49,716 nt of DNA from Oscillospiraceae bacterium (GTDB lineage: Bacteria; Bacillota; Clostridia; Oscillospirales; Oscillospiraceae). The DNA is taken from positions 1 through 49,716 of the forward strand of contig WRJA01000005.1 of assembly GCA_009782435.1 (NCBI GenBank), given 5' to 3'. This document shows, piece by piece, positions 1-49,716 of this stretch. Every line of letters starts with the position of its first letter. The first letter of the stretch is position 1. Below the pieces are notes generated by a model. It had not been told where the DNA came from, ran no database searches, and saw only the letters and a program-made list of their open reading frames with translations. The position numbers and the translations under genes are program-made.

Positions 1-1933
1 GTCCTCTTTGGACGGCGCCCTGGAGGATTTTGTCCGGAAATATCCCCGTGTCACAAAGCCCTTCCAGGAGGCGATTCGTCGGGAATGCGAACAGGCGGCC
101 AAGGCAAAAGCCAATGGTTTTACTCTTGCCCGCGTAAAAAGACTCACCAAGAACCTTTTTGGCCTAAGCGACGAGGCTGTGCGGATATGCGAATACGCGT
201 TTATTGTCGGAAATTTCGGCAAAGTGGAAAGGTATTTTGAGGATAGCCTTGAAATTCATTCGTACGCGTCAAGACACCTGATGATGAAGATCCTAGATAT
301 CCCGGTCTCGCGCTATAGCGCGTCCATCAAGGAACTGACGGACAGCGGCATTATTGAAGCCGGGTCTTGCATGTTCCGTCTACAGGACGAACTGGCGGCA
401 CTCTGGCAGGATGAAAAGGGCGCAAACGTCGAGAAGCTGTTTTGCCGTCCTCTTGCAGGGGAAACGCTGCCTCTGGCGAACTTCAGGCTCCCTGCCGGCG
501 ATATTGCCCGCGTCACATCGCTGCTGGAAACGGACAGCAAGCTGCCGGTGCATATTCTGCTGTACGGCGTGCCGGGAACAGGCAAAACCACCTTTGTCCG
601 CAGTCTTGCCGCCGCTTGCAAGGTCAAGGGCTGGGCGGTTCCCTGCCGTGACGATGATGACGAAAATGATCGCCGCGTTTCCTTGCGCGCCTGTCTGCAC
701 ATGGCCTCCCGGCATAAGGGCTCGTTTGTGCTGGTTGATGAAGCTGAGCGCATGCTGAACACGGATATGTTCCTATATCAAAATACCCAGCAAAAAGCGT
801 GGCTCACCGGCTTGCTGGAGGAACCGGAGCGACGGATCATCTGGATTGTCAACGATATTGACTTTGTCGATCAGGCCGTGCGCCGCCGTTTCACGTACAG
901 CATCCATTTCGAGGAACTCGGCAAACGGGAGCGGCGTTCGGTGTGGCAGCAGATTCTCGCGCGGCATCGTGTGCGCATGTCCGAAGCGGAGATTGAAAAG
1001 CTGTGCGAAGCGTACAAATCACAGGCAGCGGTGATTGAGGCCGCTGTCGTGCGGAGCAAGGAGATCGGCGTCAAGAAAACGGAGTTTGCCGCCAGCGTGG
1101 AAGGCTTTTTACGCGCCCACAATACCTTGCGCCGCAACGGCAGCAAGGAGCGCGTCAAGAAAGCGGAAGTCGGGCCGGACTACAGCCCGGAAGGCGTGTG
1201 CATGGAAGGTTCGGTGGAAGAACTGCTGCAAGCCAGCCGCGAGGCTGATGCCGAACTGCGGGAAAAGAACATCCTTCCGCCGGCAAGCGGCAATATGCTT
1301 TTCTACGGCCCTCCGGGCACGGGCAAAACCGCCCTTGCCCGCTACATCGCCAGGGAATTGGACAGGGAATGCGTGGTCAAACGGGCAAGCGATCTGCTCA
1401 GCAAGTGGGTGGGGGAGTCGGAAAAACAGGTGGCGGACGCTTTTGCCCGCGCGGAACATGACGGGGCCGTGCTGGTAATCGACGAGGCCGACAGCTTCAT
1501 TTATTCCCGCGACAGGGCGCAGCGTTCCTGGGAGAGCACCCTGGTGAACGAATTTTTGACCGCGCTTGAGGAATGCCGGGGCTTTTGCATTTGCACCACC
1601 AACAGGCGCGACACGATGGACGCCGCCGCCATGCGCCGTTTCAGCGTCAAAGTCGCGTTCACCTATGCGCGGCCGGAACAGATCGCGGCGCTCTATGACA
1701 AGCTGCTGGCCCCGCTGTGCACGACAGCCATGCCGCCCGACTTGCGGCGGGAATTGCTGGCCCTGCCGCGCCTGGCGCCGGGAGATTTTCATGTTGTGCG
1801 CGCGAGTTGCGCGGGCAGGTTCGGCAGATCCGCGACAGCTCTTTCGCATGAGCGGCTCGTTGCCGCCCTGCGAAAGGAGCAGTCGCTCAAGCTGCGTGAA
1901 GAGGAAGGGGGGCGGATGGGATTTTGTGGATAG
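1..1933 (+). CDS. Tandem AAA+ ATPase, 5' end cut by window
   Basis: Two AAA+ modules sit in one chain, so it is probably a hexameric ATP-driven remodelling machine. Module 1 has a Walker A GVPGTGKTT near residue 188 (counting from the TTG at 8), a Walker B LVDEAE and an RRRF arginine-finger segment. Module 2 has YGPPGTGKTA near residue 434, LVIDEADSF and MRRF. The N-terminal ~150 residues are helical and look winged-helix-like. The reading frame is open to base 1 with no ribosome binding site before the TTG at 8, so the true start lies upstream. Codon use is strongly G/C-ending (gcc, cgc, ctg), unlike the genes from 2.9 kb onward, which suggests horizontal transfer. It lies upstream of a broken serine recombinase. 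The substrate is unknown. A defence or mobile-element role is possible but not shown. Confidence 0.85.
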   Translation, partial: SSLDGALEDFVRKYPRVTKPFQEAIRRECEQAAKAKANGFTLARVKRLTKNLFGLSDEAVRICEYAFIVGNFGKVERYFEDSLEIHSYASRHLMMKILDIPVSRYSASIKELTDSGIIEAGSCMFRLQDELAALWQDEKGANVEKLFCRPLAGETLPLANFRLPAGDIARVTSLLETDSKLPVHILLYGVPGTGKTTFVRSLAAACKVKGWAVPCRDDDDENDRRVSLRACLHMASRHKGSFVLVDEAERMLNTDMFLYQNTQQKAWLTGLLEEPERRIIWIVNDIDFVDQAVRRRFTYSIHFEELGKRERRSVWQQILARHRVRMSEAEIEKLCEAYKSQAAVIEAAVVRSKEIGVKKTEFAASVEGFLRAHNTLRRNGSKERVKKAEVGPDYSPEGVCMEGSVEELLQASREADAELREKNILPPASGNMLFYGPPGTGKTALARYIARELDRECVVKRASDLLSKWVGESEKQVADAFARAEHDGAVLVIDEADSFIYSRDRAQRSWESTLVNEFLTALEECRGFCICTTNRRDTMDAAAMRRFSVKVAFTYARPEQIAALYDKLLAPLCTTAMPPDLRRELLALPRLAPGDFHVVRASCAGRFGRSATALSHERLVAALRKEQSLKLREEEGGRMGFCG

Positions 1934-2057
1934 GTTTACTCTGCTGCTCAAAGCTTTTGAAAATTTTCTCTCGTAAAAAGTTCGTCAAAGATTACGGAAT
2001 CTGAAACGGCGCTCTTCCATACTACTCTTTGAGTAAGCGAAAGTAAGGAGTATGGTC
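1934..2057. other. Intergenic gap between the AAA+ gene and the recombinase remnant
   Basis: About 120 bases with no gene, terminator or promoter that I can support, apart from the AAGGAG at its right end that serves the recombinase fragment. The missing N-terminal two-thirds of the recombinase would have lain here, so the gap probably marks a deletion or insertion junction. Confidence 0.5.
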
Positions 2058-2648
2058 ATGAGCAGGCAAAGAAAAGATACATTCTTTGAGCCCCACGCTG
2101 ATGCGGGAATTACCGAGCGCTTGATCGCCGCCATTGAAGCCGGGGTCGTGACTGAAACAACAAAGTCGCGGCTGGTAGAACTGGAAGCCGAACGCGCAAA
2201 CATAGAAAAGGGCATCACAAAGGAAAAGATCGCCACGCCGCACCTCGACCGGGATCAGGTTGTTTTCTTTTTGGAACGGTTCAGGGACGCGGATATGGGG
2301 GAGGATAAACACCGGGAACGGCTTGTAAAAACATTCCTGAACTCGGTCTTTTTATACGACGACCCGGACGACCCGAAAAAGGGAAAACTCGTCCTGTGTA
2401 TGAACTACACCGACGAGTACGGTCAATTAGGTAAGATCACGCTTCCGATAATGGAAAACGCTGTATTTCACGGGGGCGGTGGCTGTTCAAGTTTTGCGCC
2501 GTCGTCCGCACCAAAAGGAAGCCCTGTAGTTTCAATAGCTACAGGGTCATTTTTTATGCTTGTTTCAGAGCCGATATCCTTTTGTTTGCCCATAACAGAT
2601 TTATTGGTATTGACTTTAACACTTGCAGGTCGCATTGCTAAACGATGA
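2058..2648 (+). pseudogene. Large serine recombinase, C-terminal remnant
   Basis: The protein matches only the C-terminal part of Clostridial large serine recombinases: the coiled-coil segment around ELEAERANIEKGI, then a stretch like the family's ending (RLVKTFLNSVFLYDD, then CSSFAPSSAPKGS). The catalytic resolvase domain with its serine, and the zinc-ribbon part, are absent. About 120 bases separate it from the AAA+ gene, and no recombinase sequence is visible there. The ATG at 2058 has a good AAGGAG seven bases upstream. An ATG at 2052 is in frame but too close to that site. A fragment could still be translated, but it cannot recombine DNA. A terminator-like hairpin lies inside its 3' part. 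Confidence 0.7.
2522..2555 (+). terminator. Hairpin plus T-run in the recombinase 3' end
   Basis: CCCTGTAG at 2522-2529 pairs with CTACAGGG at 2539-2546 around a 9-base loop and is followed by TCATTTTTT. It resembles a Rho-independent terminator for the recombinase transcript. The formally open frame runs on through it, so the last ~35 residues of that frame may not be native protein. Confidence 0.55.
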
Positions 2649-2650
2649 AC

Positions 2651-2678
2651 TTGACAAACAACGTTGCTCCGGTATAAT
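2651..2678 (+). promoter_or_regulatory. Consensus promoter for tRNA-Cys
   Basis: TTGACA at 2651-2656 and TATAAT at 2673-2678 are both perfect sigma-A hexamers, separated by 16 bases. The next gene is tRNA-Cys at 2771, so the leader to be removed is about 85 bases. Perfect boxes are typical of stable-RNA promoters. Confidence 0.75.
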
Positions 2679-2770
2679 TAAGGCCGAAACGGGAAAAGCG
2701 GCAACGGAATAAAAGAAGGTCCGGATTCGACCGGCAGACGGCTTCTGAGCCGGAAAAATCAATTTAACGG

Positions 2771-2845
2771 GGCGCCATAGCCAAGCGGTAAGGCAGCGGA
2801 CTGCAAATCCGCGATCCCCCGGTTCAAATCCGGGTGGCGCCTCCA
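2771..2845 (+). tRNA. tRNA-Cys (anticodon GCA)
   Basis: The acceptor stem GGCGCCA (2771-2777) pairs with TGGCGCC (2835-2841). The anticodon stem GCGGA/TCCGC encloses loop CTGCAAA with anticodon GCA at 2803-2805. The T arm carries GGTTCAAATCC. The discriminator base is T2842, as expected for cysteine tRNA, and the CCA end is encoded (2843-2845). It lies directly after the recombinase remnant, so it could have served as an attachment site. Confidence 0.97.
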
Positions 2846-2853
2846 AAGAAAAT

Positions 2854-2888
2854 GCCTGCAGTTGCAATAACTGCAGGCGATTATTTTA
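2854..2888 (+). terminator. Terminator after tRNA-Cys
   Basis: GCCTGCAGTT (2854-2863) pairs perfectly with AACTGCAGGC (2869-2878) around a 5-base loop and is followed by GATTATTTTACT. It ends the tRNA transcript nine bases after the CCA. Confidence 0.75.
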
Positions 2889-2906
2889 CTCAAATTCAAC
2901 GCATTC

Positions 2907-4112
2907 TTATTCGCCGGCGACAGGAGTCGAGGCTTCGTCCCAAAGGTGTTTCGTTTCGCGCATATATCGGCTTGTCACATTGAGAAATCTGTGCTTTTCA
3001 GCGACAGTGCCTCTGCCGCCCACAGGGTCATTCCAAGTGACGTCCGTGCAGTACCATTCGCCGTCTATTCTGACCATGTTCCAAGCGTGTTCTTCGCCCG
3101 TGGCGGTATATGACCCCTTAACGGTGATACACTCGATCTCAAGCATATCCATTAACAGTTGAAATGTTGAAGAGTAGCCGGAACACACGGCTTTTTTATT
3201 GATTATTGCACCGTAAGGATTGTCATTATCGGGATCGGGGCTTGCGTCCGGGGAATTGCTGTGAACTTCTTGGTCATAGTCCACCCAATCGACGATCCAA
3301 TCGTTCACGGCAGTTTCTTTTTCGAAATCATTCATATTCTCGTCGATTATCGCGCCTGTTATTTCAAGGCAGGCTTCCAAAACACGAGCGCTTTTTTCCG
3401 ACAGGCCTGTATTGTCACCGCTGCGCCACGCTTTTAAGACAGCGTCCGAATCAAAAATATTTTCAACGATAATGTCGTTTTGGGGCGGCTCTTCAGCGTC
3501 ATGCAGCGGGTCGGACGCCGGTCTTTGCGTCGGTTCCGGAAGGGGCGGAGTTTTTTCGACCGGAGGCGGCGATATGATTTTTTCTTCATTTATAACCGGA
3601 GGACTGTCGCTGAAACACGCCGTAAATACCGCTTCGGCTATTTGAGGTTCTCTGCATATCAAAAGCGCGACATAATTGCCGTTGTTGACTACTGAGCCGT
3701 TTGCGAGTATGGCGGCTTGTTCGGGCGCATAGCCCGTGAAAGCGTATTCGCGTTGTTGTTTGTATTCCGTAAGAGTATCTTTTACATACTTGACGCTTGC
3801 GTTGTCCGAGAGCAAAAAGACGGCGATCTCATCGGCCGCCATTCCCTCGGCATAGCGGATCGCTCCGGCTGTGATCGAATCAACAGCGTCGGACTCGAAC
3901 CGGTAAATGTTTCTGAGATATTCTTCGAAGTAATCATCTTCCGGCATGAGGGGCCGCAGTGCTGAAATGCCGTCCTGCGCCGTTATGATCGCTTTGGCTA
4001 TCTGGTCGGGAGAGTATGCCGTATAGCTTTTTGAAGCTGAGCCGCAGGAAGCAAGAAAAAGAATTGCCGTTATCGCAAATATAACAGTTTTGACAGTTCG
4101 CCTAAATTTCAT
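2907..4112 (-). CDS. Transglutaminase-like domain lipoprotein
   Basis: The predicted lipoprotein has signal sequence MKFRRTVKTV followed by a hydrophobic stretch and lipobox LASC, with the lipidated cysteine at residue 23. The C-terminal third is a transglutaminase-core fold with a Cys-His-Asp triad: Cys in AVCSGYS (~308), His in EEHAWN (~342) and Asp in CTDVTWNDP (~356). Such extracellular domains act as cysteine peptidases or amidases, but the substrate is unknown. The region between (residues ~165-210) is Pro/Glu-rich and looks like a spacer. I chose the ATG at 4112 because AAGGA lies seven bases upstream and it gives a normal signal peptide. An upstream ATG at 4169 overlaps the glnS stop (ATGA) but would add 19 charged residues ahead of it. 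Probably co-transcribed with glnS. Confidence 0.85.
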   Translation of the reverse strand: MKFRRTVKTVIFAITAILFLASCGSASKSYTAYSPDQIAKAIITAQDGISALRPLMPEDDYFEEYLRNIYRFESDAVDSITAGAIRYAEGMAADEIAVFLLSDNASVKYVKDTLTEYKQQREYAFTGYAPEQAAILANGSVVNNGNYVALLICREPQIAEAVFTACFSDSPPVINEEKIISPPPVEKTPPLPEPTQRPASDPLHDAEEPPQNDIIVENIFDSDAVLKAWRSGDNTGLSEKSARVLEACLEITGAIIDENMNDFEKETAVNDWIVDWVDYDQEVHSNSPDASPDPDNDNPYGAIINKKAVCSGYSSTFQLLMDMLEIECITVKGSYTATGEEHAWNMVRIDGEWYCTDVTWNDPVGGRGTVAEKHRFLNVTSRYMRETKHLWDEASTPVAGE

Positions 4113-4165
4113 TTTCCTGTCCTTATTCCGATGTTGGGCCTTGAAATCCCGTTTATCGGCGCTTA

Positions 4166-5836
4166 TCATCGCGCCGCGGTATTGTAGCTGTCTTTCAGCG
4201 CGACCGAACGATTGAACACCAAGCGGCCCGCGCGGGAATCTTTGCTGTCCGGAGAGAAATACCCGAGTCTTAAGAATTGGAAAGCCATGGGGGAGCTCGC
4301 CGTTTCAAGCTTTTTTTCCATTTTGCAGCCGGTCAATGTCTTAAGGGAATCGGGGTTTATAAATTTTGTAAAATCTTTGTCGGCGCCGTCGGGATCGGGG
4401 TCGAGGAACAGATTTGAATACAGCCGCACTTCGGCGTTTACGCAGTTTCCGGCGTCCACCCAATGTATGGTGCCGCGAATCTTCCGGCCGTCCGGAGTGT
4501 TGCCGCCGCTTGTTTCCGGATCATACTGAGCCGTTACGGCCGTGATGTTGCCCTCGCCGTCTTTCAGACAGCCGGTGCATTTTACGATGTACGCGCTTTT
4601 CAGGCGTACCTCATTGCCCGGATACAGCCGGTTGTATTTTTTTTCCGGCGTCTCGGTAAAATCGTCGGCTTCGATCCAAAGTTCACGGGAAAACGTGACA
4701 AAACGCTCTCCGGCCGACTCGTTTTCCGGATTGTTCTCGATTTTGAATTCTTCGGTTTTTGTTTCCGGATAATTTGTGACTATCAGTTTAAGGGGCTTTA
4801 AAACCGCCATAACGCGTTCGGCGTTTTCGTTGAGGTCTTCTCTGAGGCAATGCTCGAGAAAAGAGTATTCAACGGTGCTTGCCGCTTTTGAAACGCCGAT
4901 TCGTTCGCAAAAATTACGCAATGAGACAGGAGTGAATCCGCGCCTTCGCAGTCCGCTTAGAGTCGGCATACGGGGATCGTCCCAACCGGAAACATATCCC
5001 TCGTCGACCAATTTTCGCAGCTTGCGCTTGGACATTACGGTATATGTCATATCCAGCCGGGCAAATTCTGTCTGCCGCGGTTTTGCAGGCAATGTGCAGT
5101 TGTTTATCACCCAGTCATAGAGCGGTCTGTGATCTTCAAACTCAAGAGAACACAAGGAGTGTGTTATGCATTCCGCGGCGTCCTCGATAGGATGGGCAAA
5201 GTCGTACATCGGATATATGCGCCGGTTGCCGCCTGTGCGGTGATGAGGCGTGCTGTTGATACGGTACAAGACCGGGTCGCGCAGGTTGAAATTGCCGGAT
5301 GAAAGATCGATCTTTGCGCGCAGTGTCATAGCGCCGTCGGGAAATCCTCCGTTTTTCATACGCTCGAAGAGAGCCGAATTCTCCTCCGTCGGCCTGTCTC
5401 TGTAAGGGCTTATCGCCGGTGTGTTTACGTCGCCGCGATACTCGCGCATTTGTTCGGGCGACAGTTCGCACACATACGCGAGGCCCTTTTTGATCAGTTC
5501 CGTCGCGCACTCATACATCAGATCGAAATAGTCTGACGCGTAATAGAATCTGTCTCCCCAATCGAACCCCAGCCATTGAATGTCCTCTTTTATCGCGTCG
5601 ACATACTCGACATCCTCTTTAGCCGGGTTAGTGTCGTCCATCCTGAGGTTGCATAAACCGCCGTATTTTTTTGCCGAGCCGAAATCGATGCAAAGGGCCT
5701 TGCAGTGGCCAATGTGCAGATAGCCGTTGGGTTCGGGCGGAAAACGGGTGTGTACGGTTTTTCCCTCGAAACGCCCTCCGGGGCCTGTGTCTTCTTCAAT
5801 AATATCGTGAATAAAGTTTCCGGTCTGCTCGTCCAT
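4166..5836 (-). CDS. glnS: Glutaminyl-tRNA synthetase
   Basis: Charges tRNA-Gln with glutamine in the cytoplasm. It is a class I synthetase of 556 residues, close to the family's usual length. The HIGH motif is in GYLHIGH (residues 38-44), with PPEPNG just before it, and the second signature appears as VMSKRKL, the form usual in GlnRS. The C-terminal half carries the two beta-barrel anticodon-binding domains. The ATG at 5836 gives the normal N-terminus (MDEQTGNF). Reading farther upstream would add 37 atypical residues overlapping the promoter. AAGGA lies 12 bases upstream of this ATG, a rather long spacing. Direct GlnRS implies that Gln-tRNA need not be made by amidation. GlnRS is patchy among Firmicutes. 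Confidence 0.97.
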   Translation of the reverse strand: MDEQTGNFIHDIIEEDTGPGGRFEGKTVHTRFPPEPNGYLHIGHCKALCIDFGSAKKYGGLCNLRMDDTNPAKEDVEYVDAIKEDIQWLGFDWGDRFYYASDYFDLMYECATELIKKGLAYVCELSPEQMREYRGDVNTPAISPYRDRPTEENSALFERMKNGGFPDGAMTLRAKIDLSSGNFNLRDPVLYRINSTPHHRTGGNRRIYPMYDFAHPIEDAAECITHSLCSLEFEDHRPLYDWVINNCTLPAKPRQTEFARLDMTYTVMSKRKLRKLVDEGYVSGWDDPRMPTLSGLRRRGFTPVSLRNFCERIGVSKAASTVEYSFLEHCLREDLNENAERVMAVLKPLKLIVTNYPETKTEEFKIENNPENESAGERFVTFSRELWIEADDFTETPEKKYNRLYPGNEVRLKSAYIVKCTGCLKDGEGNITAVTAQYDPETSGGNTPDGRKIRGTIHWVDAGNCVNAEVRLYSNLFLDPDPDGADKDFTKFINPDSLKTLTGCKMEKKLETASSPMAFQFLRLGYFSPDSKDSRAGRLVFNRSVALKDSYNTAAR

Positions 5837-5890
5837 GCTTATGATCGTTCCTTTCAGTGCTGACGCGGACAAACCGCCGCCCGCCTTGTG

Positions 5891-5919
5891 ATTATACATC
5901 AGTTTTTTTGTATTTACAA
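5891..5919 (-). promoter_or_regulatory. glnS promoter
   Basis: On the minus strand, TTGTAA (5919-5914) and a perfect TATAAT (5896-5891) are 17 bases apart. Transcription would begin about 50 bases before the glnS ATG. Its -35 box overlaps that of the divergent plus-strand promoter. Confidence 0.65.
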
Positions 5920-5941
5920 TAACAGGGCCGTAATATATAAT
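5913..5941 (+). promoter_or_regulatory. Promoter of the trxB-trxA-valS operon
   Basis: TTTACA (5913-5918) and a perfect TATAAT (5936-5941) are 17 bases apart. The expected start of transcription is near 5948, which leaves a short leader before the reductase gene. The -35 box shares five bases with that of the glnS promoter on the other strand, so the two polymerases probably cannot bind at once. Confidence 0.7.
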
Positions 5942-5995
5942 GACCAATAATGTAAAAAAGTTCAGTGTATCAAAGCGGAAAGGCGGGGGTCACAT

Positions 5996-6841
5996 ATACC
6001 GGACATAATAGTAGCAGGCGGCGGCCCGGCGGGGATTTCCGCAGCTCTGACCGCGAGAAACAGAGGCAAATCGGTTGACATAATAAGCACAAACCCGGAA
6101 GAATCGCCGCTGTGCAAAGCGAGCTCGATCGACGATTATCCCGGTTTTCACAGCGTGACCGGAAAGGATTTACTGCGAAAAATGACCGATCACGCGCAAG
6201 CCTCGGGAGTGAAATTTACAACCGGCCGTGTGCTGAGCATATCGCCGATGGACGAAGGCTTATGGGTTTCCGCCGGGGGAGGCATCTTTGAATGCAAAGC
6301 GGTGGTTTTAGCTTTGGGCGTGAGTCTTACCGGCGTTTTTCCCGGAGAACGCGAATTTCTCGGCAATGGAGTCAGCTACTGCGCCACCTGCGACGGTATG
6401 CTGTTCAGAAAAAAGCGCGTCGCTGTTTTGGCTATGTGCAAAGAAGCCGAACATGAGGCGGAGTTTTTAAAAAGCATCGGCTGCGAGGTCATGTATTTTA
6501 ACGAGCCGAAAACTTGCGAGATACGCGGAGAAACAACAGTCAGGGAAATATCCGTCGACAAGACGGTATATCCCGCGGACGGAGTTTTTATTTTCAGAAA
6601 CAATGTCGCGCCCGACATACTGATACCCGGAATTTCGCAGAGCGACGGGCATATCGCGGTCGACGAAAACATGAGTACGGATATTCCCGGCGTTTATGCC
6701 GCCGGTGATTGCGCGGGCAAGCCGTACCGGATAGCCAAAGCCGTGGGGCAGGGCAGTATCGCGGGTTTGTCGGCTGCCGAATTTATTGAAAAAGGGAGGG
6801 ACAGAAGTGCCGATAATACATTTGACAACCGAAAACTTTGA
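5996..6841 (+). CDS. trxB: Thioredoxin reductase-like flavoprotein without NADPH motifs
   Basis: A FAD-dependent disulfide reductase that probably reduces the thioredoxin encoded next to it. From 5996 it has FAD motif GGGPAG (residues 8-13), redox pair CATC (129-132) and C-terminal FAD motif GVYAAGDC (232-239). The NADPH motif GxGxxA is replaced by LAMCKEAEHEA (~145-155), and the HRRxxxR motif is also missing. The length of ~281 is below the usual 310. This pattern matches the ferredoxin-dependent flavin thioredoxin reductases known from Clostridium, so ferredoxin may be the electron donor. No ATG, GTG or TTG lies in frame between the stop at 5948 and the FAD motif. I propose ATA at 5996, behind GGCGGGGG. 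The first in-frame ATG (6155) would remove the FAD motif. Its end overlaps trxA by 35 bases. Confidence 0.85.
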   Translation: MPDIIVAGGGPAGISAALTARNRGKSVDIISTNPEESPLCKASSIDDYPGFHSVTGKDLLRKMTDHAQASGVKFTTGRVLSISPMDEGLWVSAGGGIFECKAVVLALGVSLTGVFPGEREFLGNGVSYCATCDGMLFRKKRVAVLAMCKEAEHEAEFLKSIGCEVMYFNEPKTCEIRGETTVREISVDKTVYPADGVFIFRNNVAPDILIPGISQSDGHIAVDENMSTDIPGVYAAGDCAGKPYRIAKAVGQGSIAGLSAAEFIEKGRDRSADNTFDNRKL

Positions 6842-7109
6842 AGAAACCGTTTCCGAGGGAAAATGTCTTATTGATTTTTGGGCCGATTGGTGCGGGCCGT
6901 GTAAAATGCTTGCCCCGGTCATTGAAAAAATCAGTGAAAAATACGAAGGTTCCGTTAAGGTATGCAAGGTGAATGTCGATGAAGAGGGAGAACTTGCGAC
7001 ACGCTTTAAGATCATGAGCATACCGACGGTCATGGCGTTTTCGGACGGCAAGGAAACCGGAAAAACCGTGGGGGTAAAACCGCAGGCGGAGTTGGAAAAA
7101 CTGTTATGA
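6807..7109 (+). CDS. trxA: Thioredoxin
   Basis: A small cytoplasmic dithiol protein of 100 residues with the canonical WCGPC active site (residues 28-32) and the cis-proline in SIPTVMAF. It passes electrons to targets such as ribonucleotide reductase and peroxiredoxins. The GTG at 6807 has AGGGAGG seven bases upstream. The in-frame ATG at 6786 adds MKKGGTE and has no such site. The gene overlaps the reductase gene by 35 bases and valS by four (ATGA), so the three are probably translationally coupled. The reductase is most likely its direct partner. Confidence 0.96.
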
Positions 7110-9727
7110 GAGAACTGCCGACGAGGTATGAACCTGAAAAAAGCGAGAAGAGAATCTATGATATGTGGATGGAAAAGGGATGCTTTCGCGCCGCGCGGGA
7201 CCCTTCAAAAAAGCCGTTCACCATCGTCATACCGCCTCCGAACGTAACGGGACAGCTGCACTTGGGCCATGCGTTCGACGAGACCATACAAGACGTCCTT
7301 ATCAGATACAAACGTATGCAGGGTTACAGCGCGCTTTGGCTGCCCGGGACAGATCACGCGGGCATTTCCACGCAGATAAAAGTTGAGGAGAATCTGAGGG
7401 TCGAGAATCTTACGCGCTTTGACCTCGGGAGAGAAAAATTCACAGAGCGTGTTTGGGACTGGAAAAACAAATACGGCGATCGCATAGTCGAACAGCTCAA
7501 AGCGTTGGGATGCTCGTGCGACTGGGACAGAGAGCGCTTTACCATGGACGAGACCTGCGGAAAGGCTGTGCGCGAGGTTTTTGTCAGCCTTTATGAAAAG
7601 GGCCTGATTTACAAAGGCAATCGCATAATCAATCGCTGTCCGGAATGCGCGACCGCGCTCTCGGACACCGAAGTCGAACACTCGGAACAGCCCGGGCATT
7701 TGTGGTATATTCGTTATCCGGTAAAGGATTCTCAAGAGTTCATTACGATAGCCACGACAAGGCCGGAGACGATGCTGGGCGACACGGGAGTGGCGGTGAA
7801 CCCGAATGACATGCGCTACTCTCACATTGTGGGAAAATCAGCGATACTGCCGCTTATAGGCCGCGAATTACCGATAGTGGCTGACGAATATGCCGACCCG
7901 GAATTCGGCAGCGGCTGCGTTAAAATAACGCCCTGTCACGACCCGAACGATTTTGAGGTGGGCTTGCGCAATGATCTTGAGCAAGTTCTTATCATGGACG
8001 AAAAGGCCCGCATAATTAACAGCGGAAAATATGACGGGATGGACAGATATGAAGCGCGCGAGGCTGTTGTTCGCGATTTGGAGGAGTCGGGATATCTCGT
8101 TTCGGTCAAAGAACACAGCCACAGCGTCGGCAGCTGTTATCGCTGCGGCACGGTGGTGGAACCGGTATCGTCAGAACAGTGGTTTGTTAAGATGCAGCCC
8201 CTCTCGCGCGAAGCCGCGAGGGTAGTTGAGGACGGCACGATCAGATTTGTGCCGGATCGGTTTTCGAAAATATACCTGAATTGGATGGAAAATTGCCGAG
8301 ACTGGTGTATTTCCAGGCAGCTTTGGTGGGGACACAGGATACCTGCGTGGTATTGCGAAGACTGCGGTCATGTGACCGTATCGCGCGAAGACGCGGCCTT
8401 TTGTCAAAAATGCAAAAGCGGGAAAATAAGGCAGGACCCGGACGTCCTCGACACTTGGTTTTCTTCCGCGCTTTGGCCTTTTTCAACTCTCGGGTGGCCG
8501 GATAAAACGGCGGACCTCGAGTATTTTTATCCCACGGATGTGCTGGTGACCGGTTACGATATAATTTTCTTTTGGGTTGCCCGCATGATTTTTTCCGGAA
8601 TGGAGCACATGAAAAAGGAACCTTTTAAAACAGTGCTTATCCACGGTCTCATTCGCGACCCCCAAGGTAAAAAAATGTCCAAATCCGCGGGTAACGGGAT
8701 AGACCCCATGGAAATGATCGACCGTTTCGGAGCGGATGCTTTGAGATTCAATATCATAACCGGAAACAGCCCCGGCAATGACATGAGATTCTACGCGGAG
8801 CGCTGCGAAGCCATGCGCAATTTTGCCAACAAGCTCTGGAACGCCGCGCGTTTTGTTTTGCTGAACTTGACGATCGAAAAAAATGAACTGCCGCTCAAAC
8901 CGGAAACCGAAGACAAATGGATACTCTCAAAGCTCAATACTCTTATAAAAGACATAACGGAAAATTTGGACAAATATGAATTGGGCATTGCCGCCGATAA
9001 GATAAATAATTTCATTTGGGACAGCTACTGCGATTGGTACATTGAATTGACAAAGCCGCGGCTGAACGGCGAGGACCAGGAGGCGAAACTATCGGCGCAA
9101 AAAGTCCTGCTCTATGTGCTTACCGAAACGCTTAAGCTTTTGCACCCGTTTATGCCGTTTATAACGGAGGAGATATACTCGGCGCTTCCGAATGGGGGAG
9201 AGGCGCTGATGACGGAAGAATTTCCGCAATATACCGATAAATACGATTTCCCGGAAGACGAGGCGGATTTCGAGACGATAATGTCCGCCGTAAAAGCTCT
9301 GCGCAGCCGGCGGGCCGAAATGAACATACCGCCTTCAAAAAAACCGAGGCTCATAATCGTCACGGACAGAAAAAAAGTCTTTGCCGACGGCGCTTCCTAT
9401 CTCACGAAGCTCGCGTACGCGGGAAGCGTTGAAATTGCGGACGAAACTCCGGATGACACATCGCAAACGGTCTCGGTGGCTACCGAAGGAGCGGTTATGT
9501 ATATGCCCTTGGCCGAGCTTGTAGATTTTAAAAAAGAGAGGGAGCGCATTGAAAAAGAGCTCGCCAAAGCGCGGCATGATCTGGCCGGCCAACGGATGAA
9601 GCTCTCAAACGATGAATTTATAAAAAAAGCGCCGGAGCGTGTTATTAACGCCGAGCGTGAAAAAGAAGCAAAATTGACGGCGCTGACAGAAAACCTTGAA
9701 GCGAGCCTTAACGGCCTTGCGGACTGA
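7106..9727 (+). CDS. valS: Valyl-tRNA synthetase
   Basis: Charges tRNA-Val and has 873 residues, typical of bacterial ValRS. The nucleotide-binding HIGH variant LHLGH is at 51-55 behind PPPNVTGQ, and KMSKS is at 523-527. Between them lies the editing (CP1) domain with [17 protein letters not shown]. Several Cys-x2-Cys pairs (CPEC, CEDC, CQKC) could bind zinc. The C-terminal ~65 residues form the charged coiled-coil arm that contacts tRNA ([17 protein letters not shown]). It begins with ATGA overlapping the thioredoxin stop. Pairing with a thioredoxin operon is unusual, but there is no sign of special regulation and no T-box upstream. Confidence 0.98.
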
Positions 9728-9781
9728 CAGCAAAGCAAAAATACGCTCCGGAAAGGGACACCGGCCTCCCGCTGTAATAAT

Positions 9782-9828
9782 CGCCCGAGAAACAAACGCA
9801 GCTTGTTTCTCGGGCGTTAAATCATATT
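9782..9828. terminator. Bidirectional terminator between valS and the EAL-HDOD gene
   Basis: A 14-bp perfect stem, CGCCCGAGAAACAA (9782-9795) with TTGTTTCTCGGGCG (9803-9816), has a 7-base loop. On the plus strand TTAAATCATATTT follows. On the minus strand ATTATTACAG follows. It sits between two convergent genes and probably serves both. Confidence 0.75.
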
Positions 9829-11075
9829 TCCCGTTCCAAGGCTTCTTCGGCGTTTATGGAGTCTAACAGATGTTTGTACCAAATAAGAGAATCGATAAAG
9901 GCGTTGGTTATTTCTTCCAGTTTAATATTGTAGCGCACCATTTTAACGGCGACGCTGTCCCAATTTGCGTGTTCATAGGCGTATATGAGGTCTAAAACCT
10001 CATAGAGATCGCCGTCTTTTTCCACAAGAGCGCTGCTGACCCAGTCGTCCAGAGCGACTTCCGACACCGCTTCCGACATGGGTTTTTGCAATATGGCGTC
10101 CAATAGGGAAAACAAGCCGACCATAAAAAGGCTTGAAGCGAATATACCCATTCCGAAAACAGGAGCAAGATTTTCGGCGAAGCGGGCGCGAATCAGGGAG
10201 ATTCTTGTATATTCACTCGGCCGGTCTTCCGCGAGCCTGGTGGAAAGGACGGCTGTAGCCCATTTTTTTACTTCTTTTTGCCCCAAAATTGCCACGGCGT
10301 TTTTTATGGAGTCGATTTTTCTGCTTAAACCGGTAATTGAATTGTTTATGAATTGCAACAGCGACACTGACAGGGAAAGGTCCTGCCCGATGGCGGAGGC
10401 TACGACAGAGAGGTCGAAATCTTCCTCGTTGATCTGCTGCATAAGCGTCATGGCGTTTATTTTTACCGGAGACAGTTCGGCTTTTTCGTTTGTTACGGGC
10501 CGGTTATAAAAATAACCGGAATATAAGGCGCCGCTGAAATTATTGATTATGCCGAAGGTTTCCATGTCAGGTACGTTTGCTGCGAGCACCCGCTTTTTTT
10601 CGGTCATCGAACGTAATAAGCCGATAAGCTCATTTATGCGGAATTCCTCGGTATTAACAACAACATAGTCTGCCTGCTCAAAAAACGGACTTGTCATAAT
10701 TCCCGGAGACCACTCTATCGCAATGCCGTAGCCCAATTCTTTGAGCCTTTTACACCGGGAAAGGATATTCTCATCGGAATAAACAACGCCGGTCAAAAGG
10801 CATATGAGTTTATCCGGCGGGATATTGAGGTCAGTAGGCGCCCCGACGAGCAGTTGGAATTCATTGATTTCGACAAAAAGCGGCCGCCCGCCGGTGAAAG
10901 GCTCGACCCCCAACGTTTCAACCAAATCAAGGCCCGGAGACATCATAGCGTCACCGATGCTGTTATGGTCCTGAAACGAGCCGAAAAGTTGTTTTCCTAT
11001 GCGGTAGCACAGCCTGTAAGCCAAAACGGACATATCAGAACTGAAAAGCGGGATTGCCGCGATAAATGTGTTCAT
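9822..11075 (-). CDS. EAL-HDOD (YuxH-type) signalling protein, degenerate EAL
   Basis: A cytoplasmic protein of 417 residues with an N-terminal EAL-like half (1-200) and a C-terminal HDOD half (200-405), the architecture of YuxH/CdgJ-type proteins. The opening AAIPLFSSDMSVLAYRLCYR aligns with the family's P-I-F-D...YELLYR pattern. The catalytic glutamate position is arginine (YRLCYR), and the usual metal-binding acidic residues are not evident, so it probably cannot hydrolyse cyclic-di-GMP. The HDOD half lacks the HD metal residues, as is normal. Known relatives affect motility or surface behaviour. Here it lies next to S-layer genes and not far from a chemotaxis receptor. GGGAG lies ten bases before the ATG. 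Confidence 0.85.
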   Translation of the reverse strand: MNTFIAAIPLFSSDMSVLAYRLCYRIGKQLFGSFQDHNSIGDAMMSPGLDLVETLGVEPFTGGRPLFVEINEFQLLVGAPTDLNIPPDKLICLLTGVVYSDENILSRCKRLKELGYGIAIEWSPGIMTSPFFEQADYVVVNTEEFRINELIGLLRSMTEKKRVLAANVPDMETFGIINNFSGALYSGYFYNRPVTNEKAELSPVKINAMTLMQQINEEDFDLSVVASAIGQDLSLSVSLLQFINNSITGLSRKIDSIKNAVAILGQKEVKKWATAVLSTRLAEDRPSEYTRISLIRARFAENLAPVFGMGIFASSLFMVGLFSLLDAILQKPMSEAVSEVALDDWVSSALVEKDGDLYEVLDLIYAYEHANWDSVAVKMVRYNIKLEEITNAFIDSLIWYKHLLDSINAEEALEREI

Positions 11076-11137
11076 GACGATTACGCTCCCGTCACGCTGC
11101 TGACATACAAAAATCAGCCGTTTGACAAATCATTATT

Positions 11138-14100
11138 TTACATAAACGCTTGCCAGAACCGGTTAAGAATAACAGCGAGTTCTGCTCTTGTAATGTTCCC
11201 GGAGGGTACAAACGTTTCCGGCGTGCGGCCGTTGAGGACACCGGCTCTGTAGAGGTCGTAAACCGCTCCGCGCGCCAAAGAATCGATATTCCATTCGTCT
11301 GCGAAAACGGGGGCGTTGCGGACAAAGTTATATCGCATGTTCTGTATTGAAATGAAACGGGCCAAGAGCAAAGCGATATCCTGACGCGAAATGGCGCCGG
11401 TCAGATTATATTGGCTTCCTATCGGCAAAATGCTTTTGGAGAGCACCCATGCGTATGACGCTTCTCTGCCCTGAAGGGGATAACCGTACATCGAGATCAT
11501 GCTCGGGGAACCGGCCATCATATACAAGGCGTCTATGACTTCTCCCTGTGTCGCGGGGTCGCTCGGCCTGAAAGACATGGAGTCAAAACTCGAGGAACCC
11601 ATCCATCCGCGGCTGCTGACGAAACTCACGCTTGAGTAGTACCAGTCTGTTGAGTATACGTCACTGTATGAGGTGGCTAACGGCCGGGAGCTGACTATAG
11701 TGAACACCGCCGAAATCGACCTGTTGTCGCCGAAATTCACGACCATCGTGTGAGTGCCCTGACCCAAGGTGTCAAGGTATCCGTTTTGGAAAGTTATCTG
11801 CGTATGACTGTTGACCGCAGAGGAGAAATAGTGCTGGTTGCGAACGAGTATCCTGCCGTCCAAGGTGATGCTTCCGGCTCTGTTGAAGAGCTGATAGTCC
11901 CTCATGACGACTATGGAAAAAGGCGCTCCGGTACCGGTGGTGTAGGCGCTGCCGGCTGAGAAGTAGTATTCGGTGTTCGGCAGAACGACCTCGGGTCTTA
12001 CGGCGTATCCGCCGCTGCCGCCGACGTAGTAGTATCCTCCGCCGTTGTATTGGTAATTTCCGGTGTAGGGGTCGTAGTAGTAATCGTTGTAATAAGGATC
12101 GGAATTGTATCCTGAGTTCGGGTAGTAATTCGATCCTCCGCCGGTGTTTCCGGCTGAGAGCCCTGTATATGTGAAATAGGCGTAAACGGTCGTTTTATTT
12201 GAGGGCATGGTGAATTCGGTGAGTATGGCCTGCGTGTCTTCAAAAGAACCTCCGTTTGTCGAGGACCAGCCGGCGAACTGATAGCCGGGTATCGGCGAGG
12301 CGGAGACCGTAATTTTCTCGTTGTTTGAGTAGTCGGCTGAGTTTGAACCGCCGGCCGGCGCGATTATGACCGTTCCGCGCGCCGAACCCGTGCTGCGGGC
12401 GCTGCCGCCGGGGGTCGCGTGCAGCGTGAAGGAAAAGGGTTCGTATTCCCTGACAAAGACGATAAATTCCCGGGTCAGGTCTTCGAGCATATCGGAGTTG
12501 AGCAGACCGTTCTTTACGGTCGCCTTTAAGATCACGACTCCCGGCCTTTGGGCGATCATTTTACCGGATACAGGGTCGATATAGGCGCCGGTGTCGCCGG
12601 GATCCAGTTCCCACTCGATGTCTTTATAGGTAGCGCCGGTGGGGTTTACGGTGGCTTTCAGCTCAAACGGCTCTCCGACGAAAGCAAATCCCGGAAGCCC
12701 CGTGATGCCTGTGGCGGGAGCATAGTTTCCGACGGTTATCGTGAAAGTCTTTTTATAGCCCAAATCAGAGGAATAACCCCAGTCCTCTGAGTCGGTTACG
12801 CCTTTTATCACTTCCGCCTCAAGCACCACCGTTCCGGTTTTTCCCCATTCGACGGATAAAACGCTGTCGGGAAGGATACCGTCGGAAGCGGCGCTCAATA
12901 CTTCGACGGTCGATTTGTCAAAGTCGACGCGCCATTCGATCGGAGACTTGTTTGTGGCGTTAGTGGGGCTCACGGTGACGAAATCGTTGAGTTTGACCGT
13001 CGCGCCCATGGCTATCGTCATAACGGAAGAGGCGAGAGTGAGGTTAGATACCGGAACGAAAGTGGGAACAGCCGTTACGGTAACGGTACAGGTCGCCCTG
13101 AGCTTGCCGTCGAAAGTCCTGACCGTGATCGTCGTTGTGCCGGCGGCCACGGGGATGATTTTGCATTTGTACGCAATTTCGTTGGTTTGACTGTTATATT
13201 CTGTGTACGGATATGTATACGCGACTTTGGTGTTGCTGCTCTCCCATACGAGAGTTTGATCGGTGGCGTTATTCGGGTATAAAACAGCCGTTAATTCAAC
13301 CTGTTCGTCTAAGGGTACATCGTTCGGGTCCTCAGGCATCGGGATAGTCAGCCGGGTCTCGTCCAGGCGCAGATTGCTGACGGGAATGATCTTTTCGGTG
13401 ACTATCACAAGGCTGCTTGCCGTCGCCGTATTGCCGCCGCTTTCCGCGACCGCGTGTACGGTCGTCTCGCCGACCTCAAGCCCGTGTACGACTCCTGTAA
13501 CGCCGTTTGCGGTCTCGGTGCTTGATATCCGCGCCACGGCGCCGTTATCGACATACCACTTTACGGATTGTTTTACCGTTGTCGGATTAACGACGGCGCG
13601 AATCTCCGCCGTAGCTCCTTTCTCGATGTAAACGACGTTTTTATCCAAGGTGACGTAAAAATTGCTGACGATCGCCGGATAAGTCTGCGATGAGCCGGGA
13701 CTCCAATTCGGAGATGTCCATCCCGTGCCGCCGGGATAGTAGGTTATGGTGAAATCAGAATGAGCGCCCTTGAACACGTCGTTACCGAACGAGCGGGGAG
13801 CGTTTCCTTGAAAAACGGCGGTTTTCAGAGAAGAACACCCGGAAAACGCGCGGTCGCCTATCGTCGTAACAGAGGACGGCAAGGTCACGCTTTCCAAACC
13901 GGCGCAGATCATGAACGCTTCGGCGTTTACGGTTGTGACGGTGGGTTCGATCTCATAAACACCGCTGAGAGTTGCCGAAGCCTTGATGATTCGGAGCGGA
14001 GTGCCGTTTGCGTTGTTGTTGTTCTTTTCGATCAGAACGCCTCGGGGATCGATATAAAATCTGCCGGTGAAGTCCGGCCCGCTGCTTCCGCCTCTTATGA

Positions 14101-14671
14101 AACTCAGTGTGTTGCAGCCGATGAACGCATTGGTCCCGAGCGTTGTGATGTTATTTACGTTCGATAGATTCAAGCGTTCAAGTTTGGCGCATTTTTCAAA
14201 TGCGTAATTTCCGATCACGGTCAGATTCGCCGGAATGAGAGTTAAACCGTTGTGGTCGTTGATGTCCGTAAGGTCAGCGCATCCGGAAAAGGCGTAGTTT
14301 CCGAAGCGCGTTATATTTTTTTGAGTCGTATCAACAGTGACTTTCTTAAGATTTCCGAAATCCGCGAATGCGTAGTTGCCGATAACCGCGATGTTATCCA
14401 GCTTTATTTCTTCGACCATAGCGCGGTTTGCCTGCCACGGCGCGCCGTAGCGGGAATAGTCGTTGATCGTGTTGACTGTGCCTTTGCCGGTTATCGTGAG
14501 GACTTTTGTATTGTCATTTATTATCCATTCCAAATAGTTGCCTGTTGAGACAGTACCGACAGTGCCTTTTATTTCCGCGGCGCTTGCCGAAGGCGGAAAA
14601 GCCGCAAAAAGCGAGATCGCGAGCGCAAAGGTCAAAATAAGGCTCACCGAACGGTTTTTTTTGTACTTCAT
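11138..14671 (-). CDS. SLH-anchored surface protein with LRR, Ig-like, InlB-like and X2 modules
   Basis: A secreted cell-wall protein of 1,177 residues. The order is: signal peptide ending ASA (~1-32); BspA-type leucine-rich repeats (~80-290, repeated NYAF/AFxGC units); about four bacterial Ig-like (Big_2) domains (~330-745); an InlB B-like repeat (PGYQFAGWSS...NKTTVYAYF, ~770-840); a Tyr/Gly/Asn-rich segment (~845-890); an X2-like carbohydrate-binding module (~895-990); and three SLH repeats at the C-terminus (~995-1177). SLH repeats usually bind pyruvylated wall polymers. The ATG at 14671 has GGAGG eight bases upstream; a farther start at 14713 would overlap the -10 box. Probably an adhesin or envelope component; the ligand is unknown. 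Confidence 0.9.
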   Translation of the reverse strand: MKYKKNRSVSLILTFALAISLFAAFPPSASAAEIKGTVGTVSTGNYLEWIINDNTKVLTITGKGTVNTINDYSRYGAPWQANRAMVEEIKLDNIAVIGNYAFADFGNLKKVTVDTTQKNITRFGNYAFSGCADLTDINDHNGLTLIPANLTVIGNYAFEKCAKLERLNLSNVNNITTLGTNAFIGCNTLSFIRGGSSGPDFTGRFYIDPRGVLIEKNNNNANGTPLRIIKASATLSGVYEIEPTVTTVNAEAFMICAGLESVTLPSSVTTIGDRAFSGCSSLKTAVFQGNAPRSFGNDVFKGAHSDFTITYYPGGTGWTSPNWSPGSSQTYPAIVSNFYVTLDKNVVYIEKGATAEIRAVVNPTTVKQSVKWYVDNGAVARISSTETANGVTGVVHGLEVGETTVHAVAESGGNTATASSLVIVTEKIIPVSNLRLDETRLTIPMPEDPNDVPLDEQVELTAVLYPNNATDQTLVWESSNTKVAYTYPYTEYNSQTNEIAYKCKIIPVAAGTTTITVRTFDGKLRATCTVTVTAVPTFVPVSNLTLASSVMTIAMGATVKLNDFVTVSPTNATNKSPIEWRVDFDKSTVEVLSAASDGILPDSVLSVEWGKTGTVVLEAEVIKGVTDSEDWGYSSDLGYKKTFTITVGNYAPATGITGLPGFAFVGEPFELKATVNPTGATYKDIEWELDPGDTGAYIDPVSGKMIAQRPGVVILKATVKNGLLNSDMLEDLTREFIVFVREYEPFSFTLHATPGGSARSTGSARGTVIIAPAGGSNSADYSNNEKITVSASPIPGYQFAGWSSTNGGSFEDTQAILTEFTMPSNKTTVYAYFTYTGLSAGNTGGGSNYYPNSGYNSDPYYNDYYYDPYTGNYQYNGGGYYYVGGSGGYAVRPEVVLPNTEYYFSAGSAYTTGTGAPFSIVVMRDYQLFNRAGSITLDGRILVRNQHYFSSAVNSHTQITFQNGYLDTLGQGTHTMVVNFGDNRSISAVFTIVSSRPLATSYSDVYSTDWYYSSVSFVSSRGWMGSSSFDSMSFRPSDPATQGEVIDALYMMAGSPSMISMYGYPLQGREASYAWVLSKSILPIGSQYNLTGAISRQDIALLLARFISIQNMRYNFVRNAPVFADEWNIDSLARGAVYDLYRAGVLNGRTPETFVPSGNITRAELAVILNRFWQAFM
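12003..12141 (-). repeat. Tyrosine-rich low-complexity segment
   Basis: Within the SLH surface protein, about 46 residues contain 15 tyrosines among Gly, Asn, Ser and Pro, in clusters such as YY and YYY. It joins the InlB-like repeat to the X2-like module and looks like a flexible linker. Dense tyrosine could also allow cross-linking or aromatic contacts, but that is inference. Confidence 0.8.
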
Positions 14672-14703
14672 CTGTGTTGCCTCCTCCGCATATATACGTC
14701 GGA

Positions 14704-14732
14704 ACAATATCACAAATCCTGTTTTCTGTCAA
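14704..14732 (-). promoter_or_regulatory. Promoter of the 1,177-aa surface protein gene
   Basis: On the minus strand, a perfect TTGACA (14732-14727) and TATTGT (14709-14704) are 17 bases apart. The leader to the ATG at 14671 is about 25 bases and carries the GGAGG ribosome site. Confidence 0.7.
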
Positions 14733-14810
14733 TGCCGGCGCAGTATAAATTCGCCCGGTATGACTGCCGGCCGGCCGTCCCTCAAACGCCCTTTTTAAGG
14801 AAACATTCGC

Positions 14811-14839
14811 TTGACTTTTTTTTGCGTTTGTGTGAAAAT
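14811..14839 (+). promoter_or_regulatory. Possible promoter of the 2,270-aa surface protein gene
   Basis: TTGACT (14811-14816) and GAAAAT (14834-14839) are 17 bases apart. The -10 box matches only four of six positions. A second candidate -10, TATAAC at 14844-14849, has no good -35. One of them should drive the large gene starting at 14896. Confidence 0.4.
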
Positions 14840-14895
14840 TATGTATAACTGCGAACATGGTTTGTTGACGCCTTTTATTTGGAGGTCTTGTATAA

Positions 14896-17800
14896 ATGAA
14901 AAAACTGAAAAAAGTGTTTTCGGCCCTGCTTGCCTTTGTTATTCTTTCAGGAATGGTACCGCCGGAGATAATGCCGCAGGTATTGCGCGTGACACCGAGT
15001 GCCGAAGCTTACTACTATGACGTGGACGGGCATTGGGCCGCCGGCGTTATCAACCGCTGGGACAATTTCGGGTTTATCGATAAAGAGGTTTTTCCAGAAC
15101 CGGATTTTGACCCGGACGTTTTCATAACCCGGGGAGAATTCTTCTCACTTTTGGTCAGGTCTTTGGGCGCGAATATAGCGAGCACGGATTTCATCGACCC
15201 GTACAGCGCGCCTTTCAATGATTTGTGGGAACTGCCGGATAACCTCTATGACGTCGTCGCCGTGGCCTATCAAATGGGCATTGCGAACGGTTATCCCGAC
15301 GGCACCATGCGCCCTTACGGCAATCTGCTCAGACAGGACGCCGCGACCCTGACGGCCAGAGCGCTCGGAATGAGTACCATGGCCGACTGGGAACTGTCGC
15401 GTTTCACCGACTCTTTCATTATTGCCTCTTACGCGAGGACTTATGTGGCGGCGTTTGTCGCGAAGGGCCTTTTAAACGGCTACGGCGACGGAACGCTCCG
15501 GCCGGAAAACTATTTGACCCGCGCCGAAGCAGTAAAGATGCTTGACAACATATTTACCAACGTATATTTACCCGAAGCGGGATACCGCAACATCTATCTG
15601 CAGGGCGATCTCTTGATTCAAACGCCGGGCGCGGAGCTTCGAGACGTTGTTATCAACGGCGACGTTATTGTCGGCGACGGCGTCGGCTTCGGCAATGTCG
15701 TGTTTGCGAACTGCGACATAAACGGCCGCCTCATCATACGCGGGGGCGGGCCGAACAGCATTACGCTCAACAACACAACGGTGAGCCAAGGCATGTATGT
15801 AGCCAGCTTCAGCGCGGACACTCACATTTCGGTCACCGACAGCTCAACGGTCCCGATTTTGGAAGCTGTTTCCGGCTTTTCGCTGTCCGGAGGAGGCGTG
15901 GCTGCGCTCACTCTGCTTGAAAACGCGAAGGTCAACGCCATCGTCAACCTCGACGGCGTCAGCTTGGACGATCTTGTGATCGGCGGCGCCGGCGCTACTG
16001 TGAATTTGAATTCCGGGCACGTGATAAACGCCCGCTTCGACGAGGCCGGGCAGAACGCCAATCTGATCATGGCGCCCGCGACTTCCGTGGCGCATATGAT
16101 GATATTCGCGCCGAACGCAAAGATCACGGGCAAGGGCAGAATAGCGAATTTGGTGATCAACAACGCGGGTGCGAGCGTTGAGCAAGCACCCGAGACTTTT
16201 TCTCTCGGCGCGAATATCAACGCGAAAGTGGGAGGCGCGGACGTGTCCGGCCCCGATTCCCAATGGCCTAACGACAGAATAGACAGGATAAGCGTCGGCA
16301 GCACGTTGAAGCTGCAGCTCTTGGACAATACAAGCGGTCACGCTCCTTTCGATCAGGCTGCCTTAGCGCTGAACATGGCGGCAGGCGCCGCCTCAGCGGA
16401 GGCATATGTAACTCAGGCCGCGGCCAGCCGCATACCGCTGACGGACAGATTCGGCAGATTGGCTTATTGGATAGGCTTCTTTGTGCCGGCTCCGCCCGAC
16501 GCCGCCAACATGGCGTCCGTGTATTATGAGTACATCCTCGGCTCGCCCGTTACCATTCCGCCGAAAACCCTCGATACCTACAACGGAAGGCAGGGCCTCA
16601 TAATCTATCTGCCGGTGTTCATCGTTCCCGGCACCAACACCGGTTATCTCAACGAACTGCTGCACATCAACTGGGGCGGGCAGCTGACCGAAAACATCCG
16701 CTTCATACCGGGGACCGCAAGAGCCGCGGCCGGGACCTCGGCAGGGTCGGCGGCTCCGCCTTCGATACAGACCCCGCTCTTGCAGGTGCAGCCTCTGAAC
16801 TCCTCTCAGAGAACGATATTGGAGACCGATTTCAACAACAGGATCATGCGCACCGGCTTCGAGGGATACGAGCCTTTTACCGGCGGTGAGGCGACGCGCC
16901 GGATACTGAATTCGGATAATCCGCTCGGCATACCGACAAGCAGCAATCAGGGGCTTGACGCCATTAACCGCGCATTAACTTCAATGGAAGCTCAAGGCGT
17001 TTTGGAAGACCCGAAATTTGCCTCCGATCTGACGGTCAACACGTCGGTCAACAGCCAGTATTCAAGGCTGTCGAACGCCGGAAAGCTCTGGGTGGCCGGG
17101 GAAGTCCTGACCGCGCGGAAAACGCAGTACGCCAATCCTGCGGCGGTCAAAGCGGCCTTTGATAAAGCCGTACAGACGCGGCTCGATCAGGAGACTTCGC
17201 TCCTGAGAAAAATCAACGAATCCGGAGATTTTTCACTGCTTCGTACAATTATCGAAAATTCCGCAAACGCCGCCATTCTGGAATTCCAGACCGGGGCCGA
17301 CCCTTACAAGAGCTTTTCGAACTCCAAAAAAGACGATATGGCGAAATATCTGTGGAACCTTCGCCAGTACAACTCGATACAGGAAGTAATTGACGCCATA
17401 CGCAAATATTTGGGCGACCCGGCTAACGCGTTGCCGCCGAGTTCCGGCGGAGACGTCGACATACGCGATTTTGTGATACAGCGTATTTCCGTAAATGTAA
17501 CGCCGAACAACCTGTCGCTCGCTTTCCGCGAGACAAGGACGGTGACCTTGTCGGTTGAGCTGACGGACGGGACTTTTATGACAGCGGCGCAGATCGGCTC
17601 ACTGATAGGCCAAAAAAGAATCAATTACAAATGGGACGGCGCGGCTGAGGAAAACGTGCCGAAAGGAGCCGTCGGATATCTTGAGAGCATGGGTTCAGGG
17701 AATCTCAACGCATATAAACTGACCTGCGACAACCGCGGCCTTACCGCTCAGGGCAACACGGACAAGCTGACATTTTCTTTGAGAGACGCCAACAACAAAC

Positions 17801-20800
17801 TGTTCACGGCCTCGGTGTCCTTTACCGTGCGGCCTTTTGTCGCCGCCACCGACGTTTTGAGGGTCGTACCCGATGAAGTCAGGATATTCCTCACCGAACC
17901 CGCGCCGATCAGGCAGCTTGAAGCGGTCTTGGCTCCGCCGAACGCCACTGAAAAACCCAAGTGGTATTCAGATAAGCCGGAAGTAGCGGCTGTGGATGAG
18001 GATACCGGAATAGTCACGGGTATATCTTCCGGCATCGCGATGGTGAGAGCCGAGATCGATAACGGGCAGTTCAAAGAGTGCCGGGTATTTGTTTTCAGGA
18101 ACGCGGACGACGTGGTCGTGGATCCCGACAAGGTGATACTGACTCCCGGCGGCTGGGTCACGGTGACGGCCTATCCGGCTACCATAACAAGAGGCATAAC
18201 AGCGACGCCGGACGATGAAACCGATACAAAAGTAACGGCGACATGGTCAGCGACCACCATAACGATAAGAGCCCCCTATGACGCCGAGATCGGCACCACA
18301 TGGGTCTATGTGAGCGCGTCGCCCAACTCTACCGGGATATTCGCGACGATAGAAGTGGAGGTCAAGGAGAGCACCGGCGTTGAAATGTACATAAATGAAG
18401 GCTCCGTGCTCCAAGCGGGAGAAAGATATGAACTGATGTTCAATCTTGACGAAGACATGATTAATCAAAGGTTCTATGTGAGAACACGGCAAATGACGGA
18501 CGGCATGGCTCTGGCCGCTTATTTTGTCGGCGGGGAAACCACTCCCGTAACCTCCAAGGACAGAAAATGGATACAGGCGGACGCGAAGGGTACCGGAGAA
18601 GTCAGGATACAACTGTTTACTGTGCCGACCGGCGGCACCGCCGTGGCGGAGCTGTTCGTCGTTGTGGCGCCGGCGAGTCCGGAACTCGTTACTTTCAGCC
18701 ATACCGGCACGACAGGCACATGGTATCCGACTCCGGGTAATCCGGAAACGAGGAAAGTTCCCGCCGGCACCATAGAAAAAGGCAATTACGGCAGAATACT
18801 GCCCATGCAGATAAGCGACGCCCCGAGGGTCACCGCCAGCAATCCTCTGGGGAACCTGAGCTCCTCCATAGACTGGATTCCCTTGGTCAGCAACGAGTGG
18901 AGAAAAGTGCTGTATGAAGTCGACACTACCGCAACCGGCGGACTACTCAACAGAAACGGAGAACCGGTAACATTCAACGGAGCGGCTGTTGATTTCGACG
19001 ATGTCTTTAACGGCAGCGGAGGACCGATTTGGATAGCCGGCCAACAGATCCCGGGCGCCCCTCTCGGTACCCTTTATACCGACGACTATTATGAATTCCA
19101 CACCCCGAACAATTTGCCGGGCGCAACTTTAAGATACGGGTTTTTAAGAGAAATCAGCACCTACGCGGAAGAGGCGAGACAATTCGCCGTTTTGCGCGGC
19201 GGAGGTCTGCGTAAGGTGGGAACACCGCTGTTATCATCCGAAAACGGTAACCTGATAGCCTTGAACCCCATTGAAAACACTTTGGCTCCCGGCGTGGCTA
19301 CCGGGCTTGCGGCTGTGGCGATATCGCCCAAGCGCAATATAACATCCGTGCCTGCGGCCCGCGAATGGGGCGATCTGTTTTTCCAAAAACTCTCCCTTTG
19401 GGCGCCGAATCCGTCCGGCGGGCAGCGCATATTCAATCCGGAAATCGCCGAACAGTCCGGATTTGTCGCGCAGTACAGAGACGGGAGCGAGTGGAAAGAC
19501 ATCGATTACGGCAATCTGCCCGCGACCTGGCCTTTGACAATTACAAATATATACGACATTACGGAAAATCTTGTATCGGGAACAAACGCCAGGGACTACA
19601 GGATAGCTGACAAGAACAGGGATAACGGGCTTGTTTTATCGGAAGAGCCGGATTCTGTCTCCGCCATAAGGGTGGGAGACCCCAACCGAGAAGATAATGT
19701 CTTTTATGTCAGGATACTCCCCGACCCGATTATCAGACCGCAGGATGCCAACACAACCGAAGTCTTCTCCTGGGAATACCTGACGGCGCAGGATCCCACC
19801 CCTCACCCCGACAAAGTCTATCCGAGGCGTATACCGTTCAGACCGGGCAGCAATGACCGCTATGATTACGGCGACGAGCATTTGCTGGTTTACCCGAACC
19901 TTGTGGCGAGTGCGGAGGCTGTTGCGGATAAAGGCAATTTGACGGTTATGGGAGTGGAAAACCTTTCCGGCGGCGTCAGTTTATCCTATATCGTGCGTAT
20001 ACTCTCGCAGCTTGATTCGGACACCCCGGCCCCGCCCGCCTTTATTCACGAGTACAACTATCTGTACAGCATAGTGCAGGTTTCGAGGCGCGGCTTCGCT
20101 CCCGACCCTTCGTCCGGCATGGGCGGCAGCGACAGACAAGGCGTTGAAGCCTCGTCGACCTATACCAATCAGAATCCGCAGCTCTTGCAATATATACTGC
20201 AAGTGACGCCGCCTTCTACGGCGGATCCGCCGACCGTGATGTTGGCGGCGGGCACTGTCGCTTATGATTTTATTAACATAACCAGAGTAAAGGAATATCT
20301 GTTGGATAACGGTATCAGTGGTACTGACTGGCCGAATGTCACGCTTGCCTTAGCCGGGATAGCAAATGACGCGAGAGTGGAATTCACAGGCCTCGGCGGA
20401 AGGCTGGTATCCATACCGGCAAATGCCGTGACCGGCGCTTCGACATTAGTAACGGTAACAAGCACTACGCCGGCGGCAACGGTAAACTTCCGAATAATGG
20501 TAAGCGCTGCGGGAAGCATCAATCCGCTGTCCGCACTGCTGCCGTTCACATTCATTGACCTCGATCCCGGAAACGCCGGACCGGTCGATCCCGGACCGGC
20601 CGATCCCGGAGGAGCCGCGCCCGCCGCGCCGGACCCCGGTGCTGCCGATCCCGGAAGCGGACTTGTTGCTCCGCCCATCGGCATATTGCCCATTGTCGGA
20701 GCTTCCGCTATGATATCGGACGACGCCTCGGTAATGTTCGCTTTACTCTCCGCCGGCATAGACCCCGCGGAGGCCGTATACGAGAGCCTGACTGAAGACC

Positions 20801-21708
20801 TCCTCACCATCGACGACAAGGGCAAAGCGAACTTCCGCGCCCCGGGCAAGGCCAAGGTGGGGATAAAATCCAAAGACGGCAAAAAATCCGCCGAAGCGAC
20901 GATAGACATCAAAGCCTCGGCCGCCCCGCCGCCCGCCGTGTCATACGCCGTTCCGAAAACCCTAAAGCTTCGTACCTCGGCCACGGTGGTACCGGGAAGC
21001 AAACTGGCGCTTACGCCTTATTTTGACATTTTAAACGTTGACCCCGGCACTCTTGAATGGACGTCTTTGAACGCCGCCGTCGCGACTGTCGACGCGAACG
21101 GCGTTGTCACCGGACAAAAAGCGGGGTCGGCAAATATTGTACTCACGGTGAAAGACACAAAACTCAAGGCGACATGCAAGATAACGGTCATCGCTCCCAA
21201 CGCCGGAGCGAGCGGCATCACCGTCAGCAAAACTGAGCTGGCGCTGGGAGTTGGGGCGTCTTCAACGCTGACGGTCAAATACACCCCGACCAACGCCGCC
21301 GGGCGGGGCGTCACATGGCGCTCCTCTGACGAGAGCGTGGCGAGGGTAAGCCCGACCGGCGCCGTTACCGGCATAAAAGCCGGCGTCGCCGTCATAACGG
21401 CGGTATGCGATCTGTCGGGCGTCACGGCCTCCTGCGCCGTCACGGTCAACGTTCCGGTCAAGGGTATAGCATTGACCGAAAAGACAAAAAGCATGAAAGC
21501 CGGTGAAACCGCCCCGGCCTTGGCATTTACCTTCAATCCGGATAACCCCACCAACACGGCGGTGACATGGAAATCAAGCAATTCAAAGATAGTGGAAGTA
21601 TCCGAGAACGGCGCGCTTAAAGCGTTCGCCGCCGGGACCGCAACGATAACCGTAACGAGCGTCGACGGCAAAAAGAACGCATCCTGCAGAATCACGGTAA
21701 CAAAATAA
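14896..21708 (+). CDS. Giant SLH surface protein (S-layer-like)
   Basis: A 2,270-residue exported protein. It has a signal peptide (~1-36, ending SAEA), three SLH repeats at the N-terminus (~39-221, with NGYPDGTMRP and NGYGDGTLRP signatures), a parallel beta-helix-like stretch (~235-450), and a long middle with at least two Ig-like (Big_2) domains near 860-1065. A Pro/Asp/Gly/Ala linker (~1890-1930) leads to three further Big_2 domains at the C-terminus (~2020-2270, typical VTWxSS and VTVNG elements). It probably attaches to the wall by SLH and builds an outer layer or stalk. GGAGG lies ten bases before the ATG. It is divergent from the other SLH protein, and a strong terminator follows. The middle ~850 residues match no family I recognise. 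Confidence 0.92.
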   Translation: MKKLKKVFSALLAFVILSGMVPPEIMPQVLRVTPSAEAYYYDVDGHWAAGVINRWDNFGFIDKEVFPEPDFDPDVFITRGEFFSLLVRSLGANIASTDFIDPYSAPFNDLWELPDNLYDVVAVAYQMGIANGYPDGTMRPYGNLLRQDAATLTARALGMSTMADWELSRFTDSFIIASYARTYVAAFVAKGLLNGYGDGTLRPENYLTRAEAVKMLDNIFTNVYLPEAGYRNIYLQGDLLIQTPGAELRDVVINGDVIVGDGVGFGNVVFANCDINGRLIIRGGGPNSITLNNTTVSQGMYVASFSADTHISVTDSSTVPILEAVSGFSLSGGGVAALTLLENAKVNAIVNLDGVSLDDLVIGGAGATVNLNSGHVINARFDEAGQNANLIMAPATSVAHMMIFAPNAKITGKGRIANLVINNAGASVEQAPETFSLGANINAKVGGADVSGPDSQWPNDRIDRISVGSTLKLQLLDNTSGHAPFDQAALALNMAAGAASAEAYVTQAAASRIPLTDRFGRLAYWIGFFVPAPPDAANMASVYYEYILGSPVTIPPKTLDTYNGRQGLIIYLPVFIVPGTNTGYLNELLHINWGGQLTENIRFIPGTARAAAGTSAGSAAPPSIQTPLLQVQPLNSSQRTILETDFNNRIMRTGFEGYEPFTGGEATRRILNSDNPLGIPTSSNQGLDAINRALTSMEAQGVLEDPKFASDLTVNTSVNSQYSRLSNAGKLWVAGEVLTARKTQYANPAAVKAAFDKAVQTRLDQETSLLRKINESGDFSLLRTIIENSANAAILEFQTGADPYKSFSNSKKDDMAKYLWNLRQYNSIQEVIDAIRKYLGDPANALPPSSGGDVDIRDFVIQRISVNVTPNNLSLAFRETRTVTLSVELTDGTFMTAAQIGSLIGQKRINYKWDGAAEENVPKGAVGYLESMGSGNLNAYKLTCDNRGLTAQGNTDKLTFSLRDANNKLFTASVSFTVRPFVAATDVLRVVPDEVRIFLTEPAPIRQLEAVLAPPNATEKPKWYSDKPEVAAVDEDTGIVTGISSGIAMVRAEIDNGQFKECRVFVFRNADDVVVDPDKVILTPGGWVTVTAYPATITRGITATPDDETDTKVTATWSATTITIRAPYDAEIGTTWVYVSASPNSTGIFATIEVEVKESTGVEMYINEGSVLQAGERYELMFNLDEDMINQRFYVRTRQMTDGMALAAYFVGGETTPVTSKDRKWIQADAKGTGEVRIQLFTVPTGGTAVAELFVVVAPASPELVTFSHTGTTGTWYPTPGNPETRKVPAGTIEKGNYGRILPMQISDAPRVTASNPLGNLSSSIDWIPLVSNEWRKVLYEVDTTATGGLLNRNGEPVTFNGAAVDFDDVFNGSGGPIWIAGQQIPGAPLGTLYTDDYYEFHTPNNLPGATLRYGFLREISTYAEEARQFAVLRGGGLRKVGTPLLSSENGNLIALNPIENTLAPGVATGLAAVAISPKRNITSVPAAREWGDLFFQKLSLWAPNPSGGQRIFNPEIAEQSGFVAQYRDGSEWKDIDYGNLPATWPLTITNIYDITENLVSGTNARDYRIADKNRDNGLVLSEEPDSVSAIRVGDPNREDNVFYVRILPDPIIRPQDANTTEVFSWEYLTAQDPTPHPDKVYPRRIPFRPGSNDRYDYGDEHLLVYPNLVASAEAVADKGNLTVMGVENLSGGVSLSYIVRILSQLDSDTPAPPAFIHEYNYLYSIVQVSRRGFAPDPSSGMGGSDRQGVEASSTYTNQNPQLLQYILQVTPPSTADPPTVMLAAGTVAYDFINITRVKEYLLDNGISGTDWPNVTLALAGIANDARVEFTGLGGRLVSIPANAVTGASTLVTVTSTTPAATVNFRIMVSAAGSINPLSALLPFTFIDLDPGNAGPVDPGPADPGGAAPAAPDPGAADPGSGLVAPPIGILPIVGASAMISDDASVMFALLSAGIDPAEAVYESLTEDLLTIDDKGKANFRAPGKAKVGIKSKDGKKSAEATIDIKASAAPPPAVSYAVPKTLKLRTSATVVPGSKLALTPYFDILNVDPGTLEWTSLNAAVATVDANGVVTGQKAGSANIVLTVKDTKLKATCKITVIAPNAGASGITVSKTELALGVGASSTLTVKYTPTNAAGRGVTWRSSDESVARVSPTGAVTGIKAGVAVITAVCDLSGVTASCAVTVNVPVKGIALTEKTKSMKAGETAPALAFTFNPDNPTNTAVTWKSSNSKIVEVSENGALKAFAAGTATITVTSVDGKKNASCRITVTK
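20563..20655 (+). repeat. GATCCCGGA short repeats encoding a DPG linker
   Basis: The nine-base unit GATCCCGGA occurs at 20563, 20587, 20602 and 20647, with a variant GACCCCGGT at 20632. It encodes repeated Asp-Pro-Gly in the linker before the last Ig-like domains of the giant surface protein. Such a tract could change length by slippage. Confidence 0.8.
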
Positions 21709-21721
21709 AAATCCGAAAGAG

Positions 21722-21760
21722 AATAAAACGCCGAGCCGGCGCGGCGCGGCGTTTTATTTG
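21722..21760 (+). terminator. Terminator after the giant surface protein gene
   Basis: AATAAAACGCCG (21722-21733) pairs with CGGCGTTTTATT (21747-21758), with a GC-rich inner loop that can fold further, and ends in a T-rich arm. It lies 14 bases after the stop codon. Confidence 0.75.
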
Positions 21761-21809
21761 CCGTAAAAATGCCGGTTGACGGCAACATGATTTGAGGTAT
21801 CGGAAAACT

Positions 21810-24002
21810 ATGAAAAATAAAAGCGTGAGATTCAAGATAACAGCGTATACCATGGGCTGTTTCGTTATCGGCATGATCATTATTTTGGCGGTATTATTCT
21901 TGAATTTAAGGTCCGCGTTTGACGTCGACAACCGGGAGATTTTCGTGGAAATGGGAGAGCGGTACGTAAACATGATAGACAACGCGTTTGAGAATCCGGT
22001 CTCTTTCCTTTCCGGCATATGCAGCGTCGCGGAAGCTCAGATAAAAACCGGCACCGCTGACAGGGAAGTCCTCAGGGAATACATATTCCGCGCTTTTGAC
22101 AAATACAAGATATCCGAGGGTACGGCATTCATGATGGAGCCGAACGTTTATGACGGCAAAGACGCGCTTTATAAAGACACCGACTACGGCACGCCGACCA
22201 GCGGACGAATATCATATTATTATTTTCGTGAAAACGGCATAACGAATTGCCTGCCTCAGACCGAAGAGGACGATCAGGAATTTGTTCAGCCGTATTATCT
22301 CACGTCAAAGTCAAGAAAACTTCCAACCTATTCAGACCCCTACCTGTACACTTTTGACGGTAAAACCGTTTCGATGATAACGGCTTCGTATCCGATGAAA
22401 GACGACGCGGGGAACATATTGGGGATCGCCACCGTCGATCTGTATCTTGACAGTTTGCACAAAAACCTCTCCGATGTCAAAGTATTTGACACCGGTTATA
22501 TAGTCGTTGTCAGCGAGAGCGGCAGCATACTCTACTGCCCCGATCTGAGTTTGGTGGGAGAAGACGCAGAGAAAGCCGGACTCTCTTATGAGAGGCCCTT
22601 AAGCGGAGAGTCGGTGCGTATCTCCGAGGTCTCATCATTCGTCAACGGAAAGCCCTCGACAGTCGCGACCGTACCGCTGAGACTGTCTTTGGCTGACAGC
22701 ACGTTTTACATTTCGGTGGTCGCTCCCGACGACGAGGCGAACGCGGAGAATAACAAGATGCTGTTAATGATGCTGATACTCTTCATTATTATCGGATTGG
22801 CCATCTCATTTGTGGTCAGTATCACAACGGGGAAAATAATAAAGCCGCTTGTTGTCTTTACCGGCTTTATAGGAAATGCCGGCACGACCGGCGATATATC
22901 CGTTACGCCGGAATATAAAGAGATAACGGAAAAATATGCCGGCGTCGAAGATGAGATAGGGCAGTGCATAAACTCGACTTCAAAGCTGGTGTCGCATCTG
23001 CAGAACATGGAAAGGGCACTTAAAACGATCTCGGAAGGCGACCTTACCGCCGAGCTTGAGATACTGTCCGATAAAGACTCCGTTGGCATATCAGTCAAAG
23101 CGATGACGGACAGGCTGAATAAAATGTTTTCCGAAATTACTCTTTCCACAGATCAGGTCTCGAACGGCGCCAAACAGATAGCCGGCGGCGCGCAGTCGCT
23201 CGCGCAGGGCGCCACGCAGCAGGCGGCGACCATTGAGGAGCTTTCCGACTCTGTTTCGGATATCGCTCAAAAAACGAAAGCGAACGCGGCGACCGCGGGC
23301 AAAGCCGCGGGACTTGCGGGGACCATTATTGAAAACGCCGAAAAGGGCAGCCGACAGATGGACGAAATGATTTCGGCCGTACGTGATATCAACGAAGCCG
23401 GCAAGTCAATCGAAAGGATCATAAAGACCATTGACGACATTGCCTTCCAGACAAACATTTTGGCGCTCAACGCGGCGGTGGAGGCTGCACGCGCCGGTCA
23501 GCACGGCAAAGGTTTTGCCGTGGTCGCGGAGGAAGTGAGGAATCTTGCATCCAAAAGCGCGGAAGCCGCAAAAGACACCGGCAATATGATACAAAACTCG
23601 ATAGACAAGGCCGAGCTCGGCTCGCGCATTGCCGGAGAGACCGCGGAAAGTTTGGAGGAAATAGTCTCCGGTATCAACGAGAGCAGCCGGCTGATCGGAG
23701 AGATCGCAAGTTCTTCAAAAGAACAGTCAACGGGCATCGACCGGATCAACATCGGCATAGACCAGGTGGCGCAGGTTGTTCAGCAAAACAGCGCGACCGC
23801 GCAGGAGAGCGCCGCCGCTTCGGAACAAATGAGCGGACAGTCTGATCTGCTTCAGGAATTGATCTCGCAGTTTAAACTTAAAAACGCCGGTTCCCGTTTA
23901 AAGCTTCCTTCCGCTTCGGGATTTGCCGGTAATAAAACGCCTCCGCCGGAGGAGCCGCCTTCCTCTGCGCGTAATGACGCGGGAAGTTTCGGAAAATATT
24001 GA
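21810..24002 (+). CDS. Methyl-accepting chemotaxis protein
   Basis: A membrane chemoreceptor of 730 residues. Transmembrane helix 1 is near 12-34. An extracellular dCache-like sensor follows (~40-305). Helix 2 is near 315-341 ([20 protein letters not shown]), then a HAMP-like linker and a long cytoplasmic coiled coil. The conserved hairpin tip reads [19 protein letters not shown] with [10 protein letters not shown] after it, which binds CheA and CheW. There is no C-terminal CheR/CheB pentapeptide; the tail is Pro/Ser-rich. The ATG at 21810 has GAGGT 11 bases upstream. A TTG at 21792 is in frame but lacks a site. dCache domains usually sense amino acids or organic acids, but the ligand cannot be read here. 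No che genes are in the window. Confidence 0.95.
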
Positions 24003-24035
24003 TCAAGAGTTCAAGCATTTCCGGAAAACAGACAT

Positions 24036-24068
24036 AATTTCCCGTCTTACCGGACAAGACGGGAAATT
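24036..24068 (+). terminator. Hairpin after the chemoreceptor gene
   Basis: AATTTCCCGTCTT (24036-24048) pairs perfectly with AAGACGGGAAATT (24056-24068) around a 7-base loop, 33 bases after the stop. Only a weak T-run follows, so termination may be partial. Confidence 0.55.
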
Positions 24069-24154
24069 TCATGTGCCGCGAGCCTGTTATCCCGGGTATC
24101 AATAAGATAAATGCAGAGGATTCAACGGAAGTTATTTACGAAACGGGTGAATGA

Positions 24155-26410
24155 ATGACCGAGTTATTTGAAACAGGGGACATAAACGCGCGCTCCGCGT
24201 ATATCGAAAAAAGTTTTTCGCGCTTGAACGAGATGCAAAAGAGCGCTGTTACCGCAACGGAAGGCCCGCTTTTGATTTTAGCCGGCGCCGGTACGGGAAA
24301 AACGACGGTGTTGATAAACCGCATAGCTATGCTTCTTCTGTGCGGCGGCGCGGGCATGCGGGTGGAACCTTGGCAGATAATAGCCATCACTTTCACGAAC
24401 AAGGCGGCGGGCGAGCTGAAAACGCGGCTTGAAGCCCTTTTGGGAGCGAGCGCGGCGGGTATTTGGGCGCATACTTTCCATTCGGCCTGCGTGCGTATAC
24501 TGCGCAGGGACGCGGACAGATTGGGCTACGGCAAAAATTTTACCATATATGACGCCGAGGACAGCCGCAGCGCTGTGAAAAAAATCCTTAAAAGCACAGA
24601 TACGGACGAGACCGTTTTTCCGCCGAAGTCTGTTTTATCCGAAATAAGCAGAGCAAAGGATTCGTTTCTGCCGGCGGCGGAATATCTTGAACGGGCCGAA
24701 CAGACAGGCGATATTCGCAAGATTCGGACCGGAGAGATATATAAGGAGTATTCCGAGCTGCTGAAAGAAGCGAACGCGATGGATTTTGACGACCTTATCA
24801 TGAACGCTGTAAAACTCCTTGCCGAGCATGAGGATTTAAGGGAATACTACCGGAACAAATTCAAATATGTGCTTGTTGACGAGTATCAGGACACAAACAA
24901 GCTCCAATATCTTTTGGCCTGCGAACTTGCCGGAGGACACGGGAATATCTGCGTTGTGGGAGACGACGACCAGAGCATCTATAAATTTCGCGGAGCTGTG
25001 GTGGAAAACATACTTAACTTTGAAAATGAGTTTAAGAACGCTCGCGTTATCAAGCTTGAGCAAAACTACCGCTCGACCGGCAAAATACTCGACGCGGCGA
25101 ACGCTGTGATCGGCAATAATACATCGAGAAAAGGGAAGACCCTCTGGACGAAACAAGACCCCGGGGATAAAATAGTCCTGTATACGGCCGGAGATGAGAA
25201 TGAAGAGGCCCGTTTCATAGCGGCAAAAATAAAAGACGCGGCGGCCTCAGGCGGTAATTGGCGGGATAACGCCGTTTTATATCGAATGAACGCGCAGTCG
25301 AACCGCATCGAATACGCTTTCAAACAGAGCGGAATTCCCTACAGGATCATAGGCGGCACACGCTTTTTTGACAGAGCGGAAATTAAGGATATGCTCTCTT
25401 ATCTCTCGGTGCTGCAAACGCCTTCGGACGATCTTCGGCTTCTGAGAATAATAAATACGCCGGCGCGGGGCATAGGGCGCGCGACGATAGAGGCGGCAGC
25501 CGAGATCGCGGAGGAGCGCGGGCTCTCGCTCTTTGAGACGGTCAAAAATGCCGGTGAGTATCCGGAACTTAAACGCTGCGCGGAAAAACTGAGCCGCTTT
25601 ACCGAGATGATCGAAAAACTGGCGGAATCGGCAAAAATCCTTCCGTTGGACGAACTTTACGACGAACTGATCGAAAAAACCGGTTATATCGCGGCGCTTG
25701 ACGAAAAAGGCTCGGAGGAGAACAAAGCGAAAGCTGAGAACGTGCGGGAACTGAAATCGAGCATGATCGCGCGAAAAATCGGCGCCGGCGACGATTCACT
25801 TGCCGGTTTCCTCGACGAGGTCGCGTTGTATACTGATACCGATAATTACGACAGGGACGCGGACTGCGCCGTGATGATGACCATCCACTCGGCGAAGGGC
25901 CTTGAATTTGACACGGTGTTCATAGCGGGGGCCGAGGAAGGGGTGTTCCCGGGGCTGCGGGCTGTCGGAGAAAAAGACGAGATGGAGGAAGAAAGACGCC
26001 TGTGTTATGTGGCTATGACGAGGGCCATGCGCAGACTGTTCATCACAAGCGCTGAGAGACGAACGCTTTTCGGGCTTACGACAGCTAACAGACTGTCAAG
26101 ATTCGTTGAGGAGATACCGGATGAACACATCGAAAAACCGCTCTTGTTGTCCGCAAAAAAGCAGATTTACGAATTTTCGCCCAAAATCTCCGATAAGGCT
26201 TTTGTAAGACGCCCGGCGAGGAGTGAGCAAAAAAAGGAGATATTGGTTTTCGATACGGGCGACAGGGTAATACATAAGGCCTTCGGAAAAGGCACGATTG
26301 TCTCGATGACGCCTATGGGCGGCGACAGTTTGATCGAAATCGAGTTTGACGAAGCGGGAAAAAAACGGCTGATGCTCCGCGCAGCCGGTGAAAATATGAT
26401 CAGGGAATAG
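24155..26410 (+). CDS. pcrA: ATP-dependent DNA helicase PcrA/UvrD
   Basis: A superfamily 1A 3'-5' helicase of 751 residues, acting in repair, replication-fork clearance and plasmid replication. Motifs appear in order: Q region LNEMQKSAV; motif I LAGAGTGKTT (~41-50); Ia ITFTNKAAGELKTR; II LVDEYQDTN; III VVGDDDQSIYKFRGA; IV LEQNYRST; V TIHSAKGLEFDTVFIAG; VI RLCYVAMTRA. The C-terminal tail has the GDRVIHKAFGKGTIV Tudor-like element that contacts RNA polymerase in PcrA. The start is the ATG at 24155, with only a weak ribosome site. The EamA transporter gene follows ten bases after the stop, suggesting one transcript. Confidence 0.97.
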   Translation: MTELFETGDINARSAYIEKSFSRLNEMQKSAVTATEGPLLILAGAGTGKTTVLINRIAMLLLCGGAGMRVEPWQIIAITFTNKAAGELKTRLEALLGASAAGIWAHTFHSACVRILRRDADRLGYGKNFTIYDAEDSRSAVKKILKSTDTDETVFPPKSVLSEISRAKDSFLPAAEYLERAEQTGDIRKIRTGEIYKEYSELLKEANAMDFDDLIMNAVKLLAEHEDLREYYRNKFKYVLVDEYQDTNKLQYLLACELAGGHGNICVVGDDDQSIYKFRGAVVENILNFENEFKNARVIKLEQNYRSTGKILDAANAVIGNNTSRKGKTLWTKQDPGDKIVLYTAGDENEEARFIAAKIKDAAASGGNWRDNAVLYRMNAQSNRIEYAFKQSGIPYRIIGGTRFFDRAEIKDMLSYLSVLQTPSDDLRLLRIINTPARGIGRATIEAAAEIAEERGLSLFETVKNAGEYPELKRCAEKLSRFTEMIEKLAESAKILPLDELYDELIEKTGYIAALDEKGSEENKAKAENVRELKSSMIARKIGAGDDSLAGFLDEVALYTDTDNYDRDADCAVMMTIHSAKGLEFDTVFIAGAEEGVFPGLRAVGEKDEMEEERRLCYVAMTRAMRRLFITSAERRTLFGLTTANRLSRFVEEIPDEHIEKPLLLSAKKQIYEFSPKISDKAFVRRPARSEQKKEILVFDTGDRVIHKAFGKGTIVSMTPMGGDSLIEIEFDEAGKKRLMLRAAGENMIRE

Positions 26411-26419
26411 GGAATTCAA

Positions 26420-27310
26420 TTGTCAGAGAAAAAAAATGCGGCGGCATTGGGCCGAGCGGCGCTTTTTATAACAGCTTTTATTTGGGGCACGTCGTTCGTT
26501 ATTCTGAAAAACACGCTTTCAGGCATGTCTGCGATGTATGTGCTTGCTTTCAGGTTTTCCGGAGCCGCTGTTTTGATGGCTCTTTTCGGGCTGAAGCAGC
26601 TGCATAAGATCGACAGGGCTTATTTGACGGCCGGAGCCCTTATGGGTTCGTCCTTGTTTATCGCCTATGTATTTCAAACATACGGTCTGGTATATACAAC
26701 TCCGGGGAAAAACGCGTTTTTGACCGCGACATACTGTGTGATCGTTCCTTTTTTGAATTGGCTGATCAACAAAAAAAAGCCCGCCCTGCGAAACGTCATT
26801 GCCGTTGTACCGGCCATGGCCGGTATCGGTCTGGTGTCGCTTGACGGCGATTTTATGATCGGAAAAGGGGATATGCTGACCGCGTTTTGCGGAATTTTCT
26901 TCGCGCTCCATATAATTATAACCGCGCGTTATCTGCCGGGCAAGAGCCCCTTTCTCTTGACAGTGCTGCAATTCTCCGCGGCGGCGGCGCTTTCGTGGAT
27001 ATTCGCTTTGATTACGGGACCCTTTCCTATCGAAGCAGACGGCGGCGCCGTGACGGGGATAATCTATCTCTGCGTTATGTGCACCGCGGTGTGTTTCTTT
27101 TTGCAAACGGCCGGCCAAAAGAATACGCCGCCTTCTGTCGCCTCCCTGATACTTGTTTTTGAATCGGTATTCGGAGCGTTGATATCCGCGGTGTTTTACC
27201 GCGAAGAGTTTACACTGCGGCTTATCTCCGGTTTTTTTGCCATATTTGCAGCTGTATTGATATCCGAAACCGAATTGGGACTCAGAATTAAAAGGAGTGA
27301 TTTTATATGA
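26420..27310 (+). CDS. EamA/DMT-family transporter
   Basis: An integral membrane protein of 296 residues with about ten hydrophobic helices in two EamA repeats (~12-140 and ~150-285). The first helix has the FIWGTSFVILK pattern typical of this family. Relatives export amino acids, metabolites or drugs; the substrate here is unknown. The start is TTG at 26420, six bases after AGGGA. No better start exists nearby. It overlaps the next gene by four bases (ATGA), so the two are probably coupled. Confidence 0.9.
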   Translation: MSEKKNAAALGRAALFITAFIWGTSFVILKNTLSGMSAMYVLAFRFSGAAVLMALFGLKQLHKIDRAYLTAGALMGSSLFIAYVFQTYGLVYTTPGKNAFLTATYCVIVPFLNWLINKKKPALRNVIAVVPAMAGIGLVSLDGDFMIGKGDMLTAFCGIFFALHIIITARYLPGKSPFLLTVLQFSAAAALSWIFALITGPFPIEADGGAVTGIIYLCVMCTAVCFFLQTAGQKNTPPSVASLILVFESVFGALISAVFYREEFTLRLISGFFAIFAAVLISETELGLRIKRSDFI

Positions 27311-28173
27311 CGCGACCGGTACAGGTCGGCGCCTCGGGCGGCGAAGCGTATTTGCTGATGACCGATCAAAAAACAGCTCTTGTCGATACGGGTTTCGCGT
27401 ATTGCGCGCCCGTAATGATACAAAACATAAAAAATGCTTTGGGCGGCCGGGATTTGGATTTTATACTTCTGACGCACTCGCACTATGACCATGTTTCCGG
27501 CGCGCCTTATTGCAAGGATGTATGGAAAAATTGCAAAATCGTATGCAGCGAATACGCGGCAAATGTATTCACGCGGCCCGGGGCGCTGAAACTGATGGCG
27601 CAGCTGAATGAAACGGCGGCCGAGATCGCGGGCGTTAAGGAGTATGAACCGAGCGTGAGCAAGATCGCAGCCGATATTGCGGTCAAAGACGGAGATACGG
27701 TGGATATGGGCGATATGAAGCTCCGCGTACTCGAAATGCCGGGGCATACGAAATGTTCGACGGGTTATTTTGAGGAGAACGAAAAACTCCTGATAGGCTG
27801 CGAAACTCTCGGGGTATGCGTGCCGCCGGACAAAGACGTCATTCCCTGTTTTTTGGTGAGCTGCGAGTCAAGCATAAAGGCGATAAAAAGGGCGCTCGAG
27901 CTGAAGCCGGATAAACTCATAATAACTCCTTACGGCTATATGGAGGGGGAAGAGCCGGCGCGCGTTTTGAACCTCGCCGTAACACGCGCGGTCGAGATGA
28001 GGGAATTTGTGACCGCAAGACACCGATGCGGTATTTCTGAAGCCGGAATAGCCCGAGAACTGAAAGATAAAATCTATACCGAGCGGTACGCCAAGTATCA
28101 GCCTGAAGGCGCTTTCATGCTGAATACGGAAATCATGGTAGAACTCCTGATAAAAGAATACTCAGACCGGTAA
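27307..28173 (+). CDS. Metallo-beta-lactamase-fold hydrolase, atypical metal ligands
   Basis: A cytoplasmic protein of 288 residues with the HxHxDH motif as THSHYDH (His57, His59, Asp61, His62), followed by His147 in GHTKCSTG. The bridging Asp of the glyoxalase II pattern is Glu166 (GCETLG), and the last metal His (usually near PGHG) is a tyrosine (TPYG, Tyr209). The second metal site may therefore be altered. The C-terminal helices resemble glyoxalase II-like thioesterases, but the substrate is unknown. AAAGGAG precedes the ATG. The gene is coupled to the EamA transporter gene upstream. Confidence 0.88.
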   Translation: MTRPVQVGASGGEAYLLMTDQKTALVDTGFAYCAPVMIQNIKNALGGRDLDFILLTHSHYDHVSGAPYCKDVWKNCKIVCSEYAANVFTRPGALKLMAQLNETAAEIAGVKEYEPSVSKIAADIAVKDGDTVDMGDMKLRVLEMPGHTKCSTGYFEENEKLLIGCETLGVCVPPDKDVIPCFLVSCESSIKAIKRALELKPDKLIITPYGYMEGEEPARVLNLAVTRAVEMREFVTARHRCGISEAGIARELKDKIYTERYAKYQPEGAFMLNTEIMVELLIKEYSDR

Positions 28174-28185
28174 AAACAAAAAAGA

Positions 28186-28221
28186 GCAAATAAAAACGCG
28201 CCTCCCCGAGGGGAGGCGCGT
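28186..28221 (-). terminator. Terminator of the ABC/corrinoid operon
   Basis: CGCGCCTCCCC (28197-28207) pairs with GGGGAGGCGCG (28210-28220). On the minus strand the stem is followed by TTTTTATTTG, a clear Rho-independent terminator. On the plus strand the T-run is missing, so it mainly serves the minus-strand operon. Confidence 0.8.
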
Positions 28222-28263
28222 CAACGGTTTCCGGCCGCACCGGTGCAGACCGTTTCTGTAATA

Positions 28264-28896
28264 TTAAGCTGCCGAGACCAATTCGGAAGCCTTGCGGGCC
28301 GCGCTGCCGGCGTCTGCGGCATACGCGTCGGCGCCTATTTTTTCGGCAAATTCAGGGGTGATGGGCGCTCCGCCGACCATGATCTTGACCTGTTGTCTGA
28401 ATCCCGCTTCGGTTATTGCCTTGACCGTAGCCTCCATCGCTTCCATCGTCGTCGTCAAAAGAGCGGATAAACCGACGAGCTTACAGTCCGGATTTGCCCT
28501 TATAGAATCGACATATTGTTCGGGCGAGACGTCGACTCCGAGATCGATCACCTCAAAACCCGCGCTTTCCGTCATCAGCGCCACGAGATTTTTCCCGATG
28601 TCGTGATGATCTCCGCGGACGGTGCCGATTATCAGCTTTCCCTTTGCCCCTATGCTACCGCTCATAAGCAGAGGGCGCAGAACGGCGACGCCTTTTTTCA
28701 TGGCCATTGCGGCGACCATCATTTCAGGAATGAAGACTTCGTTGCGCTGAAATTTATCGCCGACGATTCCCATGGTTTCTATCATTGAACTGAGGATGCC
28801 GTCGGGAGACTCGCCTTCGGCAAGAGCTTTTTTGACCAACTCTTCGATTTCCTTGATTTTTCCTTTTTCCACGGCGGTCATTATTTCAGAAATCAC
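28264..28896 (-). CDS. Corrinoid (B12)-binding protein of methyltransferase type
   Basis: A cytoplasmic corrinoid protein of 210 residues. It has an N-terminal helical cap (~1-85, B12-binding 2 type) and a Rossmann B12 domain with GDHHDIG, where Asp96-x-His98-x-x-Gly101 supplies the lower cobalt ligand. In MtaC/MtbC/MttC systems such a protein carries a methyl group between a substrate methyltransferase and a second enzyme. No MtaB-, MttB- or MtaA-type methyltransferase lies in the window, so its partner is elsewhere. The start is GTG at 28896, overlapping the DUF4340 stop (TAGTG), with GGAGG about ten bases upstream. It is therefore the last gene of the ABC operon, an odd context. Confidence 0.92.
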   Translation of the reverse strand: MISEIMTAVEKGKIKEIEELVKKALAEGESPDGILSSMIETMGIVGDKFQRNEVFIPEMMVAAMAMKKGVAVLRPLLMSGSIGAKGKLIIGTVRGDHHDIGKNLVALMTESAGFEVIDLGVDVSPEQYVDSIRANPDCKLVGLSALLTTTMEAMEATVKAITEAGFRQQVKIMVGGAPITPEFAEKIGADAYAADAGSAARKASELVSAA

Positions 28897-29888
28897 TAAA
28901 CCTCGCCCTCCTTTATTTCGGGTTTCAGAGTACTGTAATCAGCTGATAATATTTTTTCTGCAACAGAGGCGTCCGCGAGATATACAGGGATCTCGCCCTC
29001 AAGCCGGACATACGCTCCGGCGTCGTCTGTCTTGCCGAAGAGGAAGGTAACTGTGACCTCTTCTTCTTCATCGTGCGGTATATATCTTACTGTCATTGAG
29101 CCCGGTTTGTCAAGGCCGTATTCGGCAATATCGCTCTCTGACGGCTTGTAGTTTACGCAGGAATCCATTCTGAGAGAGTATACCGAGGCTTTGAGGTTGG
29201 ACATTTCGGAGGAACTCAGAGGCCACAGAGTATCCTTGCCCGCGACTATGAACCAATCATAGTCGTCGTCGATTTCATCGTCATATACCGTTTCTATCAT
29301 TTTATCGCCGCTTCTTATCGTTATGGCGTTTATGGTGTTCATGGTCTTGAAAACGTTGATGACGGCAAGGTCCAAAAGCTCGGAAGGGAAAGCGCCGACG
29401 AGGGCTTCGCTGACCATGAAAATGTTATCGCCGCCGCCGAGCGTCAGGTAGTATTCCCTCGTGACCGCATTTTGGTTTCCGATATTTATGACCGTTGAGG
29501 CGCCGTCGGCTGAGATCGCGGTTATTATGCAAACAGGGTCGTCGAGGCCGTAATCGCCGCTTCCCGCGGAGCTGTCGAACCGGCGGGAGGCAGTCAGGCC
29601 CTCGAGCTGTGAGATCATGGCTTCGGGATAGCTTTGGTCAAGAGGAAAAGAGGGGTCGTCCGCGTAAAACCAATAGCCGTCGGAGCCTTTTTCAAGACTG
29701 AGCGTTGCGCCGCCCGACTGCCAGTTTACAGCGGTGAGCGTGCCCGGAGAAAAAACGACCGGTATGATCGCGTCGTCGGCGTCGGGCATATCGTCATCGC
29801 TGCCGAAAAGAGAACCGGCGGCGATCACGCCTGCTGTCAAAACCGCCAATATCCCGAGCAGGACGAGAAGTTTTTTTGCCCTCTTCAT
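28896..29888 (-). CDS. DUF4340 domain protein
   Basis: A protein of 330 residues with one N-terminal membrane helix (~7-27), then an extracellular DUF4340 region that repeats similar beta-rich units (YGLDDP at ~113, YGLDKP at ~262). This family follows GldG-type ABC genes in many bacteria, and its role is unknown. The ATG at 29888 has AAGGAG about nine bases upstream and overlaps the stop of the GldG-like gene (TAATG). The frame is open much farther upstream, but that part is a shadow of the GldG-like gene. It is coupled to both neighbours. Probably an outer-face partner of the ABC complex. Confidence 0.88.
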   Translation of the reverse strand: MKRAKKLLVLLGILAVLTAGVIAAGSLFGSDDDMPDADDAIIPVVFSPGTLTAVNWQSGGATLSLEKGSDGYWFYADDPSFPLDQSYPEAMISQLEGLTASRRFDSSAGSGDYGLDDPVCIITAISADGASTVINIGNQNAVTREYYLTLGGGDNIFMVSEALVGAFPSELLDLAVINVFKTMNTINAITIRSGDKMIETVYDDEIDDDYDWFIVAGKDTLWPLSSSEMSNLKASVYSLRMDSCVNYKPSESDIAEYGLDKPGSMTVRYIPHDEEEEVTVTFLFGKTDDAGAYVRLEGEIPVYLADASVAEKILSADYSTLKPEIKEGEV

Positions 29889-31342
29889 TATTTGCGTCTC
29901 CTTCTTAAAAAGACGACAAGACCCATGAGTATGAACACAAGAGGGACAACGCCGATAAAGAGCAGCCCGAGTTGGTTTACAGCCGCGCCGGAAACTCTCA
30001 GATGAGCGGTATCCAAGCTCTTCGCGTGTATCGAGATGGCGCTGTCCTTTTGGCACAGCCATCCGATGGAATTGATGAAAATGCTCCGGTTTGCGCCGGA
30101 AACAATGCTGTCCGCGGTATCGGACATCATGGAAGCGGACGAGTACCATACGAGACGCGCTTCATTTTCCGTGCCTTCGCCGGCGGTGACGGCGACGCCT
30201 ATCGTAAACGGGCCCTCGGCGTCTCCTTCCTCTTTATCGAAGCTCTCGGAATTGTCGAAAGCTTTTGAGTAGGAAGCGCCGGAGGTCATCAGCAGTTCGA
30301 CCGTCGTGAGGCCGGGCGTGTAGGTCGTATCGATGACATGGGCAAGAGGAGAAATGACTCTGTAGTCATGCTGCAGGAGCGGAGCCGTTATGGGGTGCTC
30401 GGCAATATCGGGCAGAAGATAATAAATATAGCCGAGCGCGCAGTGATCGGGATCGCTGTCGAATACTATGCCGCTGTTCGGGGAGACGCCGAAATACTGC
30501 ATGACTTCCGTGAAATGCGGGTAGCTTGCCGCCACGAAATCGGTATAGACAAGAAGATTGCCTCCGGCTTCGACGTAGCTCATGAGCAGCCCTTTGTCGA
30601 TATCGGACAGATCGCTTGTCGGATTGTTGATCAAAATCGCGTCGGCGTCATTCGGGACGCCTCCGACGGAAATGAGGGAGAGTTCTTTTACGATGATATT
30701 TTGCTTGTTGATCGCGAGTATCCGGGCTTCTTCGAGAACGGCCTCGCCGTGCCCGGTCAGGTAATACAGCGTCGGCAGATGCTCGTTTGTAACATAGTCT
30801 ATGGCCCTTGTAACAGCACGCTCGCCGTCGAAATCCACCGTGTAGTTGCCGTCGTAGTAATATGTGCTGAAATCATAGAGGTAGATCTCATTGTACGCCA
30901 CATATTCCGACACGTCGCCGTTAACTATGATAAGGCTGTTTTCGTAAACCGTTTCTTCGGTATACTGTTTACTGAAACCCGGATTTAAGATTGGGTCTAC
31001 CTTTTCGAGCCTGATATAGGAATTCAACGCAAGATACCTGTCAAGAAGCATTTCTATAGACTGATCTTCTCTGTTCGTCTGCGTTATCCAATATATATCG
31101 AGCGGGCGGTCAAGCCCCCTGACGATCTCTTCTGTCTGTTCGGAGAGCTTGTAAAGACCCAAGCTTGTGAAATCGAGTTTGGTGTACACAGGCGGGATCC
31201 GCGCCGCGAAAACATTTATCACGACCGCTATCGCGATAACCACAAGGGTGACAGCGATACTGTAGGTCCCCACCTTAAATCTGCGGGTCTTGAGTGAATC
31301 GGTAAATTTACCGAAAATCGAGAGGTTTCCGTCCGGCTTCAT
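29888..31342 (-). CDS. GldG-like ABC auxiliary membrane protein
   Basis: A protein of 484 residues with one membrane helix near the N-terminus (~28-48), a large extracellular ABC_transp_aux (GldG/IFT52-like) domain and one helix at the C-terminus (~458-480) ending RRRRK. In Flavobacterium, GldA/F/G support gliding; in Firmicutes the same set occurs in non-gliding cells with unclear function. I chose the ATG at 31342 because AGGAGG lies eight bases upstream and it overlaps the permease stop (TGATG). A GTG nine bases farther upstream is also possible. It works with the ABC-2 permease and ATPase encoded just before it. Confidence 0.9.
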   Translation of the reverse strand: MKPDGNLSIFGKFTDSLKTRRFKVGTYSIAVTLVVIAIAVVINVFAARIPPVYTKLDFTSLGLYKLSEQTEEIVRGLDRPLDIYWITQTNREDQSIEMLLDRYLALNSYIRLEKVDPILNPGFSKQYTEETVYENSLIIVNGDVSEYVAYNEIYLYDFSTYYYDGNYTVDFDGERAVTRAIDYVTNEHLPTLYYLTGHGEAVLEEARILAINKQNIIVKELSLISVGGVPNDADAILINNPTSDLSDIDKGLLMSYVEAGGNLLVYTDFVAASYPHFTEVMQYFGVSPNSGIVFDSDPDHCALGYIYYLLPDIAEHPITAPLLQHDYRVISPLAHVIDTTYTPGLTTVELLMTSGASYSKAFDNSESFDKEEGDAEGPFTIGVAVTAGEGTENEARLVWYSSASMMSDTADSIVSGANRSIFINSIGWLCQKDSAISIHAKSLDTAHLRVSGAAVNQLGLLFIGVVPLVFILMGLVVFLRRRRK

Positions 31343-32205
31343 CAACTCCACCTCCTCTTCTCAAGTGACTGTACGGTAAGAAACAGGAATATGAATATTA
31401 CGGAAATGTAATACAAAACGGAGGTCAAATCGAAAACGCCGGTCACAAAAGAATAGAACCTGTCAAAAACCGAAAGCCGGCTGATAACGGCGGAGAACAA
31501 GCCGTAAAACTTCGCCTGCCATATCATGTATGCGCCGGTAAGCGTAAGCTCGCAGATGATCGTGAAAATTATTGAGACTTGGGTGTTTTTTGTCAGCAGG
31601 TACATGATAATGCCGAGCAGCAAAACAACGACGACAAAAGCTGTGAATGACGCGGAGGCGGCGGCGGGGACAAAATCGGCCAAGTTTGCTATAAAGTAAT
31701 TGATCAGCAAGACGGCAATGCATAAAGCCGCCGCAAAAGCTTGGTTCTCGGTCAAGGAGGAGACAAACAGACCCATGGACACAAGCGTTGAGCCCATGAG
31801 AAAAAACGCGAAAAGCGTGCTGTATACGGTGACGAACGGCACCTCGCCGAATGAAGCCAATATCAGCGGGTAACAGGCGAGGACGATCACGGGGAAAGCC
31901 AAAACCGCAAGCATGGCGAAATATTTTCCCAAGACGATCTTGGCGGAGCTTAGCGGAAGGGAATAGAGCAGGATATCCGTTTTCTGCCTGCGCTCCTCTG
32001 CGACGGAACGCATGGTCAAAATCGGAACGGCGATAACCAAGATGATGCACAGCTGAACGATGGTATATTCGAAGTTCGCCATTGCTCCTTTAAGATTTGT
32101 GGCCACAGTATATATTCCCGCGAAAATCAGGATCACAGCGGAGAAAACATAACCGATAACACCGTTGAAATAGGAATTGAATTCACGGTTAAATATCGCT
32201 TTCAT
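31342..32205 (-). CDS. ABC-2 type permease (GldF-like)
   Basis: An integral membrane protein of 287 residues with about six helices. It has the ABC-2 family signature near 64-88 (LTMRSVAEERRQKTDILLYSLP region, cited in part), where the coupling helix contacts the ATPase. The ATG at 32205 has AGGAGG nine bases upstream. A closer ATG at 32211 sits only three bases from that site. It overlaps the ATPase gene by 17 bases and the GldG-like gene by one. Together they form an exporter or mechanotransducing complex of unknown substrate. Confidence 0.92.
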   Translation of the reverse strand: MKAIFNREFNSYFNGVIGYVFSAVILIFAGIYTVATNLKGAMANFEYTIVQLCIILVIAVPILTMRSVAEERRQKTDILLYSLPLSSAKIVLGKYFAMLAVLAFPVIVLACYPLILASFGEVPFVTVYSTLFAFFLMGSTLVSMGLFVSSLTENQAFAAALCIAVLLINYFIANLADFVPAAASASFTAFVVVVLLLGIIMYLLTKNTQVSIIFTIICELTLTGAYMIWQAKFYGLFSAVISRLSVFDRFYSFVTGVFDLTSVLYYISVIFIFLFLTVQSLEKRRWS

Positions 32206-33208
32206 CAGCATTTACCTCCTTTTTCCCATCGGGAGCGGCGGATTCCCGGTTGTCGCCGGGTTCGGCTTCGTTTTCCGGTTTCTCCGCCGTCAATTCGATG
32301 AATACGTCCTCTAAGCTCGCTTTCACGGTGTTCATTTCGAGTATCGGCAATCCCGCCGCGCTGAACGCGAAAAAGACCGCCTCGCGGATATCTGCGTTGT
32401 CTTTGACGGAAAGCGAGACGTCCGTGAGCCCCGAAACATCCTCAGCGAATTTTACGCCGGAACAAGCGTCGATTTTTTCAAGCGCGCTTTTTATTTTGTC
32501 CTCCGGGGCTTTTACCTTCAGCTTGACCGTGGTCGAACCGGTAAAATAACTCTCGAGGTTTTCGGGTGTATCGCTTGCCGCGAGCGAGCCGTGAGAAATG
32601 ATCATAACATGGTCGCAAACCGCGCGGACTTCCGAGAGTATATGGCTGCTCAATATCACGGTGTGTTCTTTGCCGAGCGATTTGATAAGTTCGCGCATTT
32701 CTGTTATCTGTTTCGGGTCGAGACCGACGGTGGGCTCGTCGAGTATTATTACCTCGGGGCTGCCGATCAGGGCCTGAGCAATACCGACGCGCTGTCTGTA
32801 ACCTTTTGAGAGATTTCTTATCAGCCTGTCTTTGACGTCTGTTATTTGAGTCAGCTCCGACACTTGCTTTTTCTGAGCTTCCGTCTCGGATCTGTCTACG
32901 CCTTTCGCTGCCGCGACGAAATCCAAATACTCATACGGAGTCATATCCGGGTATACCGGCGGCTGCTCCGGAAGATAGCCCAACAGTTTTTTCGCTTTTT
33001 TCGCGTCCTCAAAAATATCGAACCCGCCGATTTTTACATTTCCGGACGTTGCCGCAAGACATCCGGTGACTATATTCATCGTTGTTGTTTTCCCGGCGCC
33101 GTTCGGGCCGAGGAAACCGTAAATATGGCCGCGCTCGATAGTAAAATTGAGGTCGCGTATGGCCGTGTGAACGCCGTAATATTTGGTGAGCCCGCTTACC
33201 TCGATCAC
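32189..33208 (-). CDS. ABC transporter ATP-binding protein (GldA-like)
   Basis: The ATPase subunit, 339 residues, with Walker A GPNGAGKT (34-41), Q-loop region LPEQPPVYPDMT, signature LSKGYRQR (variant of LSGGQ), Walker B VIILDEPTVGLDP and the switch His in LSSHIL. A C-terminal extension of ~110 residues (DUF4162-like, then an acidic tail) is common in ABC-2 ATPases. The start is GTG at 33208, seven bases after AGGAGG. The ATG at 33247 lacks a site and adds 13 unlikely residues. First gene of a five-gene coupled operon. Confidence 0.95.
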   Translation of the reverse strand: MIEVSGLTKYYGVHTAIRDLNFTIERGHIYGFLGPNGAGKTTTMNIVTGCLAATSGNVKIGGFDIFEDAKKAKKLLGYLPEQPPVYPDMTPYEYLDFVAAAKGVDRSETEAQKKQVSELTQITDVKDRLIRNLSKGYRQRVGIAQALIGSPEVIILDEPTVGLDPKQITEMRELIKSLGKEHTVILSSHILSEVRAVCDHVMIISHGSLAASDTPENLESYFTGSTTVKLKVKAPEDKIKSALEKIDACSGVKFAEDVSGLTDVSLSVKDNADIREAVFFAFSAAGLPILEMNTVKASLEDVFIELTAEKPENEAEPGDNRESAAPDGKKEVNADESDI

Positions 33209-33254
33209 TGCATGTCCTCCTAACCGATCAGTATTGATGTTTGTCACTGAAAAT

Positions 33255-33284
33255 ATTATAAGTATCCTGTGAATAATATGTGAA
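33255..33284 (-). promoter_or_regulatory. Promoter of the ABC/corrinoid operon
   Basis: On the minus strand, TTCACA (33284-33279) and a perfect TATAAT (33260-33255) are 18 bases apart. Transcription would start about 40 bases before the GTG at 33208. The surrounding 33241-33310 is notably AT-rich. Confidence 0.65.
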
Positions 33285-33416
33285 TATTACGTTAAATATT
33301 CTTAAAAGTCACAATACGCTAACAATTATCGCATATTTACCTGCGGTTTTCAATACAATTCTTCATGTTGAAATCAATTTTTGATGTCATTCGGGCGCCT
33401 TTTCGGTCATCTGCGC

Positions 33417-33445
33417 TTTACCGGCGGGCGGACTCATGTTATAAT
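33417..33445 (+). promoter_or_regulatory. Promoter of the P-type ATPase gene
   Basis: TTTACC (33417-33422) and a perfect TATAAT (33440-33445) are 17 bases apart, with an extended -10 TG at 33437-33438. It lies 35 bases before the GTG at 33480. Confidence 0.6.
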
Positions 33446-33479
33446 TTCAAAAACTCATTCGGAGTGACGGTAAAGGGAA

Positions 33480-35954
33480 GTGAAGAAACTGAAGATCGCG
33501 GACGGGTTATCCGTCTTAATCAAAAAGAAAACAAAACAGCCGGCAAGGAGCGAAAGACTGCCTGTTTTTGAGGCGGAACCCGGCGCAGGGCTTGATAACG
33601 ACCTTGTCGCCGAGCGTGTTCGAAAAGGTTTTGCAAATACCGCCGTCGAGCCGCCGACCAAAAGCGTCGGAAAGATCGTGGCGGATAATCTTTTGACATA
33701 CTTCAATTTGGTGTTTTTTTCGCTTGCCGCCTGCATAATTGCCGTCAGGTCCTGGAATGACCTCATGTTCATGATCGTTGTGCTCGCGAACATCGCTATA
33801 GGCATAATACAGGAATTGAGATCCAAAAAGACCTTGGATAAACTGAATTTACTTTCTGTTCGAAAAGGGATCGCCGTTCGCGGCTCGAAACAGATCGCTG
33901 TAAATATTGAAAACATGGTGCGTGACGATATAGTCATTTTTGCCGCGGGAAATCAGATATATGCGGACGCTTCGGTGGTAGAAGGAGAGGTCACGGTAAA
34001 CGAGGCGCTGATAACCGGAGAGGCGGATGAAATAAAAAAAGTGCCGGGCGCCGGTTTGATGTCAGGCAGTTTTGTTGTCAGCGGGATGTGCCGCGCGAGG
34101 CTGACCGCCGTGGGAGAGGAGTCATATGCGGCGAAACTCACGACGGAAGCAAAAAAAAGCGCGAAACGCAAACAGTCCGAAATGATGCGCTCCCTTTCAA
34201 AATTGGTGAAGTGGATAGGCATCGTTCTGTTTCCTTTCGGCGCGGCTTTGGTTTATAAAGAGATATACATATTGGGGAGGTCGGTCGAGGAGGGCGTCAC
34301 CTCGACCGTCGGAGCGCTGATTGGAATGATACCGGAGGGATTGTATCTCTTGACCAGCGTTGCGCTTGTGGCGGGGATAATGCGGCTTGCCCAAGGGAAG
34401 ACTCTTGTCCGGGATATGAGCTGCATTGAGACTTTGGCGCGTGTTGACGTGCTTTGCGTCGATAAGACCGGAACGATCACTGAAAATAAAATGATAGTTG
34501 AAAAAATCTCCCCTCTGTGTGAAGAGCGCTATTCAAAAGAAGACATTGCCATGATAATGTCCGACTACGCGGCAGGCATGGAATCCGATAATGAAACTAT
34601 GGATGCGCTGAAGCGTTATTTTACCGGGGAAATATATCAAAGGCCGGAAAAGGTCATGCCTTTCAGCTCCGTAAAAAAATACAGCGGCATATCCTTTCAC
34701 CCTGACGAAAACTATATTCTCGGCGCGCCCGACGTAATACTCGGCAGCCGGTTTTCCGAATATGAGTCCGAGATCGAAAGGTATTCATCCGAGGGATGCC
34801 GGGTGCTTTTGCTCGCGCTTTATGACGGTGATATTTACGATGAAAAACTCTCTTTCGGATTGCTGCCCGTTTCGCTTGTGCTCTTGAACAATAAAGTGCG
34901 GCCGGAAGCAAGCAAGACGTTCGAATACTTCAGCCGTCAGGGGGTCGCCGTTAAGGTGATTTCCGGCGACAACGCATTGACGGTGTCGGAGGTGGCCTCG
35001 CGCGCGGGAATCGAAAACGCGAAAAAATATATAGACGCCCGAGTGCTCGACACGGATATGAAGATCGCCAAAGCGGCAGAAGTATATACAGTATTCGGGC
35101 GTGTTACGCCGGAGCAAAAAAGAAAACTCATAACAGCCATGAAAAAAGCCGGACATACCGTTGCAATGACGGGCGACGGAGTTAACGACGTATTGGCGCT
35201 GAAAGAAGCGGATTGCAGCGTTGCGATGGCGTCCGGAAGCGACGTTGCCTGCGGCGTCTCAAGCATAGTGCTTTTGAATTCGGATTTCTCGTCGATGCCG
35301 GTGGTGGTGGCTGAAGGAAGAAGGATCATCAACAACATAGAACGCTCTGCGTCTTTGTTTTTGGTGAAAAACATCTTTTCATTTTCACTTGCGCTTGTTT
35401 CTCTGTTTTTTACGCTGCCGTACCCCGTGACTCCGGCGCAGCTTTCACTTGTCAGTATGCTGACGATCGGAATACCCTCGCTCGTTCTCGCTCTGGAACC
35501 CAATAAAAATCTTGTTTCCGGCAAATTCTTAAAAAATGTACTGTACAGAGCGCTGCCGGGCGGTTTCACCGACTTCTTTTTAGTCCTTTGCGTTTTGCTG
35601 TTCTATTTGGCTTTCGGCATGGATTTTGATGAGATGGCGACCGTGTGCGCCGTTATTTTGGGGATAGTCGGTATTTTGGTTATCCACATAACCTGCGTTC
35701 CTTATACAAAACTCAGAAAACTCCTGATCGTTTGCGTATGTACAGCGTTTTTATCGGGCGTTCTGTTCCTGAGCGATCTTTTCGAATTGTCGCGTCTCTA
35801 TTTCTCCGGTTTTCTCGTGCTTGCCGTCATGGCGCTTTTGGCCTATCCGGTCATGCATGTGTTTCGAAAAGGGCTTGACAGATTAAGAGATGCTGTTGTC
35901 GAACGCAAAGGAAAACAATTGAATAAATATAAACAAGGAGACAGGCAAAAATGA
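33480..35954 (+). CDS. P-type cation ATPase (CtpE-like)
   Basis: A membrane ion pump of 824 residues. The phosphorylated Asp is D328 in DKTGT, and the hinge motif TGDGVND is at 564-570. The actuator domain carries TGEAD in place of the common TGES, with the glutamate kept. Helix M4 has IPEGLYLLTSVAL, the form seen in CtpE-type calcium/magnesium pumps and not the CPx of heavy-metal pumps. About ten membrane helices are visible, four or more after the catalytic domain. The ion is probably Ca or Mg, by family resemblance only. The GTG at 33480 has a poorly spaced ribosome site (AAGGGAA directly before it), so the start is uncertain. A small frame overlaps the stop by four bases. Confidence 0.93.
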   Translation: MKKLKIADGLSVLIKKKTKQPARSERLPVFEAEPGAGLDNDLVAERVRKGFANTAVEPPTKSVGKIVADNLLTYFNLVFFSLAACIIAVRSWNDLMFMIVVLANIAIGIIQELRSKKTLDKLNLLSVRKGIAVRGSKQIAVNIENMVRDDIVIFAAGNQIYADASVVEGEVTVNEALITGEADEIKKVPGAGLMSGSFVVSGMCRARLTAVGEESYAAKLTTEAKKSAKRKQSEMMRSLSKLVKWIGIVLFPFGAALVYKEIYILGRSVEEGVTSTVGALIGMIPEGLYLLTSVALVAGIMRLAQGKTLVRDMSCIETLARVDVLCVDKTGTITENKMIVEKISPLCEERYSKEDIAMIMSDYAAGMESDNETMDALKRYFTGEIYQRPEKVMPFSSVKKYSGISFHPDENYILGAPDVILGSRFSEYESEIERYSSEGCRVLLLALYDGDIYDEKLSFGLLPVSLVLLNNKVRPEASKTFEYFSRQGVAVKVISGDNALTVSEVASRAGIENAKKYIDARVLDTDMKIAKAAEVYTVFGRVTPEQKRKLITAMKKAGHTVAMTGDGVNDVLALKEADCSVAMASGSDVACGVSSIVLLNSDFSSMPVVVAEGRRIINNIERSASLFLVKNIFSFSLALVSLFFTLPYPVTPAQLSLVSMLTIGIPSLVLALEPNKNLVSGKFLKNVLYRALPGGFTDFFLVLCVLLFYLAFGMDFDEMATVCAVILGIVGILVIHITCVPYTKLRKLLIVCVCTAFLSGVLFLSDLFELSRLYFSGFLVLAVMALLAYPVMHVFRKGLDRLRDAVVERKGKQLNKYKQGDRQK

Positions 35955-36049
35955 AAAGAGCGGCGTTTACCGGGAACCCAAAATTTGTGAAGAATGCGGT
36001 GATACTGAGGGCGGGCCGCTCGATCCGGCGTTTTTGGCGATGGGATTGA
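35951..36049 (+). CDS. Small ORF (32 aa), possibly a frameshifted gene
   Basis: The ATG overlaps the ATPase stop (ATGA) and follows AAGGAG by ten bases, so it is well placed for translation. The product MKRAAFTGN... resembles nothing I know. In another frame, the same DNA reads SGVYREPKICEECGD, which looks more protein-like and carries a Cys-x2-Cys pair, but it has no start codon. An indel just after the ATG would join the two. I therefore suspect a broken small gene, with low confidence. A terminator follows. Confidence 0.35.
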   Translation: MKRAAFTGNPKFVKNAVILRAGRSIRRFWRWD

Positions 36050-36079
36050 TTTCGAAGCCCGGCTGTATCCGGGCAGACA

Positions 36080-36113
36080 GGGCGGGGGGTGACTCCCCGC
36101 CCTTATTCTTTTC
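36080..36113 (+). terminator. Terminator after the P-type ATPase gene
   Basis: GGGCGGGG (36080-36087) pairs with CCCCGCCC (36095-36102), followed by TTATTCTTTTC. The T-rich part overlaps the last codons of the convergent hisIE gene. On the minus strand no T-run follows, so it serves the plus strand. Confidence 0.7.
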
Positions 36114-36738
36114 TCGCGCCGGGAGTGGAATGCCTTGATGAGAGCTCTTTTTTTATGTCGCCGACGGTGATGCCGCTTTGCGCCATCATCACCAAAACGT
36201 GATAGCAGAGATCGGCTGTTTCATAAACGATCTCATCCTTATTGCCCTTCATCGCTGCTATTATGACTTCGGAGCATTCTTCTCCGGTTTTTTTCAGTAT
36301 CTTTTCGATTCCTTTGTTAAAAAGGTAAGCTGTATAGCTGCCCTCGGGCTTTTTTTCTTTGCGTTCGAGAATCAGCTCATAAAGCGCGTCGAGCGAAAGA
36401 CCCTTTACGCTGTCATCGTGAAATACGGGATTTGTAAAGCAGCTTTCGGTCCCGAGATGGCAGGCGGGACCTTCTTTTATTACTTCAACCAATAATGCGT
36501 CGTTGTCGCAATCGGCGGTTATCGATACAACGCGCTGCGTATTCCCGCTTGTTTCGCCCTTGCGCCAAAGTTCTTTTCGGCTGCGCGACCAAAAACAGCT
36601 GCGTTTTTCGTTTATCGTTATTTCCAAACTCTCGCGGTTCATATACGCAACGGTCAGGACCCGTCCGGAATAAAAGTCTTTTATTACCGCCGGAACGAGC
36701 CCGGCTTCGTCAAATTTGATTTCGTTGATATCGATCAT
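36103..36738 (-). CDS. hisIE: Bifunctional phosphoribosyl-AMP cyclohydrolase / phosphoribosyl-ATP pyrophosphatase
   Basis: Catalyses steps 2 and 3 of histidine synthesis: PR-ATP to PR-AMP, then ring opening. The N-terminal HisI domain (~1-110) has [18 protein letters not shown] and the zinc-site cysteines around CDND and [12 protein letters not shown]. The C-terminal HisE domain (~115-211) has the MazG-like [11 protein letters not shown] with acidic residues and [12 protein letters not shown]. The length of 211 is normal for the fusion. GAGG lies eight bases before the ATG. It is the last gene of the his operon, 24 bases after hisF. Confidence 0.97.
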
Positions 36739-36762
36739 TTCAAATACCTCTCTTTTACGCGA

Positions 36763-37527
36763 TCAATTATTCACCGGCCGTATCGGGATTCCGTGACTGC
36801 TCAAATATCGTTTTAATTCGCCGATATCCGTTTCGCGAAAGTGAAAGATCCCCGCGGCAAGACCCGCATCTATTCCGGGTATTTCGAAGAGTTCTTTAAA
36901 ATCCTCGGCTTTTCCGGCACCGCCGGACGCGATTATCGGTACAGTTACCGTGCGCGCCATATCGGACAGCATGGGCAGGTCGAAGCCCAGTTTTGTGCCG
37001 TCGGCGTCTATGCTGTTGAGCACTATCTCCCCGGCGCCGTTTCGCTCGCCGAACAAAGCCCATTCCAAAGCGTCTCTTCCGGTATCTTCGCGCCCGCCTT
37101 TAGCGAAAACGCGGTATTTCCCGCCGACGCGCTTAACGTCCATGGACAAAACAACGCACTGATTGCCGTATTTTTTGGCGGCTTCGGAAATAAGCGACGG
37201 ATTCTTGAGCGCTCCCGAATTGACGCTCACTTTATCCGCTCCGGCTTTGAGTACTCTGTCAAAATCATCGATCGTGCTGATGCCGCCGCCGACGGTCAGG
37301 GGGATGAATATTTCAGAGGCAGCCGCTTTAAGTATGTCGATAAACAGCGGCCGGTCTTCAAAGCTTGCCGTTATATCATAGAATACAAGCTCATCCGCAC
37401 CTTTTTTATTATAGAATTCGGCAAGTTCCACGGGGTCCTCAACGTCTTTTATATCCTTGAAGTTAACTCCTTTGACCACCCGCCCGCCCCGAACGTCCAA
37501 GCAGGGGATTATACGTTTGGTCAGCAT
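36763..37527 (-). CDS. hisF: Imidazole glycerol phosphate synthase, cyclase subunit
   Basis: With HisH it turns PRFAR and ammonia into imidazole glycerol phosphate and AICAR. It is a (beta/alpha)8 barrel of 254 residues with the catalytic Asp near the N-terminus in [12 protein letters not shown] and the second Asp in LSMDVKR (~130). The phosphate-binding loops VGGGIST and ASGGAGK are both present. It overlaps the hisA stop by seven bases, and GGAGG lies close before the ATG. Confidence 0.98.
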
Positions 37528-38237
37528 GACGCCGCCTCCGTTACCGCTCTCAGCGACAGCATTCCGCTGTACAGCGCTTTGCCGATAATTACCCCGCTTA
37601 CGCCGAGCTTGCGCAGAGCCGTGATCTCATGCAAAAAGGATACTCCCCCGGAAGCGATTATATCCAATCCCTCGATCTCTTTGAGAGTTTCATATATTTC
37701 GAGATTTGTTCCGGAACAGGCGCCGTCTTTTGAAATGTCTGTATAAATCACTGATTTTACACCGATATCGCGCAGTCTGCGGCAAAAATCAGCGCCGCCC
37801 AGTCGGGTGACGTTGAGCCAGCCGTCGACGGCGACACAGCCGTCTTTAACATCAACTCCGACGGCTATTTTCAGACCGTATTTCTTTATCATATCGGTTA
37901 AAAAATCAAAGTTTTCAACAGCCGCCGTCCCCAATATCACACGGTCCGCTCCTGCCGTCAGATATTTTTCTATCCCTGCTTCATCGCGAATGCCGCCGCC
38001 CACCTGCGTGAACAAGCCGGAGGCTTTGATAACGGCGGAAATAACGCCGAAATTCACTATGTTTCCGTCTTTCGCGCCGTCAAGGTCGACCAGATGAAGA
38101 CAGGAAGCGCCGTCACGCTTAAACCCGAGAGCTGTTTCAACAGGTCCGGTATCATAGCAGGTTACACTGTCGTAATCGCCGCGCAGCAAACGGACGACTT
38201 TGCCGCCTTTCAGGTCGACGGCGGGAAATATCCGCAT
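37521..38237 (-). CDS. hisA: ProFAR isomerase (HisA)
   Basis: Isomerises ProFAR to PRFAR. A (beta/alpha)8 barrel of 238 residues, homologous to HisF, with catalytic Asp in AVDLKGGKVVRL (~8) and the second Asp in VGVDVKDG (~129). The phosphate loops QVGGGIRD and ASGGVS are present. It starts ten bases after hisH ends and overlaps hisF. Confidence 0.98.
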   Translation of the reverse strand: MRIFPAVDLKGGKVVRLLRGDYDSVTCYDTGPVETALGFKRDGASCLHLVDLDGAKDGNIVNFGVISAVIKASGLFTQVGGGIRDEAGIEKYLTAGADRVILGTAAVENFDFLTDMIKKYGLKIAVGVDVKDGCVAVDGWLNVTRLGGADFCRRLRDIGVKSVIYTDISKDGACSGTNLEIYETLKEIEGLDIIASGGVSFLHEITALRKLGVSGVIIGKALYSGMLSLRAVTEAASC

Positions 38238-38247
38238 ATTAACCTCC

Positions 38248-38871
38248 CTAATTTATTTCCGTGAAAGCCCGGAGGATGTCGAGCCCTGTTTTTCCGCTTT
38301 TTTCAGGGTGGAATTGACAGCCGAAAACATTACCGAGAGCGACGACGGCGGGTATTTTAACTCCGTATTCCGTGTCGGAAACGATATATTCTTCGCAGCT
38401 TACAGCGTAAAACGAGTGTACAAAATAAACGCAGTCGGCGTTTTTTGTGAATTTCATCAGAGGGTGTTCCGGTATTCTGACATCCAAACTGTTCCAGCCC
38501 ATGTGCGGGGTCTTGAGAGCGGAAGTCTGCCGAGGAAAGTCATCTGACAAGGGCCGGATCTTTCCGGGAATGAAGCCGAGACCGAGGTGTACTCCGTATT
38601 CCGAGCTCTCTTCAAAAAGAAGCTGCATACCGAGACATATGCCGAGCAGGGGTATTTCGGATCTGACTGCGTGATCGAGCGCGGGTATCAGTCCCGAAGC
38701 GGACAGCTTTGCCATGGCGTCGCCGAAAGCGCCGACTCCGGGAAGAATGATCCTCTCGGCGTTTCTTACGGTTTCCGGGTCTCCGGAAACCGTGCAGTCT
38801 GTGCCGATATGGCGCAGTGAAGATGAGAGACTGAACAGATTTCCGACGCCGTAGTCGATTATAACAGTCAC
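38248..38871 (-). CDS. hisH: Imidazole glycerol phosphate synthase, glutaminase subunit
   Basis: A class I glutamine amidotransferase of 207 residues that supplies ammonia to HisF. The nucleophile is Cys79 in GICLGMQ, with His188 and Glu190 in FHPEKSG, so the full triad is present. The oxyanion-loop segment PGVGAFG is also there. A 65-base gap separates it from hisB; I see no clear hairpin or promoter in it. Confidence 0.97.
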   Translation of the reverse strand: MTVIIDYGVGNLFSLSSSLRHIGTDCTVSGDPETVRNAERIILPGVGAFGDAMAKLSASGLIPALDHAVRSEIPLLGICLGMQLLFEESSEYGVHLGLGFIPGKIRPLSDDFPRQTSALKTPHMGWNSLDVRIPEHPLMKFTKNADCVYFVHSFYAVSCEEYIVSDTEYGVKIPAVVALGNVFGCQFHPEKSGKTGLDILRAFTEIN

Positions 38872-38936
38872 TTAGTTTTGTCCTTTCACGGAACGGCTGC
38901 CTTTTCCGGCGCGTCCGGTCCCTTCCCGCCGACTTA

Positions 38937-39539
38937 TCAGATCGTTCCTTTGGTCGAAGGGATATCCCCTTTGAATCCGGTATCCTCGGCGACTGCCGCG
39001 CGCAGGGTCCTTGCGAGCGCCTTGAATGCGCACTCAATTATATGGTGAGTGTTTTCGCCCGAAAGCTTTCGCATATGCAGGGTGATACCGGAAGAGCGTG
39101 AAAAAGAAAGCAGAAATTCCAAAAGCAGTTCCGAGTCGAAGTCGCCCGCTCGTTCTCCCGGAAGAGAAATGTCAAAACCGACAAAAGACCTGCCGCATAT
39201 ATCCGCCGCCGCCAGAATAAGCGCCTCGTCCATGGGCAGTATGACGCTGCCGTATCTTGCGATACCGCGTCTGTCCGAGAGCGCTTCGTCAAAAGCCCGG
39301 CCGAGACAGATGCCGCAGTCTTCGACGATATGATGAAAACCCGTGTGTTTATCGCCCTCGCACATCAGATTTAAATCGAATTTGCCGTGGAGAGTAAAAA
39401 GCTCGAGCATGTGGTCAAAAAAACCGCAGCCTGTCGAAATGCTGTATTTTCCGGTCCCGTCGAGGTCAAGCTCAAGGTCGATACGGGTCTCTTTTGTTTC
39501 CCGTTTAACGGACGCTTTACGCGCAGCTGAGTCAGGCAT
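38937..39539 (-). CDS. hisB: Imidazoleglycerol-phosphate dehydratase
   Basis: Dehydrates imidazole glycerol phosphate to imidazole acetol phosphate using manganese. It is the monofunctional form of 200 residues, with duplicated metal motifs: FFDHMLELFTLHG, HHIVEDCGI and, in the second half, HHIIECAFKA. The histidinol-phosphatase domain found in the E. coli fusion is absent. It overlaps the hisC stop by eight bases. Confidence 0.97.
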   Translation of the reverse strand: MPDSAARKASVKRETKETRIDLELDLDGTGKYSISTGCGFFDHMLELFTLHGKFDLNLMCEGDKHTGFHHIVEDCGICLGRAFDEALSDRRGIARYGSVILPMDEALILAAADICGRSFVGFDISLPGERAGDFDSELLLEFLLSFSRSSGITLHMRKLSGENTHHIIECAFKALARTLRAAVAEDTGFKGDIPSTKGTI

Positions 39540-40605
39540 ATTGACCCCTCTCTTTCAAAATATCATTTGTGGCCGCGAAAAACTCATTCATTTGCTCATC
39601 TGTTCCTATCGTTACCCTGACGAAGTCACGCAAGCGCGGCGCGTCAAAATACCTCACGAGGATCCCGCGCTGTCTCAGCGCCGCGCAGTATTCAAAGCCG
39701 GAAATCCCGGGAGGCCGGATAAAAACAAAATTAGCAAGACTGTCGGTAACGAGCATGCCCAAACCGCGAAGACGCTCGACTGTGCGCTCGCGAGCAGCCA
39801 TGATCTTTTCGCGGCATTGATCGAAATAGGCGGTATCCCGCATTGCGGCGGCGCCTGCCGCAAGGGATAACCTGTTGATATTATAGGGGTTAAAGCAAAA
39901 ACGCATCGTGTTAAGGTCGGAAATAAGCTCACGGTTTCCGAGCGCGAAACCGACGCGGCCTCCCGCCAGCTGACGGGATTTGGAAAAAGTTTGAACTATG
40001 AGCAGGTTGTCAAAATCCTTTAAAAGCGTATACGAGCTTTGAGCGCCGAAATCGATATAGGCTTCGTCCAGCACCAACAAGCGGTCGGGGTCTTGCCGGA
40101 GAACAGCTTCGATTTGCAGTATGTTTAGGTATATGCCCGTGGGGGCGTTCGGGTTTGCCAGAAACACGGTCCCCTTTTTGCCGATATAGTCATCCGGGGC
40201 CGTCGTAAGATCGCCGCGCAAGGGTACGATCTCACTTTTTACTCTGAACATGTCGGCCAAAACGCGATAGAAGCCGTATGTGACGTCCGGGAACACGGCG
40301 CCGCTGCGGCAAAAACCGTGAAAACAAAGAGCTAAAGCCTCGTCGCTGCCGTTGCAGGGGAACACCGTGTCGGAAGGCAAATCAAAATGTTCGGCAACAG
40401 CGGAAATAAGCTTGTCACAGTTCGGATCGGGGTACAGTCGCAAATCGTTGATCTGTTCTCTGTCGATGGCGGCGACTACTTCCGGACTCGGAGGATAAGG
40501 GCTTTCGTTCGTATTGAGCTTGATCAGCTTGCCGGGTGTTCGGGGCTGTTCGCCGGGGGTATAGGGAATAAGAGAGCCGGGAGCGAAATCAAAAAACCGA
40601 CTCAT
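39532..40605 (-). CDS. hisC: Histidinol-phosphate aminotransferase
   Basis: A PLP enzyme (fold type I) of 357 residues that converts imidazole acetol phosphate to histidinol phosphate with glutamate. The PLP lysine is Lys209 in TFSKSRQLAGGRVG. NPNAPTG (151-157) and DEAYIDF (180-186) are the other cofactor motifs. It overlaps hisD by four bases (ATGA). Confidence 0.97.
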   Translation of the reverse strand: MSRFFDFAPGSLIPYTPGEQPRTPGKLIKLNTNESPYPPSPEVVAAIDREQINDLRLYPDPNCDKLISAVAEHFDLPSDTVFPCNGSDEALALCFHGFCRSGAVFPDVTYGFYRVLADMFRVKSEIVPLRGDLTTAPDDYIGKKGTVFLANPNAPTGIYLNILQIEAVLRQDPDRLLVLDEAYIDFGAQSSYTLLKDFDNLLIVQTFSKSRQLAGGRVGFALGNRELISDLNTMRFCFNPYNINRLSLAAGAAAMRDTAYFDQCREKIMAARERTVERLRGLGMLVTDSLANFVFIRPPGISGFEYCAALRQRGILVRYFDAPRLRDFVRVTIGTDEQMNEFFAATNDILKERGQYA

Positions 40606-41894
40606 CGGTCGCCGCCTTCCTCGAATCTGACGGCAAGGCTTTCGGCATGACCGTGCAGACCTTCCGCGGCCGCGAAAGCGGAAACGTCGTCTTTGACGCG
40701 GCGCAGCGCATCTTCGGAGTAATAAATGTAATTGCTTTTTTTAATAAAATCGTCAACTGACAAAGGACTTGAAAACCGGGCCGTTCCCATTGTCGGAAGG
40801 ACATGGCTCGGGCCCGCCCAATAATCGCCCAAAGCTTCGGGGGTGCAGCCGCCCAAAAAAACGCATCCCGCGTTTTTGACCGAAGGCAGCAGATCGAAAG
40901 GGTCCGCAGTACATAACTCAAGGTGTTCGGGCGCAATTTTGTTTGCGGCTTCAATGGCGTCTTTAATACTCGGTACAATGATTATCTTTCCGTTGTTATT
41001 GATGGACTTCTCGGCGATCTCGGCGCGCGGAAGCCGCGCTGTGCGCTCTTTTATTTCGTTTTTTACCGCCGTTGCGAATTTAAAGCTTTCGCATATCAAA
41101 ACAGCGGAGGATAAGACGTCGTGCTCGGCCTGACTCAGCATGTCAGCCGCAACAAACCTCGGATCGGCCGTGTTATCCGCAATTATCAGGATTTCGCTGG
41201 GCCCGGCTATCATGTCAATATCCGTAACGCCGAATACCATGCGCTTTGCCGCTGCCACATAAGCGTTGCCCGGCCCCACGATCTTGTCCGCTTTCGGAAC
41301 GGTTTGCGTTCCGTAAGCCATTGCCGCTACAGCCTGCGCGCCGCCCATTTTGAATATATCGCTCACGCCGGCGATATTTGCCGCCGCGAGGATGGCCGGA
41401 GCGATCTTGCCGTCTTTCCCCGGGGGAGTTGCGATCATGATGCGGGAGACGCCTGCGACTTTAGCCGGTATAACTGTCATGAGAACGCTTGAGGGATATG
41501 CCGCGGTGCCGCCCGGAACGTATACGCCGACAGTCTCCAAAGAAAGAACTCGTCTGCCCAAAATAACCCCGTCGGCGTCGCCGGTCTCAAAAGCTTCCGG
41601 CTTACCTTTTTCGTGAAAGCGTCTTATATTCTCGGCGGATTCCAAAAGCAATCTTGTAAGATCGGAGTCTGTCTTATCGAGAGCTTCGGCTATTTCCGCT
41701 TCGCTTACGGTCAGTGACGAGACTGCCGCTCCGTCAAATTTCCGCGTGTATTCGAAAACGGCGGCGTCCCCGCCTTTTCGGACCGCGGAAATTATTTCGG
41801 CGACGACGGCTTCGATCAGGGGCAAAGCTCCCGCCGGCGCGCGCGCGAGTATTTCTTCCGGTTTTGCCGAGGCATAGTCCAATATTTTAATCAC
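40602..41894 (-). CDS. hisD: Histidinol dehydrogenase
   Basis: Oxidises L-histidinol to histidine in two NAD-dependent steps with zinc. It has 430 residues, the usual length, with the family signature around DMIAGPSEILIIAD and MLSQAEHD, and the HLELCT region supplying a further ligand. It overlaps hisG by four bases and hisC by four. Confidence 0.98.
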   Translation of the reverse strand: MIKILDYASAKPEEILARAPAGALPLIEAVVAEIISAVRKGGDAAVFEYTRKFDGAAVSSLTVSEAEIAEALDKTDSDLTRLLLESAENIRRFHEKGKPEAFETGDADGVILGRRVLSLETVGVYVPGGTAAYPSSVLMTVIPAKVAGVSRIMIATPPGKDGKIAPAILAAANIAGVSDIFKMGGAQAVAAMAYGTQTVPKADKIVGPGNAYVAAAKRMVFGVTDIDMIAGPSEILIIADNTADPRFVAADMLSQAEHDVLSSAVLICESFKFATAVKNEIKERTARLPRAEIAEKSINNNGKIIIVPSIKDAIEAANKIAPEHLELCTADPFDLLPSVKNAGCVFLGGCTPEALGDYWAGPSHVLPTMGTARFSSPLSVDDFIKKSNYIYYSEDALRRVKDDVSAFAAAEGLHGHAESLAVRFEEGGDR

Positions 41895-42511
41895 GCTCCG
41901 GTCGCCTCCAATCCTTTCATTATAAGGTCGATACGATCCTTTTTGAATTGATAACTGCTTTTATTCGCAATCAGCCGAGCGCTCGATTCCAAGATCGTCG
42001 CAAAAACGCACAGATCGTTTTCTCTCAGTGTCGCGCCGGTTTCAACGATGTCTGCAATTACGTCGGAAAGCCCCAATATGGGAGCCAGCTCAATGCTGCC
42101 GTTGAGTTTTATTATTTCGATCTCACGGTTTTGACCTGAAAAATATGCTGATGTGATGGAGGGATATTTTGTCGCCACCCGCAAAGGGAGAGCGGGATCG
42201 TCGCGCATATTTTTTTTACCCGCCACGGCCAAAACGCATTTGCCCTCGCCCAAATCCAAAAGCTCATATACGTCAGGCGCGGTTTCTTCAAGCACGTCCT
42301 TGCCGACCACACCGATATCGGCGGCGCCGTGTTCGACATATACGGCGACGTCGGCGGGCTTTACAAGCATGTATCTGACGCCAGGATCGGCATTTTCAAA
42401 TACAAGTTTGCGGCCGGCTCCCGTGATTTCCGGACAGTCAAATCCCGCTTGCGCGAAACGCTCGTAAACAGTGTTGCCGAGCCGGCCTTTAGGAAGCGCT
42501 ATGCTGATCAA
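41891..42511 (-). CDS. hisG: ATP phosphoribosyltransferase, short form
   Basis: The committing step: ATP plus PRPP to phosphoribosyl-ATP. The 206-residue short form lacks the C-terminal regulatory domain and needs HisZ, which is encoded just upstream. The PRPP loop is VETGATLRE (~155-163), and GVVGKDVL binds near the active site. The start is TTG at 42511, eight bases after GGAGGT. It overlaps hisZ by 23 bases, consistent with a fixed HisG:HisZ ratio. Confidence 0.97.
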   Translation of the reverse strand: MISIALPKGRLGNTVYERFAQAGFDCPEITGAGRKLVFENADPGVRYMLVKPADVAVYVEHGAADIGVVGKDVLEETAPDVYELLDLGEGKCVLAVAGKKNMRDDPALPLRVATKYPSITSAYFSGQNREIEIIKLNGSIELAPILGLSDVIADIVETGATLRENDLCVFATILESSARLIANKSSYQFKKDRIDLIMKGLEATGA

Positions 42512-43622
42512 GCGGTTCCACCTCCGTTGTGCCGTCAGGCAAGAGTCTGTATGTCTGTCTTGCGGAAATGCCGTTCGGACGGTTTTTTTCCGTTCGGACG
42601 GATTTTCCGGTTTTTACCAAGTCGTCGGCGACGCTCATGACCAACGGAGCGGACGCGTCATCGTATATAAGAAGGATATCGGCGTCACAGCTTTCATCTT
42701 CCGAGAACAACCTCGGAATTTCGCCGAGGTACAAAGCGAAGCCTACGGCTGACTGCGGTTTATTGAATTTTCTCATAAGATTGTCATACCTGCCGCCTGA
42801 GAGCACCGCCCGCGGCAGATTTTTTATAAAGCCGCGAAAAACGACGCCGGTGTAATAGTCCAAGTCGTTCACCAAGGTAAAATCAAGCTTTATCCGGTCA
42901 GGGTCGGCAGCCCGGGACAATGCGCCGAAAAGAGCTTCGATCTCGTTTACTGCGGCGTTCATTTTTTCCCCGGCGGAAAGTGAACGAAGCGTTTCGACGG
43001 CTTCGCCGACGGGAGAGGATAAGCTGACAAGGGTTTCGAGTAATTTCAGGGTTTTGTCCGTAACAGTGTTTTTGCCGGCAAGTGATAAAAGCTGCGCTTT
43101 GTTTCTGCTGCTCAGAGCTTCGGCAGCCTTGGCAGCCGTATCGCGATCGAAGCCGCAAATGTCAAAAACCGCTGAAATAAAGCCCATATGACTCAGGCAG
43201 ATGAGCCATTCGGAATCTATTGTTTCCAAAGTCTTCGCCGCGAGGGCTATAACTTCCGCCTGACGAAAACAGTCGCACTCGCCGACGGATTCCAAGCCGA
43301 TTTGACTGATTTCGCGATATTCCCCGGAGCCTGACGTCATGCGAAATACGTTTTCGATATAAAACAGCTTCTTCGATACGTCATCGGGGCGGATGCTTTT
43401 AACTATGCTCATGGTAACGTCAGGCTTTAACGCCATGAGTTTTCCTGTTTTGTCGGTGAAGGTTATCACCGTGTCGCTTTTCAGAAAATTGATGTTCTCA
43501 CGGTACATGTCGTAGGGCTCGAATTTGCCCATGCGATACTGTCCGTATCCGAAGCTTGTGTAAAGCTCCTTGAGCGATTGCTTTATCAGGTCTTCTTTGG
43601 CCAAACTCTTGAATCCGTTCAT
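42489..43622 (-). CDS. hisZ: ATP phosphoribosyltransferase regulatory subunit
   Basis: A class II synthetase-like protein of 377 residues without the anticodon-binding domain of HisRS. It binds HisG and confers histidine feedback inhibition. The catalytic-core segments include TDKTGKLMALKPDVT (motif 2-like) and SGEYREISQIGLESVG; the late motif 3-like AVGFALYLGEI is present. As first gene of the operon it follows a strong promoter, and AGGAA sits about ten bases before the ATG. Confidence 0.95.
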   Translation of the reverse strand: MNGFKSLAKEDLIKQSLKELYTSFGYGQYRMGKFEPYDMYRENINFLKSDTVITFTDKTGKLMALKPDVTMSIVKSIRPDDVSKKLFYIENVFRMTSGSGEYREISQIGLESVGECDCFRQAEVIALAAKTLETIDSEWLICLSHMGFISAVFDICGFDRDTAAKAAEALSSRNKAQLLSLAGKNTVTDKTLKLLETLVSLSSPVGEAVETLRSLSAGEKMNAAVNEIEALFGALSRAADPDRIKLDFTLVNDLDYYTGVVFRGFIKNLPRAVLSGGRYDNLMRKFNKPQSAVGFALYLGEIPRLFSEDESCDADILLIYDDASAPLVMSVADDLVKTGKSVRTEKNRPNGISARQTYRLLPDGTTEVEPLDQHSAS

Positions 43623-43654
43623 TTCGGGTCGTTCCTCCGTATGCTCATGCGCAT

Positions 43655-43683
43655 ATGATACATCGCTTATTCACTTTAGTCAA
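43655..43683 (-). promoter_or_regulatory. his operon promoter
   Basis: On the minus strand, TTGACT (43683-43678) and TATCAT (43660-43655) are 17 bases apart. The start of transcription would be about 25 bases before the hisZ ATG. There is no room for a T-box or peptide attenuator, so any control would be by a repressor at or near the promoter, or only by HisZ feedback. Confidence 0.7.
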
Positions 43684-43743
43684 TTAGCATAATAAACAAT
43701 TAAATGCGCCGGCAACCGGAGTGTTATCGTTGATGTGCCGGAT

Positions 43744-43772
43744 TTGACGATTGACGACGAGCGCGGTATAAT
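43744..43772 (+). promoter_or_regulatory. Promoter of the TatD gene
   Basis: TTGACG (43744-43749) and a perfect TATAAT (43767-43772) are 17 bases apart, 24 bases before the ATG at 43797. It is divergent from the his promoter, with about 60 bases between the two -35 boxes. Confidence 0.65.
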
Positions 43773-43796
43773 CATTGTGAAAGGCGGATAACCTGT

Positions 43797-44558
43797 ATGT
43801 ATTTTGACACTCACGCTCATTATGACGACGAAGCGTTCAAAGACGACGCTGAAGAACTCTTGAGCAGCATGCCGGAGCACGGTATATCATTGATACTGAA
43901 TCCCGGCAGCGATAAGCTTTCTTTGACTGCGGCGGTAAAATCGGCGAAGCGTTTCGAATTTGTATATGCCGCGGTCGGAATACACCCTCATTACGCCGAT
44001 GATTTCGGCGGCGACGATCTTGATTTTATGAGGCTGTCGGCAAAAGAAGAAAAAGTAAAAGCGATCGGAGAGATCGGCCTTGACTATCACTATGATCACT
44101 CGCCGCGAGATTTGCAAAGATCGGCTTTTGTAAGCCAGATGGAACTGGCCCGTGAATTGAAGCTTCCGGTGATCGTTCACGACCGCGAGGCCCATGGGGA
44201 TTGTATGGAGATAATAAGGCGGTTTCCGGACGTGCCGGGAGTGTTCCACTGCTATTCCGGGTCGCCGGAGATGGCGGCGGAGATCGTTGATATGGGTTGG
44301 TATTTGAGTTTTACGGGAGCCGTGACATATAAAAACTCAAAAAAGGCGGCGGAAACAATAAAAAAGACGCCGATCGAGCGAATAATGATAGAGACGGACG
44401 CGCCTTATCTGACTCCCGAGCCGCACAGGGGAAAACGAAATGACAGCCGGTATCTTCCGCTTGTCGCTCAAGCCGTAGCTGACTTGAAAAATATGAGCGT
44501 TGAAAAAACGGCGGCCTTAACAACCGGAAACGGCAGACGCTTTTTCGGTATCGATTGA
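43797..44558 (+). CDS. tatD: TatD family metal-dependent hydrolase
   Basis: A cytoplasmic TIM-barrel metal hydrolase of 253 residues; relatives act as 3'-5' exonucleases in DNA repair and RNA turnover, or as D-aminoacyl-tRNA deacylases. The metal residues are in THAHYDD (His6, His8), GEIGLDYH, VIVHDR, VFHCYSG and ETDAPYL. It lies next to the his operon but is not the missing histidinol-phosphatase, which belongs to another (PHP or HAD) family. It ends one base before a convergent gene with no clear terminator between. Confidence 0.95.
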   Translation: MYFDTHAHYDDEAFKDDAEELLSSMPEHGISLILNPGSDKLSLTAAVKSAKRFEFVYAAVGIHPHYADDFGGDDLDFMRLSAKEEKVKAIGEIGLDYHYDHSPRDLQRSAFVSQMELARELKLPVIVHDREAHGDCMEIIRRFPDVPGVFHCYSGSPEMAAEIVDMGWYLSFTGAVTYKNSKKAAETIKKTPIERIMIETDAPYLTPEPHRGKRNDSRYLPLVAQAVADLKNMSVEKTAALTTGNGRRFFGID

Positions 44559-44559
44559 A

Positions 44560-45660
44560 TCAGCCGAAAATAATGTCACTTCCGGTCGGCACTACAGCAA
44601 TATAAGTTTTTCCGGGTTTGAGTTCAAGCTCATCTCCGTTTTCGAGCGCATAGAAAAACTGCGCGCCCGTACTGTCGTGCCTCCAATTAATATCGATATA
44701 TTTGCCTTCGCGCGCGTAGTGCCCGGGTCCGCTGCCGATCAAGTCAATGTTGCGCCGGCCGTAGTTGTCGATGACCCTTGTGGGGGTATAAATAATAAGT
44801 ATATTGTCAAATTCCACTTTTTTGCCCGTGTCGCCGTCGATGTAATCCACGTTGTGCTGTATTGCGGTGTATATTTCTTTATCCGCGTCATATTTCAAAT
44901 ACGTCATCTTCTCGCCGCCGAAATCGACGTTGACGGAAACTGCCGAAAGCCCGCTTAAAGCGGGGACTTCGCTTTCGAAAAACCGCAGACCGTAGTCAAA
45001 ATCATCCTCTGTATGTTCTTCACGGTATTTGAGTTTTTCGATTTGCTCCGAAATCCTTTTCGGAGTGGTAAACCAACTGTGTTCGGTCCCGTTATACCTT
45101 CGGTTCGGATCGCTGTAAAGAAAACCGGCGCCCGGGCCGTTAACGCCGCAGATGTTGTCGACGCCTAAGTTTTTTATGTCTGTGTAGGCCTGCGGACTCC
45201 CTCCGGCGTGTACAGTAATAGCGTCGAAAGCAAGAGCGACTTCGATGAAATAAGGCCTTATACTGCGTATGCTGCCGATCGATTTGGCTTCGCTCATATC
45301 CGAATAAATGCAGATCATCCGTGTTACGCCGCCTTCGGCAAGTATCTCATAAATGATATCGGCTTTTGAAACGCCGCAATGCGGGATGGCGTAAATGATA
45401 TTGTTTATCATGATCGCGTAGGGTCTTGTGTTGCCCGGATCCTCCTCGTATCTTTCTCCGTTAAGTTTATTGACAAACGGCAGGGGAGTGGGCTCGGGAG
45501 TGGGAGTCGGAGTAGGCGCGGGAGGCCGCGTCTGCGGCGGGGACGCTGTAGACGGAGCGACCGGATCGGGGGGCTCTTCCTCTGCTTCTTTTGCGCAGCC
45601 CGAAAAAAGCGCCGCCGCCAAAAGACTTATTGCAATTAATCGTATTATGTTTAGTTTCAT
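44560..45660 (-). CDS. DUF3048 (YerB-like) lipoprotein
   Basis: A secreted lipoprotein of 366 residues with lipobox FSGC (Cys22), then a Pro/Thr-rich spacer (~30-62, PTPTPEPTP) that may cross the wall, and two DUF3048 domains: the first around RPYAIMINN...GGVTRMICIYSD, and the C-terminal one around YHDSTGAQFFYALENG-type residues. YerB is the Bacillus relative and its job is unknown. It is transcribed alone from a good promoter. Confidence 0.9.
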   Translation of the reverse strand: MKLNIIRLIAISLLAAALFSGCAKEAEEEPPDPVAPSTASPPQTRPPAPTPTPTPEPTPLPFVNKLNGERYEEDPGNTRPYAIMINNIIYAIPHCGVSKADIIYEILAEGGVTRMICIYSDMSEAKSIGSIRSIRPYFIEVALAFDAITVHAGGSPQAYTDIKNLGVDNICGVNGPGAGFLYSDPNRRYNGTEHSWFTTPKRISEQIEKLKYREEHTEDDFDYGLRFFESEVPALSGLSAVSVNVDFGGEKMTYLKYDADKEIYTAIQHNVDYIDGDTGKKVEFDNILIIYTPTRVIDNYGRRNIDLIGSGPGHYAREGKYIDINWRHDSTGAQFFYALENGDELELKPGKTYIAVVPTGSDIIFG

Positions 45661-45695
45661 GGAATATTACCTCACATACTGCCGAAAACAAGGGT

Positions 45696-45724
45696 ATAAT
45701 ACTATCCGTACCCGTTATTGTCAA
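45696..45724 (-). promoter_or_regulatory. Promoter of the DUF3048 lipoprotein gene
   Basis: On the minus strand, a perfect TTGACA (45724-45719) and TATTAT (45701-45696) are 17 bases apart, 36 bases before the ATG at 45660. Confidence 0.65.
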
Positions 45725-45777
45725 ATTCACGCCGCCTTATGCGTTTAGCCATGCTGCCGGAAAAAGGAGTTGTTTTT

Positions 45778-46326
45778 ATGGCCGTTTTATATGATGAAAT
45801 TGAATTATCCGCGAGAAAAGTCGCCGAAGAACTCATAATAAGCCCTTATCTTGCGCCGGGAGACGTAGTTGTGGTGGGTTGTTCCTCGGGAGAGATATGC
45901 GGCAGGGGCATGGGGCGCGGTCCGGATGCGGAGGCGGCTTCTGCGGTTTTTCGCGGTATAATGCCGGTTTTCGGCAAACATGGCCTTTTTTTGGCCGCTC
46001 AGTGCTGCGAACACTTGAATCGAGCTCTTGTCATCGAGCTTGAAGCGGCGGTCAAACACGGCTGTGAGATCGTCAGCGCCCGCCCTTATCCCGATGCCGG
46101 CGGGGCTTTCGCGGCGGCGGCATATGACGGCATGTCAAGGCCTGTTCTTGTTGAGAGCATAAGAGCCGCCGGCGGTATCGATATCGGGGGAACGCTGATA
46201 GGGATGCATATAAGAAACGTGGCGGTGCCTCTTGCTTTGTCGGTCAGGGAGATCGGATGCGCTCATGTTACGGCCGCGTACTCCAGACCCAAGCTGATAG
46301 GCGGGGCCAGGACAAAGTATGAATGA
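45778..46326 (+). CDS. YwlG family protein (TIGR01440/UPF0340)
   Basis: A cytoplasmic protein of 182 residues. It shows the family's core GDVVVVGCSSGEICG, AQCCEHLNRALV and DIGGTLIGMHI segments. The family is common in Firmicutes, and its biochemical role is unknown. I chose the ATG at 45778 because AAGGAG lies eight bases upstream; the frame stays open 60 bases farther upstream but without a site. No firm plus-strand promoter was found upstream. Confidence 0.92.
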   Translation: MAVLYDEIELSARKVAEELIISPYLAPGDVVVVGCSSGEICGRGMGRGPDAEAASAVFRGIMPVFGKHGLFLAAQCCEHLNRALVIELEAAVKHGCEIVSARPYPDAGGAFAAAAYDGMSRPVLVESIRAAGGIDIGGTLIGMHIRNVAVPLALSVREIGCAHVTAAYSRPKLIGGARTKYE

Positions 46327-46327
46327 G

Positions 46328-46372
46328 AAAAGCATCAAATTGACATGCTGAGAGCTTTTTGTTATTTTTTTC
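46328..46372 (+). terminator. Weak terminator after the YwlG gene
   Basis: AGCAT (46331-46335) can pair with ATGCT (46345-46349), with flanking AAAAGC/GCTTTT able to extend the fold, followed by two T-runs. The stem is short, so this is tentative. Confidence 0.35.
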
Positions 46373-46613
46373 GGTTTTTCTCCCAATACCCGGCAATCAC
46401 GCGCGACACAAGCACATAGACGGCTATCAGTCCTATGGCGTGGTACCAGCCGAAACTGACGCCTATGTAGAAGGCCGCCACTATCAGACCGAGTATCGAG
46501 ATAATAATAAAAGCTGATTTGATTTGTACGATCACGGCGTTGCTCAAAAAACAGAGAGTAACGATAAGCGAGGCGGCAAAGGTCGCCAGATAGAGTAAGA
46601 TGACCATATTCAT
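46362..46613 (-). CDS. Small membrane protein of unknown function
   Basis: A protein of 83 residues that is almost entirely hydrophobic, with three predicted membrane helices (~3-24, 29-49, 52-72) and a charged end WEKNRKK. I do not recognise the family. The ATG at 46613 has GGGAG about nine bases upstream; a TTG at 46637 is in frame but less well placed. It has its own promoter. Confidence 0.7.
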   Translation of the reverse strand: MNMVILLYLATFAASLIVTLCFLSNAVIVQIKSAFIIISILGLIVAAFYIGVSFGWYHAIGLIAVYVLVSRVIAGYWEKNRKK

Positions 46614-46675
46614 AAAGACTTTCTCCCGTGTGTTCAATATCTGTATTTCAGAAACCTGAGTTTTCTCTTCGATGT

Positions 46676-46704
46676 ATTATATTCTTTTAGTCGCTGCGCT
46701 TCAA
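46676..46704 (-). promoter_or_regulatory. Promoter of the small membrane protein gene
   Basis: On the minus strand, TTGAAG (46704-46699) and a perfect TATAAT (46681-46676) are 17 bases apart. The leader to the ATG is about 55 bases. Confidence 0.6.
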
Positions 46705-46718
46705 GATAAAATAACCGC

Positions 46719-46747
46719 TTGCGATTTGTTTTGCTCAAATGTATAAT
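46719..46747 (+). promoter_or_regulatory. Promoter of the ABM-SDR-TRAP cluster
   Basis: TTGCGA (46719-46724) and a perfect TATAAT (46742-46747) are 17 bases apart. The leader to 46870 is about 115 bases, long enough for an operator, but I saw no clear palindrome in it. It lies back to back with the minus-strand promoter. Confidence 0.55.
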
Positions 46748-46869
46748 AACCGATATCGGCGCAGATCGTGATACTGCGGCGGATCAAGCGCGCAAATCAG
46801 TTGAAAATACCGTACGAAGCGCGGGAAAATACATCATGATTTGATTGAGAGATAAAAGGAGGTGAGACT

Positions 46870-47169
46870 ATGTTGCTCGTTACTTGTGTCTATAAGATAA
46901 AACCCGGGCTGCGGGATGAATTCATGAAAATCATTTATAACGACGGTATCTTGGCGGAGACATTAAAGGAAAAAGGGAACCTCGGATACTCTTACTACTA
47001 TCCCGCGGACAACGAAACGGACGTGTTCATTATGGAACAGTGGGCCGACAGGGAAGTATGGGAAGCTCACAAGGTTGCTCCGCATATTCAAAAGCTTCAG
47101 GGGATAAAAGAAAAATACCTGACGGGATTTGAACCGGGGCTTCTCGGTGATTTTTCGGAACAAAAGTAA
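46870..47169 (+). CDS. ABM-fold protein (putative quinol monooxygenase family)
   Basis: A small cytoplasmic protein of 99 residues with a ferredoxin-like ABM/YgiN fold. It shows the pattern of a start strand LVTCVYKIKPG, a middle GNLGYSYYYPADN and FIMEQWADREVWEAH with the conserved histidine. In aerobes such proteins oxidise quinols, but here a role as isomerase or sugar-acid enzyme is equally possible. AGGAGG lies seven bases before the ATG. It leads a cluster with a dehydrogenase and a TRAP importer. Confidence 0.85.
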   Translation: MLLVTCVYKIKPGLRDEFMKIIYNDGILAETLKEKGNLGYSYYYPADNETDVFIMEQWADREVWEAHKVAPHIQKLQGIKEKYLTGFEPGLLGDFSEQK

Positions 47170-47197
47170 ATAATCAATATACAAGGAGGAATCATCC

Positions 47198-47965
47198 GTG
47201 TTATTAAAGGGAAAAGTCGCGGTGATCACGGGGGCCGCCTCAGGCATGGGGCGTGCAAGTACCCTGTTGTTCGCGAAGGAAGGCGCATCCGTTGTCGCTG
47301 CCGATCTGAATTTAGCCGGCGCCGAAGAGACTGTCAAAACTGTTAAGGATAACAAAGGGACCGCCATTGCCGTAAAAGCGGATATTTCGTCTGAGGAAGA
47401 CGTTAAGGCCATGGTCAAGGCGGCGGTTGACACTTACGGCAGAATCGATATTCTGTTTTGTATCGCGGGCTTCCCGGAGGCGGCGCAGAAGATAGGCGAG
47501 ATCCCGCTTTCTCAGGGTCAGAAAATATTCAGCGTCAATGTTTTGGGAACGTGGCTGTGCTGCAAATATGCCTATCCGGAGCTTAAGAAGACAGGCAACG
47601 GCGTTATTTTAACAATAGGCTCAGGCGCGGCTTTGCGTCCGCGCGGCGGCACCGCCCTCTATTCGGCGTCAAAAGGCGCTATCGTAACCATGACAAGGGC
47701 TCTTGCCAATGAATTCGCGCCGGAGGTGCGTGTGAATTGCATCATGCCCGGAGCGACCGATACTCCGATGATGAACCAATTCATACCGGGCTTCAACGAC
47801 ACCATAAAAAAGGCCGTGGCCGATTCCGTGCCGCTCAAAAAATTCGCTCAGCCCGAGGATATAGCTGAAATGGGCCTTTACCTTTCGTCGGACAAGGGCC
47901 GCGCGATCACGGGCGTTGAATATCTCGTAGACAACGGGCTTTCGATATCAAGAGGAAAAGAGTAA
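47198..47965 (+). CDS. SDR family NAD(P)-dependent dehydrogenase
   Basis: A classical short-chain dehydrogenase/reductase of 255 residues. The cofactor motif is TGAASGMG (11-18), with ADLN after strand 2 (the acidic Asp favours NAD). The catalytic Tyr155 and Lys159 lie in YSASK, with the catalytic Ser in the TIGSGAA segment. The C-terminal GVEYLVDNGLSIS is typical. The substrate is not readable; the TRAP importer beside it suggests a hydroxy acid, sugar acid or polyol. The start is GTG at 47198, eight bases after AAGGAGG. Confidence 0.95.
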   Translation: MLLKGKVAVITGAASGMGRASTLLFAKEGASVVAADLNLAGAEETVKTVKDNKGTAIAVKADISSEEDVKAMVKAAVDTYGRIDILFCIAGFPEAAQKIGEIPLSQGQKIFSVNVLGTWLCCKYAYPELKKTGNGVILTIGSGAALRPRGGTALYSASKGAIVTMTRALANEFAPEVRVNCIMPGATDTPMMNQFIPGFNDTIKKAVADSVPLKKFAQPEDIAEMGLYLSSDKGRAITGVEYLVDNGLSISRGKE

Positions 47966-47991
47966 GAAAAAGAATTCACGGAGGGATGACA

Positions 47992-49107
47992 ATGAAAAAG
48001 AATATTAAAGCGATGATCAGTTTGGTTTCGGTTGCGGCAATGGCGGCGCTTATTTTCGGCGGCTGCGCTCGATCCGGCAATAACGCCGGACCGGCAAGCG
48101 ATCACCCGACGCCGGAGAACCCCCTGACTCTTAAGCTCTCAATGCCTTTTCCCGAAATAATAGACATAGGCGAAGGGTATATCAAAGCGGCGGAAATGAT
48201 AAAAGAAGGCTCGGGCGGCGCGCTTGAACTGAAAATATATGCCGACGGTACGCTTCTTGCTTTTGACGATACTTTTCAGGGCGTGTCGACGGGCGTGGCT
48301 GATATAGGCTGGATCGCGCCGGCGAACATAGATTCAAATCTGCCTCTCAACCGGGTGTTCAGCATGACTTATCCGTATGTTCCCGGAGATATTTTCGTTC
48401 AGCGCAACAGCATTCTGGAAGCATATGATAAAATCCCGCAGCTGAGTGAAGAACTTGCTAAATTCAATTTGGTTTTATTGGACGCTCAAACATGCAGCCC
48501 GTGCGTAGTCGCTACAAATAAGACGTCGGTAAGGACAATGAACGACATAAGGGGACTGAAGCTCAACACGATAGGTATCGCCTCCGACTATTTTGCAAGC
48601 TTGGGCGCCGCGGCTGTAACTATCTCTGCGGGCGACTATTATCTTTCCATGGAAAGAGGCGTGATCGACGGCATGTATGACGGCGTAACGACTTTCCATA
48701 CCTTCCAGATGATGTCGTTGGTAAACAATATTTTGGTTTTCGGTTCGGAAAATAAAAGCAATACTTCGATCGTAAACGGAATGTCTGCCTGTCCGAACCC
48801 GACAGTCATGAATCTTGACACATGGTCAAAACTCAGCCCGGAGCAGCAAGCGCTTCTTAAGAACTCTATCGCTTTCGGAGTCGAGCAGGTGACCATGACG
48901 ATTTACGACGCGGATACAAAAAAGGCAATAAAGGAATTTGAGGACAGCGGAGTGGTATTTACATTCCTTGAGGGCAATGATCTTAAACCTTGGGTCGAAG
49001 CACAGGCCCCTGTACTGCAGCAGTGGATAGACGATACCACAGCGCTCGGCTATCCGGCCCGGGAAGTCTATGACGCAGTCAATCGCATCTACGATTCCGC
49101 CAAATAA
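47992..49107 (+). CDS. dctP: TRAP transporter solute-binding lipoprotein
   Basis: An extracellular solute receptor of the DctP family, 371 residues, with lipobox IFGGC (Cys25) that tethers it to the membrane. It captures an organic acid, usually through an arginine that clamps the carboxylate, and hands it to the DctQ/DctM membrane pair. GVADIGWIAP, GLKLNTIG and MERGVIDGMYDGV are the family's recognisable segments. I chose the ATG at 47992, seven bases after GGAGG; the ATG at 47986 is too close. It follows the SDR gene by 26 bases. Confidence 0.95.
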   Translation: MKKNIKAMISLVSVAAMAALIFGGCARSGNNAGPASDHPTPENPLTLKLSMPFPEIIDIGEGYIKAAEMIKEGSGGALELKIYADGTLLAFDDTFQGVSTGVADIGWIAPANIDSNLPLNRVFSMTYPYVPGDIFVQRNSILEAYDKIPQLSEELAKFNLVLLDAQTCSPCVVATNKTSVRTMNDIRGLKLNTIGIASDYFASLGAAAVTISAGDYYLSMERGVIDGMYDGVTTFHTFQMMSLVNNILVFGSENKSNTSIVNGMSACPNPTVMNLDTWSKLSPEQQALLKNSIAFGVEQVTMTIYDADTKKAIKEFEDSGVVFTFLEGNDLKPWVEAQAPVLQQWIDDTTALGYPAREVYDAVNRIYDSAK

Positions 49108-49127
49108 CAGACCGGGATCGTCAGCAG

Positions 49128-49163
49128 TGAACAAGGGCCGGTAATTACGCCGTCCCTTGTTCA
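49128..49163 (+). terminator. Hairpin between dctP and dctQ
   Basis: TGAACAAGGG (49128-49137) pairs perfectly with CCCTTGTTCA (49154-49163). It is followed by AATAAATCG and not a real T-run, so it may act as a partial terminator or as an RNA-stabilising stem after the highly expressed receptor gene. Confidence 0.55.
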
Positions 49164-49181
49164 AATAAATCGCAAACCAAA

Positions 49182-49203
49182 GGCCGGCGGCTGTCTGCCG
49201 GCC
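49182..49203 (+). other. Second GC-rich hairpin between dctP and dctQ
   Basis: GGCCGGC (49182-49188) pairs with GCCGGCC (49197-49203) around an 8-base loop, 12 bases before the GTG at 49215. It may lower translation or transcription of the permease relative to the receptor. Confidence 0.45.
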
Positions 49204-49235
49204 GGGAAAACGGAGTGATCGTTACGGAAAGGCTC

Positions 49236-49716
49236 ATGAAAGTCACAAAAAGACTTATAGAGGCTGTTAATGTGCTGTCCTGCGCGGCCATGGTCATTAT
49301 GATGCTCACGATAATTGCGGACGTTTTTCTTCGGATGTTCAGCCGTTATGTGCCGGGCCAATTGGAGATAGTCTCCTGCGGAATGGTGTGCGTTGTATGG
49401 TTCGCGGTAGGCAGATGCGCGCTTAAAGAGGAAATGATACAGGTGAACATATTCAAAGTCGGACCTGTCGTTGAATTTATAAATAAGCTTATCGTCATTG
49501 CTCTTTGCGCTGTGGCGACGATAGGAGCAGTTAAAGAAGGACTGATCGCCATGCGGCTCGGGACCGGCAGCAGCATTCTGAAAATACCCAAATACCCCTT
49601 TATGTGGGTGACGGCGTTCGGATTTTTCACTGTCATTTCAGCTGTTTCGGTTCTCCTGCTCTATGCTCGCCGAAAAAAACAAGACCCTGAAGCCTTGCCT
49701 GAAGAAGAATTAACCG
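49236..49716 (+). CDS. dctQ: TRAP transporter small permease, 3' end cut by window
   Basis: The DctQ-type subunit, at least 160 residues, with four membrane helices: one near 12-32 (VLSCAAMVIMMLTIIADVF), then near 46-62, 85-104 and 122-143. The family's R/D pattern after helix 1 (IADVFLRMFSRYV) and GRCALKEEMIQVN are present. No stop codon is reached by 49716. The ATG at 49236 follows AAAGG closely; GTG at 49215 is an in-frame alternative. The large permease dctM should follow beyond the window. Confidence 0.92.
   Translation, partial: MKVTKRLIEAVNVLSCAAMVIMMLTIIADVFLRMFSRYVPGQLEIVSCGMVCVVWFAVGRCALKEEMIQVNIFKVGPVVEFINKLIVIALCAVATIGAVKEGLIAMRLGTGSSILKIPKYPFMWVTAFGFFTVISAVSVLLLYARRKKQDPEALPEEELT

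Follow-up and report, generated by a model that had tools for sequence, protein, structure and literature searches.

Ferredoxin-dependent flavin thioredoxin reductases (FFTRs) are an enzyme kind already known from Clostridium pasteurianum, C. acetobutylicum (PDB 6GNA-6GND), Gloeobacter and C. difficile, in which TrxB1 and TrxB4 were assigned to the FFTR kind in 2024 (PMC10880999). The Gloeobacter violaceus enzyme was first named DTR (PMC9025218). Because this name has been changed to FFTR (PMC9025218), DTR was dropped as a separate rival for the locus described here; the original prediction, made from the DNA sequence, had mistakenly set it apart from the ferredoxin type. The Trx-binding motifs of the cyanobacterial FFTR are GR/KG and FF (PMC9025218). 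The potentials given for the Gloeobacter enzyme are -448 mV for FAD, -424 mV for ferredoxin and -356 mV for the disulfide (PMC12796991), values that suit ferredoxin as a donor and not NADPH. Most Clostridia are said to carry FFTR-like plus NADPH-dependent enzymes (PMC10880999), and FFTRs have so far been viewed mainly as an additional reductase beside the latter in these bacteria.

The gene described here lies in a window of 49,716 nucleotides (contig WRJA01000005.1) from an Oscillospiraceae bacterium. The host is a gut-type anaerobe and Oscillospiraceae relative.

Reductase gene and neighbours

The reductase frame is open from 5951 (following an in-frame stop at 5948) to a TGA at 6839-6841. 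Its product has the CxxC pair and both FAD motifs of an FFTR (Table 1) and, again like an FFTR, lacks the NADPH motifs GxGxxA/G and HRRxxxR that mark NADPH thioredoxin reductases of the TIGR01292 type. At the Trx-binding positions it has GNG and LF, while the C. acetobutylicum enzymes (CaFFTR1 and CaFFTR2) have GKG or GRG and LY, so the FF motif is not retained among clostridial FFTRs.

The original prediction had placed the gene at the same coordinates, where the first codon proves to be ATA. It had also described an intact CATC pair, two intact FAD motifs, replacement of GxGxxA and absence of HRRxxxR, all of which are confirmed by the sequence and the alignment. The same motif loss, which it had attributed to Clostridium FFTRs, is common to every FFTR-clade protein compared and is thus not the chance decay of a single gene. 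The proposed coupling to trxA and valS is real, consisting of overlaps of 35 and 4 nt.

Table 1. Features of the reductase locus and of other parts of the window
Feature	Position	Strand	Basis or remark
Protein with two AAA ATPase domains	8-1933		PF00004, two stretches; left edge of window
198-aa ORF	2052-2648		no Pfam match; by eye, first part resembles a serine recombinase C-terminal region
tRNA-Cys	2771-2845		
glnS	4166-5836	-	divergent neighbour; also adjoins FFTR in nine relatives
Promoter-like TTTACA-17-TATAAT	5913-5941	+	11/12 consensus matches; upstream of operon
Ribosome-binding-like AAGGCGGGGG	5980-5989	+	6 nt before ATA; read from sequence
FFTR-type thioredoxin reductase gene	5996-6841	+	281 aa, start codon ATA; PDB sequence match, tree, alignment, fold
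First FAD motif GGGPAG (GxGxxG)	6017-6034	+	alignment
Redox pair CATC	6380-6391	+	read from sequence; invariant among aligned relatives
LAMCKEAEHEA in place of NADPH motif GxGxxA	6428-6460	+	alignment
Deletion junction FNEPKTCE	6497-6520	+	HRRxxxR segment and its remnant in other FFTRs gone; segment-length comparison
Second FAD motif YAAGDC	6695-6712	+	alignment
trxA, thioredoxin (WCGPC)	6807-7109	+	GTG start; PF00085, 107.7 bits; overlaps reductase gene
valS	7106-9727	+	ATG at 7106 overlaps trxA stop (ATGA); 65-78% identical homologue near FFTR in seven relatives
1191-aa surface-type protein	11138-14713	-	BspA leucine-rich repeats, Big_2, InlB-type repeat, SLH domain

The promoter-like site is a consensus match only, and six such sites occur in the region where 1.5 are expected. 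The organization glnS-FFTR-trxA-valS is partly conserved among relatives. The FFTR gene is paired with trxA in L040, L041, L113 and most long-form loci of the family, and valS lies near it in these three loci and in L043, L046, L052 and L053. The FFTR gene has no detected trxA beside it in L043, L045, L050, L052 and L116-L118; of these loci, L043 and L052 have valS nearby instead. Elsewhere in the window, the recombinase-like ORF close to tRNA-Cys may be the remnant of an integrated element.

Assignment to the FFTR family

In a phmmer search of the PDB, the protein is most similar to the C. acetobutylicum FFTRs 6gnc and 6gna (187 bits, full length), whereas the best NADPH enzyme matches in two pieces with the NADPH segment omitted (137 bits). 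Against TIGR01292 (NADPH thioredoxin reductase) the whole protein scores 176.8 bits, below the curated cut-off of 343.45. A maximum-likelihood tree of 71 proteins unites it with CaFFTR1 and CaFFTR2 in one clade (support 100/100), separate both from the NADPH enzymes and from a non-NADPH clade containing the Desulfovibrio vulgaris TRi; in a second tree, with the deletion columns omitted, it again falls with the clostridial FFTRs (100/99). The trees were built without 5j60 and DDOR sequences, and the comparison with the Gloeobacter FFTR is one of fold. An AlphaFold2 model (monomer without FAD or ferredoxin; mean pLDDT 87.4, pTM 0.78) is closest to 6gnc and 6gna (TM 0.87, rmsd 2.2 A) and has the open domain arrangement of an FFTR. 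It is followed by the Gloeobacter FFTR 5j60/6xtf (TM 0.79), TRi 5nii (TM 0.68) and the NADPH enzymes (TM 0.5-0.6, rmsd 11-15 A), whose high rmsd presumably reflects a different domain orientation. The phylogeny and structure prediction that had been suggested as checks of the original prediction thus both place the protein with the FFTRs and apart from the NADPH enzymes. From these comparisons, the protein is very probably an FFTR, with ferredoxin as its presumed donor by analogy with its relatives; the GNG at the GR/KG position is a point against this reading.

The enzyme could alternatively be a disulfide reductase that takes electrons from another donor (flavodoxin, rubredoxin, F420 or a glutathione-like thiol) or passes them to a partner other than TrxA. 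The GNG at the GR/KG position and the seven relatives in which trxA was not detected beside the gene would fit this proposal, as would the fact that the electron donor is not encoded beside the reductase. It is nevertheless improbable, given that the nearest characterised relatives are ferredoxin-dependent, that trxA overlaps the gene itself and that ferredoxin proteins are abundant in the genome.

ATA start codon

The ATA with which the reductase gene begins is aligned with the starts of its FFTR relatives, all 31 of which have an in-frame ATG, GTG or TTG near this position (displaced upstream by a few codons in L120 and L122). L113, a near relative, has an ATG behind the same kind of leader (cgggggtatcac) as the ATA. 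Together, the alignment and the leader identify the ATA as the homologous start position. No in-frame ATG, GTG or TTG occurs between the stop at 5948 and the FAD motif, and a standard ORF caller therefore picks the GTG at 6155, which removes the FAD site. This leaves two readings of the ATA: a start codon of a rare type, or a consensus error or strain variant in what is the sequence of one genome of the species. As a start codon, it could lead to poor expression of the reductase.

Trimmed NADPH domain

The segment from CATC to the GVFxxR strand is 73 residues long in the window protein, against 87-90 in the solved and other long FFTRs and 102-106 in NADPH enzymes (all by alignment), such that about 14 residues are missing even relative to the solved FFTRs. 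In a model of the long-form protein L047, a loop and short strand (170-184) are kept between strands 164-169 and 188-192; in the window model, strand 164-169 leads directly to strand 174-178. Thirteen aligned FFTRs, including the window protein, have a segment of 72-75 residues. On the tree, this short state has to be explained by three changes, and grouping all short forms in one clade is disfavoured (AU p = 0.017, deletion columns omitted), although the short group was defined with the first tree already in view and support for several of the deep FFTR forks is weak. A single origin was rejected on these grounds, and the sequences provide moderate evidence for three or more origins of the short form within the family.

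Match lengths in 138 family FFTRs fall into two groups, 780-810 nt (71 matches) and 828-855 nt (66), with one further match partial or cut by a contig end, suggesting that about half are of the short form. A link between trimming and loss of the NADPH enzyme was considered and rejected: short FFTRs occur alone in 26 genomes and with an NADPH enzyme in 45, and long FFTRs in 24 and 42, respectively. The open literature searched contains no description of the recurrent second deletion or of frequent NADPH-enzyme absence in this family, though the founding FFTR structure paper may mention them.

The repeated trimming of a dead NADPH domain can be read as a sequence-level sign that pyridine nucleotides go unused, and the short forms would offer natural minimal versions for studying the swing of the CxxC domain. 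The trimmed form might even constitute a distinct FFTR subclass, with a minimal disulfide-carrier domain that emerged on several occasions in anaerobes where ferredoxin often drives the entire thioredoxin pool, and with swing mechanics or a ferredoxin/thioredoxin interface changed from those of the solved FFTRs, but this is a speculative and rather unlikely extension of the data.

Thioredoxin reductases in the genome and family

The genome from which the window comes yielded no canonical NADPH thioredoxin reductase; its best TIGR01292 match is the window gene itself, whose 131 bits fall short of the cut-off of 343, and none of its other genes approaches that value. The completeness of this genome is 91% and its contamination 5.8%, so an NADPH enzyme may have been missed in this single case. 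The other flavoproteins examined, named by inspecting their sequences by eye without a database search, are a glutamate-synthase/NfnB-like protein, a YgfK-like protein, a rubredoxin-reductase-like protein and a glycerol-3-phosphate-type pair, none of which is a reductase of the FFTR or NADPH kind. The one ordinary thioredoxin in the genome is the product of the neighbouring trxA; there is, besides, a lipoprotein-like WCGPC protein on contig C15. The genome also encodes a PFOR (1724 bits) and several ferredoxin-like frames of 74-104 aa (contigs C6, C7, C10 and C22). On this gene content, the FFTR seems to be the sole thioredoxin reductase.

In a survey of 37 family genomes, with up to 46 candidates scored in each, eight have only an FFTR and seven have both types. 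Across a larger set, an FFTR is present in 138 of 251 family genomes (at least 90% complete), and approximately 51 of the 138 (37%) have no NADPH enzyme at E < 1e-70; this figure is approximate because eight candidates were scored per genome and absence was inferred for about 24 genomes without a listing. In such genomes, thiol redox state would directly track the reduced-ferredoxin pool of fermentation. For the window's host, the tie between thiol redox and fermentative electron flow put forward in the original prediction is plausible, as PFOR and ferredoxins are present.

The loss of both NADPH motifs, the shortened segment and the ATA in place of ATG could also mark a degenerate NADPH thioredoxin reductase that is becoming a pseudogene. 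A decaying enzyme would, however, not be expected to cluster with solved, working FFTRs instead of with NADPH enzymes, or to share its trimmed form with about 70 of the 138 family genomes, where some of the proteins are 40-51% identical and have intact frames. The window protein itself has kept its FAD and catalytic motifs, the genome yielded no reductase to replace it, and the relic is accordingly a very improbable reading. The earlier view that the gene encodes a functional reductase instead of a relic gains support from the lack of a canonical NADPH reductase in the genome, the single ordinary thioredoxin adjoining, the intact catalytic motifs and the conserved synteny.

An NADPH-independent oxidoreductase of the D. 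vulgaris TRi or DDOR type would likewise be without NADPH motifs, and the same taxonomic order contains TRi-like genes (L057-L066), but the likelihood of this is negligible, as TRi-like proteins form a separate clade, the window protein does not group with 5NII and has a TM of 0.68 to it against 0.87 to FFTR, and no DDOR chains are among the best 60 PDB sequence matches. The TRi-like proteins of the order (L057-L059, L061, L065, L066, L069 and L123) are a second non-NADPH clade, closest to 5NII, and in two genomes (G017 and G024) such a protein is apparently the sole thioredoxin reductase.

Proposed mechanism

The proposed model for the window protein, drawn by analogy with the Gloeobacter FFTR, is as follows. 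Ferredoxin, reduced by PFOR in fermentation, would pass two electrons, one at a time, to FAD. The small CxxC domain would swing to the flavin, where its disulfide is reduced, and then swing out to hand the electrons to the co-encoded TrxA. With no NADPH reductase found in the genome, the thioredoxin pool of the cell would depend on ferredoxin alone. As no NADPH would be bound there, the vestigial domain would be free to shrink, and in the window protein this shrinkage would have removed the loop and strand left from the HRRxxxR segment.

Comparison with known systems

The closest described systems are CaFFTR1 and CaFFTR2 (6GNA/6GNB, 6GNC and 6GND), which share with the window protein its clade, fold, CATC pair and lack of NADPH motifs and, as judged from the model, its open arrangement. 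Their ferredoxin-to-thioredoxin function, known from PDB titles and the literature, would by analogy be shared as well. The window protein is about 33-36% identical to them (fold alignment), has approximately 14 fewer residues in the vestigial NADPH domain and, unlike them, starts with ATA and ends in an unstructured tail where its gene overlaps trxA. C. difficile TrxB1 and TrxB4, likened here by their description (PMC10880999), are also clostridial, without GxGxxA and HRRxxxR and encoded in an operon with a thioredoxin gene, but C. difficile has two NADPH enzymes in addition (PMC10880999), whereas none was found in the window's genome. The D. vulgaris TRi (5NII) is atypical and, like the window protein, has no NADPH motifs, but belongs to a separate clade and is less similar in fold (TM 0.68). 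The G. violaceus FFTR (5J60, 6XTF) is longer and has a C-terminal Trp stacked on the flavin, which the window protein lacks; it is NADPH-independent, driven by ferredoxin and, according to the literature, the sole thioredoxin reductase of its host.
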